From assembly GCA_002256005.1 (NCBI GenBank), contig NKIQ01000010.1, positions 1 to 64,000 of the forward strand: a stretch of 64,000 nucleotides of DNA, in the 5' to 3' direction. This document shows, piece by piece, positions 1 through 64,000 of this stretch. A program made the translations under genes and the position numbers. Origin of the DNA: Alphaproteobacteria bacterium PA4. Lineage in GTDB: Bacteria; Pseudomonadota; Alphaproteobacteria; Sphingomonadales; Sphingomonadaceae. How positions within the stretch are numbered: the stretch's first letter is position 1; every line of letters begins with the position of its first letter. Below the pieces are notes generated by a model. It was given only the letters and a program-made list of their open reading frames with translations. It did no database searches and was not told where the DNA came from.

Positions 1-34
1 GACAACAGCTGATTGGATATTGCGCGGGCGGGGT

Positions 35-478
35 TTACCCGCCCGCCGCAAACCGCGCTGCCTCCGCGCTCGCGAGTTCGTCGCAGCGTTCGTTTTCGGG
101 GTGGCCTGAGTGGCCTTTCACCCATTCCCACGAAACCTTGTGCGGCCGCGCTGCATCGAGCAGTTCGCGCCACAGGTCCTCGTTGATGACCGGCTTCTTG
201 GCCGCAGTCATCCAGCCCTTTTTCTGCCAGCCGAAAATCCACGTGGTCATGCCGTCGATGACGTAGCGGCTGTCGGTGTGGACGGTGACGGTGCAGGGCT
301 CCTTCAAGGCCGATAGCCCGCGCAGCACGGCGGTCATCTCCATCCGATTGTTGGTCGTCTGTTTCTCGCCGCCGACGAGCTCCTTCTCGTGCCCGCCGCT
401 GCGCAGGATCGCGGCCCAGCCCCCCGGGCCCGGATTGCCCTTGCACGCGCCGTCGGTGAAGATGTCGACCTGTCTCAT
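35..478 (-). CDS. rnhA: Ribonuclease HI
   Basis: Cytoplasmic endonuclease that cuts the RNA strand of RNA:DNA hybrids, removing primers and R-loops. The 147-residue product is the usual length for a bacterial RNase HI. It carries the opening motif [15 protein letters not shown], and the four catalytic carboxylates are visible as D9, E47, D69 and D133, with H123 in the KGHSGH loop. A longer open frame continues upstream, but homology begins at the Met at 478. The next gene upstream on the same strand ends at 508 and has a homoserine-kinase-like tail; thrB-rnhA is a common order in this group, so the neighbourhood is normal even though the upstream gene is not. TAA stop. Confidence 0.95.
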
Positions 479-507
479 GGCCGCTCCCCTAGGGCGGGGA
501 GTGCCTG

Positions 508-1491
508 TCAGGCAAGCAGGCCGTCCCCATGCGCGTCGTAGAACGCCCAGCGCTGTGCGAACTGCATCGGGTCCTTGCGGGTGACGAGCGCGTCGTCGGG
601 GGTGTCGAGCCAGTCCTCGGCGCGGGAGGCCACGAAGCGTAGGCACGCCCCCTTGGCCACGTCTGCGAACAGTGCGCGCTCCGCCGCGTTCAGCCGCCGG
701 ACGTTCTGGTAGCCCCGGATCAGCGCCGCGCCGCAATCAGAGCGGTAGGCATTGGCGCTGTCGAAGCACCACGCCGCGTGGGTCACCGCGAGGTCGAGCA
801 CCATCGGCCCGGTGCAGGCGAAGTAGAAATCGATGAGCCCCGTCACCCGGTCGCCGAGCATCAGCACGTTATCGGGGAACAGGTCGGTGTGGGTCTGCGA
901 CTGCGGGAGCCCCGACAGGTCGAGCGCGGCGGCCGCGTCCCAATCGAACCAGGCGAGTTCATCCAGCTCGCCCGAGCCGGCGCCGGGATCGAGGCTGACC
1001 AGATGCGCCGCATCGACGGTGAAGAAGCGTGCATCGAAGCGGCGGGTGCGGCCCGGCGGGGTGATGGCGCGGGCGACGAAGCGCAGCGGCGCCAGATCGG
1101 GCAGATGACCGGTGGCCAGGAAGTCGCGCCATTCGCCGCTGCTGCGCGCCTGGCCGGGGCGGCCGACGATCAGGCCGGTCTCTTCAAAGGTCTCGCGGAT
1201 GGCGGTCAGCGCCAGCGCCCGCACCCGCGCCACCGGCCCGGTGCGGGCCAGCGCCGCCGCCGTATCGGCGTGGAGATCGGATGCCGCCGGGACCCGATAG
1301 TCGGACGGATGGATGCGCCCGCCCGGAAACACCCATTTGTCGGGCATGAAGGCATGGCCGCCCACCCGCCGCCCCATCAGCACGCGTGGCGCCGGCCCGT
1401 CCTGCCGGATGATCAGCAATGTGGCGGCGTCCCGGGGACGCAGCGACGTCCGAAGGGACAGGCGGGGCGGCGCGGCGGGGCTGTCTGTCAT
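508..1491 (-). CDS. NUDIX hydrolase fused in frame to the C-terminal part of homoserine kinase
   Basis: The 327-residue product is two unrelated pieces. Residues 1 to about 192 are a NUDIX hydrolase: DKWVFPGGR at 51-59, then after a long insert the box RETFEETGL at 99-107. Residues from about 195 to 327 match the C-terminal half of ThrB of the aminoglycoside-kinase fold: the Brenner-type loop HTDLFPDN (201-208, catalytic Asp and metal Asn kept), the IDF metal motif at 220-222, and the characteristic tail [15 protein letters not shown]. The ThrB N-lobe and ATP-binding region are absent, so homoserine kinase activity is unlikely. The gene lies directly upstream of rnhA, where thrB normally sits. 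The start is the Met at 1491 (MTDSPAAPP). The simplest reading is a deletion that joined two genes; an assembly error is the alternative. Confidence 0.75.
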
Positions 1492-1738
1492 GCCGCCACC
1501 ATGGACCACGACGGGTTCGGGTTCAAAGCTGCGAATAGTGTCGGACCGGCCGCGTTCGGGCCGGTGTCGGGACTCCGGCGGCGGCGCGCGGGCCGAATTT
1601 GAATCTGATTGCAAGGACTTGGCACCGCCGACGGACTCGCGCCGGAATCCCCGAAAACTGTCGGTAGATTTTACACTCCCGAAAATCGCGGAATCGCCAC
1701 CTCATGATTTTTCAATGACTTAAGTCGACAAAGCCAGT

Positions 1739-1754
1739 TGGCACGCCATTTGCA
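1739..1754 (+). promoter_or_regulatory. Sigma-54 promoter of the PEPxxWA-CTERM gene
   Basis: TGGCAC (1739-1744), five bases, then TTGCA (1750-1754): an essentially perfect -24/-12 element. Transcription would start near 1765, giving a 5' leader of about 70 bases before the ATG at 1834. Sigma-54 control of PEP-CTERM genes through the PrsK/PrsR two-component system is known in other proteobacteria. The activator gene is not in this window. Confidence 0.8.
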
Positions 1755-1833
1755 TAACATCTGGCGAGGGGCCCCCGAGGCTCTGAACGGAATGACCGCC
1801 CTCCCAAGGGCAAGTTTAAACGGAGAGACCAAA

Positions 1834-2649
1834 ATGCGCCTTCTCACGATCGCCTCGCTCGCAGCCGCCGCCCTGGTTTCGGCCGCCCCGGCTTCGGCCG
1901 TTGTCACCACCTTTGCTGACTTCAGCAACATCGGTAATGCTGCCAACGTTCGCTGGGTCATCAGCGCCAACAACTCCGGCGGCAACTTCAGCAAGAACGC
2001 GACGTTCTACTCGACCGCCACCGGCACCGCCAACATCGCCGGCGCACGCAGGGTCAACTTCAACTTCAGCCAGCCCGCTCTCGCCGGTGTTGCCAGCGGC
2101 CTGCAGGCGATGTTCACCCTGAACGGCACCGTGACCAACACGCAGGCCGTGGTGAATGGCACCGTCATCACCCAGAACAACATCTCGGGCACCTTCTCGT
2201 TCATCCAGGCCGTCGGTTCCAGCTTCACCGTCGGTGGTCAGACCTTCGGCGCTGGTGTCAACCTGCTGAGCGGCAGCTTCACGCAGTCCTCGATCAGCGG
2301 TCAGCGCAACGGTACCTCGGCCGGTTGGTCGGCTTCGACCCTTGGCGGTTCGGCCATCACGTATACCTCGGATGTGCTCGGCTTCGTCCCCGGCTCGAAC
2401 TATGACCTGGCCTGGAGCCTGGCCTCGGTCGCCCCGCTGCTGAACGCCACCAACGCTGCCAACCAGATCACCGGCACCCCGAACAAGGCGCTGCGCACCT
2501 TCCGCGCCGTCGTCGGTGGCCAGTTCTCGTCGGATCCGGCGCCGATCACCCCGGCGATCCCTGAGCCGGCCATCTGGGCCCAGCTCATCATCGGTTTCTC
2601 GATGGTCGGCTTCGCCTCGCGCCGCCGCAAGGTCAGCGTCGCCGCCTAA
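1834..2649 (+). CDS. PEPxxWA-CTERM sorting domain protein
   Basis: Exported protein of 271 residues. It has a cleavable signal peptide (basic start, hydrophobic run, cleavage after APASA near residue 19), a Ser/Thr/Asn/Gly-rich body with no recognised catalytic motif, and a C-terminal exosortase signal: PEPAIWA, then a hydrophobic helix, then an arginine cluster (SRRRK). The PEPxxWA variant is typical of Sphingomonadales. The C-terminal signal should be cut by an exosortase (EpsH/XrtA class) during export. GGAGA lies about 8 bases before the ATG at 1834; a longer in-frame start upstream would fall inside the leader. The promoter is sigma-54 type and a strong terminator follows, so this is a single-gene unit. 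The surface function is unknown. Confidence 0.85.
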   Translation: MRLLTIASLAAAALVSAAPASAVVTTFADFSNIGNAANVRWVISANNSGGNFSKNATFYSTATGTANIAGARRVNFNFSQPALAGVASGLQAMFTLNGTVTNTQAVVNGTVITQNNISGTFSFIQAVGSSFTVGGQTFGAGVNLLSGSFTQSSISGQRNGTSAGWSASTLGGSAITYTSDVLGFVPGSNYDLAWSLASVAPLLNATNAANQITGTPNKALRTFRAVVGGQFSSDPAPITPAIPEPAIWAQLIIGFSMVGFASRRRKVSVAA

Positions 2650-2668
2650 GGCGAACGCCGCAAACAAC

Positions 2669-2701
2669 AAGGCCCGCTGGAGACATCCAGCGGGCCTTTT
2701 T
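2669..2701 (+). terminator. Rho-independent terminator of the PEPxxWA-CTERM gene
   Basis: Stem AAGGCCCGCTGG / CCAGCGGGCCTT with a six-base loop, followed by a run of T residues. It lies 20 bases after the stop codon and is one of the clearest intrinsic terminators in the window. Confidence 0.9.
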
Positions 2702-3251
2702 GTGTCTGTGAAACATCGTCTGGCCGGGCACGCCACGCAGCACGGGCCAGCGATGCCGTGACCATCCGGCGCTTCGACAGCGGCCGAGCAACATGCGCGC
2801 TTGTCTCGCGTTATCTGTCACAAGGACGCTACGGCCCATGACGGTCCGGGCGCTCAGTCTGGCCGACGACCGCTCGGCGTCCCAGCCAGACATGGCGGGG
2901 GCTAGCGCCGTCGCCATCAGGAACAACAGCGCCTGGCCCTGGGGCGTATCGTTTAAGGTTTGAGAGGCCTCCGGCGGCTGGGGCCGCAGGCCCCAGACCC
3001 CATTTCGCCTGGATCTGGCTTGAAACGTCATCCGTGGTGGAAGGCGACAACCAACAGATGGGGTCTGGGGCCAAGGCCCCAGCCGCCGGAGGCTCTGCTT
3101 TCCTCGCGATCAGCCTTCGACCAGCCGTCAACCGCCATGGACGCGGCGCGCAACGACCGGGCGCCGGGTTCCGCATCCGTCCGGGGTCAGCGCCGGACGA
3201 CGGCGCCACCATCGGCCGGGGCGACGGACCCCGGCCGACAGCGCTTCACGA
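2702..3251. other. Intergenic region carrying repeat copy A
   Basis: No gene is supported here. Several frames stay open because of high GC, but none shows a start with a ribosome site or recognisable protein sequence. The only structure seen is the palindromic element at 2967-3093, between the converging PEPxxWA-CTERM and old-yellow-enzyme genes. Confidence 0.6.
2967..3093. repeat. Palindromic intergenic element, copy A
   Basis: Left arm GCCTCCGGCGGCTGGGGCC continues to CCCCAT at 3003. The right arm (3058-3093) is its inverted copy. Each arm holds its own short hairpin (TGGGGCC / GGCCCCA). The spacer of about 54 bases resembles, in the reverse direction, the spacers of copies F and H. Lies between convergent genes. 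Confidence 0.9.
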
Positions 3252-4355
3252 TCAGACCAGGCTGCCCAGTGCCGAGCGATCGAACGGCGTCAGCGCGTCC
3301 ATCCGGCCATCGCGCACCTTCAGCGCCCAATCGGGATCGACGATCAGGGCGCGGCCGACGCCGACCAGGTCGAATTCATCGCGTTCCAGCCGCTCCAGCA
3401 GATTCTCGATGCCTGCCGGGGTGGAGGCTTCGCCGGCGAAACCGGCGATGAACTCTCCGGACAGGCCGACGCTGCCGACGGTGATGGTCGGGACGTTGAG
3501 CAGCTTCTTCGTCCAGCCGGCGAAGTTGAGCCCGTCATCGCCGTCCAGTTCCGGAAACTCCGGTTCCCAGAACCGCCGCTGCGAGCAGTGCAGCACATCG
3601 GCACCGGCATCGACCAGCGGCCCCAGCCATTCGACCAGCTGGTCCGGCGTCGTCGCGATGCGGAAGCCATAGTCCTGCTGCTTCCACTGCGACACGCGGA
3701 TGATCACCGGATAGTCCGGGCCGACCTCGGCGCGCACCGCCTTCAATATATCGGCGGCAAAGCGCCCGCGCTCGGCAATGCTCCGCCCGCCATAGCGGTC
3801 GCCGCGTTCGTTGGTGCCTTCCCAGAAGAACTGGTCGATCAGATAGCCATGGGCGCCGTGCAGCTCGACGGCGTCGAAGCCCAGGCGTTTGGCATCGCCG
3901 GCGGCGCGGGCAAAGGCGGCAATGGCGTCGGCGACATCGGCATCCGACATGGCGTTGCCGAACGGCTTGCCCGGCTTGAACAGGCCGGACGGGCTTTCCT
4001 GCGGTGGCGGATTGGGGTTGGCGTGGTTGCGCGCGGCGCCGACATGCCACAGCTGCGGCGCGATCAGGCCGCCGCCGGCATGGGTTTCGCGCACCACCTC
4101 GGCCCAGCCGGCCAGCGCTGCATCGCCGAAGAAATGCGGCACATTGGGGTCATTCGTCGAACCGGTGCGCTCGACGCCGGTGCCTTCGGTGACGATCAGG
4201 CCGACACCGCCCTCGGCGCGGCGGCGATAGTAAGCTGCGACATTGGCGCCGGGCACGCCATCGGGCGAAAAGCTGCGCGTCATCGGCGCCATGACGATGC
4301 GATTGGGCAACGTCAGGCCCTTCAGGGTGAAGGGACGAAACAGGGCGTCGTGCAT
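3252..4355 (-). CDS. Old yellow enzyme family NADH:flavin oxidoreductase
   Basis: FMN-dependent ene-reductase of the OYE / 12-oxophytodienoate reductase-like family, which reduces activated C=C bonds with NAD(P)H; the physiological substrate cannot be told from sequence. The 367-residue product has the family opening LPNRIVMAPMTRS, the FMN/substrate segment VELHGAHGYLIDQF followed by NERGDRYGG, and the phosphate-binding end GVGRALIVDPDWALKVRDG. The start at 4355 is the first Met and fits the family N terminus (LFRPFTLKGLTLPNR). It is divergent from the MATE gene about 180 bases away and convergent with the PEPxxWA-CTERM gene across repeat copy A. Complete, with no oddities. Confidence 0.88.
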   Translation of the reverse strand: MHDALFRPFTLKGLTLPNRIVMAPMTRSFSPDGVPGANVAAYYRRRAEGGVGLIVTEGTGVERTGSTNDPNVPHFFGDAALAGWAEVVRETHAGGGLIAPQLWHVGAARNHANPNPPPQESPSGLFKPGKPFGNAMSDADVADAIAAFARAAGDAKRLGFDAVELHGAHGYLIDQFFWEGTNERGDRYGGRSIAERGRFAADILKAVRAEVGPDYPVIIRVSQWKQQDYGFRIATTPDQLVEWLGPLVDAGADVLHCSQRRFWEPEFPELDGDDGLNFAGWTKKLLNVPTITVGSVGLSGEFIAGFAGEASTPAGIENLLERLERDEFDLVGVGRALIVDPDWALKVRDGRMDALTPFDRSALGSLV

Positions 4356-4533
4356 CGCGGATATGACCTTTGTTGATGGCGCTGCTACCGCTATCGCCCG
4401 CCCGTGCCATTCGCAAGTGGCGAGACTGACAGCCCGCCCATCGCCGTCGGTTGAAGAATCGCCGTGCTTCGGCTATGCGCATGCGCCGGTCGCCGCCCAT
4501 CCTGCCATCATCGATTCATCGAAAGCCCTCGTC

Positions 4534-5883
4534 ATGTCCCGGGCCGACCCCGCTCCCCTGTCTGATTCCCGTCCCGGCCTGCGGCCGCTGTTGACGCTCG
4601 CCATCCCGGTCATCGGCTCGCGGCTCGGCATCATGGCGATGGGCCTTGTCGATACCATCATCGTCGGCCGCCATTCGGCGACGGAGCTGGGCTATCAGGC
4701 GCTGGGCTGGGCGCCGACCGCAGTGGTGCTGACCACGTCGATCGGCCTGTTGTCCGGCGTGCAGGTGTTGACCAGCCAGGCCATCGGCGATGGTCGCCGG
4801 GACGAAACCGGCGCCATCCTGCGCCGCGGACTCGCCTATGCGCTGTGGGTCAGCCTGACCGCGGCCACGCTGCTGTTCGTGCTCGGCGGCCCGGTCATGC
4901 ACCATCTCGGCCTTGCGCCCGATCTCGCCGATGGCGCAACGCCGGTGCTGCAACTGCTGGCGCTGTCGCTGGTGCCGATCCTGATCGGCGATGCCGGCAT
5001 GTTCTGGCTGGAAGCGCACGGCCGCGCCCTGCCCGGCACCATCGCCATCTGGGCGTCGAACGCCGTCAATCTGGCGCTGAACCTGTGGCTGGTGCCCGGC
5101 GACAGCGGCTTTGCCACCGCCGGCGCCGTCGCCAGCGCCTGGGCGACCTTCCTGTCGCGGCTGTTCTTCCTCGCCATCGTCTTCCTGCTCATCGCGCGCT
5201 GGCGCGAGGCGCGGGCGCTGGGCGTGTTCACGCCGGCCCCGGTCGACAAGGCGGCCAGCGCCGAAATGCGCCGCATCGGCTATGGCGCCTCGATCAGCTA
5301 TTTCACCGAAACCCTGGCCTTTGCCAGCATGTCGATCATCGCCGGCTGGATCGGCGCCGCGGCGGTGGCCAGCTGGGCGATCGTGCTCAATGTCGCGGCG
5401 CTGATCTTCATGGTGCCGCTCGGCCTGTCGACCGCCACCGGCGTGCTCGTCGGCCGCGCCTATGGTGGCGGCGACCGGGCCGGCGTGCGGCTGGCGGCGC
5501 GACTGGGCTTCGGCCTCACCGTCGCGCTGACGCTCGCCATCTGCGTCGGCGTCGCGCTCGGCCGCCACCAGATCGCCGCGGCCTATACACATGATGCCGG
5601 CGTGCAGGCGATCACCGCAGCGGCGCTGCTGCTGTCCTGCCTGTTCTTCGTCGCCGATGGCCTGCAAGTCGTCGGCGCCCAGTCGCTGCGCGCCCAGTCC
5701 GACGTCTGGGTGCCCAGCGCCACGCACTTCGCCAGCTATCTGCTGGTGATGATGCCGCTGGGCTACGCCTTCGCCATCGCACTCGGCCTCGGCGTCAACG
5801 GCCTCGTCTGGGCGGTGATCCTCGCCAGCCTGATGTCGGCGAGCCTGTTGTGGGGGCGCTTCGTCTGGCTGGTCCGGCGGTAG
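4534..5883 (+). CDS. MATE family multidrug efflux transporter
   Basis: Inner-membrane cation/drug antiporter of the MatE (NorM/DinF) family, 449 residues, with about twelve hydrophobic segments arranged as two MatE repeats. The first repeat opens LLTLAIPVIGSRLGIMAMGLVDTIIVG, and a polar loop near the middle separates the halves. An in-frame extension to 4243 exists, but it overlaps the divergent OYE gene and is not membrane-like, so the Met at 4534 (MSRADPAPL) is preferred. The substrate is unknown. It converges on ccmB across repeat copy B. Confidence 0.85.
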   Translation: MSRADPAPLSDSRPGLRPLLTLAIPVIGSRLGIMAMGLVDTIIVGRHSATELGYQALGWAPTAVVLTTSIGLLSGVQVLTSQAIGDGRRDETGAILRRGLAYALWVSLTAATLLFVLGGPVMHHLGLAPDLADGATPVLQLLALSLVPILIGDAGMFWLEAHGRALPGTIAIWASNAVNLALNLWLVPGDSGFATAGAVASAWATFLSRLFFLAIVFLLIARWREARALGVFTPAPVDKAASAEMRRIGYGASISYFTETLAFASMSIIAGWIGAAAVASWAIVLNVAALIFMVPLGLSTATGVLVGRAYGGGDRAGVRLAARLGFGLTVALTLAICVGVALGRHQIAAAYTHDAGVQAITAAALLLSCLFFVADGLQVVGAQSLRAQSDVWVPSATHFASYLLVMMPLGYAFAIALGLGVNGLVWAVILASLMSASLLWGRFVWLVRR

Positions 5884-5889
5884 GATATT

Positions 5890-6003
5890 GCCTCCGGCGG
5901 CTGGGGCCGTAGGCCCCAGACCCCGATAGTCGGGGCGGCTCTCGATACCCGGGTCCGTTCCAACGACTGGGGTCTGGGGCCTGCGGCCCCAGCCGCCGGA
6001 GGC
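5890..6003. repeat. Palindromic intergenic element, copy B
   Basis: Left arm 5890-5926, inverted right arm about 5966-6003; the outermost arm sequences match exactly. The arms slightly diverge at their inner ends (CCCCGA and ACTGGGG in place of CCCCAT and ATGGGG). It fills nearly all of the gap between the convergent MATE and ccmB genes. Confidence 0.9.
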
Positions 6004-6007
6004 AAAC

Positions 6008-6634
6008 CTAATCCTGCCGCAACGCCGCCGCCGCCGCGAATGGTGCCACTGCCAACGCCACCAGGCTTGCCGCGGCCAGCAGTTTCAGCGCGCCGGGGGC
6101 GGTGGCGCCGACGCCGAAGATCAGCACGGGCAGCGCCAATGGCAGGATGATCAGGCCGGCGAGGGCGCCGCCGCCGCGCAGCGTGGCGGTGAGGGCGGCG
6201 GCGACGACGGCGAGCGCGGCGAGGGCCGGCGTGCCGAGCAGCAGGGCGAGGGCCAGCGGCCAGAAGATGGCGCTGTCCATGCCGAGCAGCACGGCGGCGA
6301 TGGGCAGGGCGGTGAGCAGTGGCAGGGCGAAGGCCAGCCAGTGCGCAAGGATGCGCGCTGCCATCACCAGTTCCAGCGCGATGCCGCGCGCGGCGAGCTG
6401 GTCGATGGTGCCATCGGCGACATCGGGGGCGACGAGGGTGTCGACGGGCAGCAGCGCCGCGAGCAGCGCCGCCACCCAGACGACGCCGGGGGCGATGCGG
6501 GCGAGCAGCCGCGCATCGGGGCCCACAGCGAAAGGAAACAGTGCCGCGACCAGCACGAAGAACATCACCGGCATCCACAGCGCCGGGGAGCGCGCCAGCA
6601 GGCCGAGATCGCGGCGGATGAGCAGCAGGATCAT
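6008..6634 (-). CDS. ccmB: Haem exporter membrane subunit CcmB
   Basis: Membrane subunit of the CcmAB ABC transporter of System I cytochrome c maturation, which powers release of holo-CcmE. The 208-residue product has about six hydrophobic segments, opening MILLLIRRDLGLLARSPA and containing VDTLVAPDVADGTIDQL, both CcmB-like. The start overlaps the ccmA stop as ATGA at 6631-6634, so the two are translationally coupled. The other ccm genes in the window (ccmI-H-G-F) are 29 kb away, and ccmC, ccmD and ccmE are not present. Confidence 0.88.
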   Translation of the reverse strand: MILLLIRRDLGLLARSPALWMPVMFFVLVAALFPFAVGPDARLLARIAPGVVWVAALLAALLPVDTLVAPDVADGTIDQLAARGIALELVMAARILAHWLAFALPLLTALPIAAVLLGMDSAIFWPLALALLLGTPALAALAVVAAALTATLRGGGALAGLIILPLALPVLIFGVGATAPGALKLLAAASLVALAVAPFAAAAALRQD

Positions 6635-7206
6635 GCCAGCCGCACCCGGCCGGGGCCCGCGAGGCCGATATCGCCATGCACGGCGGCAATGACCATGCCG
6701 CCGCTGGCGCGATGCGCAGCCATGGCGCCGGCGAGCAGGGTGACGGAGGCGGTATCGAGCCCGGCGGTCGGTTCGTCGAGCAGCCAGAGCGGCGCGCCGC
6801 TGGCCATGACGCGGGCCAGGCCGGCGCGGCGGCGCTGGCCGCTCGACAGGTGCCGGCACGGCACATCGCCGAGATCGGCGAGCTGCATCGCCGCCAGTGC
6901 CGCCGGCAGCCGCGCCAGGCCATCGTCCAGCCGTGCCCAATGCGTCAGCTCGGCGCCCAGCCGCATCCCCGGCTTCAGCGCCCAGTCATGGCCCAGGAAC
7001 CCGCGGGCGCCGCCGCCATCGATGCGGCCGGCGGCGGGCCGCAACAGCCCGGCGAGCATGCGCAACAGGCTCGACTTGCCGCTGCCGTTCGGCCCTTCCA
7101 GTTGCAGCGCGCCGCCGGGGTCGACACGGAACGACAGGCCTTCGAACAGCAGCCGGTCGCCGCGCTGGCAGGCGAGATCGGTGACGATGAGGGGATCGGG
7201 CGACAC
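6631..7206 (-). CDS. ccmA: Haem exporter ATP-binding subunit CcmA
   Basis: ATPase of the CcmAB complex. Walker A is GPNGSGKSS, the ABC signature is LSSGQRRRAGLAR, and Walker B is LWLLDEPTAGLD; the H-loop His is in AAVHGD. No ATG is available near the conserved start (IVTDLACQRGDRLLFEGLSF). The best candidates are GTG at 7206 (191 residues, chosen by family alignment) or GTG at 7215. The frame remains open far upstream, but that part runs antisense through yciB and is not real. Divergent from yciB. Confidence 0.85.
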   Translation of the reverse strand: MSPDPLIVTDLACQRGDRLLFEGLSFRVDPGGALQLEGPNGSGKSSLLRMLAGLLRPAAGRIDGGGARGFLGHDWALKPGMRLGAELTHWARLDDGLARLPAALAAMQLADLGDVPCRHLSSGQRRRAGLARVMASGAPLWLLDEPTAGLDTASVTLLAGAMAAHRASGGMVIAAVHGDIGLAGPGRVRLA

Positions 7207-7302
7207 GCGCGGCACGCTAGAGGCTGACGGACATTTCCGAAAGAGGCCGCAACGCCGCTTCAATTCCCAATCCCGGCAAAAGCGTCTAAGGGGGCGGCCC
7301 TG

Positions 7303-7869
7303 ATGACTGCACCGCGTCCGCCCCTGCCCACCGCCCTCAAGCTGGCGCTCGATTTCGGGCCGCTGCTGGTGTTCTTCGTCGCCAACAAGTTCGGCGATGT
7401 CTTTGCCGCCACTGGCGCCTTCATGGCGGCGACGGTCGTGGCCATGGCGGTGTCGTGGTGGAAGACGCGGCACATCCCGGCGATGCTGATCTTCACCGGC
7501 CTGATCGTTCTGGTCTTTGGCGGGCTGACGCTGTGGCTGCACGACGAAAGCTTCATCAAGATCAAACCGACGCTGATCTATGGCAGTTTCGCCGCTATCC
7601 TGCTGTTCGGCATGGCCACCGGCCGGTCGTATCTGAAGCTGGTGCTCGGCGAGGCGCTGCCGGCGCTCGACGATGCCGGCTGGCGCAAGCTGACCCGCAA
7701 CTGGGCGCTGTTCTTCATCGCGCTGATGGGCGCCAATGAGGTGGCGCGGCAGCTGCTGACCACCGACCAATGGGTGAATTTCAAGGTCTGGGGCGTCACC
7801 ATCGCGACGATGGTCTTTGCGGTTGCCCAGGCGCCGCTGCTGGCGCGGCACGGGGTGAAGCTGGACTGA
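7303..7869 (+). CDS. yciB: Inner-membrane septation protein YciB / IspZ
   Basis: Integral membrane protein of the YciB (intracellular septation protein A) family, linked to cell-envelope synthesis and division. It has 188 residues and five hydrophobic helices. Family landmarks include LALDFGPLLVFFVANKFG at the start, KIKPTLIYGSFAAILLFG in the middle and NWALFFIALMGANEVAR near the end. ATG at 7303, divergent from ccmA. It converges on pspF, with a large perfect inverted repeat between them. Confidence 0.88.
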   Translation: MTAPRPPLPTALKLALDFGPLLVFFVANKFGDVFAATGAFMAATVVAMAVSWWKTRHIPAMLIFTGLIVLVFGGLTLWLHDESFIKIKPTLIYGSFAAILLFGMATGRSYLKLVLGEALPALDDAGWRKLTRNWALFFIALMGANEVARQLLTTDQWVNFKVWGVTIATMVFAVAQAPLLARHGVKLD

Positions 7870-7880
7870 GGGGCCGGCCC

Positions 7881-8010
7881 CTCCCTCCCCCTTGCGGGGA
7901 GGGCGACTCACCGAAGGTGAGCGGGGTGGGGGTGGCGCCTTTGGTGGCAACAGCCGGCAACCCCCACCCCGCTCGCTTCGCGAGTCGCCCTCCCCGCAAG
8001 GGGGAGGGAG
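7881..8010. repeat. Large inverted repeat between yciB and pspF (second palindrome class)
   Basis: Perfect 29-base arms at 7881-7909 and 7982-8010 (outer end CTCCCTCCCCCTTGCGGGGA), with a second inverted pair inside (GCGGGGTGGGGGT and its complement). The composition differs from the GCCTCCGGCGGC family. It sits between convergent genes and could form a bidirectional 3'-end structure. Confidence 0.88.
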
Positions 8011-8020
8011 TTGGTTCGGC

Positions 8021-9070
<1,050 letters not shown>

Positions 9071-9114
9071 TCCCGCAAGTTAGTGCGATTTCCCAACATT
9101 CAGCAAGGGTTCAT

Positions 9115-9127
9115 GGGAAAAATTCCC
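9115..9127. promoter_or_regulatory. Candidate PspF upstream activating site
   Basis: Perfect inverted repeat GGGAA-AAA-TTCCC, centred about 60 bases upstream of the -24 element at 9181. The position suits a PspF enhancer; the assignment is inference from symmetry and placement. Confidence 0.45.
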
Positions 9128-9180
9128 GTGCTCGACAGGTGGAGCAAGCAATATCAATGAGTTGCGACTGCCGACCCACT

Positions 9181-9197
9181 TGGCACGCTCCATGCAA
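9181..9197 (+). promoter_or_regulatory. Sigma-54 promoter of the psp operon
   Basis: TGGCAC at 9181-9186, five bases, then ATGCA (consensus TTGCA): a good -24/-12 element facing the psp genes, with pspF divergent. Transcription would start near 9207, about 60 bases before the small leader gene. Confidence 0.8.
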
Positions 9198-9264
9198 TAC
9201 TGTTGGCATGAGCCGCCAGCGAAGGCGCAGACGGCCAGACAGATAGACAAACAGGAGACTTCAG

Positions 9265-9426
9265 ATGACCAATTTCTTCAATTCCGCCGCCCTGGTTCGC
9301 AACGTTGTGGGCATGTTCGCCGCCCTGCTGATCGGTGGCACGATGATGGCGGTGGCCGCCGGCCCGGCCGCCATGGCTTCGGGCGTGAATTATGCCCAGA
9401 CTTCGGATATCGTCCGCGTTGCCTGA
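9265..9426 (+). CDS. Small membrane protein leading the psp operon
   Basis: A 53-residue ORF, the first gene after the sigma-54 promoter. AGGAG lies about 8 bases before the ATG at 9265. The product has a short polar start, a hydrophobic Gly/Ala/Met-rich helix (about residues 14-38) and a polar tail ending DIVRVA. It could be a single-pass small stress protein or an exported peptide with a signal-like helix (AMASG could be a cleavage site). I do not recognise the family. Its ribosome site and place in the operon make it likely to be translated. Confidence 0.6.
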   Translation: MTNFFNSAALVRNVVGMFAALLIGGTMMAVAAGPAAMASGVNYAQTSDIVRVA

Positions 9427-9438
9427 CACGCCGACGAT

Positions 9439-9491
9439 GGCCAGAGGGTTGCGGATCGGGGTCGCCCCCTCCCCCGACCGCCCCTCTGGCC
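9439..9491 (+). other. Long hairpin between the leader gene and pspA
   Basis: Perfect ten-base stem GGCCAGAGGG (9439-9448) / CCCTCTGGCC (9482-9491), with a further GC-rich inner stem. No T run follows, so it is not a standard terminator. It may be an mRNA-processing or stability element that sets leader-gene and pspA expression apart. Confidence 0.5.
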
Positions 9492-9520
9492 CCCCTATTC
9501 AAGCACTGGAGAGCAACATC

Positions 9521-10195
9521 ATGGGCATTTTCTCGCGGACCCGCGATATCATCGCCGCCAACGTCACCGACCTTCTCGACCGGGCCGAAGACCCGAGCAA
9601 GATGATCCGCATGATCATCATGGAGATGGAAGAAACGCTGGTCGAAGTCCGCGCCTCGGCCGCGCGCACCATCGCCGACCAGAAGGAGATGCGCCGCGCC
9701 ATCCAGCGCGCCCAGGCCGCGCAGGCGAGCTGGGCCGAAAAGGCCGCGCTCGCCCTGTCCAAGGGTCGCGAGGATCTCGCCAAGGCGGCGCTGGTCGAAA
9801 AGGCCAAGGCCAAGAGCTTTGCCGACCAGATGCAGGGTGAAGTCGATGCGCTCGACCAGGGCCTCGCCCTCAACGAGGCCGACATCCACAAGCTGGAAGG
9901 CAAGCTGCGCGAAGCGCGCACCCGCCAGAACGTCATCCTCAACCGCATCGAATCGGCGACCAACCGATCAAAGATGATCGAGATGACCAAGGGCCCGCGC
10001 GTCGATGAAGCCTTTGCCCGTTTCGAGGTGCTGGAACGCCGCGCCGATCTGGCCGAAGGCCGCGCCGATGCGCTGTCGATCGGTGGCCCGCCGCGCACGC
10101 TGGCCGATGAATTCGCCGACCTGTCGGCGGATGACGAGATTGCCGCCGAGCTGGCGGCGATGAAGGCCGGCATGGCACCGAAGACGGAAGGCTGA
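9521..10195 (+). CDS. pspA: Phage shock protein A (ESCRT-III-like membrane effector)
   Basis: Peripheral inner-membrane protein that coats and stabilises damaged membrane and inhibits PspF. The 224-residue product starts MGIFSRTRDIIAANVTDLL, the amphipathic membrane-binding helix typical of PspA, followed by DPSKMIRMIIMEMEE and long alpha-helical coiled coils. Length and start match the family. GGAGAG precedes the ATG at 9521. Next comes pspB, four bases after the stop. Confidence 0.95.
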   Translation: MGIFSRTRDIIAANVTDLLDRAEDPSKMIRMIIMEMEETLVEVRASAARTIADQKEMRRAIQRAQAAQASWAEKAALALSKGREDLAKAALVEKAKAKSFADQMQGEVDALDQGLALNEADIHKLEGKLREARTRQNVILNRIESATNRSKMIEMTKGPRVDEAFARFEVLERRADLAEGRADALSIGGPPRTLADEFADLSADDEIAAELAAMKAGMAPKTEG

Positions 10196-10199
10196 TCCG

Positions 10200-10460
10200 A
10201 TGGAAGACATCTTTGTTCCCGTCGCCGTCGTCGGCATGCTGTTCATCGGCCTGCCCTGGCTGATCCTGCACTATCTGACGCGCTGGAAATCCGGCCGCGG
10301 CATCAGCCAGCAGGATGAAATGCTGCTCGACGATCTGCACGAAATGGCGCGGCGGCTGGATGGCCGGCTCGATTCCATCGAACGCATCATCGCCGCCGAC
10401 AATCCCAACTGGAAGGATGGCCGCCTGACCGATCTTTCCGCCCGCAAGGAACTGCGCTGA
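10200..10460 (+). CDS. pspB: Phage shock protein B
   Basis: Small inner-membrane protein (86 residues) with an N-terminal helix (IFVPVAVVGMLFIGLPWLILHYL) and a cytoplasmic helical region (MARRLDGRLDSIERIIAADNPNW), as in PspB, which with PspC signals envelope stress to PspA/PspF. The ATG at 10200 follows the pspA stop by four bases. The C-terminal leucine-zipper-like motif resembles the ends of the seven small proteins downstream. Confidence 0.9.
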   Translation: MEDIFVPVAVVGMLFIGLPWLILHYLTRWKSGRGISQQDEMLLDDLHEMARRLDGRLDSIERIIAADNPNWKDGRLTDLSARKELR

Positions 10461-10489
10461 GGCGCAAACCCTCTGAAAGGACTGGTACA

Positions 10490-10687
10490 ATGGCTTTCAA
10501 TGCACCGTTCCGGCTCGACAAGGCCAATGGCAAGGTCATGGGCGTCTGCGCCGGCCTTGGCGACTATACCGGCATCGACACCGTCTGGTTCCGCGTCGGC
10601 TTTGTCGCCGCCAGCCTGATCGGCTTTGGCTCGCCGGTCCTCATCTACCTGGTCATCGGGCTCGTCGCCGATGCCCGCACGGCCTGA
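10490..10687 (+). CDS. pspC: PspC domain protein, short copy
   Basis: A 65-residue PspC domain protein: a basic start (FRLDKANGKVMGVCAGLGDYTG), the family W(F/V)R motif (VWFRVGFVAA), and a membrane helix reaching GLVADA. It lacks the C-terminal extension of classical PspC. AAAGGA precedes the ATG. The longer PspC paralogue follows directly, so the operon has two. Confidence 0.88.
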   Translation: MAFNAPFRLDKANGKVMGVCAGLGDYTGIDTVWFRVGFVAASLIGFGSPVLIYLVIGLVADARTA

Positions 10688-10712
10688 ATTCACCCCAACA
10701 GGGACACAAGAC

Positions 10713-11093
10713 ATGAGTGTACGTCGCACCCGCTTCTACCTCGACAAGCGCAACAAGCGCTTCATGGGGGTCTGCTCCGGCGTTGCCGATTATTTCGGCT
10801 GGGAGGCGACCTGGGTCCGCATCGGCTTTGCCGCGCTGACCATCATGGGCGTCGGCTTCCTGCCGCTGGTCTATCTCGCCGTGGGCTTCATCGCCGATCC
10901 CAAGCCGTCGATGCTCTACAATGAAAGCCCGGAAGACCGGCAATTCTGGAAGAATGTCCGGGTGGCGCCGCAGCGCACCGTCCGCGACGTCAACGCCGCC
11001 TTCCGCGATGCCGATCGCCGGCTGCGCCACATCGAGGCCTATGTGACGACGCAGAATTCCAGCCTGGCCAACGAGATCGAGAAGCTGCGCTGA
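10713..11093 (+). CDS. pspC: PspC domain protein, long copy
   Basis: A 126-residue paralogue of the preceding gene: PspC domain at about residues 5-65 (FMGVCSGVADYFGW, WVRIGFAALTIMG), then a cytoplasmic tail with an amphipathic helix ending SSLANEIEKLR. That ending matches the C terminus of the small membrane proteins that follow, which suggests a shared docking motif. The start at 10713 is chosen because the PspC domain begins there; an upstream in-frame start would lie inside the previous gene. Confidence 0.88.
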   Translation: MSVRRTRFYLDKRNKRFMGVCSGVADYFGWEATWVRIGFAALTIMGVGFLPLVYLAVGFIADPKPSMLYNESPEDRQFWKNVRVAPQRTVRDVNAAFRDADRRLRHIEAYVTTQNSSLANEIEKLR

Positions 11094-11118
11094 GGCGCGG
11101 GCCTGGGGGAACACGACC

Positions 11119-11400
11119 ATGTCGAGCGGCATGATCTTCGTCATCATCATCGTTGCCATCGTCACCGTCGGCCGCATCGTCCGCATGGGGATGGAACTGG
11201 AAGCGCGCAAGAACGGCTTCAGCCTGCGTGGCAAGCGCGGCCGCCGCGAAGCCATCGGCCAGCCGCAGGAACTGGAGCGCGAGAATGCGCAATTGCGCCA
11301 GAGCGTCGCCCTGCTGGAAGACCGCATGGCCGTGCTGGAGCGCATCGCCACCGATGCCCCGACCCGGCTGACCGCTGAAATCGAGAAATTGCGCGACTGA
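11119..11400 (+). CDS. PspB-like small membrane protein, array member 1
   Basis: 93 residues. One hydrophobic helix at about 4-21 (MIFVIIIVAIVTVGRIV), a basic Gly/Arg linker, then a coiled coil (ELERENAQLRQSVALLEDRM) ending in the array signature VLERIATD-x4-LTAEIEKLR. Same layout as PspB: short N-terminal anchor and cytoplasmic zipper. Co-directional in the psp operon, 25 bases after the long pspC. Closest in the array to the member at 12699, which shares IVAIVTIGR. Individual function is unknown; an envelope-stress sensing or PspA-docking role is inferred from context. Confidence 0.75.
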   Translation: MSSGMIFVIIIVAIVTVGRIVRMGMELEARKNGFSLRGKRGRREAIGQPQELERENAQLRQSVALLEDRMAVLERIATDAPTRLTAEIEKLRD

Positions 11401-11424
11401 CGTCGCCCGAAAAGGATGTGACCG

Positions 11425-11718
11425 ATGAGTTTTGCAGGCCCCGATTTCGTGCTGGCGATCATCGCGATGAGCTTCATCGCCTGGGTGATCACCACCGCGA
11501 TCCGCGCCAAACATGGCTATCCCATCGAGAATGAATGGGGCGGCATGGTCGGCAAGGACGGCGAACTGGACCTGAAGCGCCAGAACGAATTGCTGGAGCG
11601 CGAGAACGAAATGCTGCGCGGCAAGGTCGGCCGGCTGGAGGAGCGGATGAGCGTGCTGGAGCGCATCGCCACCGACGCACCGGCCAAGCTGACCGCGCAA
11701 ATCGAAAATCTGCGCTGA
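11425..11718 (+). CDS. PspB-like small membrane protein, array member 2
   Basis: 97 residues. N-terminal membrane helix at about 8-26 (FVLAIIAMSFIAWVITTAI), the segment GYPIENEWGG after the membrane, then a coiled coil (LLERENEMLRGKVGRLEERM) and the terminal signature VLERIATD-x4-LTAQIENLR. The GYPxENxWG segment recurs in the member at 12329, so the two form a subgroup. AAAGGA precedes the ATG. Same operon and strand; specific role unknown. Confidence 0.75.
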   Translation: MSFAGPDFVLAIIAMSFIAWVITTAIRAKHGYPIENEWGGMVGKDGELDLKRQNELLERENEMLRGKVGRLEERMSVLERIATDAPAKLTAQIENLR

Positions 11719-11741
11719 CGCGCTGAGGAGGGGAAGAGAAA

Positions 11742-12038
11742 ATGAGTGATTTGGCCCTGCTGATCCCCATCATGGGCGTGTCGATCCCCATCGTCGCCAT
11801 CATCGGCGGCATCGGCTCCGGCATCTTCAAGCGCTGGGCCGATCTGAAGGAAAAACAGCTGGCGGTGACCGCCCAGTCGACCGCCGAGAACGCCGCCCAA
11901 TATGCCGCCAAGATCGCCACGCTGGAGGAGCGCGTCGCCGTGCTCAACCGCATCGTCACAGACCGCAACGAAGGCCTGACCGCGCAAATCGAATCCCTGC
12001 GCGAACTGCCGCCGCCGCCCCCTGCCAGCCGACAATAG
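11742..12038 (+). CDS. PspB-like small membrane protein, array member 3
   Basis: 98 residues. A long hydrophobic N-terminal helix (about 4-29, Ile/Gly-rich with two internal prolines), then a basic turn (FKRWADLKEK) and a coiled coil ending VLNRIVTD-x4-LTAQIESLR, followed by a short proline-rich tail (ELPPPPPASRQ) not seen in the other members. GAGGAG lies upstream of the ATG. The start at 11742 is the only one near the helix. Confidence 0.72.
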   Translation: MSDLALLIPIMGVSIPIVAIIGGIGSGIFKRWADLKEKQLAVTAQSTAENAAQYAAKIATLEERVAVLNRIVTDRNEGLTAQIESLRELPPPPPASRQ

Positions 12039-12049
12039 GACCCATCATC

Positions 12050-12316
12050 ATGCCCAACTGGTTTCCCTTCATGGTGCTGCTGATCCCGCTGCTCGCCATC
12101 AGCGCCGGCATGTTCCGCCGCTGGCTGGCGCATCAGGAACGCCGCCTGGAACTGCTGGCGCAGGCCGGCGCCGCCGAGGCCCGCAACGCCGCGGCCCGCA
12201 TCGAACGGCTGGAAGCGCGGGTTGCAGTGCTCGACCGGCTGGCCACCGATCGCGGCACGCTGCTCGCCAACGAAATCGACAGCCTGCGCATCCCGGCACC
12301 GGCCGACCGCAACTGA
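12050..12316 (+). CDS. PspB-like small membrane protein, array member 4
   Basis: 88 residues. A short N-terminal membrane helix (about 4-22, WFPFMVLLIPLLAISAGMF), an arginine-rich boundary (RRWLAHQERRLELL), then a helical region ending VLDRLATD-x4-LANEIDSLR and a short tail. It begins 11 bases after the previous stop, with little room for a ribosome site, so translational coupling is likely. Unrecognised beyond membership of the array. Confidence 0.7.
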   Translation: MPNWFPFMVLLIPLLAISAGMFRRWLAHQERRLELLAQAGAAEARNAAARIERLEARVAVLDRLATDRGTLLANEIDSLRIPAPADRN

Positions 12317-12328
12317 GGAACAACCGTC

Positions 12329-12655
12329 ATGCCGCTCAGCCCCGAAATCATCGCCGCCATCGTACCGGTGGGTGCCGTCGCCATCATCACCAGCACGATC
12401 GGCTGGGTCGCCGTCACCTGGCTGAAGATCCGCAACGGCTATCCGCTGGAAAACAGCTGGGGCAAGCCGCTTCTGCCCGCCGCCAGCAACGAAACCATCG
12501 AGCGGGTGAAGCTGCTGGCGCAGGAAAACGCCCAGCTGCGCGCCGAGATGGGCAGCATGAAGGACCGGCTGCAGGTGCTGGAACGCATCGCCGTCGACAA
12601 GGGCAGCCGCCTCGCTGCCGAGATCGACAGCCTTGGCACGCCCCGGCTGAACTGA
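12329..12655 (+). CDS. PspB-like small membrane protein, array member 5
   Basis: 108 residues, the longest member. A hydrophobic segment at about 7-32 (IIAAIVPVGAVAIITSTIGW), then KIRNGYPLENSWGKPL, which parallels member 2, and a coiled coil (LLAQENAQLRAEMGSMKDRL) with the ending VLERIAVD-x4-LAAEIDSLG. The final Arg of the signature is replaced by Gly, and a short tail follows. The start at 12329 follows GAGGAACAAC, a plausible ribosome site. Confidence 0.72.
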   Translation: MPLSPEIIAAIVPVGAVAIITSTIGWVAVTWLKIRNGYPLENSWGKPLLPAASNETIERVKLLAQENAQLRAEMGSMKDRLQVLERIAVDKGSRLAAEIDSLGTPRLN

Positions 12656-12698
12656 ATTTCGCCCCCAACCCCTTTGTCACCCTGTCGCGAGTATCCCG

Positions 12699-12977
12699 AT
12701 GAACCCTTTTGAAATGGTTGTCATGATCGTGGCCATCGTCACGATCGGCCGTGTCATCTCGGCCCGCTATGGCGGCGGCAACCCGGTGCGCGACCGGCTG
12801 CGCGGCCGGCTGCGCGACCGCATGGCGATGCTCGACGAACCCCGCGACGATGAAGAAACCCTGCGCCTGCGCGGTGAAGTCACCCGCCTCAACGAACGCA
12901 TCCAGGTGCTGGAACGCCTCGCCACCGACCCGGCCAAGCGCCTGTCGGACGAAATCGACCAACTCAAGAACCAATGA
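12699..12977 (+). CDS. PspB-like small membrane protein, array member 6
   Basis: 92 residues. A membrane helix at about 3-20 (PFEMVVMIVAIVTIGRVI) that closely matches member 1, an arginine-rich linker (VRDRLRGRLRDRM), an acidic stretch, then a zipper (LRGEVTRLNERI) and the ending VLERLATD-x4-LSDEIDQLK. A gap of 43 bases separates it from the previous gene, the widest in the array. Confidence 0.72.
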   Translation: MNPFEMVVMIVAIVTIGRVISARYGGGNPVRDRLRGRLRDRMAMLDEPRDDEETLRLRGEVTRLNERIQVLERLATDPAKRLSDEIDQLKNQ

Positions 12978-12994
12978 ACGAAGGAGGATACGAC

Positions 12995-13231
12995 ATGCCC
13001 CCCGTCGAATCACTGCTCGTCCTCAGCACCGCCAGCCTGGCCGGCATCGGCCTTGTCGCCGGCTTTGCCGCCTGGGCCTGGGCCGGCTGGTTGCGCCTGC
13101 GCGCCGAGGAATTGCGCGCCCGGCACGATTCCGGCCATGATCTGCCGGCCATCGGCCAGCGCATCGACCTCGCCGACCTGAAGGAACGCATCCGCAAGCT
13201 GGAAGCCATCGCCGCCGGCGTCGATTTCTGA
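12995..13231 (+). CDS. PspB-like small membrane protein, array member 7 (divergent)
   Basis: 78 residues. An N-terminal membrane segment at about 6-33 (Ala/Gly/Leu-rich, ending AAWAWAGWL), then a helical region ending ERIRKLEAIAAGVDF, a shortened form of the array signature. An in-frame ATG at 12974 overlaps the previous stop, but AGGAGG at 12982-12987 is well spaced for the ATG at 12995, which I prefer. Last gene of the psp run; sufE follows after about 60 bases. Confidence 0.68.
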   Translation: MPPVESLLVLSTASLAGIGLVAGFAAWAWAGWLRLRAEELRARHDSGHDLPAIGQRIDLADLKERIRKLEAIAAGVDF

Positions 13232-13292
13232 CTCCCGCTGCGGCGGCGGGCGGTCTTGACCGCCACCGCGCGCCCGCGCAAGGGCTGGTGGC

Positions 13293-13706
13293 ATGACCAT
13301 CGCCAGCTTTGATGATGTCGAGGCCGAATTCGAGGCCTTTGACGATTGGGACGACCGTTACCGGCTGCTCATCGATCTGGGCCGCGCCCTGCCGGCAATG
13401 CCCGACGCGCTGAAGACCGAGGCCACAAGGGTGCGCGGCTGCGCCAGCCAGGTCTGGCTGCACCCGCGCAGCGATGCCGAAGGCCGGCTGCACTTCGCCG
13501 CCGACAGCGATGCCGCCATCGTCAAGGGGCTGGTGGCGCTGGTGCTGCTGCTCGTCGATGGCCAGCGCGGCAGCGACATCGATGTGGCGGATGTGCGCGC
13601 CCGCCTCGACGGGCTGGGCCTGTCGAAGCATCTCTCCTCCAACCGCACACAGGGCCTTGCCTCGATGGTGGCGCGCATCGGCGAACTGGCGCGCGAAGCG
13701 GCATGA
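13293..13706 (+). CDS. sufE: SufE family sulfur acceptor protein
   Basis: Accepts persulfide sulfur from a SufS-type cysteine desulfurase for Fe-S cluster assembly. The 137-residue product has the active-site region VRGCASQVWL with the acceptor Cys near residue 50, and the family elements YRLLIDLGRALP at the start and VKGLVALVLLLVDG in the middle. No suf operon is adjacent, as is often so for stand-alone SufE. Its stop overlaps the next ATG (ATGA at 13703-13706). Confidence 0.9.
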   Translation: MTIASFDDVEAEFEAFDDWDDRYRLLIDLGRALPAMPDALKTEATRVRGCASQVWLHPRSDAEGRLHFAADSDAAIVKGLVALVLLLVDGQRGSDIDVADVRARLDGLGLSKHLSSNRTQGLASMVARIGELAREAA

Positions 13707-14152
13707 GCGATGCGCCGCCGCTTGATGCCGCGGCCCGGCAGCAGCGCTTCATCCAGCGCTTCGTCGGCGGCGTGCCGCATCTGGCGACGCTCGGCATCAC
13801 CTATCACGGCCATGGCGACGACTGGGCGGAACTGCACATGCCCTTCGCCGACCAGCAGGTCGCCGACCCGGACTATGGCATCATCGCCTCGGGCGCCATC
13901 TTCACCCTGATGGATTCGGCCGCCGGCTTTTCGGTCAATGTCGCGCTGAAGGAACTGCTGCCCATCGCCACCATCGATCTGCGCATCGACTATCTGCGCG
14001 GGCCCGGGCCGCGCGCCACCGTCATCGGCCGCGCCAGCTGCTACCGCCTCACCCGCCAGATCGCCTTTGTCCGTGGCGTCGCCCATGATGGCGACCCGGC
14101 CAATCCCATCGCCAACATGGCGGGAACCTTCATGATCAACCGTCCCGCATGA
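13703..14152 (+). CDS. PaaI-type hotdog thioesterase, first copy
   Basis: 149-residue hotdog-fold acyl-CoA thioesterase of the PaaI family. The central helix segment GIIASGAIFTLMDSAAGFSVN matches the HGG-type helix region, although the usual HGG reads ASG here. IDLRIDYLRGPGPRATVIGRA is the typical strand pair. The start overlaps the sufE stop, and its own stop overlaps the next thioesterase start, so the three genes are coupled. The substrate cannot be deduced. Confidence 0.82.
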   Translation: MSDAPPLDAAARQQRFIQRFVGGVPHLATLGITYHGHGDDWAELHMPFADQQVADPDYGIIASGAIFTLMDSAAGFSVNVALKELLPIATIDLRIDYLRGPGPRATVIGRASCYRLTRQIAFVRGVAHDGDPANPIANMAGTFMINRPA

Positions 14153-14604
14153 CCAGCGTCGCCCTTGCCCGCGCGCTCGCGCATGATCGCCATGGCCGGC
14201 TCGACATGCTGCCCTATGCCCGGGCGCTCGACCTGCGCTTCGAACAGGATGATGACGAAGTGCGCATCATCATGCCGTTCAGCATCGGCCTCGTCGGCGC
14301 GCCCGGCCGCATCCATGGCGGCGCGCTGGCCGGCCTGCTCGAAATCGCCGGCCTCGCCGCCGTCATCGTCGCCCAGCCCGATCCCGAGCATCTGCCGCGG
14401 CTGCGCCCGGTCACCGTCACCTGTGACTTCATGCGCGAAGGCACGCCGGTGGAAACCTATGCCGCTGCCGAAGTCACCCGCCTCGGCCGCCGCATCATCA
14501 ACGTCAGCAGCCGCGCCTGGCAATTCGAACGCGCCCGGCCGATCGCGGCGGCGAACATCAATTTCATGGCGGACTGGCCGGAGGGGTTGCCACCGGCGCG
14601 GTAG
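14149..14604 (+). CDS. PaaI-type hotdog thioesterase, second copy
   Basis: 151-residue paralogue of the preceding gene with the canonical motif RIHGGALAGLLEIAGLAAV; LRPVTVTCDFMREG follows as in other PaaI proteins. Start overlaps the upstream stop (ATGA). Adjacent hotdog genes often form heteromers or divide acyl-chain range; that is inference here. Converges on the L,D-transpeptidase gene across repeat copy C. Confidence 0.82.
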   Translation: MTSVALARALAHDRHGRLDMLPYARALDLRFEQDDDEVRIIMPFSIGLVGAPGRIHGGALAGLLEIAGLAAVIVAQPDPEHLPRLRPVTVTCDFMREGTPVETYAAAEVTRLGRRIINVSSRAWQFERARPIAAANINFMADWPEGLPPAR

Positions 14605-14618
14605 GGAGGGCGTTTTTT

Positions 14619-14722
14619 GCCTCCGGCGGCTGGGGCCTGAGGCCCCAGACCCCCCGTTGTTGTTCGTCCTTCTGCCACCTGACAAATGGGGTCTGGGGCC
14701 GCCGGCCCCAGCCGCCGGAGGC
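14619..14722. repeat. Palindromic intergenic element, copy C
   Basis: Left arm from 14619 and inverted right arm about 14686-14722, with a spacer of about 30 bases, the shortest in the window. Lies between the convergent thioesterase and L,D-transpeptidase genes. Confidence 0.9.
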
Positions 14723-14728
14723 TCTTTT

Positions 14729-15235
14729 CTAATCCCCGATCACCACCGCATCCCCCGGTGCCAGCAGCGGCAGCCAGCGTTCCAGCACGCCGCGTTCCAC
14801 CGCCACACAGCCTTCGGTGCCACGGAAATCCGGCTGGGCGCAATGAAAGAAGATGGCGCTGCCGAGGCCGGGGACGGGCGGCGCGTCGTTGTGGCCGAGG
14901 ACGAGGATGATGTCATAGGCATGATCGTCGCGCCACAGCTGCTCGGCGCTATGGGCGTGCGGGTGGCGGATGGGGCGGTTATAGGCCGGGTCGGCGGCAC
15001 CGTCCGACCAGCCATCGTCGACACGCAGCCAGCGCCAGGGCAGGGCGGTGACGGGCGCGGCGATCCGGTCGGGGCGCAGCAGCGCGGCGCGGATCGGCCA
15101 GGTGCCCAGCGGCGAGGCGCCGTCGCCTTCGCGCTTGGCGGCGGCGGCGATGGCGCCGCCCTTGCCGCAGGCGGCGCGGACGGTTTCGCCAAAGGCGGTG
15201 ACGGTGCCGGCGGCGACGCTCGCGGCAAGGATCAC
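14729..15235 (-). CDS. L,D-transpeptidase (YkuD) family protein
   Basis: 168 residues. The YkuD core is visible in the second half: YDIILVLGHND, then IFFHCAQPDFRGTEGCVAV, containing the catalytic His and the GC catalytic Cys, and LLAPGDAVVIGD at the end. Such enzymes cross-link peptidoglycan or attach proteins to it. The start is GTG at 15235, overlapping the ribA stop (GTGA), supported by the start of homology; no ATG fits. The first residues (VILAASVAAGTVTAFGE) are only weakly signal-like, so export is uncertain. Third gene of a coupled xthA-ribA-ldt run. Confidence 0.8.
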   Translation of the reverse strand: MILAASVAAGTVTAFGETVRAACGKGGAIAAAAKREGDGASPLGTWPIRAALLRPDRIAAPVTALPWRWLRVDDGWSDGAADPAYNRPIRHPHAHSAEQLWRDDHAYDIILVLGHNDAPPVPGLGSAIFFHCAQPDFRGTEGCVAVERGVLERWLPLLAPGDAVVIGD

Positions 15236-16299
15236 AGCAGATGGCCCTGCCGGTCGCGCTTGGTATCGAGATAGGCGCTGTTGTGCGGGTTGGGCGCCAT
15301 GCTGTGCTCGACGCGGGCGACGGCAAGGCCATGGGCGGCGAGCCCGGCGACCTTTAGCGGATTGTTGGTCATCAGCGCGACCGATGTGACGCCCAATTGG
15401 TGTAGCATGGCGGCGGCGAGGGTGAAGTCGCGCTCGTCGGGCTCGAAGCCCAGCCGCGTGTTGGCATCGACGGTATCGAAGCCCTGATCCTGCAAGGCAT
15501 AGGCGCGCAGCTTGTTGATGAGGCCGATGCCGCGGCCTTCCTGTTGCAAATAGAGCAGGATGCCGCCGCCGGCATTGGCGGCGATGGCGCGCAACGCCGC
15601 GTGCAGCTGGGGTCCGCAATCGCACTTCAGGCTGCCGAGCACATCGCCGGTCAGGCAGGCGGAGTGCAGGCGGACCAGCACCGGCCCGGCGCGCGACGGA
15701 TCGCCGATGACGAGCGCGAGATGTTCGGGGCCGCCGTCATCGGGGCGGAAGGCGACGACTTCGGTGTCTTCGGCCAGCGCCAGCGGCAGGCGGGCGCGCG
15801 ACGAGATGCGGACGCGAGCGGCAGCGGCGGGCAGCGCCAGCACGGCGGCGGCGCTGGCGGTGACCACCGGCGCCGCATCGGCCAGCGGCACGGCATAGAG
15901 CGCCGGCAGCAGCGCCGCCTGCTTGGCGAGGGTAATGGCGGCGCGTGCCGATTCGGCATCGGCCCCCAGCGCGCGGGTGGTGAACGGACCCTTCAGCGGC
16001 GTCGCCAGATCGAGCACCGGATCGGCGACGGCGCGGCTGGCGGCTAGGTCGAGCCAGGCTGGCCGCTCCACCCACACCGGCTCCGGATCCGGCGCGGCGG
16101 CGGCGAGCTGGTTGGCGAGGTTGAGCACGGCGGCGCGGCGGGCGGTGATGATCAGCCCGGCGCGGCTCTGCGCTTCCAGCGCCGCCAGCGCCGCGGCATC
16201 GGCAAGCTCGGCCGAGAGCAGCGCCAGCCCGCCGATACCGACGATGCGGCCGCGGCGCAGTGCGTCGATACAGGCTTCGGAGGCGGCGTCGGCGCTCAC
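15232..16299 (-). CDS. ribA: GTP cyclohydrolase II
   Basis: First enzyme of riboflavin synthesis: GTP to 2,5-diamino-6-ribosylamino-pyrimidinone phosphate and formate. 355 residues from a GTG at 16299 that overlaps the xthA stop (GTGA). The C-terminal part is classical RibA: zinc ligands in CLTGDVLGSLKCDCG, catalytic region LYLQQEGRGIGL, then GFDTVDANTRLG and the substrate segment MTNNPLKV. The first 150 or so residues resemble a degenerate relative of the RibB (DHBP synthase) domain without its catalytic motifs, so the protein should act only as GTP cyclohydrolase II. Confidence 0.9.
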   Translation of the reverse strand: MSADAASEACIDALRRGRIVGIGGLALLSAELADAAALAALEAQSRAGLIITARRAAVLNLANQLAAAAPDPEPVWVERPAWLDLAASRAVADPVLDLATPLKGPFTTRALGADAESARAAITLAKQAALLPALYAVPLADAAPVVTASAAAVLALPAAAARVRISSRARLPLALAEDTEVVAFRPDDGGPEHLALVIGDPSRAGPVLVRLHSACLTGDVLGSLKCDCGPQLHAALRAIAANAGGGILLYLQQEGRGIGLINKLRAYALQDQGFDTVDANTRLGFEPDERDFTLAAAMLHQLGVTSVALMTNNPLKVAGLAAHGLAVARVEHSMAPNPHNSAYLDTKRDRQGHLL

Positions 16300-17084
16300 A
16301 GGTTCAACGTCACGATCTGCGGGACATGGTCCGACGGCTTGCCCCAGTCGCGGGCATCCTCGATGACTTCGAAGCGCGTGGCGGTCTGCGCCACTTCGGG
16401 GCTGGCCCAGATATGATCGAGCCGGCGGCCGCGATCGGAGGCGCGCCAATCGGCGGCGCGATAGCTCCACCAGGTGAACAGCCGCTCCGGCGGCGCGATG
16501 AAGTGCCGGCCCAGGTCGACCCAGTCATGGCTCTGCTGCAAGGCGGTGAGCGCCGCTACCTCGATGGGCGTGTGGCTGACCACGTCGAGCAGCGCCTTAT
16601 GGTTCCAGACATCGCATTCCAGCGGCGCGATGTTGAAATCGCCGACGATGACCGTGCCCTCGCGCAGCGATGCGGACCATTGCGTCATGCGGCCGACAAA
16701 GGCGAGCTTTTGCGCGAACTTCGGATTGGCGACCGGATCGGGGACATCGCCGCCGGCCGGCACATAGACATTTTCGATCAGCAAGCCATTGGGCAGCCGC
16801 GCGCCGATGTGCCTTGCCTCGCCATTGTCCTGCCAGTCGTGGCGGCGATCCTCGCTCAGCGGGATCCGCGACAAGGTGGCGACGCCATGGTGCATCTTCT
16901 GGCCGTTGAGCAGGCGATGGCGATAACCCAGCGCCTCGAACATTTCGTGCGGAAAGGCATCGTCGATGACCTTGGTTTCCTGCAGGCACAGAATGTCGGG
17001 GGCGTGATGGCTGAGGAAGCGCTCGACGATATCGAGCCGGAACCGCACGGAGTTGATGTTCCAGGTGGCGATGCGCAGGGTCAT
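16296..17084 (-). CDS. xthA: Exodeoxyribonuclease III
   Basis: AP endonuclease / 3'-5' exonuclease of base-excision repair. 262 residues of the endonuclease-exonuclease-phosphatase fold: RIATWNINSVR at the start, LCLQETKV with the metal Glu, VGDFNIAP in the middle and the final catalytic SDHVPQI. The Met at 17084 (MTLRIATWN) is chosen because it fits the family N terminus; a Met three codons upstream (17093) is also possible. First gene of the xthA-ribA-ldt run and divergent from the copper chaperone gene. Confidence 0.9.
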   Translation of the reverse strand: MTLRIATWNINSVRFRLDIVERFLSHHAPDILCLQETKVIDDAFPHEMFEALGYRHRLLNGQKMHHGVATLSRIPLSEDRRHDWQDNGEARHIGARLPNGLLIENVYVPAGGDVPDPVANPKFAQKLAFVGRMTQWSASLREGTVIVGDFNIAPLECDVWNHKALLDVVSHTPIEVAALTALQQSHDWVDLGRHFIAPPERLFTWWSYRAADWRASDRGRRLDHIWASPEVAQTATRFEVIEDARDWGKPSDHVPQIVTLNL

Positions 17085-17187
17085 CCCCGGCATTTAAGCC
17101 ATGCGCGCCGTGCCGTCACCTGTCTGGATGACAAAGCGGCGCCGCCGCCCTACATCAGCGTCTGTCCTCCGCCGGAGCTTGCCCCCC

Positions 17188-17658
17188 ATGTTGCGCGCCT
17201 TTGTTGCCCTTGCCCTGCTCTCCGCCCCGGCGCTGGCGGCGCCGCCGCCGGTCAAGGAAGCCTGGGACCGGAACGCCCCGACCGCCGGCCACGCCTGGGT
17301 GCGGCTGAACGCCGTGCCCGGCCGCCCGGCCGCCGGCTATCTGACCATCACCGGCGGCGGCCAGCCCGACCGGCTGGTCGCGGTCACCGCGCCCGGCGTG
17401 CGTGTCGAAATGCACACGATGGCGATGGCCGGCGGCGTCATGTCGATGCAGAAGCTCGACGGCCTCGCCGTCCCCGCCGGTGCCACCATCAGCTTCGCCC
17501 CCGGCGGCAATCACCTGATGCTGTTCGGCCTGGGCCAGGTGCCGGCCAGCCTGCCGCTGACCCTGAAATTTGCCAGCGGCAAGAGCCTGGTCGTGCCGGC
17601 GCAGATCCGCAACGCCGGCGATGACGCGCCGCCGCCGGCCGACCACAGCGTGCATTGA
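17188..17658 (+). CDS. Periplasmic copper chaperone PCu(A)C
   Basis: 156 residues. A signal peptide (MLRAFVALALLSAPALA) leads into a PCuAC domain with its copper ligands in VEMHTMAM ... MSMQ and the later HLMLFGL, the H-M-x10-M-x21-H-x-M pattern. It delivers Cu(I) to the CuA/CuB centres of haem-copper oxidase. A longer in-frame start upstream would put the signal peptide inside the protein, so the ATG at 17188 is used. The C terminus is His-containing (ADHSVH). Repeat copy D follows. Confidence 0.88.
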   Translation: MLRAFVALALLSAPALAAPPPVKEAWDRNAPTAGHAWVRLNAVPGRPAAGYLTITGGGQPDRLVAVTAPGVRVEMHTMAMAGGVMSMQKLDGLAVPAGATISFAPGGNHLMLFGLGQVPASLPLTLKFASGKSLVVPAQIRNAGDDAPPPADHSVH

Positions 17659-17673
17659 GCGCGGCGACCGATG

Positions 17674-17796
17674 GCCTCCGGCGGCTGGGGCCGACGGCCC
17701 CAGACCCCATTCGATTTATGTCCGCTAAACCATGTTGTTACGCTTGGGCCGAGCCCATGAATGGGGGCTGGGGCCGACGGCCCCAGCCGCCGGAGG
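17674..17796. repeat. Palindromic intergenic element, copy D
   Basis: Left arm 17674-17710, inverted right arm 17761-17796 (ATGGGGGCTG instead of ATGGGGTCTG). The spacer matches the spacer of copy J in the opposite direction (both contain GGGCTCGGCCCAAGCG). This is the only copy between co-directional genes, and it lies just upstream of the gene at 17813. Confidence 0.9.
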
Positions 17797-17812
17797 CCTT
17801 GTGCGTTCGGCC

Positions 17813-18298
17813 ATGACGGGCAGGACCTTGCCTGACCCCGCCATCCGCGCGCTGACCGCTGCCGAGCGCGCGCTGGCGGCGTCGGTGTTCGGCACGGCCA
17901 TCGCGCTCGATCGCGTCACGGTCCGCCGCCGCAAATATTGGTGGTTCCACCCGCGCCGCGTCACCATGGCGCCCGATGGCCATATCTGGTGCCATCCGCA
18001 GGGGCAGAACTGGTGCCCGGACTATGCCGCCGAAACGCTGCCCATGCAGGCGCATTTCATCCATGAGATGGTGCATGTCTGGCAGGTGCAGCAGGGCCGC
18101 AATCTGATCCTGACGCGGCCGCCCTTTGCCCGCTATCGCTATGATCTCGTGCCCGGCAAGGCGTTTGGCCGTTATGGTGTCGAGCAACAGGCCTGCATCG
18201 TCGCCGATGCGTTCCTGCTGCGCGCCGGCCGGGCGCTGCCGGGCAAGCCGGGGCTGGCGGCCTATGCCGCGGTGCTGCCGTTCGGGGTGTGGGGGTAG
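17813..18298 (+). CDS. HExxH-containing vgr-related protein
   Basis: 161 residues resembling proteins annotated 'vgr related protein' in sphingomonads. A zinc-metallopeptidase-like HEMVHVWQ motif (near residue 83) follows RRVTMAPDGHIWCHP, and KAFGRYGVEQQACIVADAF follows it; the Glu in GVEQQA could be a third ligand. No signal peptide is seen. Enzymatic activity has not been shown to my knowledge, so the peptidase role is inferred from the motif. The start at 17813 lies 16 bases after repeat copy D; a GTG at 17801 is an alternative. It converges on ptsP with only ten bases between stops. Confidence 0.62.
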   Translation: MTGRTLPDPAIRALTAAERALAASVFGTAIALDRVTVRRRKYWWFHPRRVTMAPDGHIWCHPQGQNWCPDYAAETLPMQAHFIHEMVHVWQVQQGRNLILTRPPFARYRYDLVPGKAFGRYGVEQQACIVADAFLLRAGRALPGKPGLAAYAAVLPFGVWG

Positions 18299-18308
18299 GG
18301 GTGCGCCC

Positions 18309-20576
18309 TCAGCCCAGCTCGACGCCCTGCGCCACCGCCAGCGCCGACAATTCGCGCCGCACATCGACGCCCGGCCGGTCCAGCCAGTCGGCCATGGCGG
18401 CTTTCAGCACCGACAGGTCGGCGCTGCGCACCATGGCCTTGATCGGGCCGACGCCGGCCGGCGTGATCGACAGGGTTTCGACGCCCAGCGCCATCAGCGC
18501 CAGCGCTTCCAGCGGACGCCCGCCCATTTCGCCGCAGATGGTGGCGGGCACGCCGGCGGCTTTCGATTCACGCACGATGCGGCGCAGCACGCGCAGGATG
18601 GCGGGGGACAGCCAGTCGTAACGGTCGGCGAGGCGCGGGTTGGCGCGATCGGCGGCGAACAGGAACTGCGTCAGGTCGTTGGTGCCGACCGAGACGAAAT
18701 CGGTCATCGGCAGCAGCACGTCGAGCGTCTCGATCAGCGCCGGCACCTCGATCATCGCGCCATAGCGGACGTGCGCCGGCAGGGCATGGCCCTGGCGGGC
18801 AAGCACGGCGCGCTGGGTTTCGACCAGCGCTCTGGCCTCGGCGAACTCCCAGGGCTCGCTGACCATCGGGAACATGATGTTGAGCGTGCGGCCGGCGCCG
18901 GCCTCCAGCAGCGCCCGCGCCTGCACCTTCATCAGCCCGGCGCGCCCCAAGGCCAAGCGCAATGCCCGCCAGCCCATCGCCGGATTCTCGTCCTCCTGCC
19001 CGCCCTCGATCAGATAGGGCACCGCCTTGTCGCCGCCGATATCGACGGTGCGGAAGACGACCGGCCGCTTGTCGGCGGCATCGAGCACGGTGCGGTACAG
19101 CGCTTGCTGGCGTTCGCGGCGCGGCAGGGTGGCGGAAACGAGGAACTGGAATTCGGTGCGGAACAGCCCGATGCCGTCGGCGCCGGTCATGTCCAGCGCC
19201 TGGGCATCGTCGGCAAGGCCGGCGTTCATCATCACGGCGATGCGCTGGCCATCGCGGCTGATCGCCGGCAGGTCCTTCACCGCTGCATATTTTTCGGCCT
19301 GGCGCGCCTTCAGCACGCGCATCGCCTCGTAGGAGGCGATCATCGCCGCCTGCGGCCGCACCAGCAGCGCGCCATTGCCGGCATCGACGATCAGCTCGTC
19401 GCCGTCGCTGACCTGGTTGAACAATTCGGTGACGCGGCCCAGCACCGGCACGCCCATGGCGCGTGCGACGATGATGACGTGCGCGGTCAGGCTGCCTTCC
19501 TCCAGCACCACGCCCTTCAGGAAGCGCTTGTCATATTCCAGCAGCTCGGCGGGGCCGAGGTTGCGGGCGATGAGGATGGTGTCGCCGCGCAGGCCCAGCT
19601 TGGCCGCCGTGCCCAATTGCCCCGACACGATGCGTAGCAGCCGGTTCGACAGATCGTCGAGATCGGTCAGCCGCTCGCGCAGGTAAGGATCGTCGATGGA
19701 GCGCATGCGGGCGCGGGTGCGCGCCTGCACGCGCTCGATGGCGGCCTCGGCGGTCAGGCCGGTATCGATCGCCTCGTTGATGCGCCGCGACCAGCCTTCG
19801 TCATAGGCGAACATCTTGTAGGTATCGAGCACGTCATGATGATCGCCGCCGACACTGAATTCGGCCTGGCCCATCATCGAATCGATCTGCTCGCGCATCC
19901 GCTGGAAGGCGGAATAGACGCGCAGCCGCTCGGCCTCCACATCATCGGCCACCGTATGCTCGACGATGACGCGCGGCTGGTGGAAGACGGCGGTGCCGCG
20001 ACCCAGCCCGTCGACCAGCTTCAGCCCCGGCAGCCGCAGCGGCCCGGAACTGGCAGCGCGCGCCTGCGCCGCTTGCGCATCATCGACCAGCCCGGCGCCA
20101 TGGATCAGCTCCGACAGCACCATGGCGACGGTCTGCAACGCCTCGATCTCGACATCGTCATAGTCGCGCGGGTCGCGGTGCTGCACGCCCAGCACGCCGA
20201 TCGCCGATTCGCGCCGCACGATGGGGACGCCGGCGAAGCTGTGATAATCATCCTCGCCGGTTTCCGGGCGATGCGCGAAATCCGGGTGCGCCTTGGCCTC
20301 GGCCAGATTCAGCGGCTCGCGTGTCGCGGCGATGGTGCCGACAAGGCCCTGCCCCATGCTCAGCCGCGTCACATGCACGGCGGCCTGCGCCAGCCCCTTG
20401 GTGGCGTAGAGTTCCAGCATACCGTCGCGCAGCAGATAGATGGAGGCGACCTCGCTGTTCAGCTCGGCCGCGACGATCTGGACGACCTGATTCAGCTTGG
20501 CCTCGGCACCGGTACGCGCCGCCATCACCTCGTGGAGGCGACGCAAGATCTCGCGGGCGGCGCTGACGGCGGCCAT
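18309..20576 (-). CDS. ptsP: PEP-protein phosphotransferase PtsP (GAF domain, nitrogen PTS)
   Basis: Enzyme I of the nitrogen-related PTS: takes phosphate from phosphoenolpyruvate and passes it to NPr. 755 residues. The N-terminal GAF domain (about 15-165) includes NLAEAKAHPDF and HSFAGVPIVRR. The swivelling His domain carries GSLTAHVIIVARAMGVPV with the phospho-accepting His, and the PEP-binding barrel shows FRTEFQFL, DIGGDK and SVGTNDLTQFLFAADR. The Met at 20576 is chosen because homology begins there and it overlaps the upstream stop (TGATG). Operon order lysC, flavin oxidoreductase, ptsP. Confidence 0.92.
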   Translation of the reverse strand: MAAVSAAREILRRLHEVMAARTGAEAKLNQVVQIVAAELNSEVASIYLLRDGMLELYATKGLAQAAVHVTRLSMGQGLVGTIAATREPLNLAEAKAHPDFAHRPETGEDDYHSFAGVPIVRRESAIGVLGVQHRDPRDYDDVEIEALQTVAMVLSELIHGAGLVDDAQAAQARAASSGPLRLPGLKLVDGLGRGTAVFHQPRVIVEHTVADDVEAERLRVYSAFQRMREQIDSMMGQAEFSVGGDHHDVLDTYKMFAYDEGWSRRINEAIDTGLTAEAAIERVQARTRARMRSIDDPYLRERLTDLDDLSNRLLRIVSGQLGTAAKLGLRGDTILIARNLGPAELLEYDKRFLKGVVLEEGSLTAHVIIVARAMGVPVLGRVTELFNQVSDGDELIVDAGNGALLVRPQAAMIASYEAMRVLKARQAEKYAAVKDLPAISRDGQRIAVMMNAGLADDAQALDMTGADGIGLFRTEFQFLVSATLPRRERQQALYRTVLDAADKRPVVFRTVDIGGDKAVPYLIEGGQEDENPAMGWRALRLALGRAGLMKVQARALLEAGAGRTLNIMFPMVSEPWEFAEARALVETQRAVLARQGHALPAHVRYGAMIEVPALIETLDVLLPMTDFVSVGTNDLTQFLFAADRANPRLADRYDWLSPAILRVLRRIVRESKAAGVPATICGEMGGRPLEALALMALGVETLSITPAGVGPIKAMVRSADLSVLKAAMADWLDRPGVDVRRELSALAVAQGVELG

Positions 20577-21598
20577 CAGGCCGCCGATTCGAAAGGCGGA
20601 TAGCGGCTGGCCAGCGCCGCCTCGGCCTCGGCGACCAGTTCGGCGATGATGGTAGCGACCGATTGTTCGGCGGTGACCATGCCCACCGACTGCCCGGCCA
20701 TCAGCGAGCCATTCTCGACATCGCCATCGACGACGGCGCGCCGCAGCGCCCCGGCCCAATAATGTTCGATGGCCAATTGCCCGGCGGCGAGGTCCAGCTC
20801 GCCGCGATCGACGGCTTCGGCGATCTCGCGCTGCTTGGCGGTGAAGGCCTCGGTGCCGGCGTTTTTCAGTGCGCGCACCGGGATGACCGGCAGGCGTGGA
20901 TCGAGCTGCACGCTGGCGACGGCATCGCGGGCGGAGGCGCGGAAGAACGCCTTTTTGAAGTTCGGATGCGCGACACTTTCGGCGGACGCGGCGAAGCGCG
21001 TGCCGAGCTGGACGCCCGACGCGCCCATTTCCAGCCAGGCGGCGATGGCGGCACCGCGGCCGATACCGCCGGCGACAAACACCGGCACCTCGGTGATGAC
21101 CGGCAGGATTTCCTGCGCCAGCACGCCCAGCGAGACCGGGCCGATATGGCCGCCAGCTTCCGAGCCTTCGATGACGATGGCATCGACGCCGGAGCGCACC
21201 AGCTTTTTCGCCAGCGCCGCGGTCGGCGCGAAGCACATCAGCTTCGCGCCGGCGGCCTTGATGGCGGCAATCGCGGCGCCCGACGGCAGGCCGCCGGCCA
21301 GCACGATATGGCTGACCTGATGTTTGGCGCAGACGGCGATCAGCTCATCCATCTGCGGGTGCAGGGTGATGAGGTTGACGCCGAACGGCTGGTCGGTCAG
21401 CGCGCGGGTCGCGGCGATTTCGGCATCGAGCAGCGCCGGCGGCATCGACCCGCAGGCGATGACGCCAAAGCCACCGGCGTTGGAAATCGCCGAGACGAGG
21501 TGGCGCTCGCTGACCCAGGTCATCGCGCCGGCCATGATGGCGTGGCGGCTGCCGAGGAAGTCGCGGCCGCGCGCGGACAGCTGATCGAGACGCGTCAT
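20576..21598 (-). CDS. NAD(P)H-dependent flavin oxidoreductase, nitronate monooxygenase family
   Basis: 340-residue FMN TIM-barrel protein of the nitronate monooxygenase / 2-nitropropane dioxygenase family. Visible elements are IMAGAMTWVSERHLVSAISNAGGFG near the start, VIEGSEAGGHIG with the likely catalytic His, and the FMN phosphate site VFVAGGIGRGAAI ... GVQLGTRF. The substrate is not predictable; many relatives detoxify nitronates. The Met at 21598 has AGGGGGAGA immediately upstream; a Met at 21610 that overlaps the lysC stop is also possible. Coupled to ptsP by a TGATG overlap. Confidence 0.85.
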   Translation of the reverse strand: MTRLDQLSARGRDFLGSRHAIMAGAMTWVSERHLVSAISNAGGFGVIACGSMPPALLDAEIAATRALTDQPFGVNLITLHPQMDELIAVCAKHQVSHIVLAGGLPSGAAIAAIKAAGAKLMCFAPTAALAKKLVRSGVDAIVIEGSEAGGHIGPVSLGVLAQEILPVITEVPVFVAGGIGRGAAIAAWLEMGASGVQLGTRFAASAESVAHPNFKKAFFRASARDAVASVQLDPRLPVIPVRALKNAGTEAFTAKQREIAEAVDRGELDLAAGQLAIEHYWAGALRRAVVDGDVENGSLMAGQSVGMVTAEQSVATIIAELVAEAEAALASRYPPFESAA

Positions 21599-21606
21599 TC
21601 TCCCCC

Positions 21607-22839
21607 TCATGCCGCCGCCTCGTCGCTGTCCAGCCCATAGGCGCTGTGCAGCACGCGCACGGCGAGCTCGACATATTCCTCGGCGATCAGCACGCTGACC
21701 TTGATTTCAGAGGTGGTGATCGCCTGGATGTTGATGCCGCGATCGGCGAGCGCGCGGAACATGGTGACGGCGACCCCGGCATGGCTCTTCATGCCGACCC
21801 CGACCACCGAGATCTTGGCGACATTGGCGTTCGACATGACGCGGGCAAAGCCGATGTCGCCGCGCGCCTTGTCGAGCACATCCAGCGACAGCGGCAATTG
21901 CGTGCGCGGCACGGTGAAGGTGACGTCGGTGGTGCCTTCGCCCTTGTCGATGTTCTGGACGATCATGTCGACGTTGACATTGGCATCGGCCAAAGGCCCG
22001 AAGATGGCGGCGACGACGCCCGGCCGATCCGGCACGCCGACCAGCGTCACCTTGGCTTCGTTCTTGTCATAGGCGACGCCGGCGATCAGTTCCCGTTCCA
22101 TGTCTTCATCCTCATCCACAACCAGCGTGCCAGGCGCGTCGCTGAAGCTCGACAGCACCTGCACGCGCACCTTTTCCTTCATGGCCAGTTCGACCGAGCG
22201 TGTCTGCAACACCTTGGCACCGACCGAGGCGAGTTCCAGCATTTCCTCATAGGTGATGCGATCGAGCTTGCGCGCCCGCGGCACGATGCGCGGATCGGTG
22301 GTGTAGACGCCATCGACATCGGTGTAGATATCGCAGCGATCGGCCTTCAGCGCCGCCGCCAGCGCCACCGCCGAGGTGTCGGAGCCGCCGCGCCCCAGCG
22401 TGGTGATGCGATTGTCCTGTGTCAGGCCCTGGAAGCCCGGCACCACCGCCACCTCGCCGCGCGCCATGGCTTCGAGCACCGCCGTCGTGTCGATGCCCTC
22501 GATACGGGCAACGCTGTGCGCGTTCGACGAATGGATCGGCAATTGCCAGCCGAGCCACGACCGTGCCGGCACGCCGGCGGCCTGTAGGGTGATGGCGAGC
22601 AGGCCGGAGGTGACCTGTTCGCCGGCGGCGACGACGACATCATATTCGCGCGGATCGGCGAGCGGCGAGGCCTCGCGGCAATAGCCGACCAGCCGGTCGG
22701 TCTCCCCGGCCATGGCGGAGACCACCACCGCCACCTCGTTGCCGGCGTCGATTTCGCGTTTCACGCGCGCGGCGACACCCCGGATGCGCTCGGTGCCGGC
22801 CATCGACGTGCCGCCGAATTTCATCACGATGCGGGCCAT
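21607..22839 (-). CDS. lysC: Aspartate kinase
   Basis: First step of the aspartate pathway (Lys, Thr, Met, DAP). 410 residues: N-terminal KFGGTSMAG at 7-15, substrate loop GRGGSDTSAVALAAAL, TDVDGVYTTDPR, and two C-terminal ACT domains (TLVGVPDRPGVVAAIFGPL and KISVVGVGMKSHAGVAVTMF) for feedback by lysine or threonine. The Met at 22839 is the family start; the frame is open further upstream, but that stretch is antisense to ubiG. First gene of the lysC-NMO-ptsP unit, divergent from ubiG. Confidence 0.94.
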   Translation of the reverse strand: MARIVMKFGGTSMAGTERIRGVAARVKREIDAGNEVAVVVSAMAGETDRLVGYCREASPLADPREYDVVVAAGEQVTSGLLAITLQAAGVPARSWLGWQLPIHSSNAHSVARIEGIDTTAVLEAMARGEVAVVPGFQGLTQDNRITTLGRGGSDTSAVALAAALKADRCDIYTDVDGVYTTDPRIVPRARKLDRITYEEMLELASVGAKVLQTRSVELAMKEKVRVQVLSSFSDAPGTLVVDEDEDMERELIAGVAYDKNEAKVTLVGVPDRPGVVAAIFGPLADANVNVDMIVQNIDKGEGTTDVTFTVPRTQLPLSLDVLDKARGDIGFARVMSNANVAKISVVGVGMKSHAGVAVTMFRALADRGINIQAITTSEIKVSVLIAEEYVELAVRVLHSAYGLDSDEAAA

Positions 22840-22966
22840 GGTCTGCGCTCGGTCCTCGGGTTGTCGGGGCTGCGGCGGTGCGGCCCTTGGCGGAATGTGA
22901 CGTTCTGATAGAAATGCCCGGGCGCGAAGGCAAGCAAACCCGGCTTTGCGGCGCAAAAGGACGACC

Positions 22967-23725
22967 ATGGCCAGTCTCGCCACCCCTCCCGCCGCCGCCA
23001 GCATTTCGGCCGAGGAAGCCCGGTTCTTCGGCGCGCTCGCCGAGGATTGGTGGAATCCGCGCGGCAGCTCGGCCATGCTGCACCGCATCACGCCGCTACG
23101 CAGCCAGCTGGTGCGCGACGCCGCGGTGGCGCATTTCGGCCGTGACGCGCGCAGCCGCCAGCCGCTCGCCGGCCTCACCGCCCTCGATATCGGCTGCGGC
23201 GCCGGGCTGATGACCGAGCCGCTGGCGCGCATGGGCGCCAGCGCCACCGGCATCGACGCCGCGCCGGAAAACATCGCCGCCGCCAGCGCCCATGCCAGCG
23301 CCGCTGGCCTCGCCATCCGCTATCAGGCCATCGCCGTCGAGGATCTGGCGGCGACCGGCCAGCGCTTCGATCTCATCACCTGCCTCGAAGTCGTCGAACA
23401 TGTCGCCGGCCGCGACAGCTTCTTCGCGGCGCTGGCCGGCCTGCTCGCCCCCGGCGGCCTCGCCATCCTCTCCACCCCCAACCGCACCGCCGCCTCCTGG
23501 GCCGTGCTGATCGGCGGCGCGGAGATGCTGCTGCGCTCGATCCCGCGCGGCGCCCATGACTGGCAGCGCTTCATGACCCCCGCCGAACTGACCGAAGCGC
23601 TGGCCAACGCCGGGCTGACCGTCACCGACACGCAAGGGCTGAGCTGGCGGCCGGGCAAGGGCTTCGTGCTGGGCACGGATGTCAGCGTGAACTATTTCCT
23701 GACCGCAGTGGCGCCGGCGGCCTAG
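22967..23725 (+). CDS. ubiG: Ubiquinone biosynthesis O-methyltransferase UbiG
   Basis: SAM-dependent methyltransferase for both O-methylations of ubiquinone synthesis. 252 residues: FFGALAEDWWNPRG near the start, SAM motif I LDIGCGAGLM at about 73-82, and the family post-I and motif II segments (CLEVVEHVAG, LLAPGGLAILST), then NRTAASW and HDWQRFMTPAEL. AAAGGA precedes the ATG at 22967; an upstream in-frame ATG at 22946 is less likely. Converges on clpA across repeat copy E. Confidence 0.93.
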   Translation: MASLATPPAAASISAEEARFFGALAEDWWNPRGSSAMLHRITPLRSQLVRDAAVAHFGRDARSRQPLAGLTALDIGCGAGLMTEPLARMGASATGIDAAPENIAAASAHASAAGLAIRYQAIAVEDLAATGQRFDLITCLEVVEHVAGRDSFFAALAGLLAPGGLAILSTPNRTAASWAVLIGGAEMLLRSIPRGAHDWQRFMTPAELTEALANAGLTVTDTQGLSWRPGKGFVLGTDVSVNYFLTAVAPAA

Positions 23726-23753
23726 GCTCGGCCCATCGTCGGCGCTGAATATT

Positions 23754-23869
23754 GCCTCCGGCGGCTGGGGCCGCAGGCCCCAGACCCCATTCGAGAGCGT
23801 TGCTCATATTGCCACGGACGGGCGTCAACGAAATGGGGTCTGGGGCCTGCGGCCCCAGCCGCCGGAGGC
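23754..23869. repeat. Palindromic intergenic element, copy E
   Basis: Left arm 23754-23790, inverted right arm 23833-23869, spacer about 42 bases. Lies between the convergent ubiG and clpA genes, next to a separate clpA terminator. Confidence 0.92.
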
Positions 23870-23887
23870 AAAAACCCCGGTCACCAA

Positions 23888-23922
23888 CGAAAACCGCCGG
23901 AGAGCCAAGGCCCCCCGGCGGT
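23888..23922 (-). terminator. Likely clpA terminator
   Basis: Read on the minus strand, the stem ACCGCCGG (complement of 23915-23922) and its partner at 23893-23900 enclose a 14-base loop and are followed by TTTTCG. It lies 14 bases after the clpA stop, between clpA and repeat copy E. Confidence 0.65.
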
Positions 23923-23936
23923 CATCGCAGCCCGCG

Positions 23937-26309
23937 TTACGCGTCCACTGTCGGCGGCGGCAGTGCCTTCACCTTCTTGGCGCGCGGCGGCTTCTTCGGT
24001 GCCGGCACGATTTCGAAGGCGAGGTCGTCGTCCTTCAGGTGCACGCGGACTTCGCCGCCATGGACGAGCTTGCCGAAGAGCAGCTCCTCGGCCAGCGGCT
24101 GCTTGATCTTGTCCTGGATCAGGCGGCCCATCGGGCGGGCGCCGTACAGCTTGTCATAGCCGCGCTCGGTCAGCCAGGCCTTGGCTTCGTCGGTGAGTGC
24201 GATGTGCACGTCGCGTTCCGACAGTTGCAGTTCCAGCTGGAGCACGAACTTGTCGATGACGCGGGCGACGATCTCCGGCGGCAGATAGTCGAAGGCCACG
24301 GTGGCATCCAGCCGGTTGCGGAATTCCGGCGTGAACATGCGCTTGATGGCTTCCTCATCCTCGCCGATGCGCTGGGTGGAGCCGAAGCCGATGCCTTCGC
24401 GCGCCATGTCGGCGGCGCCGGCGTTCGTCGTCATGATCAGGATGGTGTTGCGGAAATCCACCGTCTTGCCGTGGTGATCGGTCAATTTGCCATTGTCCAT
24501 CACCTGCAACAGGATGTTGTAGAGATCCGGGTGCGCCTTTTCGATTTCATCGAGCAGCAGCACCGAATGCGGCTGCTGGTCGACGGCGTCGGTGAGCAGC
24601 CCGCCCTGGTCGAAGCCGACATAGCCCGGAGGCGCGCCGATCAGCCGCGAGACGCTGTGCCGCTCCATATATTCCGACATGTCGAAGCGGGTCAGCGGGA
24701 TGCCGAGGATGGCGGCGAGCTGCTTGGCGACTTCGGTCTTGCCGACGCCGGTGGGGCCGCTGAACAGATAGCTGCCGATCGGCTTGTTGGGCTCGCGCAG
24801 GCCGGCCCGGCTCAACTTGATGGCGCTGGCCAGGCGTTCGATGGCCTTGTCCTGGCCAAAGACGACCTGCTTCAGATCGGATTCGAGCGTCGCCAGCGCC
24901 TTGGTGTCGTCGGTCGACACGCTCTTCGGCGGAATGCGCGCCATGGTGGCGATCACCGCTTCGATCTCCTTGACGGTGATCAGCTTCTTGCGCTTCGATT
25001 CGGCGACCAGCATCTGCGAGGCGCCGGTTTCATCGATGACATCGATGGCCTTGTCGGGCAGCTTGCGATCGTTGATGTAGCGCGCCGACAGCTCGACCGC
25101 CGCCTTGATGGCGTCGGGCGTGTATTTCAGCTTGTGATGCTCCTCGTACGACGGGCGCAGGCCCATCAGGATCTTGATGGCATCCTCGATGCTCGGCTCG
25201 TTGACATCGATCTTCTGGAACCGGCGCAGCAGGGCGCGGTCCTTTTCGAAATGGTTGCGGAACTCCTTGTAGGTCGTCGAGCCGATGCAGCGGATGGCGC
25301 CCGAGCTCAGTGCCGGCTTCAGCAGGTTCGACGCGTCCATGGCGCCGCCACTGGTCGCACCGGCGCCGATCACCGTGTGGATTTCATCGATGAACAGCAC
25401 GGCGTGCGGCAGCTTTTCCAGCTCCGACACGACATTCTTCAGCCGCTCCTCGAAATCGCCGCGATAGCGGGTGCCGGCGAGCAGCGCGCCCATGTCGAGG
25501 CTGTAGATGACCGCGGGCAGCAGCACATCGGGCACCTTGCCTTCGACGATCTTGCGCGCCAGGCCCTCGGCGATGGCGGTCTTGCCGACGCCGGGATCAC
25601 CGACATAGAGCGGGTTGTTCTTCGAGCGGCGGCAGAGGATCTGGATGGTGCGATCGACCTCCGGCCCGCGGCCGATCAGCGGGTCGACCTTGCCGAGCAG
25701 CGCCTTTTCATTGAGGTTGACGGTGTACTGCTTCAGGGCGGACTCGTCCTTGCCCTTGGCCTTGTCGCCCTTTTCGGCCTTCTCGCCGCGGTCGCCCTTG
25801 TCGGCGCGCTCGGACTTTTCGCCGTCGGTCTTGTCGCCGCTGCCCTTGACGGCGCGGTTCTCGCTCTGGCCCGATTTGGCGATGCCGTGGCTGATGTAGC
25901 TGACGGCATCGAGGCGCGTCATGTCCTGCTGCTGCAGGAAGAACACGGCATGGCTCTCGCGCTCCGAAAACAGCGCGACGAGGACATTGGCGCCGGTGAC
26001 TTCCTCGCGGCCCGAGGATTGCACGTGCAGGATGGCGCGCTGCACGACGCGCTGGAAGCCGGCGGTCGGCGACGGATCGACCGAGGCATCGGCCTTCAGC
26101 GCGGTCAGTTCGGTGTCGATATAGCGATTGAGCTGGCTCTGCAGCTCCTCGATGTCGACGCTGCACGCCTTCAGCACGGCGAGCGCATGGGTATCGCCGG
26201 TCAGCGCCAGCAGCAGATGTTCCAGCGTGGCATATTCATGGGTGCGCCGCGCGGCTTCGGCCAGCGCGTTGTGCAGGGTCTTTTCCAGCTCGCGGGTGAA
26301 AGAGGGCAT
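23937..26309 (-). CDS. clpA: ATP-dependent Clp protease ATP-binding subunit ClpA
   Basis: Hexameric AAA+ unfoldase that feeds substrates to ClpP. 790 residues: N-domain with two Clp repeats (1-145), D1 with Walker A GDPGVGKT at 237-244 and VLFIDEIHT, D2 with GPTGVGKTE and SVLLLDEIEKAH. An IGL/VGF-type ClpP loop is not obvious to me. Unusual is a charged low-complexity linker at about 148-192, rich in Lys, Asp, Glu and Gly, between the N-domain and D1. The Met at 26309 (MPSFTRELEK) matches the family start. clpS is not adjacent. Divergent from the phosphatase pair. Confidence 0.93.
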   Translation of the reverse strand: MPSFTRELEKTLHNALAEAARRTHEYATLEHLLLALTGDTHALAVLKACSVDIEELQSQLNRYIDTELTALKADASVDPSPTAGFQRVVQRAILHVQSSGREEVTGANVLVALFSERESHAVFFLQQQDMTRLDAVSYISHGIAKSGQSENRAVKGSGDKTDGEKSERADKGDRGEKAEKGDKAKGKDESALKQYTVNLNEKALLGKVDPLIGRGPEVDRTIQILCRRSKNNPLYVGDPGVGKTAIAEGLARKIVEGKVPDVLLPAVIYSLDMGALLAGTRYRGDFEERLKNVVSELEKLPHAVLFIDEIHTVIGAGATSGGAMDASNLLKPALSSGAIRCIGSTTYKEFRNHFEKDRALLRRFQKIDVNEPSIEDAIKILMGLRPSYEEHHKLKYTPDAIKAAVELSARYINDRKLPDKAIDVIDETGASQMLVAESKRKKLITVKEIEAVIATMARIPPKSVSTDDTKALATLESDLKQVVFGQDKAIERLASAIKLSRAGLREPNKPIGSYLFSGPTGVGKTEVAKQLAAILGIPLTRFDMSEYMERHSVSRLIGAPPGYVGFDQGGLLTDAVDQQPHSVLLLDEIEKAHPDLYNILLQVMDNGKLTDHHGKTVDFRNTILIMTTNAGAADMAREGIGFGSTQRIGEDEEAIKRMFTPEFRNRLDATVAFDYLPPEIVARVIDKFVLQLELQLSERDVHIALTDEAKAWLTERGYDKLYGARPMGRLIQDKIKQPLAEELLFGKLVHGGEVRVHLKDDDLAFEIVPAPKKPPRAKKVKALPPPTVDA

Positions 26310-26505
26310 GCCTGTCTCCGCTTTGATCGGGCGGGGTGTCCGATCCAACACAGGGGAATGTCACCCTCAATGTGCGAAACATCAAGGGGGCATCTGCGCG
26401 GCGAGACCGCACAGGCCGGACCCTGCCGATTTGGCGATGGTTGGCCCGCCCCATTCCCCGTCCTATGGTGACGGCGGCATTCCGGAACTCTTGAAGGGAA
26501 AAGCG

Positions 26506-27279
26506 ATGAAGCGGATGATGATGGCAGCGGCGCTGCTGCTGGCCGGGGCGGCCCAGGCCCAGACGATGACGGCGGCCCCGGCCGCCCCCGCCGCCCCGAT
26601 GAGCGCCATGCCGCCGGGCTATCTTGCCGGCAAGCCGCCGGTCGAGATCCTGAAGCTGCTGCCGCCGCCACCGAAGCCGGGCTCGGCAGCGGATTATGCC
26701 GACCGCGAAATCTATACGCTGACCGCCAACACCATCGGCGATCCGATCTGGGAGCGCGCCAAAAGCCAGCTCAACCCGACCAGCCCGGAGTTCGTGAAGC
26801 AATTGTCCTGCGCGCTCGGCACGCAGATCTCGCCGCAGGGAACGCCCTTCACCTTCCAGATGTTCGCCCGCGCCGGCATCGACCTGTCGGGGCCGATGAC
26901 GGTGGCCAAGGAATTCTACAAGCGGCCGCGGCCCTTCACCACCGACAAGGGCAAGGCCTGCGACCCCATCAGCGACGATGGCGTCGGCGCCCGGCTGGGC
27001 TGGTCCTATCCCAGCGGCCATTCCGGCATCGGCTGGCTGTGGGCGCTGATCCTGTCGGACGCGGCGCCGGCGCATGCCGAGGCGCTGCGCAGCTTCGGCG
27101 TCGCCACCGGTGACCTGCGCATCGCCTGCCGCGTCCATTGGCTGAGCGATGTCGCCGCCGGCCGCGTGCTCGGCACCGCCGTTTACCAGCGCATCGCCGA
27201 AACCCCGGACTATCGCGCCGATGTCGAGCGCGCGCGCGACGAGCTCGCCAAGGCGCCGCCGCTGAAGTGCAGCAATTGA
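26506..27279 (+). CDS. Class A acid phosphatase (PAP2 family), first copy
   Basis: Exported non-specific acid phosphatase of 257 residues. Signal peptide about 1-19 (MKRMMMAAALLLAGAAQA), then an Ala/Pro-rich stretch. The PAP2 triad motifs are complete: KEFYKRPRP (KxxxxxxRP), YPSGHSG and CRVHWLSD. Family members hydrolyse phosphomonoesters in the periplasm. GAAGGGAA precedes the ATG at 26506. The stop overlaps the next gene start (TGATG), so the two phosphatases are coupled. Confidence 0.88.
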   Translation: MKRMMMAAALLLAGAAQAQTMTAAPAAPAAPMSAMPPGYLAGKPPVEILKLLPPPPKPGSAADYADREIYTLTANTIGDPIWERAKSQLNPTSPEFVKQLSCALGTQISPQGTPFTFQMFARAGIDLSGPMTVAKEFYKRPRPFTTDKGKACDPISDDGVGARLGWSYPSGHSGIGWLWALILSDAAPAHAEALRSFGVATGDLRIACRVHWLSDVAAGRVLGTAVYQRIAETPDYRADVERARDELAKAPPLKCSN

Positions 27280-28025
27280 TGCGGCGGCGGCTGTTGCTCG
27301 GCGCCGGCGTGCTGCTCGCCGGCGCGGCGGCGCTGGGCTGGGCGCTCGACCGGCCGCCGGGCTATGGCGCCACCATCGCTTGGGCTGCGCTGCTGCCGGG
27401 GCCGCCGGCTGCGGGTTCGACGGTGGATCGTGCCGATCGCGCCGCCTTTGCCGCCACCGGCGCCGGCATCGATGGCCCGCGCTGGCGGCAGGCGGCGACG
27501 GAAATCTATCCGTCCAGCGATGCCGTCACCGCCGAAATCGCCTGTGCGCTCGGCCGGCGCATCTCGGCCGACACGACGCCTGCCACCATCCGGCTGGTCA
27601 CCCGCGCCGCCACCGACATGCAGGGTCCGGCCGAAGCCGCGAAGCGCGCCTATCGCCGCAACCGGCCCTATGTCGGCGCCGCCGACACGCGCACCTGCGA
27701 TCCGCGCACGCTCGGCGGCATCGGCGGCAGCACCGGCGGCGTGCTGAGCTATGCCTATCCCAGCGGTCATGCCGCCTTCGGCCGCATCACGGCGCTCACC
27801 CTGGCGGCGGTGCTGCCGGACCGCGCCGCCGCGCTGCGCGCCTGGGGTGACCGGCTGGGCGACAACCGCCTCGTCTGCCGCGTGCACTGGCAAAGCGATG
27901 TCGCGGCCGGGCGCACACTCGCCGATGCGCTCTACCCGAAGCTGGCAGCCCTGCCGGCGTTCCGCGCCGATGTGGCAGCGGCGCGGGCGGAACTGCTGCA
28001 GGCGCCGGCGGCGACCGGCTGCTGA
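27279..28025 (+). CDS. Class A acid phosphatase (PAP2 family), second copy
   Basis: 248-residue paralogue of the preceding gene. The N terminus is a hydrophobic anchor or signal peptide (RRRLLLGAGVLLAGAAALGWAL), and the PAP2 motifs are KRAYRRNRP, YPSGHAA and CRVHWQSD, all intact. The arginine-led signal without a clear Ala-X-Ala site suggests it might stay membrane-anchored. The last 230 bases are also open, antisense, as the unnatural extension of priA. Confidence 0.86.
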   Translation: MRRRLLLGAGVLLAGAAALGWALDRPPGYGATIAWAALLPGPPAAGSTVDRADRAAFAATGAGIDGPRWRQAATEIYPSSDAVTAEIACALGRRISADTTPATIRLVTRAATDMQGPAEAAKRAYRRNRPYVGAADTRTCDPRTLGGIGGSTGGVLSYAYPSGHAAFGRITALTLAAVLPDRAAALRAWGDRLGDNRLVCRVHWQSDVAAGRTLADALYPKLAALPAFRADVAAARAELLQAPAATGC

Positions 28026-30408
28026 CGCCTTCTGCGAATTTGGATGGAGAGGGACTGACAGGAAGCAGCCTCCGGCGGCTGGGGCCTCGGGCCCCAGACC
28101 CCATTGGCTGGCTGTCGCAAGGCACCACGGGCGGCTTTCCAGGCCAGATCAAAGCAAAATGGGGTCTGGGGCCTAAGGCCCCCGCCGCCGGAGGCTCTGT
28201 CGTCAGCCAATGTGTTATCTCTGCCGTGATTTCGAACAGCTCCGCCCTGTAGGGGTCGACATCCACCACCACCCGCACAGTGCCGGGAAAGGTCATCGCC
28301 CCCAGCCAGCCGCGGATGATCGTCTGCAACGCCAGTGTGCGCCGCGCCTGCACCAGCAGCCGCTGGCGGTGGCGGCCGCGCAGCATGGCGAGCGGCGCCG
28401 GGGTGGGGCCGAGCACGCTCAGCCCTTCGCGTTGCGGCGCGGCCGCGCCGATGGCGCGGGCGGCGGCGAGCGCGGCGGCTTCATCCTCGCTCGACACGAT
28501 GATGGCGGCGAGCCGGCCGAACGGCGGCAGGTTGAGGTCGCGCCGTGCCTCGGTTTCGGCGGCGTAGAAGGCGGCGGCATCACCCGCGACCAGCGCCTGC
28601 ATCAGCCGCGCCTCCGGCTGGTGGGTCTGGATCAGCACCTGCCCCGGCTTGGCGCCGCGCCCGGCCCGGCCCGCCACCTGCGCCACCTGCTGGAAGGTGC
28701 GCTCGCCAGCACGCAGGTCGCCGCCGGACAGGCCGAGATCGGCATCGACGACGCCGACCAGCGTCAGATCGGGGAAATGATAGCCCTTGGTGACCATCTG
28801 CGTGCCGATGAGCAGGTCGATCTCGCGCGCTTCCACCGCCGTCACCAGCGCCGCCGCCCGCGCTGGGGAATTGATGGTGTCGGAGGTGACCAGCGCCAGC
28901 CGCGCCTCCGGCCACAGCCGCCGCACCTCCTCGGCGATGCGCTCCACACCCGGCCCGCAGGCGACCAGCGAATCGGCCTCGCCGCATTCGGGGCAGGCTT
29001 GCGGCACCGGCGCGACATGGCCGCAATGATGGCAGGCCAGCCGCCGCGACAGGCGATGCTCGACCATCCAGGCCGTGCAATTGGGGCAATGAATGTGCGT
29101 GCCGCAGTGCCGGCACAAAGTGAGCGGCGCATAGCCGCGCCGGTTGAGGAACAGCAGCCCCTGCTCGCCCTTCGCCAGCGTCGCCGTCACCGCGGCGACG
29201 AGCGGCGGGCTCAGCCAATGCCCGCGCGGCGGCGGATAGCGCCGCATGTCGATGGCGCGAATGTCGGGCATCGTCGCGCCACCGAAGCGGGACGGCAGTT
29301 TCAGATGGCGATAGGTGCCGCGCGCCGCCTGCACCTGCGTCTCGATCGCCGGGGTGGCGGTGGCCAGCACCACCGTCGCCGCTTCCTCCCGCGCCCGCAT
29401 CACCGCCACGTCGCGGGCGTGGTAATGCACGCCCTCTTCCTGCTTGAAGCTGGTTTCATGCGCTTCATCGACGATGGTGACGCGCAGATCCCGGAACGGC
29501 AGGAACAGCGCCGAGCGCGCACCGACCACCACCCGTGCCCGGCCATCGGCGATGGCGGCCCAGGCGGCGCGGCGCTCGCTGGTCTTCAGATCGCTGTGCC
29601 AGGCCAGCGGCACCACGCCGAAGCGCGCCGCAAAGCGCGCCAGCCAGGGCGCCGTCAATGCGATTTCGGGCAGCAGCACCAGCGCCTGGCCGCCACCCCT
29701 GAGCGCTGCCGCAATCGCTTCGAAATAGACCTCGGTCTTCCCCGATCCGGTGACGCCTTCGAGGAGGAAGGGCGCAAAGCCGCCCGCCGTCACCGCCGCG
29801 GCGATCTCGCCGGCGACCGCGGCCTGCGCCGCCTCCAGCTGCGGCGGGGCGTGATCGGGGTCGGGCACGTCCGGATCGGCATCGCTGCTGACGGTGACGG
29901 GCAGCAGCGTGCCGGCGCTGACCAGCCCGCGGATGACGGCATCCGAGACAGCGGCGATGCGGGCGAGGTCGCGCACCACGCCCTGCCGGCCATCGAGCTT
30001 CTCCAGCGCCGCCAACCGCGCCGGGGTCATCCGCTCCGGCAGCGGGCCACCGGGGCGATATTCGGTGACCTGCCGCGCGTCCATGAACGCCACCGACGGC
30101 CAGACCATCCGGATGACGCCGGCCAATGGGCTCAGATAATAATCCGCCACCCAGTCGCACAGCCGGCGCAGCGGTGCGGCCAGCGGTGGCACATCGAGGC
30201 GGGCGCTGACCGGGCGCAGGCGATTTCGGGGGATTTCGGGAGCGTCCAGGGCCTCGCGATCCCACACCACCCCGGTGATGGTACGCGGCCCCAGCGGCAC
30301 CAGCACGGCATCGCCCGGCGCCAGCGCCATGCCCGCCGGCACGGCGTAATCCAGCGCCCCCAGCCCATGCTGGAACACGACGACACGCACGGATGGGGTT
30401 TCACTCAC
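27796..30408 (-). CDS. priA: Primosomal protein N' (PriA helicase) with an extended, unnatural C terminus
   Basis: Replication-restart 3'-5' helicase. Conserved residues 1 to about 720: 3'-BD start (VRVVVFQHGLGALDYAVP), Walker A GVTGSGKTEVY, VDEAHE, the zinc-cysteine region CRHCGTHIHCPNC ... CHHCG ... CPECG, and helicase motifs ending GRAGRG. The conserved protein reaches VVVDVDPY at 28249, close to where PriA normally ends. Here no stop follows: the frame runs about 29 residues, through repeat copy F, then antisense through the end of the phosphatase gene to 27796, adding about 150 residues. The start is GTG at 30408 (no suitable ATG). Helicase function is probably intact; the tail may be degraded or tolerated. 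Confidence 0.8.
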   Translation of the reverse strand: MSETPSVRVVVFQHGLGALDYAVPAGMALAPGDAVLVPLGPRTITGVVWDREALDAPEIPRNRLRPVSARLDVPPLAAPLRRLCDWVADYYLSPLAGVIRMVWPSVAFMDARQVTEYRPGGPLPERMTPARLAALEKLDGRQGVVRDLARIAAVSDAVIRGLVSAGTLLPVTVSSDADPDVPDPDHAPPQLEAAQAAVAGEIAAAVTAGGFAPFLLEGVTGSGKTEVYFEAIAAALRGGGQALVLLPEIALTAPWLARFAARFGVVPLAWHSDLKTSERRAAWAAIADGRARVVVGARSALFLPFRDLRVTIVDEAHETSFKQEEGVHYHARDVAVMRAREEAATVVLATATPAIETQVQAARGTYRHLKLPSRFGGATMPDIRAIDMRRYPPPRGHWLSPPLVAAVTATLAKGEQGLLFLNRRGYAPLTLCRHCGTHIHCPNCTAWMVEHRLSRRLACHHCGHVAPVPQACPECGEADSLVACGPGVERIAEEVRRLWPEARLALVTSDTINSPARAAALVTAVEAREIDLLIGTQMVTKGYHFPDLTLVGVVDADLGLSGGDLRAGERTFQQVAQVAGRAGRGAKPGQVLIQTHQPEARLMQALVAGDAAAFYAAETEARRDLNLPPFGRLAAIIVSSEDEAAALAAARAIGAAAPQREGLSVLGPTPAPLAMLRGRHRQRLLVQARRTLALQTIIRGWLGAMTFPGTVRVVVDVDPYRAELFEITAEITHWLTTEPPAAGALGPRPHFALIWPGKPPVVPCDSQPMGSGARGPSRRRLLPVSPSPSKFAEGVSSRSPPAPAAVPPAPLPHRRGTPAGLPASGRAHRRVCARPRHRFASARGRRGGCRPAGHPRRAARRRGPAAPPPG
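28068..28195. repeat. Palindromic intergenic element, copy F
   Basis: Left arm 28068-28104, inverted right arm 28159-28195 (with CCCCCGCC in place of CCCCAGCC). The spacer is of the same class as copies A, H and K. Lies between the convergent phosphatase and priA genes, and is read through by the priA frame. Confidence 0.9.
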
Positions 30409-30426
30409 CCCGTGCACGTAATGCCC

Positions 30427-30457
30427 ACCTCCCCCTCCCTGCAAGGGAGGGGGAGGG
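30427..30457. repeat. Short palindrome upstream of purB
   Basis: CCTCCCCCTCCCT, three bases, then the inverted copy AGGGAGGGGGAGG, between the divergent priA and purB genes. The composition resembles the yciB/pspF palindrome. It could be a regulatory site or a relic; nothing in the sequence decides. Confidence 0.65.
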
Positions 30458-30491
30458 TGTCGTAACCCGCCGGCAACGAACGGAGCCCCTG

Positions 30492-31790
30492 ATGATCCCC
30501 CGCTATTCCCGCCCCGACATGGTTGCCATCTGGGAACCCGAAACCCGCTTCCGGATCTGGTTCGAGATCGAGGCGCACGCCATGGACGCGCTGGTGGAAT
30601 TGGGCGTCGTCCCCGCCGATGCGGCAAAGGCGGTGTGGGAACGCGGCAAGTTCGAGGTCGCCCGCATCGACGAGATCGAGCGCGAGACGAAGCATGACGT
30701 CATCGCCTTCCTCACCAACCTCGCCGAACATGTGGGGCCGGAAGCGCGCTTCGTCCACCAGGGCATGACCAGCTCTGACGTGCTCGACACCTGCCTTAAC
30801 GTCCAGCTCGTCCGCGCCGCCGATATCCTCATCGCCGATACCGACGCGCTGCTCGCCGCCATCAAGCGCCGGGCGCTGGAGCACAAGCACACGCCGACGA
30901 TGGGCCGCAGCCATGGCATCCATGCCGAGCCGACCACCTTCGGCCTGAAACTCGCCCAGGCCTATGCCGAGTTCAGTCGCTGCCGCGCCCGGCTGGTGAT
31001 GGCCCGTGAAGAAATCGCCACCTGCGCCATTTCCGGCGCCGTCGGCACCTTTGCCAACATCGATCCCGCCGTCGAAGCGCATGTGGCCAGGGCGATGGGG
31101 CTGGCGGTGGAGCCGGTTTCCACCCAGGTCATCCCGCGCGATCGCCACGCCATGTTCTTTGCCACGCTCGGCGTCGTCGCCGGCAGCGTCGAGCGGCTCG
31201 CCACCGAAATCCGCCACCTGCAACGCACCGAAGTGCTGGAGGCGGAGGAATATTTCGCCCCCGGCCAAAAGGGCAGCAGCGCCATGCCGCACAAGCGAAA
31301 TCCGGTGCTGACCGAGAACCTCACCGGCCTCGCCCGCCTCGTCCGCGGCTATGTCACCCCGGCGCTGGAAAATGTCGCGCTCTGGCACGAACGCGACATC
31401 TCGCACTCCTCCGTCGAACGCATGATCGGCCCCGATGCGACGGTGACGCTCGATTTCGCCCTGCACCGCCTGACGAATGTGGTCGACAAATTGCTGATCT
31501 ATCCCGATCGCATGCTGAAGAACCTCAACAAGATGGGCGGCCTCATCCACTCCCAGCGCATCCTGCTCGCCCTGACGCAAGCCGGCGCCAGCCGCGAAGA
31601 CAGCTACCGCCTCGTCCAGCGCAACGCGATGCAGGTCTGGGAATCCGACGGCCAGCTGCAACTGCTCGACCTGCTCGCCGCCGACCCCGACGTCACCGCC
31701 CTCCTCCCCCGCGCCCAACTCGAACCGCTGTTCGACCTCGGCTATCACTTGAAGCACGTGGACACGATTTTCGATCGGGTGTTTGGGTGA
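30492..31790 (+). CDS. purB: Adenylosuccinate lyase
   Basis: Purine-pathway enzyme acting twice: SAICAR to AICAR and adenylosuccinate to AMP, each releasing fumarate. 432 residues: the fumarase/aspartase superfamily signature SSAMPHKRNP (catalytic Ser loop), TSSDVLDTCLNVQL, and GRSHGIHAEPTTFG with the catalytic His. The length fits the short PurB class. The ATG at 30492 starts MIPRYSRPDMVAIWEPE, the normal N terminus. Divergent from priA; followed by the left arm of a split repeat. Confidence 0.95.
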   Translation: MIPRYSRPDMVAIWEPETRFRIWFEIEAHAMDALVELGVVPADAAKAVWERGKFEVARIDEIERETKHDVIAFLTNLAEHVGPEARFVHQGMTSSDVLDTCLNVQLVRAADILIADTDALLAAIKRRALEHKHTPTMGRSHGIHAEPTTFGLKLAQAYAEFSRCRARLVMAREEIATCAISGAVGTFANIDPAVEAHVARAMGLAVEPVSTQVIPRDRHAMFFATLGVVAGSVERLATEIRHLQRTEVLEAEEYFAPGQKGSSAMPHKRNPVLTENLTGLARLVRGYVTPALENVALWHERDISHSSVERMIGPDATVTLDFALHRLTNVVDKLLIYPDRMLKNLNKMGGLIHSQRILLALTQAGASREDSYRLVQRNAMQVWESDGQLQLLDLLAADPDVTALLPRAQLEPLFDLGYHLKHVDTIFDRVFG

Positions 31791-31820
31791 GGGGTGGAGC
31801 GCGTGGGTAGTTGAAAAAGA

Positions 31821-31856
31821 GCCTCCGGCGGCTGGGGCCTTGGCCCCAGACCCCAT
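31821..31856. repeat. Palindromic element copy G, left arm (split)
   Basis: Complete left arm (GCCTCCGGCGGCTGGGGCC ... CCCCAT) without its partner nearby. The matching right arm is at 33991-34027, 2.1 kb downstream, and lower-GC DNA lies between. Confidence 0.88.
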
Positions 31857-32280
31857 TCGTCTTTTGGCAAGGCCTCAAAGGCGCGCTGTTGAGCGGATTG
31901 TCCGCTTCCGACTCTAACTCAGTCGTTAGCCGGCGGGATTTGGAACGGCAGCTTCTGCTGGAGCCTGTCATCAGCGCGCTCGAAGTGGTCTGGAAGCAGT
32001 GCATCCTAATCGCGTTCCGTCATTATGCTGGAAACGGGCCGCGTGATTTATTTGTCTGATTGAGGGTGACGTAGCCGAACTGCCTTTAACTGTGTCCCAC
32101 GCAAATTGCCTCGCCACGATAGACATTAACCTCTACGACGAGGCGTTCTGATTTTCTACGCATGCCGTCCTCGCAGCGATGGCCCCTTCAAGTTGATGCG
32201 ATGCGCCCTCCGTAATGGCCGATTAACGATCGCGTCGGTCATCTGAACTGAAGTCCCCAGTCTTTCGGCCGGAGCTCCGT

Positions 32281-32706
32281 TCAAATTCCTTCGGCCATTG
32301 CAGTCCCGGCGGTAAGGACAGCCGCCATGGTTGCCGGCGATGGAGCTGCTGCTGCAGCCACCAGAGCAAGGCCAAGGTCGAGAACTTTGGCCAGCTTCTT
32401 CAAAAGCTCCGAAATATCGTTTATCTTTTTGATTTTAGCTTGCGCGTCTGCCGACACTTTCCCGACAGTCGCGAGTTCGTCCTCGAAATCCGCAAGTCCA
32501 GCAAGCACGCTTGCCGCAGTCAGCTTTGAGTTGAGCGCCGTAAGGCTGTTGAGTTGGCCATCAAGGCGCTGTACCTGTAACTCCCAGAGGAGCCCATCAG
32601 CGTGTCCTTGAGGCTTTGGGCCAAGAGAAAGCTTGGCCGCAAGAACCTTTTTTGCGCCCTCAGCGCAGAGGTCGGCGACACGACCGAGATCATTAGCGAT
32701 TGCCAC
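32281..32706 (-). CDS. Unrecognised protein with Ala-rich hydrophobic C terminus
   Basis: 141 residues from a GTG at 32706, which follows the stop of the lipoprotein gene by ten bases with AGGAG well placed; a longer frame upstream overlaps that gene. The product is helical (LWELQVQRLDGQLNSLTALNSKL) with a Lys-rich middle and a hydrophobic Ala-rich end (LVAAAAAPSPATMAAVLTAG) that could be one membrane segment. No family recognised. The composition is less GC-rich than neighbours. Probably co-transcribed with the lipoprotein gene upstream and functionally tied to it. Confidence 0.55.
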   Translation of the reverse strand: MAIANDLGRVADLCAEGAKKVLAAKLSLGPKPQGHADGLLWELQVQRLDGQLNSLTALNSKLTAASVLAGLADFEDELATVGKVSADAQAKIKKINDISELLKKLAKVLDLGLALVAAAAAPSPATMAAVLTAGTAMAEGI

Positions 32707-32716
32707 TTTACGTCTC

Positions 32717-33577
32717 CTAGCCAAATGCTTTGCGGACGGCCGCAACCTTTTCGTCAAGTTCGGCCCCGATGGCGTACAGCTTTTGCGCCAGATCTTTTGC
32801 CTTCAGCTTTGTCTTCGAAGACTGCAGTTCCGTTAGAGCTTTTGAGGCCGAAGCGAGGGACGCGTCATAGTCTTCGAGAGTACTTCTGCGTTTCGTCAAC
32901 ACAGCAAGCCGCTTGCAATATTCTTGCGCGAGCAGGAACCCACTGCTGCTGAACTTCGATGCCACTGACCCACTGCAAATCGCCGGAACGTCAGTACCGA
33001 TTGGGTCTCCCAGCCGGCCGATTGCCGTGGAAAAATAGTTGGAGAGATTGGACTGCTCGGCGTCGAGCCGGCCCCTTAACCGAGGCAAAACGATTTGACG
33101 CAACAGCCCATCAAGGACCTGCTGAGCGGCAGGTGCGCCATCGCCGATCAACTCCTTGAGTGTGTCTTCGCGCATCTTCTCCGCGGCGAACTTGACGAGG
33201 AGGCCGATCAGTCCCGAGACCGCATTGACCTGCCCTTGGTCGATACCAGGAATGGCGGACACGGATCCGGTTGCTGCGTCCAGTCCCGGCTGTACTGAAA
33301 AATTGCTCTCTGTAGCTGCAGAGAAAAGCGCCTTGAAGTAGCCTCCAAGTACATCATTCGCAGCAACGAGTCCTGCAGACGCCTTTAACTCGCTTACGCA
33401 GTTAGTGAGAGCGGGATTAAGGGCACGCTCGCGTTCGCAAGAACCCGAGATTTCGCCACTTACGTCGTTCCAGTTCTTCGATGCTACGGTAAGACGCAAT
33501 GAAATATCGCGCACAGCAGACAGGTCAGTACATCCAGCGAGCGCCAACACGGATGCCGCAATCGCGATGCGTTTCAT
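32717..33577 (-). CDS. Unrecognised lipoprotein
   Basis: 286 residues. The signal peptide ends in a lipobox (VLALAGC, lipidated Cys near residue 16), so it should be an envelope lipoprotein. The mature part is mostly helical with four further Cys (positions compatible with disulfides, for example CERERALNPALTNC) and a C-terminal Lys/Leu-rich coiled segment. I recognise no family. ATG at 33577; the next gene begins ten bases after its stop. Lower GC than the flanks, consistent with acquisition. Confidence 0.65.
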   Translation of the reverse strand: MKRIAIAASVLALAGCTDLSAVRDISLRLTVASKNWNDVSGEISGSCERERALNPALTNCVSELKASAGLVAANDVLGGYFKALFSAATESNFSVQPGLDAATGSVSAIPGIDQGQVNAVSGLIGLLVKFAAEKMREDTLKELIGDGAPAAQQVLDGLLRQIVLPRLRGRLDAEQSNLSNYFSTAIGRLGDPIGTDVPAICSGSVASKFSSSGFLLAQEYCKRLAVLTKRRSTLEDYDASLASASKALTELQSSKTKLKAKDLAQKLYAIGAELDEKVAAVRKAFG

Positions 33578-33990
33578 AATCCCCCCGATCTCCTGGCAAA
33601 TAATTTCCTGCCCGATTCGGGTTGTAGCGCAGATGCCGATTTCGTCAAATTGAATATTCAGGATTAATTCAACGTCGCAACTGAAAATTATATATTTTAG
33701 CCTTATCAGACACTTAAGCGCAAGTTTATATCAAACTTCTTTTCGTTGCCGCACTCAGACGACGTTTTAGTAAGCGGTTGTACGAACGGCGTCTTTCCGG
33801 TGAGCGGACTAGCTGTAATAGGCTCACTTGCTGCGTTCTGCGTTCTGCGTTTCAGGCCAGACAATCGCTGAATGCCGGTTTCTCGCAAACTCTGCCGTTC
33901 TACGCATAGCGCGGCAACGGCAGGAAAGTCCTAGTTTGGGCTGTTCACAACGCTCTGCATAATGTCGTGATCTAACGACCACTACACCAA

Positions 33991-34027
33991 CCGGGGTCTG
34001 GGGCCGACGGCCCCAGCCGCCGGAGGC
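33991..34027. repeat. Palindromic element copy G, right arm (split)
   Basis: CCGGGGTCTGGGGCC ... GCCGCCGGAGGC, the inverted partner of the arm at 31821-31856. It lies just after the end of the esterase gene. Confidence 0.88.
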
Positions 34028-34036
34028 CCCTTCCTC

Positions 34037-34897
34037 CTACCCCAACAACCCCGCCCGCCGCAGCGCTGCGTCGATCGTCGCGGCGACGCCGGTCAGCGGG
34101 GATGCGGCGGTCGGGCGGGCCATCGCCACGCCGTCCGCCACGGCGGGCGCGATGCCCCAGAAGGCGGCGATCCGCCTTGTGGAGGACAGGCCGCAGTCGA
34201 GCATGAAGGGGGCGGGGCGGCCCAGGGCTTCGGCGCCGGTGGTGGCGATGGGGGTGCCGTGGCCGAGGCCGGGGATGGTGATGGCCTCAACGTGGTCGCC
34301 CCAGCGGCGCAGGCGGGCGCCGTTCAGCGTCGTGGTGCTGGTCGGCGCCAGTGGCAGGTGCTGGGCGCCCAGCCATTGCGCGATGATGGCTTCGGCGTTG
34401 AGCGGGGCGACGGTGGTATCGGCGTCGCCGTGCCAGACCGAGAGGCGCGGCCAGCGCCCATTGTGGGCCGGCACCAGCGCGGCGAGGCGGGGCGGCGGCG
34501 GCAGGCCCTGGCCGCGCATGCGTTCGAACGCGTCGGGGATGCCGCTGGCGACGCCATGGGGCAGCCCGGCGATGATGCCGCCGCCGGCGAAGCGGCCGGG
34601 GTGGGTGGCGAGCAGGGCCATCGCCATGGCGCCGCCGGCCGACAGCCCGGTGATGAACACGCGCACCGGATCGAGGGTGTGGCGGGCGAGCAGCGTGTCG
34701 ATCATCGCGATGATCGATTGCGCCTCGCCGCGGCCGCTGGCGGTGTCATTGGCCTGGAACCAGTTGAAGCAGAGATTGGCGTTGTTGGCGCGCTGCTGTT
34801 CGGGAAACAGCAGGGCAAAGCCGGCCCCATCGGCGAGGCGCGACCAGCCGCTGCCGCGATCATAATCCGCCGCGCTCTGCGTGCAGCCGTGCAGCAC
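34037..34897 (-). CDS. PHB depolymerase / esterase family protein lacking a normal start
   Basis: Alpha/beta hydrolase of the esterase-PHB depolymerase family. Visible: LHGCTQSAADYD, the nucleophile elbow TGLSAGGAMA, the acid region WHGDADTTV and the His in GLGHGTP. The annotated start is a GTG inside the conserved strand VVVLHGC, which is too late: in-frame sequence upstream (34898-35008) encodes conserved family residues (FGGNPGGLAGFVRIPPGLKPGAPLVV), but between the preceding in-frame TGA and this GTG there is no ATG, GTG or TTG. It overlaps the end of ccmI. It is therefore 5'-truncated, uses a CTG, or is a recent pseudogene. The normal signal peptide is missing. Confidence 0.6.
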   Translation of the reverse strand: MLHGCTQSAADYDRGSGWSRLADGAGFALLFPEQQRANNANLCFNWFQANDTASGRGEAQSIIAMIDTLLARHTLDPVRVFITGLSAGGAMAMALLATHPGRFAGGGIIAGLPHGVASGIPDAFERMRGQGLPPPPRLAALVPAHNGRWPRLSVWHGDADTTVAPLNAEAIIAQWLGAQHLPLAPTSTTTLNGARLRRWGDHVEAITIPGLGHGTPIATTGAEALGRPAPFMLDCGLSSTRRIAAFWGIAPAVADGVAMARPTAASPLTGVAATIDAALRRAGLLG

Positions 34898-35001
34898 GAC
34901 GACGAGCGGCGCGCCGGGTTTCAGCCCGGGCGGGATACGGACAAAACCTGCCAGCCCGCCGGGGTTGCCACCGAATTCGCCGATGGGGGTCAGCCGCGCG
35001 C

Positions 35002-36237
35002 TCAGCCGCTGATGCCCATATCAGTGGCGGCGGCGCGGATGCGGCCCTGCGCAGCACTGTCGCCGGCAAAGGCGGCCAGCGCATCGTTGCGCGCCTTCAC
35101 CGCCGCCGCCGTATCGCCGAGCACGCTGCGCGCCCGAATCAGCCGCAGCCAGCCGGCCTCGTCGCGCGGATTGGCCTTCAGTTTTTCGGACAGGCGATCG
35201 ACCATGCCGGCGATCATCGCGTTGCGATCGGCGGGGTTCATCGCGGCGGCGCCGGCGACCTGATCGGGTGACGGGCCGGGCATGACGCCCGCCGGCGCCG
35301 CACCCGGTGGCGGCGCGACGGTGGCGCCACCGCTGGCCGGCGGCTTGATGGCGGCGAGCTCGGCCGTCACATCGATGCCCGCGGTCTTGGCCGTTTCGGT
35401 GATGATGCCGCGCAGCTGCGGCACCCAGGGCGCATCGGCGGCGGATTCGCCAAGCAGCGCCAGCCAGTCGGCAATGGCGCCCTTGGCGTCGCCTTCCTGC
35501 TGCTTCTTCAGGCCGAGGAAATAGCGGGCGCGGGCATCGCTGCCATCCTGCTGGCGCGCGGCGGTGAAGGCGGCGGCGGCGGCGGGGGTGACATTGCCAT
35601 CGGCGGCCTGCACCAGCGCTTCGCCCCAGGCGGACTGGAAGCCGGGGCCATCGGGCTTCAGCGCCACGGCCTTGCCATAGGCGGTGGCGGCATCGGCATA
35701 GCGGCCGGTCTGGAAATAGGACCAGCCGAGCATCCGCCAGCCTTCGGGGTCCGACGCGTTGGCGGCGACCTTCTTTTCCAGCCCGGCGATCAGCTGGGCG
35801 ATTTCGGCGGCCTGCGGATTGTCGGCGGCGGGCGCGGCGGGGGCCGTTGCGGCGGCGGTGCCGACGGGCGCGCTGGTGCCGGCGAGGCCGGGCTTGCCCA
35901 TCGTGGCGTAGAGCGCACCGGCGGCGAGCGCGACCATGGCGGCGAGGCCCAGCGCGACGCCGGAGAGGGCGCGGGCGCCCAGCGGCCGCATCGCGTCTTC
36001 GGGGATATGGCCGGCGGCGAGCATGCGGCGCTTGATCTCGATGCGCAGCCCTTCGGCATCGGCGGGCGGGATGGCGCCGGCGGCGAGCTGGATATCGACA
36101 TCGGCGAGCTGGTCCTTCAGCACGGCGATGGTGGCGGCGCGGGCATCGGCGCGGGCTTCCTGCCGGCGCACCAGCGGAATGGTCAGCGCCGCGGCGGCAA
36201 CGGCCGCCATCAGGGTCAGAATGATCCAGAGGGTCAT
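35002..36237 (-). CDS. ccmI: Cytochrome c biogenesis protein CcmI
   Basis: Part of the haem-ligation complex with CcmF and CcmH; holds apocytochrome c. 411 residues: N-terminal helix (TLWIILTLMAAVAAAALTIPLVRR), a helical loop (LKDQLADVDIQLAAGAIPPADAEGL), a second membrane helix near residue 100 (LSGVALGLAAMVALAAGALY), then TPR-like repeats in the periplasm (GWRMLGWSYFQTGRYADAATAYGKAVAL). ATG at 36237. Last gene of ccmF-G-H-I. Its 3' end overlaps in-frame esterase coding sequence. Confidence 0.88.
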   Translation of the reverse strand: MTLWIILTLMAAVAAAALTIPLVRRQEARADARAATIAVLKDQLADVDIQLAAGAIPPADAEGLRIEIKRRMLAAGHIPEDAMRPLGARALSGVALGLAAMVALAAGALYATMGKPGLAGTSAPVGTAAATAPAAPAADNPQAAEIAQLIAGLEKKVAANASDPEGWRMLGWSYFQTGRYADAATAYGKAVALKPDGPGFQSAWGEALVQAADGNVTPAAAAAFTAARQQDGSDARARYFLGLKKQQEGDAKGAIADWLALLGESAADAPWVPQLRGIITETAKTAGIDVTAELAAIKPPASGGATVAPPPGAAPAGVMPGPSPDQVAGAAAMNPADRNAMIAGMVDRLSEKLKANPRDEAGWLRLIRARSVLGDTAAAVKARNDALAAFAGDSAAQGRIRAAATDMGISG

Positions 36238-36277
36238 CAGTGTTCCAGCAATAATCGTTGGCGGCGGTAAAGGCGGT

Positions 36278-36715
36278 TCAGCCCAGCCGGTCAAGCTCGG
36301 CGGCTTCGGCGGCGGTCAGCGGCGCGACATCGGCGGGTTTCCGGCGGCGGCTCCAGCCCAGCAGCGCCAGCCCGCCGCCGCCCAGCACCAGGAACGGCCC
36401 CGCCCACAGCGCCCAGGTCGCCGGCTCCACCGGCGGCTTCAGCAGCACGAAATTGCCATAGCGCTGGACGATATAGGCCATGGTGTCCTGGTCCGACTTG
36501 CCCAGCGTCAGCTGTTCGCGGACGACGATGCGCAGGTCACGCGCCAGCGGCGCATCCGAATCGTCGATGGACTGGTTCTGGCAGACGACGCAGCGCAGCT
36601 CCGCCGAAATGGCACGGGCGCGCGCCTCCAGCGCCGGGTCCTTCAGCATTTCATCGGGCTGCACGGCCAGCGCCGGGGCGGTGAGCAGCATGAGGGCGAG
36701 AAGCGCGCGCTTCAT
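36278..36715 (-). CDS. ccmH: Cytochrome c maturation protein CcmH
   Basis: Membrane-anchored thiol oxidoreductase that keeps apocytochrome CxxCH cysteines reduced for haem ligation. 145 residues: signal/anchor (KRALLALMLLTAPALA), the redox motif LRCVVCQNQSIDDS near residue 40, a membrane helix toward the end (TWALWAGPFLVLGGGGLALLGW). The ATG at 36715 overlaps the ccmG stop (ATGA). Confidence 0.92.
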   Translation of the reverse strand: MKRALLALMLLTAPALAVQPDEMLKDPALEARARAISAELRCVVCQNQSIDDSDAPLARDLRIVVREQLTLGKSDQDTMAYIVQRYGNFVLLKPPVEPATWALWAGPFLVLGGGGLALLGWSRRRKPADVAPLTAAEAAELDRLG

Positions 36716-37254
36716 GCCTCGGCCCGCAATTGCTGCATCAGCGGCCGGATGGTCTTCTCCCACACCTCCGGGCTGATCGGGCCGATCTGCTTGAAGCGGA
36801 CACGGCCGCGCTTGTCGACGATGAAGGTTTCGGGGACGCCGGTGACGCCCAGATCGATGGCGGTGCGGCCGGTCTCGTCAGCGGCGATCTGGCGGTAGGG
36901 GTTGCCGAAACGGGCGATCCAGTCGCGGCTGTCCTGCGGCTTGTCCTTCCAGGCGATGCCATAGACCGGGAAGCCTTCGCCCGAAATCCGCGTCAGCACC
37001 GGATGTTCCTGCGGGCAGGCGGCGCACCAGCTGGCGAAGATGTTGAGCAGCCGGGGCTCGCCGGTGAACGCCGCGCTGGCAAAGCCGGGGCCGCCGCCGG
37101 GCTGATCGGCGATGCCGGGCAGCGCGAACTGCGGCAGCGGCCGGTCGATCAGCTGCGAGGGCAGCACCTTGGGGTCCTTGGTCAGGCCGATGGCGAAGAA
37201 GGCGACCAGCGCGATGAAGGCGCCGACCGGCAGCAGGAACAGGATGCGGTTCAT
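36712..37254 (-). CDS. ccmG: Thiol:disulfide interchange protein CcmG / DsbE
   Basis: Periplasmic thioredoxin-like reductant of the cytochrome c maturation pathway. 180 residues: N-terminal anchor (RILFLLPVGAFIALVAFFAIG), thioredoxin fold with NIFASWCAACPQEHP (WCxxC), and the cis-Pro region GVTGVPETFIVD. Start at 37254, eight bases after the ccmF stop. Confidence 0.92.
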   Translation of the reverse strand: MNRILFLLPVGAFIALVAFFAIGLTKDPKVLPSQLIDRPLPQFALPGIADQPGGGPGFASAAFTGEPRLLNIFASWCAACPQEHPVLTRISGEGFPVYGIAWKDKPQDSRDWIARFGNPYRQIAADETGRTAIDLGVTGVPETFIVDKRGRVRFKQIGPISPEVWEKTIRPLMQQLRAEA

Positions 37255-37261
37255 GAGGGGT

Positions 37262-39250
37262 CTACTCCGCCGGTACCAGGCCGGGGCGGAGCGCCGGCGC
37301 AAGCCGTGTCGGCGCGCCGATGCGGAAGCGGCGATCGGCCAGGCTGGCGGCGCCGCCCATCGCCATCATCAGCCCGCCGAACCAGATCCAGCCGACCAGC
37401 GGGTGATTGTAGATGCGCACGACAATGCCCGGGCCCTGCGGCCCCTCCTGACTGTCCCCCACCGCGATATAGGCGTTGCCGAGGAAGGCGGTGCCGATGC
37501 CGGCCTCCGTCGTCTGGTTGCGGCTGACCGGGTAGAAACGCTTTTCGCTGCCGAGGTCATAGCTGTTGCCGCGCTGGGTGATGCGGAAATCGGCGTGGAT
37601 GGCCTGATAATTGGGGCCGGCGACCTCGCCGACCTTGGCGAGCTTCACCTGCAGGCCGCCCAGGGTCGCCGTTTCGCCGACGCGCATGACGAGGATCTTC
37701 GATTCGGCGAACCCGCTCATCGCCGTCACGCCGCAGACGGTGACGCCCAGCCCGGCATGGGCCAGTGCCATGCCGATGACCGCCGCCGGCGTGGTGCGCA
37801 CCAGCCGCCACGAAAAGCCGGCGCCGCCCTGCCAGCGCCGCGCCAGCACCATCAGCCCGCCGAGGATCAGCCAGAAACCGAGCGCGAAACCGAAGGCGGC
37901 GCTGACCTGCTTCAGGCCAAGCGCCAGCGCCAGCACGGCAAAGACGCCGACGACCAGCAGCGCCGGCCATTTCAGCTTGGCGGCGACGGCGGCAAGGCCA
38001 TCGCGCTTCCACGCCAACATGGGCCCGACGGTGACCAGCAGCAGCAGCGGCACCGACAGCGGCACGAAGACAAGGTTGTAATAGGGTGGGCCGACCGAAA
38101 TCTTGTCGGCGGGGGCCACCGCTTCCATGATCACCGGATAGAAGGTGCCGAGGAAGACCACCGCGGTCACCGCCATCAGGAACAGATTGTTGAGGGTGAG
38201 GCCGGCCTCGCGGCTGACGCCCGAGAACAAGGCGCCGGATTTCAGCTGCGGCGCGCGCCAGGCGAACAGGCCGAGCGCGGTGCCGGTGGAGCCGATGATC
38301 ATGGCGAGGATGAAGACGCCGCGCGCCGGATCGACGGCAAAGGCATGCACCGAGGTGAGGATGCCGGAGCGGACGAGGAAGGTGCCAATGAGGCTAAGCG
38401 AGAAGGCGAGGATGGCGAGCAGGATCGTCCAGCCGGCCAGGGCCTGGCGCTTTTCGGTGACGATGGCGGAATGCAGCAGCGCGGTGCCGAGCAGCCAGGG
38501 CATCAGCGAGGCGTTTTCGACCGGATCCCAGAACCACCAGCCGCCCCAGCCCAGTTCATAATAGGCCCAGAAGCTGCCGAGCGCGATGCCGCAGGTCAGC
38601 GGCACCCAGGCCGCCAGCACCCAGGGCCGCATCCAGCGCGCCCAGGCGGCATCGGCGCGGCCTTCCAGCAGCGCTGCCACGGCAAAGCTGAAGGTGACCG
38701 AAAAGCCGACATAGCCGAGGTAGAGCAAGGGCGGGTGGAAGACGAGGCCGGGGTCCTGCAGCAGCGGGTTCAGCTCGGCACCGTCGAGCGGGGCGGGCGA
38801 CAGCCGGGCGAAGGGATTGGAGGTGAACAGCGAAAAGGCGAGGAACGCCACGCTGATCATCGCCTGCACCGACAGCACCCGGGCTTGCAGGCTGGGGCGC
38901 AGATTGTCACCGAAGCGGCCGATGCCGGCGCCGAAAATGGCAAGGATCAGCACCCAGAGCAGCATCGAGCCTTCGTGGTTGCCCCAGGTCGCGGCCAGCC
39001 GATAGGGCAGCGGCTGGCTGAGCGAGGCATGTTCGGCGACCAGTTCCACCGAGAAATCGGCGCGGCCGAAGCAGATCATCAGCAGCACGAAGGCGCTGAC
39101 CAGCAGCAGCGCCTGCACCTGCGCCGCCATCCGGCCGAAATCCATCAGCGCGCCATCGCCGCGCACCGCGCCGACCATGGGCAGCACCGCCTGGGCGAGC
39201 GCCACCAGCAGCGCCAGGATAAGGGCGAAGTGCCCGATTTCAGCCAACAT
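37262..39250 (-). CDS. ccmF: Haem lyase subunit CcmF
   Basis: Large integral membrane subunit of the System I haem ligation complex; 662 residues with about fifteen hydrophobic helices. The tryptophan-rich WWD domain is visible (GWGGWWFWDPVENASLMPWL), as is WGNHEGSMLLW with its conserved His. ATG at 39250 (MLAEIGHFALILAL). The operon ccmF-G-H-I begins here; ccmC, ccmD and ccmE are elsewhere. Divergent, 136 bases away, from the redox operon whose product carries ten c-type haem sites. Confidence 0.93.
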   Translation of the reverse strand: MLAEIGHFALILALLVALAQAVLPMVGAVRGDGALMDFGRMAAQVQALLLVSAFVLLMICFGRADFSVELVAEHASLSQPLPYRLAATWGNHEGSMLLWVLILAIFGAGIGRFGDNLRPSLQARVLSVQAMISVAFLAFSLFTSNPFARLSPAPLDGAELNPLLQDPGLVFHPPLLYLGYVGFSVTFSFAVAALLEGRADAAWARWMRPWVLAAWVPLTCGIALGSFWAYYELGWGGWWFWDPVENASLMPWLLGTALLHSAIVTEKRQALAGWTILLAILAFSLSLIGTFLVRSGILTSVHAFAVDPARGVFILAMIIGSTGTALGLFAWRAPQLKSGALFSGVSREAGLTLNNLFLMAVTAVVFLGTFYPVIMEAVAPADKISVGPPYYNLVFVPLSVPLLLLVTVGPMLAWKRDGLAAVAAKLKWPALLVVGVFAVLALALGLKQVSAAFGFALGFWLILGGLMVLARRWQGGAGFSWRLVRTTPAAVIGMALAHAGLGVTVCGVTAMSGFAESKILVMRVGETATLGGLQVKLAKVGEVAGPNYQAIHADFRITQRGNSYDLGSEKRFYPVSRNQTTEAGIGTAFLGNAYIAVGDSQEGPQGPGIVVRIYNHPLVGWIWFGGLMMAMGGAASLADRRFRIGAPTRLAPALRPGLVPAE

Positions 39251-39386
39251 GCGGAAACACAACCTCCCGCCGGCGCGCAGATTGCGCACCGGCCTTGCAT
39301 TGCCACTCTAGCCGACCCGGCGGGAGATGGTAGAGTGGATTACAGTCGCAGGCGCTGCCGGCGGCAACAGGGGGCTGTTTTCACGC

Positions 39387-41891
39387 GTGTCAGAGCGGTT
39401 TCGCATCGCCATCATCGGCTCCGGCCCGGCCGGGTTGAGCGCGGCTGCGCATGCAGCGCAGCTGGGCCTGTCGCATGTGCTGCTCGAAAAGACCGACCAT
39501 CTGTCGGACACGATCTACAAATACCAAAAGGGCAAGCATGTCATGGCGACGCCGGCGCAGCTGGTGCTGCGTGCCGGCGGCGGTCTGGCCTTTGCCGCCG
39601 GCAAGCGTGAAGCCATTCTGGGCAGCTGGGGCGAGCGGATCGCCGCCGCCGGGGTCAATGTGCGGCTGAATGCCGAAGTCACCGCCATCGCCGGCGCCGG
39701 CGACGCCATCCCCGGCAGCGTGCAGGCGATCGTGACACGGAAGCGCGACGGCAGCAGCGAGACGCGCGAATTGCAGCGCCACGCGCCGCCCTATCGGCTG
39801 ACGCTGGCCGATGGCAGTGCCATCATCGCCGACACGGTGATCCTTGCCATCGGCACCCAGGGCAATCCCAATCTGATGGCCTGTCCCGGCGCGGCGCTGC
39901 CGCATGTGCAATATCAGCTCGACGATCCGGCGGCCTATAATGACGAACATATCTTCGTCATCGGCGGCGGCGATGCCGGTATCGAGAATGCGCTGGGGCT
40001 GGCGGCCGATGCGGCGCAGGGCAATGTCGTGACGTTGGTCAACCGCTCGGCGGAATTCTCGACCGCCAAGGACGCCAATGTGAAGGCGCTGCTGGCGGCG
40101 CGCGACGCCGGCCGCATCAGCATCATGACCGGCACGACCACCCGCGCCATCGAACCCGGCTGGGTGGTGCTCGACACGCCGGAGGGCGAGGTGCGCGCCC
40201 GCTGCGACCGGCTGATCGCCCGCATGGGCTCGGCGCCGCCGCGCGGCTTCATCGAAGGCTGCGGCGTCGAATTCGCCAGCAGCGACCGGCTCGCCTATCC
40301 GAAGCTGTCGGCGGTGTTCGAATCGACGGCGCCCGGCATCTTCGTCGTCGGGGCGCTGGCCGGCTATCCGCTCATCAAGCATTGCATGAACCAGGGCCAT
40401 GACGTCGTCGAGTTCATCAACGGCAACACCGCGCTGCTGCCCGCCGACGAACCGATCCTGGCTGAAAAATTCACCGGCCTGCCCGGCAACCGCTCGGTCA
40501 GCGACTGGCTGGAATTCCTGCGCAGCCGGGTGTCGATCCTCGCCGGCATGAGTCTCCTCCAGATGCGCGAATTCATGCTCGACAGCGAGGCGCGGCTGTA
40601 TCGCGCCGGGGAGGTGATCTTCGAGCGCAACGCCCCGGGCTCCTCGCTGTTCGGCATCGCCGATGGCGAGGTGCGGGTGGAAATCGACCCCGGCAACCCC
40701 GCCATCACCGTCGCACTGCCGCAGGGCAGCATCGTCGGCGAGGTCGGGCTGATCTCCGGCCGCCGCCGCGGCGCCACGGTGCGCGCCGGCAGCGACTGCA
40801 TCCTTGTCGAAATCTCGCGCACCGCGGCGCTGCGGCTGATGTCGGCGGTGCCCTCGGCGCGGCGCGAGGTCGACCGCCTCACCACCGAGCGCAGCGTCCT
40901 CCAGATCGCCGCCATCGTGGCGACGGCGAAGGTCGAGACCATCCCGGCCGGCAAGGCGGTGATATCCGAAGGCGACAGCGGCGACGACATCTTCATCATC
41001 CGCTCGGGTTCGATGGTGGTGGAGCGGCAGATCGGCGGCAAGCCGGTGTTTCTGAACTATGTGCCGGCGGGCAGTTTCGTCGGCGAAATGGCGGTCATCG
41101 ACGGCGGCACCCGCAGCGCCACCGTGCGCGCCGCGGTCAAATCCGATGTCATCCGGCTGGGCGGCGCCGCCTTCCGCGACCTGCTGGCCGCCAAGCCCGA
41201 CCTGCTGGCCCGGCTGCGCGCCGAAATGGCGACGCGCACCGCGATGAACGCGATGATCGAGTCGAAAAAGGACAGTTTTCGCGGGCTGGTCGACATGTAC
41301 ACCGGCGTCGCCAACTTCCTGGTCGAAAATGGCGTCGGCGAGGCCACCGATGTGCTGCTCATCGATGAAAAGCTCTGCGTCGGTTGCGACAATTGCGAAA
41401 AGGCCTGCGCCGACAGTCATGACGGCCTGTCGCGCCTCGATCGCGAGGCCGGGCGCACCTATGCGCATCTGCACGTGCCGACATCGTGCCGGCATTGCGA
41501 ACATCCGCATTGCATGGCCGATTGCCCGCCCAATGCCATCCACCGCGGCCCGACCGGCGAAGTCTATATCGACGACAGCTGCATCGGTTGCGGCAATTGC
41601 CAGCGCGGCTGCCCCTATGGCGTCATCCGCATGGACAAGGTGCCGCCGAAGAAGCCCTGGCTGCTGAGCTGGCTGCTGTTCGGCCAGGGCCCCGGCCCCG
41701 GCGAGCCCGATGCCAAATGGAGCAAGAAGCACGCCCACGCCGAAGCGCCGAAAAAGGCGATCAAGTGCGACATGTGCTCCGGCCAGAGCGGCGGCCCCGC
41801 CTGTGTGCGTGCCTGCCCGACCGGCGCCGCCATCCGCGTCTCGCCCGAACAATTCCTCACCGTCGCGCTGCTCGATCGGGGCCAGGGCTGA
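39387..41891 (+). CDS. Flavoprotein with two cyclic-nucleotide-binding domains and four 4Fe-4S clusters
   Basis: 834 residues from the GTG at 39387; an ATG at 39327 adds 20 poorly conserved residues. Domain order: a thioredoxin-reductase-like FAD/NAD(P) domain (GSGPAGLSAAAHA at about 11-23, second dinucleotide site VIGGGDAGIE near 190, VVGALAGYPLIKH near 320); two cNMP-binding domains at about 400-480 (GEVGLISGRRRGATVRA) and 515-595 (GEMAVIDGGTRSATVRA); then a DmsB/NrfC-like ferredoxin part from about 660 with 16 Cys in four groups (CVGCDNCEKAC, CRHCEHPHCMADC, CIGCGNCQRGC, CDMC-x8-CVRAC). No TrxR CxxC redox pair is evident. Likely moves electrons from NAD(P)H through FAD and Fe-S to the membrane partner, gated by a cyclic nucleotide (inference). 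TGATG overlap with the next gene. Confidence 0.82.
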   Translation: MSERFRIAIIGSGPAGLSAAAHAAQLGLSHVLLEKTDHLSDTIYKYQKGKHVMATPAQLVLRAGGGLAFAAGKREAILGSWGERIAAAGVNVRLNAEVTAIAGAGDAIPGSVQAIVTRKRDGSSETRELQRHAPPYRLTLADGSAIIADTVILAIGTQGNPNLMACPGAALPHVQYQLDDPAAYNDEHIFVIGGGDAGIENALGLAADAAQGNVVTLVNRSAEFSTAKDANVKALLAARDAGRISIMTGTTTRAIEPGWVVLDTPEGEVRARCDRLIARMGSAPPRGFIEGCGVEFASSDRLAYPKLSAVFESTAPGIFVVGALAGYPLIKHCMNQGHDVVEFINGNTALLPADEPILAEKFTGLPGNRSVSDWLEFLRSRVSILAGMSLLQMREFMLDSEARLYRAGEVIFERNAPGSSLFGIADGEVRVEIDPGNPAITVALPQGSIVGEVGLISGRRRGATVRAGSDCILVEISRTAALRLMSAVPSARREVDRLTTERSVLQIAAIVATAKVETIPAGKAVISEGDSGDDIFIIRSGSMVVERQIGGKPVFLNYVPAGSFVGEMAVIDGGTRSATVRAAVKSDVIRLGGAAFRDLLAAKPDLLARLRAEMATRTAMNAMIESKKDSFRGLVDMYTGVANFLVENGVGEATDVLLIDEKLCVGCDNCEKACADSHDGLSRLDREAGRTYAHLHVPTSCRHCEHPHCMADCPPNAIHRGPTGEVYIDDSCIGCGNCQRGCPYGVIRMDKVPPKKPWLLSWLLFGQGPGPGEPDAKWSKKHAHAEAPKKAIKCDMCSGQSGGPACVRACPTGAAIRVSPEQFLTVALLDRGQG

Positions 41892-42784
41892 TGGCGGTGC
41901 GGGCGAAGGCGATGGGGCGGGCGGTGGCCCGCGCGCCGCGCGATACGGCGCATGAGGGCTTTCTCGGCCATCGCCGCGGGCGCTGGCTGAAGGTTTCGGC
42001 AGCGCTGTCGCTGACCGCGATCCTCGCCTATGCCCTCATCGACCAGACGCCGCGCCCCAATGGCGGCACCGCGCTCGGCTATGCGCTCGGCACTTTGGGG
42101 GCGGGGCTGATCGTCTGGCTCAGCCTCATCGGCCTCAGGAAGCGCATCATCACCACCGGGCCCTATTCGCTGAAGGGCTGGACCAGCGCGCATGTCTGGC
42201 TCGGCCTGTCGCTGATCGTCATCGCGACGCTGCACAGCGGCTTTCAGCTCGGGCTGAATGTCCATGGCCTCGCCTATGTGCTGATGATGTTCGTCATCCT
42301 GTCCGGCCTGTGGGGCATCTATGTCTACGCCCGGCTGCCGGCGCTGCTTTCGGCCAATCGCAACGAGATGACGCAGCCGCAGATGCTCGCCGCCATCGCG
42401 GCGCTCGACCGCCAGCTCGATACCGCCGCCCAGCCGCTCGGCCGGGACGAGGCCGATCTGGTGCGGATGAGCATCGAGGGCTGCGATATCGGCGGCAGCC
42501 TGTGGGCGCGGCTGACCGGCCGCTACCCCGGTTGCGGCAACAGCCGCGCCGAAGCGGCGGTGGCGGCGCTGGTCGATGGCCAGCGCCGCACCGGCACCGC
42601 CGATCCGCGGCTGGTGCAGATTCTGTTCCTGCTGGAGCGCAAGGGCGCGGCGCTGGCCCAGGCCCGCCGCCATGTCGCGCTGAAAACGCGGCTGGAGCTG
42701 TGGCTCTACGTGCATGTGCCGGCGACCTTTGCGCTGCTGGCGGCGCTGGTCGCGCACATCCTCTCCGTCTTTCTCTACTGGTAG
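41891..42784 (+). CDS. b-type cytochrome-like membrane protein of the redox operon
   Basis: 297 residues with hydrophobic helices near 37-55, 64-83, 100-120, 128-145 and 275-297. Candidate haem ligands are in membrane-facing His residues: SAHVWLGLSL, ATLHSGFQLGL, VHVPATFALLAALVAHIL. The layout resembles ferric-reductase-like or cytochrome b561-type membrane anchors. A soluble loop (about 150-265) separates the fourth and fifth helices. Coupled to the flavoprotein gene (TGATG) and followed five bases later by the decaheme gene. It is the obvious membrane relay between the cytoplasmic Fe-S protein and the periplasmic haems; the exact family is uncertain. Confidence 0.7.
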   Translation: MAVRAKAMGRAVARAPRDTAHEGFLGHRRGRWLKVSAALSLTAILAYALIDQTPRPNGGTALGYALGTLGAGLIVWLSLIGLRKRIITTGPYSLKGWTSAHVWLGLSLIVIATLHSGFQLGLNVHGLAYVLMMFVILSGLWGIYVYARLPALLSANRNEMTQPQMLAAIAALDRQLDTAAQPLGRDEADLVRMSIEGCDIGGSLWARLTGRYPGCGNSRAEAAVAALVDGQRRTGTADPRLVQILFLLERKGAALAQARRHVALKTRLELWLYVHVPATFALLAALVAHILSVFLYW

Positions 42785-42789
42785 CGGCG

Positions 42790-44634
42790 ATGGGCTTTAC
42801 CGTTCGCCAGATCGCACGCCGCGCCGATGGCGGGGAGATCATCCGCACCCGCGCCTTCGACGGCGCCGAGCTGAGCGTCGGCCGCGGCAGCGATTGCGAT
42901 ATCCAACTTGCCGATCTCGGCCTGATGCTGCGCCATGCCCGGCTGCGGCTGGCCGGCGATGGCCGGGTGGCAGTGGAGGCGATGGGCGGCGTGCCGCTGG
43001 AAATCGCCGGCGCCTTCGTCACCCGCGCCGACCTCGACCCCGGCGACAATCCGACGATCATGCTGGCCGCCCATCGGCTGACCCTGGCGCGCGGCGAAGA
43101 TGGCGGCGTGTTGGTCACCGCCGAGCGCGTGCTTGCCGCCGGCGATGGCAGCGATGCCGCCAGCGAAGCGCAGGTCTTCACGCTGAAAAAGACGCTGCCC
43201 AGCAAGCGCCGGCTGGCCTGGGGGTTGGTGGTGCTGATCCTGGGCCTGGGCCTGGCGCTGCCGCTGTGGGTGATGGCCGGGCGACAGACGGTGCTGCCGC
43301 CGGCGCTGGTGACGGCCGCTGCCCGCAACGCTGCACCGGTGGCAACGCCGGCAAGCGGCTGGCAGCCCGACCGCGTCTGGAGCAGCGGGCCGCTGTCCAC
43401 CGCCCATGCCGGCCTCGCCAACAGCTGCGGCGCCTGCCACGCCAAACCGTTCGAGGCGACGACCGATACCGCCTGCATCGCCTGCCACACGCCCGCCGCC
43501 ATCCCGGCGCACGCCCCGGCGGCGCGGCTGGCGCGCGGGCAGGTGCCGGCCACCGGTCTGGTCGCGGACGTGCACAAGGCATTCAACCTGCCGGAAGGCC
43601 GCTGCGCCAGCTGCCACAAGGAGCATGAGGGGCCGGACGGCGCGCTGCAGGTGGCGGAAAACTTCTGCACCGATTGCCATCGCGGGCTGGCGGCGCGGCT
43701 GCCCGACACGCGCCTCGCCAATGTGCCGGACTGGGGCGGCCATCCCGCCTTCAAGCCGACATTGGTGGTGCAGCCATCGCTGACCGCGCCGCGCTTCGAA
43801 CGCGTGGCGCTGGCCGGGGCGCGCGAGACGTCCGGCCTCGTCTATCCGCACCAGCTGCACCTTTCGACGCGCAACAGCGTCGCCAATATGGTGCGGGCGC
43901 AGGGCCTGCCGGGCAAGAACGGCCTGCTCGCCTGCAATTACTGCCATGTGCCGGACAGTGACGGCGAACGCTTCCAGCCGATCAGCATGGAGAAGAATTG
44001 CGCCGCCTGCCACGACCTCGCCTTTGCCCGCGATGGCGGCGTCGTGCGCACCCTGCCGCATGGCAAGCCCGAACAGGCCGCCGGCATCATCCGCGATTTC
44101 TACCTTGGCCAGGCGCTGTCACCGCGCGCCGGTGTCGCCGCCGCCGATCGCCGCCTGCCGGGCAGCGAGGCGCGGCTGCGCACGCTGGCCTTCACCAGCC
44201 CGGCGCAGGCCCGCGCCCAGGCCGATGCCGCCATCGCCGGCATCTTCGGCAAGGGCGGCACCTGCGCCGAATGCCATGCCATCACCGACACCGGCGGCGC
44301 CAATCTGCTGACCCGCTTCGCCATCAGCCCGGTGACGCTCGCCGACCATTATCTGCCCAAGGGCCGGTTCCCGCACAAACGCCATCTGAGCTATGACGGC
44401 AGGACCGGCGACGCCGCCTGCATCAGCTGCCACAGCGGCGTGCCGCGCTCGAACCTGGCCAGTGATGTGCTGCTGCCGCCGCTGTCGCAATGCGCCACCT
44501 GTCACGGCGGACCGCAGCTGGCGACGGCGGCGCCGGCGACCTGTGCGACCTGCCATGGCTATCATTATGGCGAATCCGGCCATGGCGGCGATGCGCTGCG
44601 CGTGCGGCTGGTCGTGGCGCGGCGCGGGGAGTAG
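42790..44634 (+). CDS. FHA domain - transmembrane - decaheme cytochrome c fusion
   Basis: 614 residues. Residues about 1-115 look like a forkhead-associated domain (LSVGRGSDCDIQLAD ... LRHARLRL), which binds phosphothreonine peptides. One membrane helix at 142-163 (LAWGLVVLILGLGLALPLWVMA) puts FHA in the cytoplasm and the rest in the periplasm. Ten CxxCH haem sites follow: CGACH, CIACH, CASCH, CTDCH, CNYCH, CAACH, CAECH, CISCH, CATCH, CATCH, the first near residue 213 and the last near the end. The pattern suggests a cytochrome c3/NapC-like multihaem fold. No signal peptide; the helix is a signal anchor. Third gene of the redox operon; maturation would need the ccm system encoded next door. 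Confidence 0.85.
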   Translation: MGFTVRQIARRADGGEIIRTRAFDGAELSVGRGSDCDIQLADLGLMLRHARLRLAGDGRVAVEAMGGVPLEIAGAFVTRADLDPGDNPTIMLAAHRLTLARGEDGGVLVTAERVLAAGDGSDAASEAQVFTLKKTLPSKRRLAWGLVVLILGLGLALPLWVMAGRQTVLPPALVTAAARNAAPVATPASGWQPDRVWSSGPLSTAHAGLANSCGACHAKPFEATTDTACIACHTPAAIPAHAPAARLARGQVPATGLVADVHKAFNLPEGRCASCHKEHEGPDGALQVAENFCTDCHRGLAARLPDTRLANVPDWGGHPAFKPTLVVQPSLTAPRFERVALAGARETSGLVYPHQLHLSTRNSVANMVRAQGLPGKNGLLACNYCHVPDSDGERFQPISMEKNCAACHDLAFARDGGVVRTLPHGKPEQAAGIIRDFYLGQALSPRAGVAAADRRLPGSEARLRTLAFTSPAQARAQADAAIAGIFGKGGTCAECHAITDTGGANLLTRFAISPVTLADHYLPKGRFPHKRHLSYDGRTGDAACISCHSGVPRSNLASDVLLPPLSQCATCHGGPQLATAAPATCATCHGYHYGESGHGGDALRVRLVVARRGE

Positions 44635-44691
44635 GCCGTGTCGACATTCAGCATTTCGGCCGTTCTGAACGCTGATTGCGAAGAAACCAGA

Positions 44692-44819
44692 GCCTCCGGC
44701 GGCAGGGGCCGTAGGCCCCAGACCCCATTTATTGGCTACCGCATGGCAACACAGGCGGCCTTTCAGGCAAAATCTGAGCGAAATGGGGTCTGGGGCCTAC
44801 GGCCCCAGCCGCCGGAGGC
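44692..44819. repeat. Palindromic intergenic element, copy H
   Basis: Left arm 44692-44728 (with GCAGGGGCC in place of GCTGGGGCC) and inverted right arm 44783-44819. The spacer is of the class seen in A, F and K. Lies between the convergent decaheme and ctpA genes. Confidence 0.9.
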
Positions 44820-44877
44820 CGCTTCAACCTTGAATGTCGATTCAGCCTAGGCAGCGCGAGGATTTGCGCCGAACCCG

Positions 44878-46236
44878 CTATTTCCGCGCCGCCGCCGGCG
44901 TTGCACCCGCCGCCATCTGCACCGGCGCGCCCGGCGCCAGCCGGGTCAGCAGCTTTGTCGCGTAATCGAGCTGGAAGTCGATGATGCCCTTTTTCTTCAG
45001 CTCCTCGGCGGTGGCGGTGAAGCGCGGGTCGGGCTTGGCATCATTCTCGACGATCTTGTCGGTGCCTTCCTTCAACTCGTTGATGAGGTGCTTGCGCAGA
45101 TCGGCCTCGCGCAGGCGCGGGCGGTCGCCGCGGCTGGCGTCGCTCAGCTGCGGCACGGTGACATCGGGCTCGATGCCGTTTTCCTGCACGCTGCGGCCGG
45201 ATGGGGTGAAGTAGCGCGCCGTGGTCAGGCGGAGCGCAGTATCCTGGCTCATCGGGATCAAAGTCTGGACGCTGCCCTTGCCGAAGCTGCGCTGGCCCAG
45301 CACGATGGCGCGGCGCTGGTCCTGCAGCGCGCCGGCGACGATTTCGGCGGCGGACGCCGAGCCTTCGTCGACGAGTACGACGACCGGCTTGCCGCCGGTC
45401 AGGTCGCCGGGTTTGGCATAATAGCGCTGGATGTCGGCCTTGCTGCGGCCGCGCTGCGAGACGATCTCGCCCTTGTCGAGGAAGACGTCGCTGACCTCGA
45501 TGGCCTGATCGAGCAGGCCGCCGGGGTTGGAGCGCAGATCGACGATATAGCCGGCGAGGTTGGCGCCCAATTGCTTGTCGATGCTGGCGACGGCGGTGCG
45601 GGTGGCGTCGCCGGTCTGCTTGTTGAAGGTCGAGATGCGGATGACGCCGACGGCCCCGCGGGTTTCGAAGCGCACCGGCTTGATCTGGATGATCTCGCGC
45701 TTCAGCGTGAACTCCAGCGGCTTGGTGGCGCCTTCGCGCACCACCGTCAGCTTGACGGTGGTGCCCGGCGCGCCCCGCATCTTGTCGACGGCGTCCTGCA
45801 GGGTCGCGCCATAGATCAGTTCGCCATCCAGATGCGTGATGTAATCGCCGGACTTAATGCCGGCGCGCGCCGCCGGCGTATCGTCGGTGGGCGCGACGAC
45901 CTTGACCGCGCCATCCTCGGTGGTGACGGTCAGGCCGAGACCGCCATATTCGCCATCGGTCGTCTGCCGCATGTTCTGGTAATCGCGGGCATCGAGATAG
46001 GAGGAGTGCGGATCGAGGCTGGCGAGCATGCCGTTGATGGCGCCTTCGATCAGCGTCTTGTCGTCGACCTTGTCGACATATTGCCCGCGCACCCGCTCGA
46101 ACACGTCCATCAGCGCGTCGAGCTGCTTGTAGGTGTCGCTTTCGGCGGCGGCCTTGACGGCGACGGCGCCGGGAATCAGCGCCAGCGCCACGAACGGCAG
46201 GGCCAGCTTCAGACGCGAACGGGTTGCGGGAGACAT
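44878..46236 (-). CDS. ctpA: Carboxy-terminal processing protease (S41 family)
   Basis: Periplasmic tail-specific serine protease, 452 residues. N-terminal signal sequence (RLKLALPFVALALIPGAVAVKA), a CTP helical region (VFERVRGQYVD), a PDZ domain around GLGLTVTTEDGAVKVVAPTDDTPA, and the S41 catalytic dyad: Ser in DEGSASAAEIVAGAL and Lys in GQRSFGKGSVQT. ATG at 46236. The C terminus (about 40 residues) is Ala/Pro-rich. Divergent from the alpha/beta hydrolase gene. Confidence 0.92.
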   Translation of the reverse strand: MSPATRSRLKLALPFVALALIPGAVAVKAAAESDTYKQLDALMDVFERVRGQYVDKVDDKTLIEGAINGMLASLDPHSSYLDARDYQNMRQTTDGEYGGLGLTVTTEDGAVKVVAPTDDTPAARAGIKSGDYITHLDGELIYGATLQDAVDKMRGAPGTTVKLTVVREGATKPLEFTLKREIIQIKPVRFETRGAVGVIRISTFNKQTGDATRTAVASIDKQLGANLAGYIVDLRSNPGGLLDQAIEVSDVFLDKGEIVSQRGRSKADIQRYYAKPGDLTGGKPVVVLVDEGSASAAEIVAGALQDQRRAIVLGQRSFGKGSVQTLIPMSQDTALRLTTARYFTPSGRSVQENGIEPDVTVPQLSDASRGDRPRLREADLRKHLINELKEGTDKIVENDAKPDPRFTATAEELKKKGIIDFQLDYATKLLTRLAPGAPVQMAAGATPAAARK

Positions 46237-46397
46237 GATCGGGACCAGCCTTTGGGGCAGTGAACGCGTGTGAGGATAGCAGATGCCCGGCGCTTGGCCA
46301 GAGCGTCGCTGTCACAGGCCTGCCATGACGCTGTCATGCAACCCTGCCATGTTTCGGGCGTTGCACAGCCCGTGACAGCCACAGGGAGGCCGATCCC

Positions 46398-47198
46398 ATG
46401 CCGATGATCGAAACTGACGATGGCACCGCGCTCTATTTCAAGGAATGGGGCGAAGGCCCGGCGGTGGTGCTGGTGCATGGCTGGCCGCTGAGCGCCGACA
46501 GCTGGGACAATGTCGCGCTCGCGCTCGCTGCGGCCGGCTATCGGGTCATCAGCTATGATCGCCGCGGCTTCGGCCGGTCGGACCAGCCGTGGTCGGGCTA
46601 TGACTATGACACCTTCGCCGATGATCTCGCCAGCGTCATCGAAGTCACCGAGGCGGAAGATCCGGTCATCATCGGCTTCTCGATGGGCGGTGGCGAAGTC
46701 GCGCGTTTCCTCAGCCGCCACGGCGGTGCGTCCAAGGCGGTGCTGATCGCGTCGGTGGTGCCGTTCCTGCTGCAGACCGCGGACCATCCCGCCGGGGCGC
46801 CGCAGGCCGTGTTCGACGGCATGAAGGCCGGCATCTGCGCTGATCGGCCGGCGTTCCTGAAGGGCTTTCTGCAGCAATTCTATGGCGGCCAGGTCAGCGA
46901 TGCCGTCGCCGAACAATCCTTCCAGATCGCATTGCAGGCCGGGCTGAAGGGCACGCTCGACTGTATCGATGCCTTCTCCGGCACCGATTTCCGCCCCGAT
47001 CTCGCCAGCTTCACCATGCCGACGCTGATCATCCATGGCACCGCCGACGCCATCGTGCCGATCGACATCAGCGGCCGCGCCGCCGCCGCCGGCATCCCGC
47101 AGGCGCAGCTGCTGGAGATCGACGGCGGCCCGCACGGCCTGCTTGCCAGCCACAAGGACCAGGTCATCGCGGCGCTGCTGGACTTCCTGGCCGATTGA
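46398..47198 (+). CDS. Alpha/beta hydrolase (non-haem chloroperoxidase / esterase type)
   Basis: 266 residues. Oxyanion motif VLVHGWPLSADSWD, nucleophile elbow GFSMGGGEVARF with the catalytic Ser, acid in IIHGTADAIVPID and His in GGPHGLLASH. This subgroup includes cofactor-free chloroperoxidases and arylesterases; the true substrate is unknown. AGGGAGGC precedes the ATG at 46398. Divergent from ctpA, 160 bases between starts. Confidence 0.87.
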   Translation: MPMIETDDGTALYFKEWGEGPAVVLVHGWPLSADSWDNVALALAAAGYRVISYDRRGFGRSDQPWSGYDYDTFADDLASVIEVTEAEDPVIIGFSMGGGEVARFLSRHGGASKAVLIASVVPFLLQTADHPAGAPQAVFDGMKAGICADRPAFLKGFLQQFYGGQVSDAVAEQSFQIALQAGLKGTLDCIDAFSGTDFRPDLASFTMPTLIIHGTADAIVPIDISGRAAAAGIPQAQLLEIDGGPHGLLASHKDQVIAALLDFLAD

Positions 47199-47273
47199 AG
47201 GCTCTCCATCCCGGCAGGGCGCCGTGCCGGCCGGGCGTGCTACACACCGGCATCCGCCAACAGGATGCTGCCC

Positions 47274-48398
47274 ATGCTCAACCGGCTCGACGACTATCCC
47301 GTGCACCAGACGCCGGAGCCGCTGGCGGTGCTCGCGACCAGCGACCGCAATGCCTATGACCGCACCTGGTTCAACGGCTATGCGCCCGATGGCAGCTATT
47401 ATTTCGGCATTGGCATGGCGGTCTATCCGCACCGCGGCATCCTCGACTGCGCCTTTTCGGTGGTGCGGCCGGGCGGGTTGCAACATTGTTTCTACGGCTC
47501 GCGCCGCGCCCCCATCGAGCGCACCGAGATGCAGGTCGGTCCGTTCCGCATCGAGGTTGTCGAGCCGATGCGGCGCACCCGCGTCATCCTCGACGACAAT
47601 GAGACGGGGCTTGCCTGCGACCTGACCTTTTCCGCCCGCACCGCCGCCATTGAGGAAGCCCGGCAGACGCTGTGGCAGCATGGCCGCCGGGTGATGGACG
47701 CCACGCGCTTCGACCAGTTCGGCCGCTGGTCCGGCAGCATCCGCACGCCGGTGGGTGACATCCACGTCGACGAAAGCATCTGCCGCGGCACCAAGGACCG
47801 CAGCTGGGGCGTGCGCCGCGTCGGCGAGCCCGAAACCGGCGGCGCGCCATCGCTGCCCGGCGGCATCATGTTCCTCTGGGCGCCGCTGGTCTGGGACGAT
47901 CACATCAGCCACGCCATCTTCTTTGACGGATCAAAGGGCGAAGCGCTGGTCCGCGAAGGCATCATTGCGCCACTCTACGCCGCCGAGGCCGATATCCCCG
48001 GCACCGAGGATGGCCGCGACCAGCGCATGGCCACCGCCCGTCACCGCGTCCGCTACCACCCCGGCACACGGTTGGCCGCCCATGCCGAAATCGATCTGGT
48101 CAGCCACGCCGGCGACACGCGCACGATCACGCTCGACCCCCTATTGCGCTTCCAGATGAAGGGGCTGGGCTATGGCCATCCGGTCTGGGGCCAGGGGATG
48201 TGGAAGGGCGAACTCGCCATCGGCGGCGAAGCCTTCGACCCGCTGGCGCTCGACCTGCTGGCACCGGAAAACCTGCACGTGCAACAGGTCGTGCGCGCGT
48301 CGGACGGCAGCCGCAGCGGCACCGGCGTGCTGGAGCAGGTGTGCTTCGGGCCGTACGCGCCGGCGGGGTTCGCGTCATTTCTCGACGGGGCGGTGTGA
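47274..48398 (+). CDS. Hypothetical protein, possibly CrtC/AttH lipocalin-like
   Basis: 374 residues, no signal peptide or membrane helix. The Trp/Gly-rich sequence with segments such as RSWGVRRVGEP and FLWAPLVWDDHISHAIFFD resembles uncharacterised proteins distantly related to hydroxyneurosporene synthase/AttH, which bind hydrophobic ligands in a beta-barrel. I cannot place it more precisely. AGGA is eight bases before the ATG at 47274; a Met at 47265 is also in frame. Converges on rsmB across repeat copy I. Confidence 0.6.
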   Translation: MLNRLDDYPVHQTPEPLAVLATSDRNAYDRTWFNGYAPDGSYYFGIGMAVYPHRGILDCAFSVVRPGGLQHCFYGSRRAPIERTEMQVGPFRIEVVEPMRRTRVILDDNETGLACDLTFSARTAAIEEARQTLWQHGRRVMDATRFDQFGRWSGSIRTPVGDIHVDESICRGTKDRSWGVRRVGEPETGGAPSLPGGIMFLWAPLVWDDHISHAIFFDGSKGEALVREGIIAPLYAAEADIPGTEDGRDQRMATARHRVRYHPGTRLAAHAEIDLVSHAGDTRTITLDPLLRFQMKGLGYGHPVWGQGMWKGELAIGGEAFDPLALDLLAPENLHVQQVVRASDGSRSGTGVLEQVCFGPYAPAGFASFLDGAV

Positions 48399-48430
48399 CG
48401 TTCGGGGGTTGCGGGTTATCGGACGGGGAT

Positions 48431-48542
48431 GCCTCCGGCGGCTGGGGCCTTGGCCCCTGACCCCATTCTTCAGGGCACTCTGTTGGTAACCCGGTACAAA
48501 ATCGATCGGGGTCTGGGGCCTGAGGCCCCAGCCGCCGGAGGC
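48431..48542. repeat. Palindromic intergenic element, copy I
   Basis: Left arm from 48431 (with CCCTGACCCCAT in place of CCCAGACCCCAT) and inverted right arm about 48505-48542. Lies between the convergent gene at 47274 and rsmB. Confidence 0.88.
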
Positions 48543-48547
48543 AAAAC

Positions 48548-49837
48548 TCAGAGCTTCCGCATCCGCCCGATGAAGAACCCGTCCATACCGCCTTCGGCCG
48601 CCAACGCGCCCGGCAGCGTCCGCACCCAGCCGTCCGCGGTCGGCAGCAGCCCCAGCGGCAGTTCCGCCGCCTCGAACGGCCGCCGCGGCAGGGTGGCGAC
48701 GACGCGTTCGGCGATCCGTTCGCCTTCGCGCGGGTCGAGCGAGCAGGTGGCGTAGATCAGCGTGCCGCCGGGTTTCAGCCAGGCGGCGGCGCGGCGCAGC
48801 AGGGCGGCCTGCAACATGGTCAGCGGGGTGAGGTCGCGGCTGCCCTTCAGGTGCAGCACATCGGGGTGGCGGCGGAAGATGCCGGTGGCCGAACAGGGCG
48901 CATCGAGCAGGATGTGATCGAACAGCCGGCCGGGTTCCCAGCGCAGCGCGTCACCGGCGGCGAGCGTGGCGGACAGGCCGGTGCGGGCGAGGTTCTCGCG
49001 CACCCGCTCCAGCCGCGCGTCGGAGACATCGACGGCGGTGACCTCGGCGCCGGCGGCGGCGAGTTGCAGCGTCTTGCCGCCGGGCGCGGCGCAGAGGTCG
49101 AGCACCGATTCGCCGGGCTGCACGCCCAGCAGCCGCACCGGTAGCGAAGCGGCGAGGTCCTGCACCCACCAGGCGCCTTCGCTGAACCCCGGCCATTCGG
49201 TGACATTGCCGCCGCGCTCCTTCGATCGCGGCACGCGGACATGGCCGGGCAGCAGCGACACACCGCCCAGCGCCATGGCCCAATGCTCGCTCTCGGCCGG
49301 GTCGCGCAGCGTCAGGTCGGTCGCCGGTTCCTCGGCCAGCGACAGGGCGGCGGCATCGGCAACCTCGGGGCCCCAGTCCATCGCCCAGCGGATAGCGAAC
49401 AGATCGGGCAGGTGCGGCGCCGGCGGCAGTTCGGCGGGGCGGCGGATGAGGTTGCCGAGCACGCCATGCACCAGCCGGCGGGGGCCGCCTTCCACCAGCG
49501 GCAGCGCGGTGGCGACGGCGGCGTGCGGCGGCGTACCGAGCCGCAGCCAGCCGGCCAGCGCGATGCGCAGCACCATCCGGGCGCGGGCATCGTCGGGCAG
49601 CGGCTTGGGCGTCGCCGAATCGATCAGTGCGTCGAGATCGGGCAGCCAGCGCAGCACGGTGGCAGCGAGGTTGCGCGCCAGCGCGCGGTCATTGGCGAGT
49701 GGTATCCCGTCGAGCGCATTGTCGAGCGCCAGCTCCAGCGGCGTGCCGCGGCCGAGCACGGCCATAAGCAGGCGCAGCGCGCCGCGGCGGGCGGCGACAC
49801 CGGTGACGGCGGGCGGGGGCAGGTCCCTAGCGATCAC
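48548..49837 (-). CDS. rsmB: 16S rRNA cytosine-C5 methyltransferase RsmB
   Basis: SAM-dependent m5C967-type rRNA methyltransferase, 429 residues. N-terminal NusB-like helical domain (about 15-140: LLMAVLGRGTPLELAL, LARNLAATVLRWL), then a Fmu catalytic domain: VLDLCAAPGGKTLQLAAAG (SAM), VTAVDVSDARLERV, and the two cysteines DAPCSATG and YATCSLDPREGE. ATG at 49837. The start lies ten bases inside the end of the upstream SDR gene, so the two are coupled. Confidence 0.9.
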   Translation of the reverse strand: MIARDLPPPAVTGVAARRGALRLLMAVLGRGTPLELALDNALDGIPLANDRALARNLAATVLRWLPDLDALIDSATPKPLPDDARARMVLRIALAGWLRLGTPPHAAVATALPLVEGGPRRLVHGVLGNLIRRPAELPPAPHLPDLFAIRWAMDWGPEVADAAALSLAEEPATDLTLRDPAESEHWAMALGGVSLLPGHVRVPRSKERGGNVTEWPGFSEGAWWVQDLAASLPVRLLGVQPGESVLDLCAAPGGKTLQLAAAGAEVTAVDVSDARLERVRENLARTGLSATLAAGDALRWEPGRLFDHILLDAPCSATGIFRRHPDVLHLKGSRDLTPLTMLQAALLRRAAAWLKPGGTLIYATCSLDPREGERIAERVVATLPRRPFEAAELPLGLLPTADGWVRTLPGALAAEGGMDGFFIGRMRKL

Positions 49838-50666
49838 GGCCTCCTATGAACGCGCCGATCCGCTTGAAATAATTCACCGGGAACAGCCGGGTCATCCAGT
49901 CGATGAAGCGGGCATCGGGGCCGATCAGCACGCGATGCTGGCGGCGCTCCATGCCGGCAATGATGGTGGCGGCGGCCTGTTCCGGCGTCGTCCGCGCCGC
50001 CTTTTCGAACTCCGCGGCGAAATCGAGATCGGTGCGGGTGCCGGGCATCGTCGCGATCATCTTGGCGTTCTTCGCGACATTGGTCTTGATGCCGCCGGGG
50101 TGGACGCGGATGACGCAGATGCCGGGATCGGTGACCCCCAGCTCCAGATGCAGCGCCTCGGTCAGCCCGCGCACGGCATATTTGGAGGCATTATAGGCGC
50201 TCTGGGTGGGGTAGCCCATCAGGCCGAACACCGAGGAGATGTTGACCAGCCAGGCACTGCCGGTCTGCGTTGCCTGCGCGCGCAGATGCGGCAGCGCAGC
50301 GCGGCAGCCTTCGACGACACCGCCGAAATTCACGTCCATGACCCGGTCGAAATCGGCGCGCGGCGTCTGTTCGAACGGCGCCGACACGGTGAGGCCGGCA
50401 TTGTTGATGATGCCATCCAGCCGGCCGAATTCGGCGACGGCGCCATCGACCCAGGCGGTCAGCGCGCCGGTATCGGTGACGTCCAGCGTGGTGATGCTGG
50501 CCGGGCGGTTGCCGAGCAGGGCGCGGGTTTCGGCAAGGCCCGCCGCATCCTTGTCGGCCAGCGCCAGCACCGCGCCCCTTTCGGCCAGGCCCAGCGCCAG
50601 TGCGCGGCCGATGCCGCTGCCGGCGCCGGTGATGGCGATCACCCTGTTGTCGAACGTGTCGGCCAT
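49827..50666 (-). CDS. Short-chain dehydrogenase/reductase
   Basis: 279-residue classical SDR. The cofactor motif TGAGSGIG at 14-21, NNAG near 89, and catalytic SSVFG ... YNASKYAV (Ser, Tyr, Lys) are all present. Asp at the end of the second strand (ALADKD) suggests NAD(H) preference. The substrate is unknown. It overlaps the rsmB start by ten bases. Divergent from the small SDHAF4-like gene. Confidence 0.87.
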   Translation of the reverse strand: MADTFDNRVIAITGAGSGIGRALALGLAERGAVLALADKDAAGLAETRALLGNRPASITTLDVTDTGALTAWVDGAVAEFGRLDGIINNAGLTVSAPFEQTPRADFDRVMDVNFGGVVEGCRAALPHLRAQATQTGSAWLVNISSVFGLMGYPTQSAYNASKYAVRGLTEALHLELGVTDPGICVIRVHPGGIKTNVAKNAKMIATMPGTRTDLDFAAEFEKAARTTPEQAAATIIAGMERRQHRVLIGPDARFIDWMTRLFPVNYFKRIGAFIGGRDR

Positions 50667-50751
50667 GTTGCCGCTGACCCTTTCCCGATGGCCCGGCCGG
50701 GCCTAATATGCCGCCACCTAGCGCAGTTATGCGCGATACGGAAACCCGGCC

Positions 50752-50919
50752 ATGCCCCGCCCGCCCAATACCGACTATGTTCCGCCGCAATCGCCGCCGG
50801 TGCCACAGCCCGATCCGCTGCCTGCCGCCGATGCCGCCACCGAAGTCGGCGGCCGCCAGGGCCTCGATCCCGTCCGCTATGGCGACTGGGAAAAGGGCGG
50901 CATCGCGGTCGATTTCTGA
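50752..50919 (+). CDS. SDHAF4-like (DUF1674) small protein
   Basis: 55 residues. A proline-rich N terminus, then GGRQGLDPVRYGDWEKGGIAVDF, which carries the DUF1674 / SDHAF4 signature (GxxPxRYGDWExxGxxxDF). Eukaryotic SDHAF4 helps load flavinylated SdhA into succinate dehydrogenase; bacterial members are assumed to do the same. The stop overlaps the next start (TGATG), so it is coupled to the GFA gene. Too short for most ORF tracks. Confidence 0.8.
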   Translation: MPRPPNTDYVPPQSPPVPQPDPLPAADAATEVGGRQGLDPVRYGDWEKGGIAVDF

Positions 50920-51308
50920 TGGCGGAACAGCATGAAGGGTCCTGCCTGTGCGGGGCCGTCGCCTTCACGGTGATCGGATCGCTTGCGCCGCCCGACGCCT
51001 GCCATTGCAGCCAGTGTCGCAAACAATCCGGCCATTACTGGGCCGCCATCGAGGTGGAGCGGGCGGCGCTCACCATCACGGGTGACGACAGTCTCAACTG
51101 GTTTCAGTCCAGCCCCGATGTCCGGCGCGGCGTTTGCCGCACCTGCGGATCATTCCTGTTCTGGGACCGACTGACGCTCGACACGATCGATGTTGCAATG
51201 GGGGCGTTCGACACCCCGACCGGCCAGCGCCTGCGCAAACACATCTTCGTCGCCGACAAAGGCGACTATTACGACATCGCGGACGGCCTGCCCCAGCAGG
51301 GGGCCTGA
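50919..51308 (+). CDS. GFA (glutathione-dependent formaldehyde-activating) family protein
   Basis: 129 residues with the CENP-V/GFA zinc pattern: GSCLCGAV, then CHCSQCRK, then CRTCGSFLFW. The fold binds zinc and, in the founding member, glutathione; most family members are uncharacterised. TGATG overlap with the SDHAF4-like gene. Converges on the DUF3237 gene across repeat copy J. Confidence 0.85.
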   Translation: MAEQHEGSCLCGAVAFTVIGSLAPPDACHCSQCRKQSGHYWAAIEVERAALTITGDDSLNWFQSSPDVRRGVCRTCGSFLFWDRLTLDTIDVAMGAFDTPTGQRLRKHIFVADKGDYYDIADGLPQQGA

Positions 51309-51342
51309 TGCCCGTTCCGGGCGTTTAGGCCGGCAAAAAATA

Positions 51343-51466
51343 GCCTCCGGCGGCTGGGGCCGCAGGCCCCAGACCCCATGCGGGGGCTCGGCCCAAGCGC
51401 GACCGTGTTGATCCTTGGGCGGCAATCGATTGGGGTCTGGGGCCTGCGGCCCCAGCCGCCGGAGGC
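51343..51466. repeat. Palindromic intergenic element, copy J
   Basis: Left arm 51343-51379, inverted right arm about 51429-51466. Spacer shares GGGCTCGGCCCAAGCG and flanking bases with copy D in the opposite direction. Lies between the convergent GFA and DUF3237 genes. Confidence 0.9.
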
Positions 51467-51491
51467 TCTCCCTTGTGCCCTTGCCTGACCG

Positions 51492-51956
51492 CTACAGGAT
51501 CTCGTGGATCACATAGCGGGTGTCGGCGGTGGTCGGCCCCGAGACGCCGATGGCGAGCAGGTCGTTGAGCCAGAGATAGCGCGGATCGCCGGTTTCGAAG
51601 CTGGCGATGGTGCGCAGCTGATATTCGTCCGCCGCCAGCGACGCACCACGGCCGAAGCGCGCCATGGCTTCCGGCGTCGCCCGCATGACGCCGCGATAGG
51701 CCAGCGACAGCATGGCGCCGTCATCGGTGCGCAGCGGCAGCCGCACATCGACGATCATGGCGCTGTCGGGCCGGTTGAACACCCAGTCGGATCCGCCGGG
51801 CAGCACGCTGCCCGACAGGCGCTCGCCCTCGAAGCGGCCGCCGGCGACGGGGGCGAAGCGGCGGCGGCCATTGGCGTTGCTGCCGGTGTCGATGATGCCC
51901 TTCCAGTCGACGGCGACGGTCAATGTGGTGAGGTGCCGGGATGCAAGCGTGTCCAT
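51492..51956 (-). CDS. DUF3237 family protein
   Basis: 154-residue beta-rich protein of the DUF3237 family: GRRRFAPVAGGRFEGERLSG and SGSVLPGGSDW, VDVRLPLRTDDGAMLSLAYRG, and the end YLWLNDLLAIGVS are family landmarks. No catalytic function is established. Divergent from the Rieske oxygenase gene with 84 bases between starts, so the two are probably coregulated; DUF3237 genes often lie near catabolic oxygenases. Confidence 0.78.
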   Translation of the reverse strand: MDTLASRHLTTLTVAVDWKGIIDTGSNANGRRRFAPVAGGRFEGERLSGSVLPGGSDWVFNRPDSAMIVDVRLPLRTDDGAMLSLAYRGVMRATPEAMARFGRGASLAADEYQLRTIASFETGDPRYLWLNDLLAIGVSGPTTADTRYVIHEIL

Positions 51957-52040
51957 GGTCGTTCCCCCTGCCGCTGGTCTTTGGCGTCGCCATCGGCTCT
52001 AATCGTTCGAAACATATAAGCGGCAGGGGGACAAGATCCG

Positions 52041-53408
52041 ATGACAGCGCACATTCCGGCCGGCCGGCCCGGGCCATCGGTGCAGCAGGTGTTCGACACC
52101 GATCCGGTGCCGCCGCCGCCGCTGATGCGGGTCGAATCGCCGGCGACCGGGCTGGGCAGCGGCGATGTCTCCATCGATCGCTATTTCGACCGCGCCTGGC
52201 ACGAACGCGAGATCACCCATGTCTGGCAGAAGACCTGGCAGCTGGCCTGTAGGGTGGAGGACATCCCCCATGTCGGCGACCATGTCCTGTATGAAATCGT
52301 CCATGATTCGCTGATCATCGTGCGCAGCGGGCCGGACGAGATCAAGGCGCTGGTCAATTCCTGCCTGCACCGCGGCACCCTGCTGCGCACCAGCGGCGGC
52401 TGTGTGAAACAGTTCCGCTGCCCGTTCCACAGCTTCACCTGGGGCCTGGATGGCCGCTTCATCGGCATGCCCGGCGCCTGGGATTTCCCGACCATCGACC
52501 GCGCCAACTTCGCCCTGCCGGAGGCGCGGGTCGGCATCTGGGCCGGTTTTGTCTTCGTCAATTTCGATGCCGATGCCGAGCCGCTGGAAACCTATCTCGA
52601 AAACCTGCCCGAACATTTCGCCGATTTCCGGCTGGAGGACCGGTGGAAGGCCGCGCATGTCGCCAAGATCATGCCGTGCAACTGGAAGCTGGCGATGGAG
52701 GCGTTCTGCGAGGCCTATCATGTCAGCACCGCCCACCCGCAGGTGATGGGCTATTATGGTGACGAGAACACCCAATATGATGTCTGGCCCGGCATCCGCC
52801 ATGTCAGCCGCATGATCAGCGTGCAGGGCGTGCCCAGCCCGGCGCGCGCCGGCATCCCGCCCGAAACGACCATCGAGCAGATGCGCCGCGACATCCCCTT
52901 CTTCGCCGGCAAGCCCATCGAAATCGCCCCCGGCAGCACCGCCCGTGCCGCGCTCGCCGATCGCGCCCGCGAAAAGATCGGGCGCTCGTCGGGCCGCGAC
53001 ATGTCGAGCCTGTCGGACAGCGAATCGCTCGATCTGATCGAATATATGCTGTTCCCCAACATGGTGCCCTGGGGCGGGCAATCGCTGCCGATCTGCTATC
53101 GTTTCCGCCCGCACGGCGACAATCCCGAAGAATCGATCATGGAAATCATGTTCCTGTTCGCCAAGGCGCCGGACGGCAGCCACCCGCCGCCACCCCCGAT
53201 CACCTGGCTGGGCATCGACGAGCCCTGGGCCAACGCAAAGGAACTCGGCTCCGCCGCCATGGTCGCCGACCAGGACACCGACAATCTGCGCCGCATCCAG
53301 CGCGGCCTGCGCGCGTCCAAAAAGCCGGGGGTAACGCTCGCCGCCTATCAGGAAAGCCGGCTGCGCCATTATCACGAGACGCTGGACGCCTATATGGCGG
53401 CGGAGTGA
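52041..53408 (+). CDS. Rieske aromatic-ring-hydroxylating oxygenase, alpha subunit
   Basis: 455 residues. N-terminal Rieske domain with CLHRG ... CPFHSF, the C-x-H / C-x2-H cluster ligands. The C-terminal catalytic domain has the mononuclear-iron motif AFCEAYHVSTAH with the bridging Asp/Glu region, and a later Asp ligand is probable. No beta subunit, ferredoxin or reductase gene is adjacent, so it relies on partners elsewhere or is a three-component relative. The aromatic or terpenoid substrate is not predictable. Divergent from DUF3237. Followed by a lone repeat arm (copy K). Confidence 0.85.
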   Translation: MTAHIPAGRPGPSVQQVFDTDPVPPPPLMRVESPATGLGSGDVSIDRYFDRAWHEREITHVWQKTWQLACRVEDIPHVGDHVLYEIVHDSLIIVRSGPDEIKALVNSCLHRGTLLRTSGGCVKQFRCPFHSFTWGLDGRFIGMPGAWDFPTIDRANFALPEARVGIWAGFVFVNFDADAEPLETYLENLPEHFADFRLEDRWKAAHVAKIMPCNWKLAMEAFCEAYHVSTAHPQVMGYYGDENTQYDVWPGIRHVSRMISVQGVPSPARAGIPPETTIEQMRRDIPFFAGKPIEIAPGSTARAALADRAREKIGRSSGRDMSSLSDSESLDLIEYMLFPNMVPWGGQSLPICYRFRPHGDNPEESIMEIMFLFAKAPDGSHPPPPPITWLGIDEPWANAKELGSAAMVADQDTDNLRRIQRGLRASKKPGVTLAAYQESRLRHYHETLDAYMAAE

Positions 53409-53443
53409 TGCCGGATCGAAAGGAAATACGCTCGTAGAAAAGA

Positions 53444-53480
53444 GCCTCCGGCGGCTGGGGCCTTGGGCCCCAGACCCCAT
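53444..53480. repeat. Palindromic element copy K, left arm only
   Basis: Complete left arm, followed by a spacer (to about 53530) of the A/F/H class read in the reverse direction. No right arm: lower-GC DNA with the gene at 53664 follows, so the element has been truncated. Confidence 0.85.
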
Positions 53481-53663
53481 TTCGCATTAATTTGGCCTGG
53501 AATTTTGCCTGCGGTCCCGTGCGGCAGCCCGTTCATGGCGGCTCTGTTGCCTGCAATTGAGTCATCGTCACGGAATTTAGGCCGTAGACCCATAAGCGGG
53601 GACGTCTGCAAGTGGTGGGAAGCGGACGTTGCATGGACAAGCGTTCGAAGGCATCTTAGCCTT

Positions 53664-54161
53664 ATGAACTCGATCGCATTTCAACCCACCGCAGAAGACC
53701 TTCTTGCCGCCAATCGACTGAACTTCATGGCGACCGTTAAGTCGAGGCGGATTGCAAAATCCTTCGCTCTAGGCAGCTTGGCGGTTGGGGCCGTGACAGC
53801 GTATGTATTCTGGGTGTGGCAGCTAGGACCGATCATTGTTGGTGCTGCGATTGGTGTCGCCTATTGGCTTATATTTCTCTCACTGATTCTGCTATCAGCC
53901 TATCTTCGGCTGCCTCGTCAGGTGAGGCGAATTTACGGTCAACAGAAGTCGTTGCACGACATTACCACCGTGAATTGGTCTGATGACACCATATCTTTTG
54001 TCTCTAACCGCGGAAATTCCAAGTTCCAGTGGGTCGAATTTGTAAAGATCATCAAAGGAAAAGAGACCATCATCCTACGGCAGAGCGACGTAGTGATGAA
54101 CTTCATACCGCTTAGGGTCCTTTCAGTGCAACAGGCAGAGGATATTGCCGCGAAGGGGTAA
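53664..54161 (+). CDS. YcxB-like membrane protein
   Basis: 165 residues. Two adjacent membrane helices (about 35-80: SFALGSLAVGAVTAYVFWVWQ and LGPIIVGAAIGVAYWLIFLSLI) and a cytoplasmic beta-rich tail (VNWSDDTISFVSNRGNSKFQW ... IILRQSDVVMNFIPLRVL), the layout of the YcxB family. Function unknown. Visibly lower GC than neighbours. It lies between the truncated repeat K and a metallo-beta-lactamase remnant, so it was probably acquired. Confidence 0.68.
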   Translation: MNSIAFQPTAEDLLAANRLNFMATVKSRRIAKSFALGSLAVGAVTAYVFWVWQLGPIIVGAAIGVAYWLIFLSLILLSAYLRLPRQVRRIYGQQKSLHDITTVNWSDDTISFVSNRGNSKFQWVEFVKIIKGKETIILRQSDVVMNFIPLRVLSVQQAEDIAAKG

Positions 54162-54239
54162 CCTACCTGCGTCTATTCCGTCCGCAATTGGGCGATAGCG
54201 GACCCGCCGCTTGATGACTCCGCAACCCAATCTAGGCCG

Positions 54240-54617
54240 TCAGCGCGCCGCCTGTTGGCGCGCCAGCTCGGCCTTGAAATCGGCTTCGGCGCGGTCGATC
54301 TGGCGGCGGGTTTCGCTCGCGTCGACGAACGCTTCGGCGTTGCCGGCGAGCAGTGCCCGGCGCTTGCCGGCGAGATCGAAGAATTCCGGGTGGAAGTTCA
54401 GGACGACATCGGCGCGGACGCGGCGCAGCCGGGCGAAGGTCCGGGTGAAATCGGCGACAGGCTCCGGGTAATCGCGGTCGCCGACCAGCTTTTGCCCTGC
54501 GACGGTCAGGCTGGTGGCGAACAGCACGGTCTTGCCGCCGGCGCTGGTCAGCCAGCTGACGCCGCCGCGGGTATGGCCGGGGCTGGCGATGGCGATGACT
54601 GCGCGGAACATCGCCAA
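54240..54617 (-). pseudogene. C-terminal remnant of a subclass B3-like metallo-beta-lactamase fold hydrolase
   Basis: An open frame of 125 residues that matches only the C-terminal part of MBL-fold enzymes of the B3-like group: ASPGHTRGGVSW (metal His region), VLFATSLTVAGQKLVGDRDYP, VVLNFHPEFFDLAGKR. The N-terminal half, with the HxHxDH metal site and any signal peptide, is absent. Sequence at 54618-54668 does not continue it. It lies between the acquired YcxB-like gene and the autotransporter end and is almost certainly non-functional. Confidence 0.72.
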
Positions 54618-54668
54618 TTCGAACGATATGGCAGCGCCACACAGAGTGTTGCTGAACCTTTCGTGATC

Positions 54669-57600
54669 TTAGAAGGACATTCCCAAGGTTGCCCTGACGG
54701 CCTGATCGTCATTGTCGTTGCCGAAGAGTGCGGAGTAGCTCACCGAGAGTTTTGCGCGCTTCGAGAGGTTAAATGCGGCATCGGTTTGCAAAAGCGCAGA
54801 TGAGCGATCCATGGCAACCGAGCGGATGCGGCTGGTCTGACCCGTTGCCGGAAGACCGATAAGCGTTGCCGCATCACGGTTGCCGGCAATGGCCTGCCAG
54901 GAGACGCTGCTGTTGAGGAGGACACCCGTCGCACCGACCTCGCCGCCGATTCGCATGCCAAGATTGGTCAGAGTGATGTCGTAGCTCTGCTTTGCAGCCG
55001 ACAGCGCCGCAGTTCCACCGGCTTCGTTCAGAGCCCCCATCGCCGCCTTCACATAACTGAGCCTGGCAAATGGCTCGATATGTGTATCGGGTCGCTTGCC
55101 GAGGTCAAAACCAAGCTCGGCAAAGACCTGATATCCGGTGCCGTGGGTGGTACCGACAAGCGTCTGCGCCAAGCCCGGAATCGACACCACCCGGTTGCCC
55201 CTGGCACTGAGCCCGGCCACACTCGCGCCGACATTGGCGATGATCCCACCCGGCTTGCGATAGCCGGCGTAAAGGCTGCCGCCGGTGCTCTCGATATCGC
55301 TGGTGCCTGCGAACGTGCGATAGTCGATATCGGTTGCGGTATAATGGAACATGCCGCCCAGGGTCAGTCCGTCGCGTGACCAGTCCACACCAGTCAGCAC
55401 ACCTTTTTGCGTTGTCGAGTAGCCGCTGGCGTTCGGGTTGGACCGCGCACTGCCCCAGGCCCCGGCACCGCGCAGCCAGACCGTCACTGCGGCATCGCCC
55501 TTGTCGACGGTTCGCTGGCTGCCGCCCATGGCAGCAATGCCAAGGTTGAGGCGGTCGAAAGCCGTCTCACGGATCACACGCGTGCTGTCGAGAACAACGC
55601 GACGCTCGATGGCGCGCTGTTCACCCGAGATCTGCTGCAGGGCCTCCGGCGGCGTTGGGCAGGCCACATACAGCTGGAAGAACGATTGCGGGTTGAACCC
55701 TCCGGCCACAGCGCGATCAAGAGACCGTGCCGTCTCGAGCGCATTGCCGCCAAGACCCGGACCGCACAAGGTCTCGAGTCGCTGCGGCAGGAGCCGGATG
55801 ATCACGGCATTGGCGGTATAGTCCACGAACGGATCGAACACGGCTCCAAACCGGTCGAGGCCCGTTACGGTCCCGAACGTGCCCGACCGCACCGAGCCGC
55901 TGGCCACCGTGTAGCTTGCCCCGAACTGGAACGATCCTGTCGGCGACACGGCCATTGTCCCCGCGACGCTCAGCGCGCCGCTCGCCGTGATGCGGTCATT
56001 GGCCGTCGGCACGATGTCGACGCTATAGGCTCCTGCCAGTGACGCTGCGCCGGTCGCGGTCAGGGTTGCGACATTGGTGGTGCCGGGCGCGCCGGGACTG
56101 ACCGAGCCACCCGCTTGCACGTTGATGGCACCAACGGTGCCTGTGCCGGTCAGGGCCGCGCCACTGTTGACGGTCACCGCGGAGGCCAGGCTGCCAGGCA
56201 CGTTGAGTGTGCCGCCTGCAACCACGGTCGGGCCAGCGTAGCGACTGGCACCCGACATGGTCAGCAGCCCGGTTCCCGTCTTGACGAGGCCGCCGCTGCC
56301 GCTCACCACACCCGTTACGGTCAGCGTATTGGCGCCCGTGGCCAACGTGCCAACGCCTGCTGTCGAGATCGTGTTGGCAAGCGAGAGGTTATTGGCGCCC
56401 GCAACCAATGTGGTGCCATCGGCCATAGCCAATATGCCCGTGCCAAGCGCGCTCGCCGTGCCTATCGAGATCGTGCCGGCATTGAGACGCGTGCCGCCAG
56501 CGTAGGTGTTGGCAGCGTTGAGTGCGAGCGTGCCGGTACCCGCCTTGGTCAGCGCGGTGCCGCTGACGACACCAATGCTGCTCATCGCCGTGCTGGCTAT
56601 CGTCTCGAGTGTGCCGCCGCCAGTGCCCAGGGTTATCGCGCGGGTGGTCGCAAGGCTGGCTGTCGTGCGCAGTGTGCCGCCGGCCAGAGTGATGCCGGCG
56701 GCCGGGATGCCAAGGCTGGCATCCTGGCCGACCGCCACGGTGGTGCCGGTGATGACGGTGCCGCCAGTATAGCTGTTGGTACCCGTCAGCACCAAAACTG
56801 CACCGGCGACAGGCCGGCTGTCGATCACCGACAGCGGGCCCTCACCCGAGATCACGCCGGCCAGCGTGAACAACTCCCCGTTCACATCGACCGTGGCGCC
56901 ACCGGCAATGGCAATGCCGTTATTGACGAGCAGGTTGGCGGCACCGGCCTGCAAGGTCGTGCCGCTTGACATCGCCAGGCCACCGCTACCCAGCGCGCTG
57001 TTGGTACCAACCCGAATCGTTCCCGCGGTCAGCGCCGTGCCGCTGGTGTAAGCGTCGGCGCCGTTCAGAACCAGCGTGCCCGATCCGATCTTGGTGAGGA
57101 TTCCAACTCCCGAGACAATCCCGGAAAGGGTGAACGTATGCGCCTGGGTATCAACCGTAGCCACCGACGGCACCACACCATCGATGCTCACATCATTGGC
57201 GAGCGTCAGGCCGGCAGCGAAGGCCTGCAGCATGGTCCCGTCGGCAAGGCTCACAAGGCCCATTCCGAGCGCGCCGCTGTTCCCCACCGCCAGCGTCCCG
57301 GCGCTGACAACGGTCCCGCCCAAATAGCCGTTGAAATCTGTCAGGATCAGCCGCCCAAAGCCCTGCTTCGACAGGCTGCCCGTGCCACTGACCGCAACGG
57401 CAAGCGTGGCATCAAGGCCGGTGTCGACATGCACAAACCCGCCCGTTCCCAGATCAAGGCCGCCACCCGCGCCCGTCTGGAGACGATAGTCACCTGTCAC
57501 GAACTGAAGACCGGTAAACGCCTGCACGCCATCGACCGTGACTGTTCCCGTTGCGCCCCCAAACACCCCAACGTCACTATCCCACGGCCCGTTGGCGTTG

Positions 57601-60600
57601 CCGGTCGGTGTCGTCCAGTTGGTGTTTGCAGCGTTCCAGACCGCCGTGCCACCGCGGCCGCCGACCACGTTGCCAGCAGTCGAGTTGGGTCCGTCCCAGT
57701 AGCCGATGTCGATCGGCCCCAAACCGGATGACACAATGAGATTGACCTGTCCGCTCACCGCCGTCTGGATCACGCCCGACAAGTTATTGGGCAACGGCGA
57801 GAGAATATCGAGGCCGTTGTCCGTCAGAGCGTTGCCATAGTTGATCAAGCGATAAACGCCGATCCCGAAATTGCCGCCGACGCTCTGCGTTACCGATATC
57901 TGACCGTCCAGCGCCAAATTGCCGGTCACCGTCACGAGATCATTGAGCGGCCCCCCTACAACATCGGCCTGGCCAAGTTCAAAGTCGAGAAGCGTGGTCG
58001 GCGCCAGCGCCAGGTTGCCCACAACGTTGAGCTGACCAACACTGTTGCCGGGCGCAAGGCGGCCCGCCACCAACGCATTGGAGCTGTACACAGTCCCGTT
58101 CCCGGACACTGTGGTCGACACGCCTGCCGTAACGCTCGTGGCACGAACCGACGACGCCGCATCGCGGAGCTTGAGCTCGCCATTCGCAAGCGTGATCGAG
58201 CTTTCAGGCCCAACCCCCGCATCCAACGTTGCCCTTGCTACCGGGTCGGTCGAGGCCTGGAGCGTAATCATGCCTGTGCTGAGTGCGTCGTTGTTGAGGA
58301 TAACGGTGTCAAAATTCACGAAATCGGCTGCGCCGAGCTCCCGCACGGCTCTTGTCGCCGTCTCGATCTGGAGGCGGTTGTCGATCCGGGCGCCGCCGCC
58401 ATCAACGCTGCCCGCCTGGATGCCGGTTCCGAGCAAGACATAGCTGTTGCCGCTGCCGCTGAACCGCACGTCGCCCGATATCGTGCCGGCGTTCTCCACA
58501 CCGACACGCGCGCTTGTTGCAGAAATCGCGACCGTGCTTCCCGCCTGTGCAGTGACGACGCTGTCGGCATTGTTTGCCCAGACGATAGCGGAAGCACCAA
58601 GCACAACCTGGTCCGTGACCATGACCACAGTCTCGTTCTCGACCCGGCCACCAAGGATGCTCACCCGCGCCGCGGCAAGGTCTCCAGCGGTCAGCCGAAG
58701 TGTGCCCAGCCCGGTCTTCTCGACGAGCTCGAAGTTCTGGAAGTTGTCGCCGTCAACAACGCGCAGGTTGCCATTGCGCACATCGAATGCAGCGACATCG
58801 GCGCCGGCACCACCATCTACAACACCGTTTTGCAGGGCACGATCGGCAAGCTCGTAGCGGTCGTCGTCGCGGCCCAGGGTAACCGCGCCATCGATGCGTC
58901 CGGCATTGATTACCCTTTGCGAGCCCGCTTCCCCAATAACGCCTGCCAATCCGGTTGTCAGCGCCGAGCCTGCATCGACTGCGAGCGTTGTGCTCGCCGC
59001 CATCTGCAGTTCGCGCGCAACGGCAAAGGTGGCATTGCTCGCCACCCGCAACGTGCCGCCGGCGAGATCCGCCCTTCCTATCGAGCCGTCTGCTGCCAGT
59101 ACCAGGCTGCCACCGCCAGCCTTGCGGACGCTATCGTCAATGTTGCCGGTCAGGCCGGATGCCAAAGTGAGGACATAGCCCTGCGAATCGATAGTGACAC
59201 GCGTATCTGTCGGCGCATCAACCACGACTGTATTGGCAAGGGCCACGTCAGCGGCCGCCTGCAATGTTGTGCCGTTGGCAAGGTTGACTGCGCCGCGTCC
59301 CAGCGCCGTATCGCTCCCAACCGCCAACGTCCCGGCGCTTACAAGGGTGCCGCCGCCATAGCTGCTCACCCCGTCAAGCACCAGCCGTCCGGCCCCCCGC
59401 TTGTCGAGCGTGCCGGCACCTTTGATTGCAACCGAGATGCGCGTGTCGAGTGCTTCATCGACATGGATGAACGCACCGGCGCCCAGCGCGAGCGCGCCGT
59501 CGGCGCCCGCAACCAGATGATAGTTGTTGGTGACAAATTGCAGGCCCATGAAGGCCTGCACACCGTCGACGGTGACCTTGCCGGTTGCGCCGCCGAACAC
59601 ACCGACACCCAGGTCCCACGGGCCGTTGCCGTCACCCGGCTGGGTGGTCCAGTTGGTCGTGGTCGAATCCCATCTGGCAGTGCCGCCACGGCCCCCGACA
59701 ATGTTTCCAGGGGTGGTGCCGGTGCCGTCCCAATAGCCGATGTCGATCGGTCCGCCCCCGCCGCCAGTAATGACTAGGTTGACCTGACCCGCAACGCCAG
59801 TCTGCACGGTGCCCAAGAGCCCGTTCGGCAAAACGCCGGCAATATCCAGCACATTGTCGGTGATGCTACCGCCATAGTTGATCAGCCGGTATACACCGGC
59901 GGCAAAGTTGCCACCCCCGCTTTGCGCAACGGTCAGCCGGCCATCGAGCACCAAATTGCCGTTGACGCTGACAAGATCGTTGAGTGGGCCTCCGACAACG
60001 TCTGCGGCACCGAGTTCGAAGGCCAAAAGCGACGTCGAGGCGAGTGTGAGGTTCCCCGCAATGGTCAAATGGCCGACGCTGTTGCCAGGCGAGATCGTAC
60101 CTGCAACGCTGGTGTTGCCAAACACCGTGCCGTTACCGGATAGTGTAGAATCCGCTGCAGTCGTCACCAATGCGGCGCGCACCGAACTGGCACTGTCACG
60201 CACATTGAGCTCGCCCCGCGCCAGTGTGATCGATGAGTTCACGGATCCGGCATCCAGCGTCGCCGTAGTCGCCGGATCGGCAGCAGCCGTAATCACGTAG
60301 CGGCCCGCAGCGCCCAGGGTCGGGTTCAGTACAATGTCCTCGAACTGCGCAAACTGCCCCTCCGTCAGCGTCCGTGCCGAACCCGACGCCGTGTCAATCC
60401 GCAGAACATCGACGCCACCGCCACCGACGGAGGCGCCTGAAACCGTCCCTGTAGCCGTAAGCTCCAGTCGATCATTGTTCAGCCCAAGCGAGATGCCCCC
60501 GGTTATCGCGCCCGCATTGAAGACACGCTCGATCCCCGAGACAGTGGCACTGTCATCGTCGGAGGCGATGCCAAAGCCGGTGCCATTGCCATCCGAATCG

Positions 60601-63600
60601 CCGGATATGGTCGCTCCCACAGCATTGAAGATGTCCGTGACGGTGCCATTGTCAGCGGCATCAAAGATATAGACAGCATCGCGACTCGCGATGACCTTGC
60701 CACCTGCCTCGTTTCGGAACACCCCACCCAGGATGATGTTCACGGCATCGCCCTCGTCGGTCTGTGTCGCAAGAATCTCGCCCGAATTGCGCAAGTCGGT
60801 GGCGTTGTCTGCCTGAAAGGTGTTGACCCCACGCAACAGGCCCCGGTTCTCAACGCTCACAGCACCTGCATCGCTGCTGATATAGATTGCGCCTTCGCGT
60901 CCCTGGTTATTGCCGAGCGGCGCGCTGATCGTCCCGCCGACCTCGTTCAGGATGGAGCCACTCCCCTCGAGGATGGCGATACCAGCCTTGCCGGTACCCG
61001 CAGCGTTGGTGCGGATCACCCCGCCCGTCTTGTTGGTTATGCTGGCGCCGCCGAATATCCTGACATGGATGCCGTTGTCGAAGCCCTCGACCAGGCCGGA
61101 GTTCTCGAGCGTGCCAAACGAATCACGCGCCAGAAAAATGCCATAGCTTTCGCTTCCCGTGATATCTCCGGTGTTGAATATCGCCGTTGTATCACCCGAC
61201 TGGCCTTCGAGATTGAGCCCGAGATTGCCGCTGATGATGCCACTGTTTTCCAGACGGCCAGTCGCGCTGAACTTGACGAACGTGGCGACGCCGGCACTGC
61301 TCGAAATGGAGCCACTGTTCCGGAAAACGCTCGATTCAGAGTCGGCTCCCGCAAATTCCTGAATTACAGCGCCTTGATCCCGGCCTGAAATGCTGCCTGC
61401 GTTGTCAAATCGGGTCGCGCGTCCGGCCTGGACGCCCACCAACGTTCCGCTGATGCTCGCCCCCACCTCGTTCACCAGCGAAAGGCTTCCGTCGACCTCG
61501 ACACCAACGCCGAAGAATCCGGTCGCCGCAATGTTGCCACCAGTGCGATTGACCAGGTCGACGTGCACGCGCGACTTGTTCGCATGAATGCCCTGGTTGA
61601 CACCGGAGATGCTACCGCTGTTGCGGACGGTCAACACCGTGTTGGCAAAATTATTGAATAGCGATGCCTGCACAGCCGCATTTGATGTCGATGTTGACGT
61701 AATTGTTCCCGAAGATCGGTTGTCAAGCGTGCCGCCATAGTTAAACGAAACGCTGCCTTTGATCAGACTGCTGTTGTCGACCGAACCACTGGACGGAGAC
61801 GACGATCCATTCTGCAGTCCACCAAGACTGACGGTGCCGTTTGTGACAGCATTTGGTGCGTTGATGTATCGACCGCCGGCATCCTCGATGAAGACAGCCG
61901 TGCCGTCACTGCGGGACGTTATTGTTCCGTTATTGACGATATCAAAGGCGAGAGCGCTGTTGAGGCGCCCGGCGACGGTGACCGTAGTCGCATAGGCCGT
62001 TATGAGGCCGTCGTTGACAAAATTGGAGGCGAGGTTGCCGCGTGCATTGACACCGCGACCAAATCCCGAACTGGCCGAAGTTTCTTCAATTCGACCATCT
62101 GGCCCGTTATAAAAAAGCAGCGGACCTGCCGCATAAACGGTCGTCGACCCTGAGCTCGTGATGGTCCCGTGATTAACCAAAGCAGCGGACAAGAGGGATT
62201 CCGAGAAGTTAACGGCGCTTGTGGATCCATCCGGCGCAAAGCCGGGTCCAGCCGAGTTGCTCGTGAAAATAGTGGCGCCGCGTTCATTGATTACCGATCC
62301 GCCGCCGAGGCTGATGCCCCTGACGTTGCCACCGATGCTGCCACCACTGACCACCGCCCCGACACCGTCAAGGACCGATCGATTGATGACATTGGCAGCC
62401 GCTTTGAAGACGCTGATGCCCGAGATAGCGCCATAGACGGTACCGCTGTTGTCGATCGATGGCCGCACTGGGCCAATTCCGGTTGTCTCGAAACCGAAAA
62501 TCCCGTGCCCTTCATAGAACAGGGGCGAAAAAAAGGTGATGTTGCTCGTCCGGATGATGCCGCCGGCCTGGTTGACGATGACTGCGTCGCCACCGGCAAA
62601 GGAAATACTGTTGATATGGCCTTCGATGGTGCCGGCATTGGTTATGCGTACTTTCCCGTCGGAAGCATGGGTCACCCCTCGCGAGGCCAAACCGAGAGGC
62701 GCATCGAAGAACGCGAAATTCTCTCCCGGAATGAAGCCGATGCGAGAGTTTGCGCCGTTGGTAATATCGAGATCGTAACGCAGGTCGGAAGAGAAACCCT
62801 GGGTTGGCGATTGGCCGCTTGCGAGTTTTGCAACGCTCACCGGGCCGATGCTGCCGCCATGATTAACGATCACCAGTCCGCTTGCCGGACTGAAGCCGTC
62901 GTCATCGGGATTCTGGTTGATCGCTATCCCGCCGATACTGCCGGTATTGTCGATCCTGACAAGGCCGCGTCGCAGGTCGATTGAGTCAAAACGGGGGGCA
63001 CCAGCGCCAAATAGTCCGGGTGCAACCCTGCCGATAATCGTGCCGCTATTGGTAATTTGCGTTTCGCCGCCGGGGATGCCGCGGGCGTCCCGGAACGTCA
63101 GAGCCGATGCGGAGCCGCTGTCAATAGCGCCGCTGTTCGTGATGACCGATCCGACTGCGCTTGCGAGATCGATACCAACGGTCAAATAGCCATCAGCCCC
63201 GGTCACTGCGACCGTGCCGAAATTGTTAAGATTGATTGGCGCATTGGCGCGAACGGCGGGTGCGAAATTCCCCTGGATCAGCCCCCCCGAGTCGACAGTG
63301 ACGCTGGATCCCGGGCCGAGTAGCTCGATCCCTGGAAACACAAGATAGGCGTTGCGGTTGCCAAATATCGTGCCGCCGGCGGCCACCCGCACTTCGCTGT
63401 TTGATCCCGTCCGGATGCCACCGCCGGGGTTAAGTTTGCCCGGTGTGACACCGACTGTTCCGCACACGACGAACCGGTTGGCGCCCGCGCCATCGATTGC
63501 GAATGGAATTGTCGTGGCAGGCGAATCGAGATTCACCTTCCCGCTGGTATTCGCACCGGTCGACACGATTATACTTTGCCCATTAGTGAGAAAAAACTCA

Positions 63601-63911
63601 TCGTTGGACGAATTTTTCGGTACGATAATTGGGTTCGCGAGTTCGATATTGCCGATTTCAGTAGGACAGATCTGCGCCATTGCCGGCCGATGCGCCAGCA
63701 GCAGCCCGAGCACGACCGTACTCACGCCAACTTTTAGAAGACCGGGGATGCGCAAGTCATTTAAAGGCCCTCGGCCGCCATCGGTCTCCTGATACCGCAA
63801 TCTGTAAGCACGCAGCGTGTCGTCTGGTAAGCTAGACCCGGACCCGATCTTCCGAGCCGCGCGCACAGGCGCGTTCTCCAAGAAAGCGACCCCTCTCTTC
63901 GTAACGGTCAT
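54669..63911 (-). CDS. Giant autotransporter with beta-helical passenger
   Basis: About 3080 residues. A signal peptide (LKVGVSTVVLGLLLAHRPAMAQ) is preceded by about 60 residues, so the signal region is extended; ATG at 63911 has a GGGGGG stretch at a good distance, and an ATG at 63992 is an alternative at the window edge. The passenger is a long Gly/Ser/Asn-rich beta-helix with many G-x-I-S-G-type repeats, then autotransporter-associated beta-strand repeats (TGSGTLVLNG / GTLSVG-like units). The last 290 residues (to 54669) form the outer-membrane beta-barrel, ending in Phe (TLGMSF). An internal duplication of about 1.1 kb is described separately. Likely an adhesin; the target is unknown. Confidence 0.88.
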   Translation of the reverse strand: MTVTKRGVAFLENAPVRAARKIGSGSSLPDDTLRAYRLRYQETDGGRGPLNDLRIPGLLKVGVSTVVLGLLLAHRPAMAQICPTEIGNIELANPIIVPKNSSNDEFFLTNGQSIIVSTGANTSGKVNLDSPATTIPFAIDGAGANRFVVCGTVGVTPGKLNPGGGIRTGSNSEVRVAAGGTIFGNRNAYLVFPGIELLGPGSSVTVDSGGLIQGNFAPAVRANAPINLNNFGTVAVTGADGYLTVGIDLASAVGSVITNSGAIDSGSASALTFRDARGIPGGETQITNSGTIIGRVAPGLFGAGAPRFDSIDLRRGLVRIDNTGSIGGIAINQNPDDDGFSPASGLVIVNHGGSIGPVSVAKLASGQSPTQGFSSDLRYDLDITNGANSRIGFIPGENFAFFDAPLGLASRGVTHASDGKVRITNAGTIEGHINSISFAGGDAVIVNQAGGIIRTSNITFFSPLFYEGHGIFGFETTGIGPVRPSIDNSGTVYGAISGISVFKAAANVINRSVLDGVGAVVSGGSIGGNVRGISLGGGSVINERGATIFTSNSAGPGFAPDGSTSAVNFSESLLSAALVNHGTITSSGSTTVYAAGPLLFYNGPDGRIEETSASSGFGRGVNARGNLASNFVNDGLITAYATTVTVAGRLNSALAFDIVNNGTITSRSDGTAVFIEDAGGRYINAPNAVTNGTVSLGGLQNGSSSPSSGSVDNSSLIKGSVSFNYGGTLDNRSSGTITSTSTSNAAVQASLFNNFANTVLTVRNSGSISGVNQGIHANKSRVHVDLVNRTGGNIAATGFFGVGVEVDGSLSLVNEVGASISGTLVGVQAGRATRFDNAGSISGRDQGAVIQEFAGADSESSVFRNSGSISSSAGVATFVKFSATGRLENSGIISGNLGLNLEGQSGDTTAIFNTGDITGSESYGIFLARDSFGTLENSGLVEGFDNGIHVRIFGGASITNKTGGVIRTNAAGTGKAGIAILEGSGSILNEVGGTISAPLGNNQGREGAIYISSDAGAVSVENRGLLRGVNTFQADNATDLRNSGEILATQTDEGDAVNIILGGVFRNEAGGKVIASRDAVYIFDAADNGTVTDIFNAVGATISGDSDGNGTGFGIASDDDSATVSGIERVFNAGAITGGISLGLNNDRLELTATGTVSGASVGGGGVDVLRIDTASGSARTLTEGQFAQFEDIVLNPTLGAAGRYVITAAADPATTATLDAGSVNSSITLARGELNVRDSASSVRAALVTTAADSTLSGNGTVFGNTSVAGTISPGNSVGHLTIAGNLTLASTSLLAFELGAADVVGGPLNDLVSVNGNLVLDGRLTVAQSGGGNFAAGVYRLINYGGSITDNVLDIAGVLPNGLLGTVQTGVAGQVNLVITGGGGGPIDIGYWDGTGTTPGNIVGGRGGTARWDSTTTNWTTQPGDGNGPWDLGVGVFGGATGKVTVDGVQAFMGLQFVTNNYHLVAGADGALALGAGAFIHVDEALDTRISVAIKGAGTLDKRGAGRLVLDGVSSYGGGTLVSAGTLAVGSDTALGRGAVNLANGTTLQAAADVALANTVVVDAPTDTRVTIDSQGYVLTLASGLTGNIDDSVRKAGGGSLVLAADGSIGRADLAGGTLRVASNATFAVARELQMAASTTLAVDAGSALTTGLAGVIGEAGSQRVINAGRIDGAVTLGRDDDRYELADRALQNGVVDGGAGADVAAFDVRNGNLRVVDGDNFQNFELVEKTGLGTLRLTAGDLAAARVSILGGRVENETVVMVTDQVVLGASAIVWANNADSVVTAQAGSTVAISATSARVGVENAGTISGDVRFSGSGNSYVLLGTGIQAGSVDGGGARIDNRLQIETATRAVRELGAADFVNFDTVILNNDALSTGMITLQASTDPVARATLDAGVGPESSITLANGELKLRDAASSVRATSVTAGVSTTVSGNGTVYSSNALVAGRLAPGNSVGQLNVVGNLALAPTTLLDFELGQADVVGGPLNDLVTVTGNLALDGQISVTQSVGGNFGIGVYRLINYGNALTDNGLDILSPLPNNLSGVIQTAVSGQVNLIVSSGLGPIDIGYWDGPNSTAGNVVGGRGGTAVWNAANTNWTTPTGNANGPWDSDVGVFGGATGTVTVDGVQAFTGLQFVTGDYRLQTGAGGGLDLGTGGFVHVDTGLDATLAVAVSGTGSLSKQGFGRLILTDFNGYLGGTVVSAGTLAVGNSGALGMGLVSLADGTMLQAFAAGLTLANDVSIDGVVPSVATVDTQAHTFTLSGIVSGVGILTKIGSGTLVLNGADAYTSGTALTAGTIRVGTNSALGSGGLAMSSGTTLQAGAANLLVNNGIAIAGGATVDVNGELFTLAGVISGEGPLSVIDSRPVAGAVLVLTGTNSYTGGTVITGTTVAVGQDASLGIPAAGITLAGGTLRTTASLATTRAITLGTGGGTLETIASTAMSSIGVVSGTALTKAGTGTLALNAANTYAGGTRLNAGTISIGTASALGTGILAMADGTTLVAGANNLSLANTISTAGVGTLATGANTLTVTGVVSGSGGLVKTGTGLLTMSGASRYAGPTVVAGGTLNVPGSLASAVTVNSGAALTGTGTVGAINVQAGGSVSPGAPGTTNVATLTATGAASLAGAYSVDIVPTANDRITASGALSVAGTMAVSPTGSFQFGASYTVASGSVRSGTFGTVTGLDRFGAVFDPFVDYTANAVIIRLLPQRLETLCGPGLGGNALETARSLDRAVAGGFNPQSFFQLYVACPTPPEALQQISGEQRAIERRVVLDSTRVIRETAFDRLNLGIAAMGGSQRTVDKGDAAVTVWLRGAGAWGSARSNPNASGYSTTQKGVLTGVDWSRDGLTLGGMFHYTATDIDYRTFAGTSDIESTGGSLYAGYRKPGGIIANVGASVAGLSARGNRVVSIPGLAQTLVGTTHGTGYQVFAELGFDLGKRPDTHIEPFARLSYVKAAMGALNEAGGTAALSAAKQSYDITLTNLGMRIGGEVGATGVLLNSSVSWQAIAGNRDAATLIGLPATGQTSRIRSVAMDRSSALLQTDAAFNLSKRAKLSVSYSALFGNDNDDQAVRATLGMSF
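57203..58345 (-). repeat. Internal duplication in the autotransporter, C-terminal copy
   Basis: About 380 residues parallel to the copy at 59236-60375: SSITLA(N)GEL..., DVVGGPLNDLV, GGNF, YRLINYG, PIDIGYWDG, GGRGGTA, NWTT, VGVFGGATG, VTVDGVQAF, GLQFVT, GTLAVG. Divergent enough to be old, with the order fully kept. Confidence 0.82.
59236..60375 (-). repeat. Internal duplication in the autotransporter, N-terminal copy
   Basis: Partner of the copy at 57203-58345. Bounds are approximate, taken from where the two protein copies stop matching (start near LTEGQFAQFEDIVLN, end near ADVALAN). Confidence 0.82.
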
Positions 63912-64000
63912 TTTCTGGCCCCCCCTACCTACAATCCGAATGTTTACGGTTGAAGCATTGACGCCGCGACGATTAAACCATTGCCTTTTCATAAAATCAA

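Follow-up and report, generated by a model that had tools for sequence, protein, structure and literature searches.

Three consecutive genes in a window of 64,000 nucleotides (the whole stretch of DNA analysed here, from contig NKIQ01000010.1 of Alphaproteobacteria bacterium PA4, Sphingomonadaceae) raise the question of where a cell might send electrons through a flavoprotein with two cyclic nucleotide-binding (cNMP) domains, a membrane protein and a decahaem cytochrome placed one after the other. The answer that we favour, with moderate confidence, is that these genes, A, B and C, and a partner operon form a cyclic-nucleotide-gated trans-envelope conduit, in which electrons taken from NAD(P)H would travel as far as the outer membrane or cross it.

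Gene order and redox domains of the A-B-C locus

The three genes and all of their features given below are on the forward strand. Gene A (39387..41891) runs from a GTG at 39387 to a TGA at 41891 and encodes 834 amino acids, gene B (41891..42784) starts with the ATG at 41891, and gene C (42790..44634, 614 amino acids) starts with the ATG at 42790. The first-pass annotation had reported these coordinates, together with a TGATG overlap between A and B at 41891 and a five-base gap between B and C, all of which are confirmed from the sequence. The order A-B-C is kept in all 42 loci examined, which bears out the earlier expectation that the three genes would co-occur elsewhere and shows that their arrangement is not due to chance. 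These loci comprise the window, 39 loci from the other 51 family genomes positive for B and C, and two Sphingobium plasmids; the family loci thus represent 40 of the 52 positive genomes. Moreover, A and B appear as one fused open reading frame (1123 and 1118 amino acids) in two other genomes.

The product of gene A starts with FAD and NAD(P)H Rossmann domains of the TrxR/YpdA-like type (39399..40406, residues about 5-340; Pfam PF07992/PF13738, Pyr_redox_2/Pyr_redox_3). The redox CxxC of thioredoxin reductase is absent and, outside the Fe-S part, only C273, C292 and C333 are kept in at least 30 of the 42 sequences; the score of A with the YpdA bacillithiol reductase model TIGR04018 is 109 bits against a cut-off of 340. 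The central part contains two PF00027 stretches (115 bits), with phosphate-binding cassettes at 40725..40787 (residues 447-467) and 41070..41132 (residues 562-582). CNB domains that bind cAMP or cGMP have a phosphate-binding cassette with a Glu and an Arg, and both residues are intact in each cassette of A in 42/42 sequences (E452 and R461; E567 and R576), so that cyclic-nucleotide binding is predicted from these residues. Four 4Fe-4S sites follow (41376..41816; Fer4 domains in Pfam), with 16 Cys between residues 664 and 810, all conserved in the 42 aligned sequences, that of the window included; PF13247 is matched with an E-value of 7.8e-12.

Gene B encodes an inner-membrane protein with five transmembrane helices (TM), placed by hydropathy clusters at about residues 32-50, 62-87, 96-124, 127-153 and 276-294, alongside the helices of the AF2 model. 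Two haem-ligand motifs, W97-x3-H101-x13-H115 on TM3 (42179..42235) and W271-x3-H275-x13-H289 on TM5 (42701..42757), form two H-x13-H pairs whose four His are the same in all of the 35 diverged B proteins compared, a selection from about 79, as are W97, W271, G139 and G142. The two Gly belong to an SGXXG motif on TM4 (S138-G139-x-x-G142), of which S138 is found in at least 90% of the 35 proteins. Such pairs follow a two-haem b pattern and two b haems are predicted. According to hydropathy and charge, both pairs lie on helices of the same direction, and the helical domain between TM4 and TM5 is predicted to be cytoplasmic.

The B protein of the window has no match at E 0.1 in Pfam and NCBIfam, while searches allowing E-values up to 10 return PF01292 for 42/42 B proteins (6e-8 at best, and 1.9 for that of the window) and PF01794 for 14 of the 42 (0.001 at best), the window's B staying far under the curated cut-offs of both. 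B was rejected as a plain PF01794 member, with only weak profile matches and the His ladder remaining, and PF01794 has no match in the PA4 genome. An hhalign comparison with a single E. coli YodB and a single MsrQ detected no relation. When the B model was used as the query for a fold search, no structure reached E ≤0.001, the VIA matches listed being mostly unrelated helical proteins. Some stretches of the membrane part of this model have a pLDDT of close to 60, and it has no convincing solved relative.

The product of gene C combines an FHA-like domain (42871..43041, residues about 28-84), one TM helix and ten CxxCH haem sites (43426..44556, residues 213-589), the latter present in 42/42 sequences. 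Ten further His, nine conserved in 42/42 and one in 41/42, are possible second haem ligands. The FHA match scores 21.0 bits against a Pfam cut-off of 20.7. Phosphothreonine-binding FHA domains are recognised by the motifs GR, SxxH and NG; in C, the GR and the His are kept in 42/42 sequences, but at least 40/42 have lost the Ser of SxxH, so that the domain is degenerate and lacks the phosphothreonine-binding set. Taken together, the domains and conserved ligands support the putative chain of a flavin, four 4Fe-4S clusters, two b haems and ten c haems that had been proposed earlier, and the fused reading frames support the link between A and B.

The partner operon and the distribution of the two halves

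The three genes had been read at first as a complete system. This view could not be kept, given that a second operon of PA4, on another contig, provides the outer half. It encodes a pentahaem cytochrome (F21), an HbpS-like lipoprotein (F7), an AlgE-like outer-membrane barrel (F6) and a decahaem cytochrome with an LVIVD propeller (F5). F21 contains four CxxCH sites and one CX4CH. Besides its ten haem sites, F5 carries 16 further conserved His, 15 of them in the haem half and each kept in at least 34 of 37 sequences, so that a candidate second ligand seems available for every haem. F6 is predicted to fold as an 18-strand barrel, its model aligning with AlgE with a Z-score of 28.8 and 2.9 Å over 362 residues.

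The two halves have a closely matched distribution. B and C are present in the same 52 of the 149 family genomes sampled, about a third, in counts that leave out the weak matches in G017, G069 and G085. F5 was found in 52/52 of these genomes and in 1/96 of the others, the exception being G022, which is 67% complete. Furthermore, four genera (g15, g34, g78 and g79) include one genome with both halves and a congener with neither, the lack of F5 in g78 and g79 being read from absence among the F5 positives. Beyond the family, F7-F6-F5 lie downstream of the inner genes and on the same strand in 21 of the 34 other alphaproteobacterial loci (L158-L191). Class-wide searches were positive for B in 37/385 genomes, after twelve weak ones were left out, and for F5 in 28/372, after six were left out. 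Nine of the 37 B-positive genomes are outside the F5 positives, but the genome draws for B and F5 differ and the absence is not always true; of these nine, G172 carries outer genes at L189 and G517 at L161. Among the loci examined, a K9-type 5-haem gene occurs only in those without F5, while PA4 has the decahaem F5. The entry module, the periplasmic relay and the outer-membrane module, with some 25 c haem sites, come and go together.

Whether electrons would leave the cell is a separate matter. A decahaem protein may not fit inside an AlgE-type barrel of 18 strands, which makes an electron exit via F6 uncertain. F6 is similar to channels of the AlgE/OprD class, and the matches listed for its model include no MtrB. 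The latter two points would suit a pathway that ends in the periplasm, where F5 would reduce a soluble acceptor, F6 would be the porin through which this acceptor enters and A-B-C would be a supply of reductant driven by NAD(P)H. In line with such a role, the F21-type protein of one locus (L178) matches cytochrome c554. We regard this possibility as doubtful, since F5 shows no haem without a candidate second ligand; the F7 lipoprotein and the propeller point outwards by analogy only.

Proposed electron entry, direction and control

In the conduit that we favour, A-B-C would be the inner-membrane half. The flavin of A would be reduced by NAD(P)H and pass electrons via the four 4Fe-4S sites to the two stacked b haems of B, so that the inner membrane could be crossed without need for the quinone pool, and the electrons would then arrive at C, on its ten periplasmic c haems. 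They would proceed from there to the pentahaem and the decahaem/propeller cytochromes and, with the AlgE-like barrel and the lipoprotein, to or through the outer membrane. The flow would be gated by the two cyclic-nucleotide domains, which are placed between the flavin and the Fe-S part, with the signal presumably set by a cyclase and a phosphodiesterase. The sequences show the underlying domains, the sites for haems and clusters with their conserved ligands, the order of the genes and their co-occurrence, and modelling predicts the barrel fold; electron flow and its direction, the acceptor, the extracellular exit and the gating are inferred.

The direction is where the published models differ from ours. 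The porin–cytochrome clusters PCC3 and PCC4, defined in silico by He et al. 2017 (PMC5566968), have an inner-membrane protein with the same motifs as B and are proposed to bring electrons inwards to quinone, and some of their hosts are metal oxidisers. By this model, an outside donor such as Fe(II), Mn(II) or humics would feed the outer cytochromes, then C and B, and finally the quinone pool or NAD(P)+. NAD(P)H appears the more natural partner for several reasons. The A proteins of the PCC4-like relatives are shorter, and the one scanned with Pfam (L194) has no flavin domain; the absence of FAD in these short forms was judged by length and by that scan, the FAD motif pattern missing many full-length A proteins. 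An unrelated NAD(P)H reductase (K14) accompanies the short A in these clusters. An NAD(P)H flavoprotein, either fused or separate, is thus found across these relatives and A can be fused to B, which favours NAD(P)H entry. Additionally, the reduction of NAD(P)+ by high-potential donors requires an input of energy and no coupling part is seen that could power it, and the Sphingomonadaceae are mostly heterotrophic. Inward flow in this system seems unlikely to us. Against our own reading, two loci of one family (L179 and L181) show no cNMP-plus-Fe-S gene within the stretch examined. If NAD(P)H entry holds, the PCC3/PCC4 clusters would gain an entry point for electrons that can be tested, with NAD(P)H in the place of quinone, and the question of their direction would become one for an enzyme assay.

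The surroundings of gene A suggest yet another use of the reductant. Divergent to A and outside the chain, the reverse strand of the window contains genes for a CcmF/NrfE-family haem lyase (37262..39289; TIGR00353, 630 bits against a cut-off of 569), a DsbE/CcmG-family thioredoxin-like protein (36712..37302; over the TIGR00385 cut-off), a CcmH/NrfF-like protein (36278..36763; below the TIGR03147 cut-off) and CcmI (35002..36294; over the TIGR03142 cut-off), and in 38/42 loci the opposite strand carries a CcmI-like TPR gene upstream of A. A-B-C might thus serve mainly cytochrome c maturation or thiol/methionine repair in the periplasm, which we hold to be very improbable: almost every genome of this kind should have Ccm genes, whereas A-B-C occurs in about a third of the family and its strict co-occurrence partner is F5.

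With regard to control, the first-pass annotation had proposed both a cyclic nucleotide and Ser/Thr phosphorylation. The second was rejected as a main reading, the FHA domain having lost its Ser and a search for PF00069 kinases in the PA4 genome being empty. The first is supported by sequence, through the intact cassettes in 42/42 sequences, the linked phosphodiesterase and, in PA4, the cyclase beside it. A phosphodiesterase gene adjoins C in 40/42 loci, and in PA4 it comes 91 bp after the one cyclase of the genome that PF00211 detected. Against this, its nearest model is SpdA, whose substrates are 2',3'-cyclic nucleotides, with 117 bits against a cut-off of 400, and CpdA gives 88 against 225, both below the NCBIfam equivalog cut-offs. 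No phosphodiesterase match above 100 bits was found in the 38 loci L158-L195, and a relative is located 4.7 kb beyond C in L221. Full-length relatives of a CHASE2 cyclase are present in 11/52 B/C-positive genomes and 1/96 others (12/148 genomes, leaving out partial matches in G011, G092 and G093), and this cyclase was rejected as a fixed part, with 11/52 only.

That the periplasmic haems might instead signal via B to A and alter cyclic-nucleotide handling would fit the linked cNMP domains, cyclase and phosphodiesterase, as well as the known Sinorhizobium cyclase that answers to the quinone redox state (PMC10463352), but a sensor would need neither a barrel in the outer membrane nor as many as some 25 haem sites, and no cyclase, kinase or other output domain is among the Pfam matches listed for A, so that we give this reading almost no credence.

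If the gated conduit works as proposed, sphingomonads, which are usually treated as plain aerobic heterotrophs, could discharge NAD(P)H by a route separate from oxygen respiration. A tentative extension, which we put forward with low confidence, is that aerobic Alphaproteobacteria could have a widespread quinone-independent wire from cytoplasmic NAD(P)H to the cell surface, its entry enzyme switched directly by a cyclic nucleotide as a form of post-translational second-messenger gating. We know of no earlier case in which a cyclic nucleotide acts on a conduit itself rather than on transcription.

Comparison with known electron-transfer systems

As predicted for B, the NOX/ferric reductase superfamily (PF01794) and cytochrome b561 (PF01292) hold two b haems by H-x13-H pairs on a set of two helices, but B has no dehydrogenase domain, which A would supply. 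MtrCAB, PioAB and MtoAB likewise combine decahaem cytochromes with an outer-membrane barrel, whereas the barrel here is AlgE-like and the inner part looks NAD(P)H-linked and not CymA-like. With the MtrA/DmsE family model TIGR03508, C scores 13.5 bits against 192, and F5 has no match listed at E 0.01.

The earlier suggestion that no characterised system has this set agrees with the literature search, in that no conduit of this type in sphingomonads was among the matches listed, with most subscription papers and bioRxiv preprints outside the coverage; with the same coverage, no papers were returned on LVIVD with multiheme cytochrome, on FHA domain with decaheme, or on cytochrome c3 family proteins in Sphingo-. 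Predicted relatives do exist in print, the closest being the PCC3/PCC4 clusters (PMC5566968). A 'Forkhead-associated protein' of Gallionellaceae with 10 haem motifs (cluster 403, 27 genomes; Table 1 of PMC10734462) is similar to C in its FHA and ten haem motifs, a likeness by annotation only to an entry listed under 'Other'.

PCC3 has the same type of inner-membrane protein, with a porin and multihaem cytochromes (PMC5566968, PMC10734462), and B relatives in L219 and L225 are beside reading frames with 19-27 CxxCH. In contrast, the PCC3 wires are very haem-rich, with medians of 34 and 21 (PMC5566968), and no flavin/cNMP/Fe-S gene is included in the sections on PCC3 that were considered.

The likeness to PCC4 (PMC5566968) is more extensive. 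Its inner-membrane protein has five TM, two WX3HX13H motifs on TM3 and TM5 and an SGXXG on TM4, all of which are found in B, and in subgroup II an Fe-S gene (PF13247) is upstream of the gene for this protein, as A overlaps B. PCC4 includes multihaem cytochromes with 10 and 4 haem sites, to which C with ten and F21 with four CxxCH (and one CX4CH) can be compared; its definition also includes a porin and a 5-haem periplasmic cytochrome, and the word 'cyclic' is absent from the main text of that paper. The PA4 system differs in that its Fe-S protein is joined to a flavin domain for NAD(P)H, in the FHA-like domain of C, and in the outer part F21-F7-F6-F5 with its decahaem-propeller protein. F6 models as a barrel, and hhalign gave no signal of a common origin with the K8 barrel of the PCC4-like loci, K8 being equated with the PCC4 porin from gene content only. 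The A-B-C system thus takes its place as an uncharacterised variant beside the predicted PCC3 and PCC4 clusters.

Inner genes and their conservation

The genome holding the window comprises 3.0 Mb and is 96% complete, with the window as its contig C27, and its closest genus-named matches are to Polymorphobacter/Sandarakinorhabdus. Gene A (39387-41891) encodes a TrxR/YpdA-like FAD-NAD(P) part, as judged by Pfam and the nearest solved chains, with two cNMP domains and then four 4Fe-4S sites behind it. Gene B (41891-42784) encodes a membrane protein for which no Pfam match was found at E 0.1, and gene C (42790-44634) an FHA-like domain, one TM helix and ten CxxCH motifs. These plus-strand genes are translationally coupled, and the identity and order of their parts are beyond reasonable doubt. 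Divergent to A, the minus strand carries the cytochrome c maturation genes ccmF, ccmG, ccmH-like and ccmI (35002-39289). At most other loci, a CcmI-like TPR gene was detected alone at the divergent position 5' of A.

All 42 loci compared retain the A-B-C order; besides the window they comprise 39 of the 51 further B/C-positive family genomes and two Sphingobium plasmids (all 12 plasmid matches were to Sphingobium). With start codons chosen by us, A and B overlap by one base (gap -1) in 27 of these 42 loci, and 4-19 bases separate B from C in 39. All rows of the 42-sequence alignments preserve the 16 Fe-S cysteines of A, the Glu and Arg of both its phosphate-binding cassettes and the ten CxxCH of C; the conserved cysteines of A do not include a thioredoxin-reductase CxxC. 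Furthermore, C has ten additional conserved His (nine in 42/42, one in 41), a number that would allow every one of the ten haems to be bis-His ligated. A broader alignment of B, with 35 proteins selected from some 79 and identity down to 20%, has only 12 invariant columns, and exactly four of them are His (H101, H115, H275 and H289). Hydropathy and charge indicate five TM helices with the N-terminus inside, and TM3 and TM5 would therefore be parallel. The two H-x13-H pairs would place one haem near either membrane face.

A dispersed palindromic repeat accounts for 19 matches to GGGGTCTGGGGCCTAC (at most two mismatches) against 0.04 expected, at 44692-44817 and about 11 other places. The copies mostly form facing pairs 50-75 bases apart, and the one directly 3' of C is predicted to fold into a notably long hairpin (z -9.75). 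The window gave no Rfam match; the repeat is possibly a REP-like mobile element.

The outer half and its co-occurrence

F5, a cytochrome ORF of about 1310-1520 aa, lies downstream on the opposite strand in 20 of the 42 loci, where, within the limits of the stretches, F6, F7 and F21 lie beside it. It has ten CxxCH and 15 additional His in the haem half (16 overall), every one of them present in 34 or more of 37 sequences, and LVIVD repeats in the one such ORF scanned. F21 contains one CX4CH besides four CxxCH, F7 is HbpS-type by Pfam with a lipobox read off the sequence, and the F6 model is an 18-strand, AlgE-like barrel (Z 28.8, 2.9 Å over 362 residues). In the window's own genome these genes form an operon, F21-F7-F6-F5, on contig C5 (L197 3798-12961), an order found in 10/10 genomes with a fetched copy apart from A-B-C, this one included.

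A search of 148 family genomes for F5 returned 53 positives, which are all 52 genomes with B and C plus G022, a 67% complete genome (Fisher p about 2e-39, uncorrected for kinship). In each of four genera (g15, g34, g78 and g79), both halves are present in one genome and absent from another; the halves therefore vary jointly at short range too. In a class-wide alphaproteobacterial sample, which included three genomes of the same family, clear B relatives were present in 37 of 385 genomes and F5 in 28 of 372, every one B-positive. Co-occurrence of the inner and outer halves is strong. At 21 of 34 such class-wide loci (L158-L191), F7-F6-F5 come next after the inner genes, on their strand, and in L164, L174, L178 and L182 this position is taken by K9 (a 5-haem cytochrome) and K8 (barrel-like).

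Predicted electron path and its control

The most economical path would lead from NAD(P)H through FAD, the Fe-S clusters, two b haems and ten c haems to F21 and F5 at the outer membrane. NAD(P)H is the likely entry because one common Fe-S/b/c core is paired with either of two NAD(P)H flavoproteins that are unrelated to each other, the first fused to it and the second encoded separately. The whole chain is read from sequence and predicted structure, and flow direction, acceptor and surface exposure are predicted at most. Since a barrel of AlgE size may not enclose a haem wire, a serious rival to the conduit is a reductase confined to the periplasm and served by a porin of its own.

With regard to control of the proposed conduit, the cassettes are intact and sited between the flavin and Fe-S parts of A. 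A metallophosphoesterase adjoins C in 40 of the 42 loci and was found in 68 of 80 fetched contig stretches. The two exceptions are the window's own genome, where the phosphodiesterase copy lies on contig C18, separated by 91 bp from a preceding CHASE2-type cyclase, the genome's sole PF00211 match, and G072, where cyclase, phosphodiesterase and F5 operon lie side by side from about 13 kb beyond C. A cyclase of the same kind (over 50% identity) is present in the L100, L114, L132 and L136 stretches. From the intact cassettes, the phosphodiesterase beside C and the cyclase-phosphodiesterase pair, we argue that a cyclic nucleotide would gate the chain. The linked phosphodiesterase is closer to SpdA, described in the available text as acting on 2',3'-cyclic nucleotides (PMC4222275), and falls below both curated cut-offs, which counts against simple cAMP. 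Two further results count against it as well: no such linkage was detected at loci L158-L195 (38 in all), with one relative lying 4.7 kb from C in L221, and the cyclase is confined to 11 of 52 B/C-positive family genomes. Control by Ser/Thr phosphorylation, as proposed in the first-pass annotation, was not supported.

Distant relatives and published clusters

More distant relatives (L192-L195, L212-L218, L220, L223, L224 and L226), with gene sets complete to varying degree, have a shorter A of about 550-630 aa; the copy scanned with Pfam, from L194, contains cNMP and Fer4 without a flavin domain. They also have, to varying completeness, a decahaem C, K6 cytochromes (3-4 CxxCH), K9 and K8, and all except L220 have K14, a separate NAD(P)H reductase akin to BenC, NqrF and flavohaemoglobin reductases. 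The start of C in L192-L195 is Cys-rich and not FHA-like; three of the four have 9-10 Cys among the initial 120 residues, L195 being left out of the count as its ORF start is too far upstream. In two other genomes, A and B are fused in a single ORF (L210 3052-6423, 1123 aa; L211 6850-10206, 1118 aa) that combines flavin, cNMP, Fe-S and both WX3HX13H motifs; the C gene that follows has nine CxxCH. In L179 and L181 (family f56), an FAD piece of A is a separate ORF beyond F5, and a cNMP-plus-Fe-S gene was not seen within the stretch examined.

PCC3 and PCC4 are predicted porin-cytochrome clusters whose inner-membrane protein was likened to ferric reductases (He et al. 2017, PMC5566968). As far as the available text describes it, this protein has five TM helices; WX3HX13H occurs on both TM3 and TM5, and TM4 carries SGXXG. 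B shares all of these features. ORFs with 19-27 CxxCH beside B relatives in L219 and L225 correspond to the PCC3 arrangement. According to the same text, PCC4 comprises a porin with 4-, 5- and 10-haem cytochromes, and in its subgroup II an Fe-S gene precedes the membrane protein gene; by gene content, the distant relatives (L192-L195 and others) would match this subgroup. The word 'cyclic' is absent from the main text of that paper. A decahaem 'Forkhead-associated protein' is tabulated for 27 Gallionellaceae genomes, the term's sole mention in the text available (PMC10734462). Compared with PCC4 as described in PMC5566968, the form in the window differs in its fused flavin domain, its FHA-like domain and its outer module.
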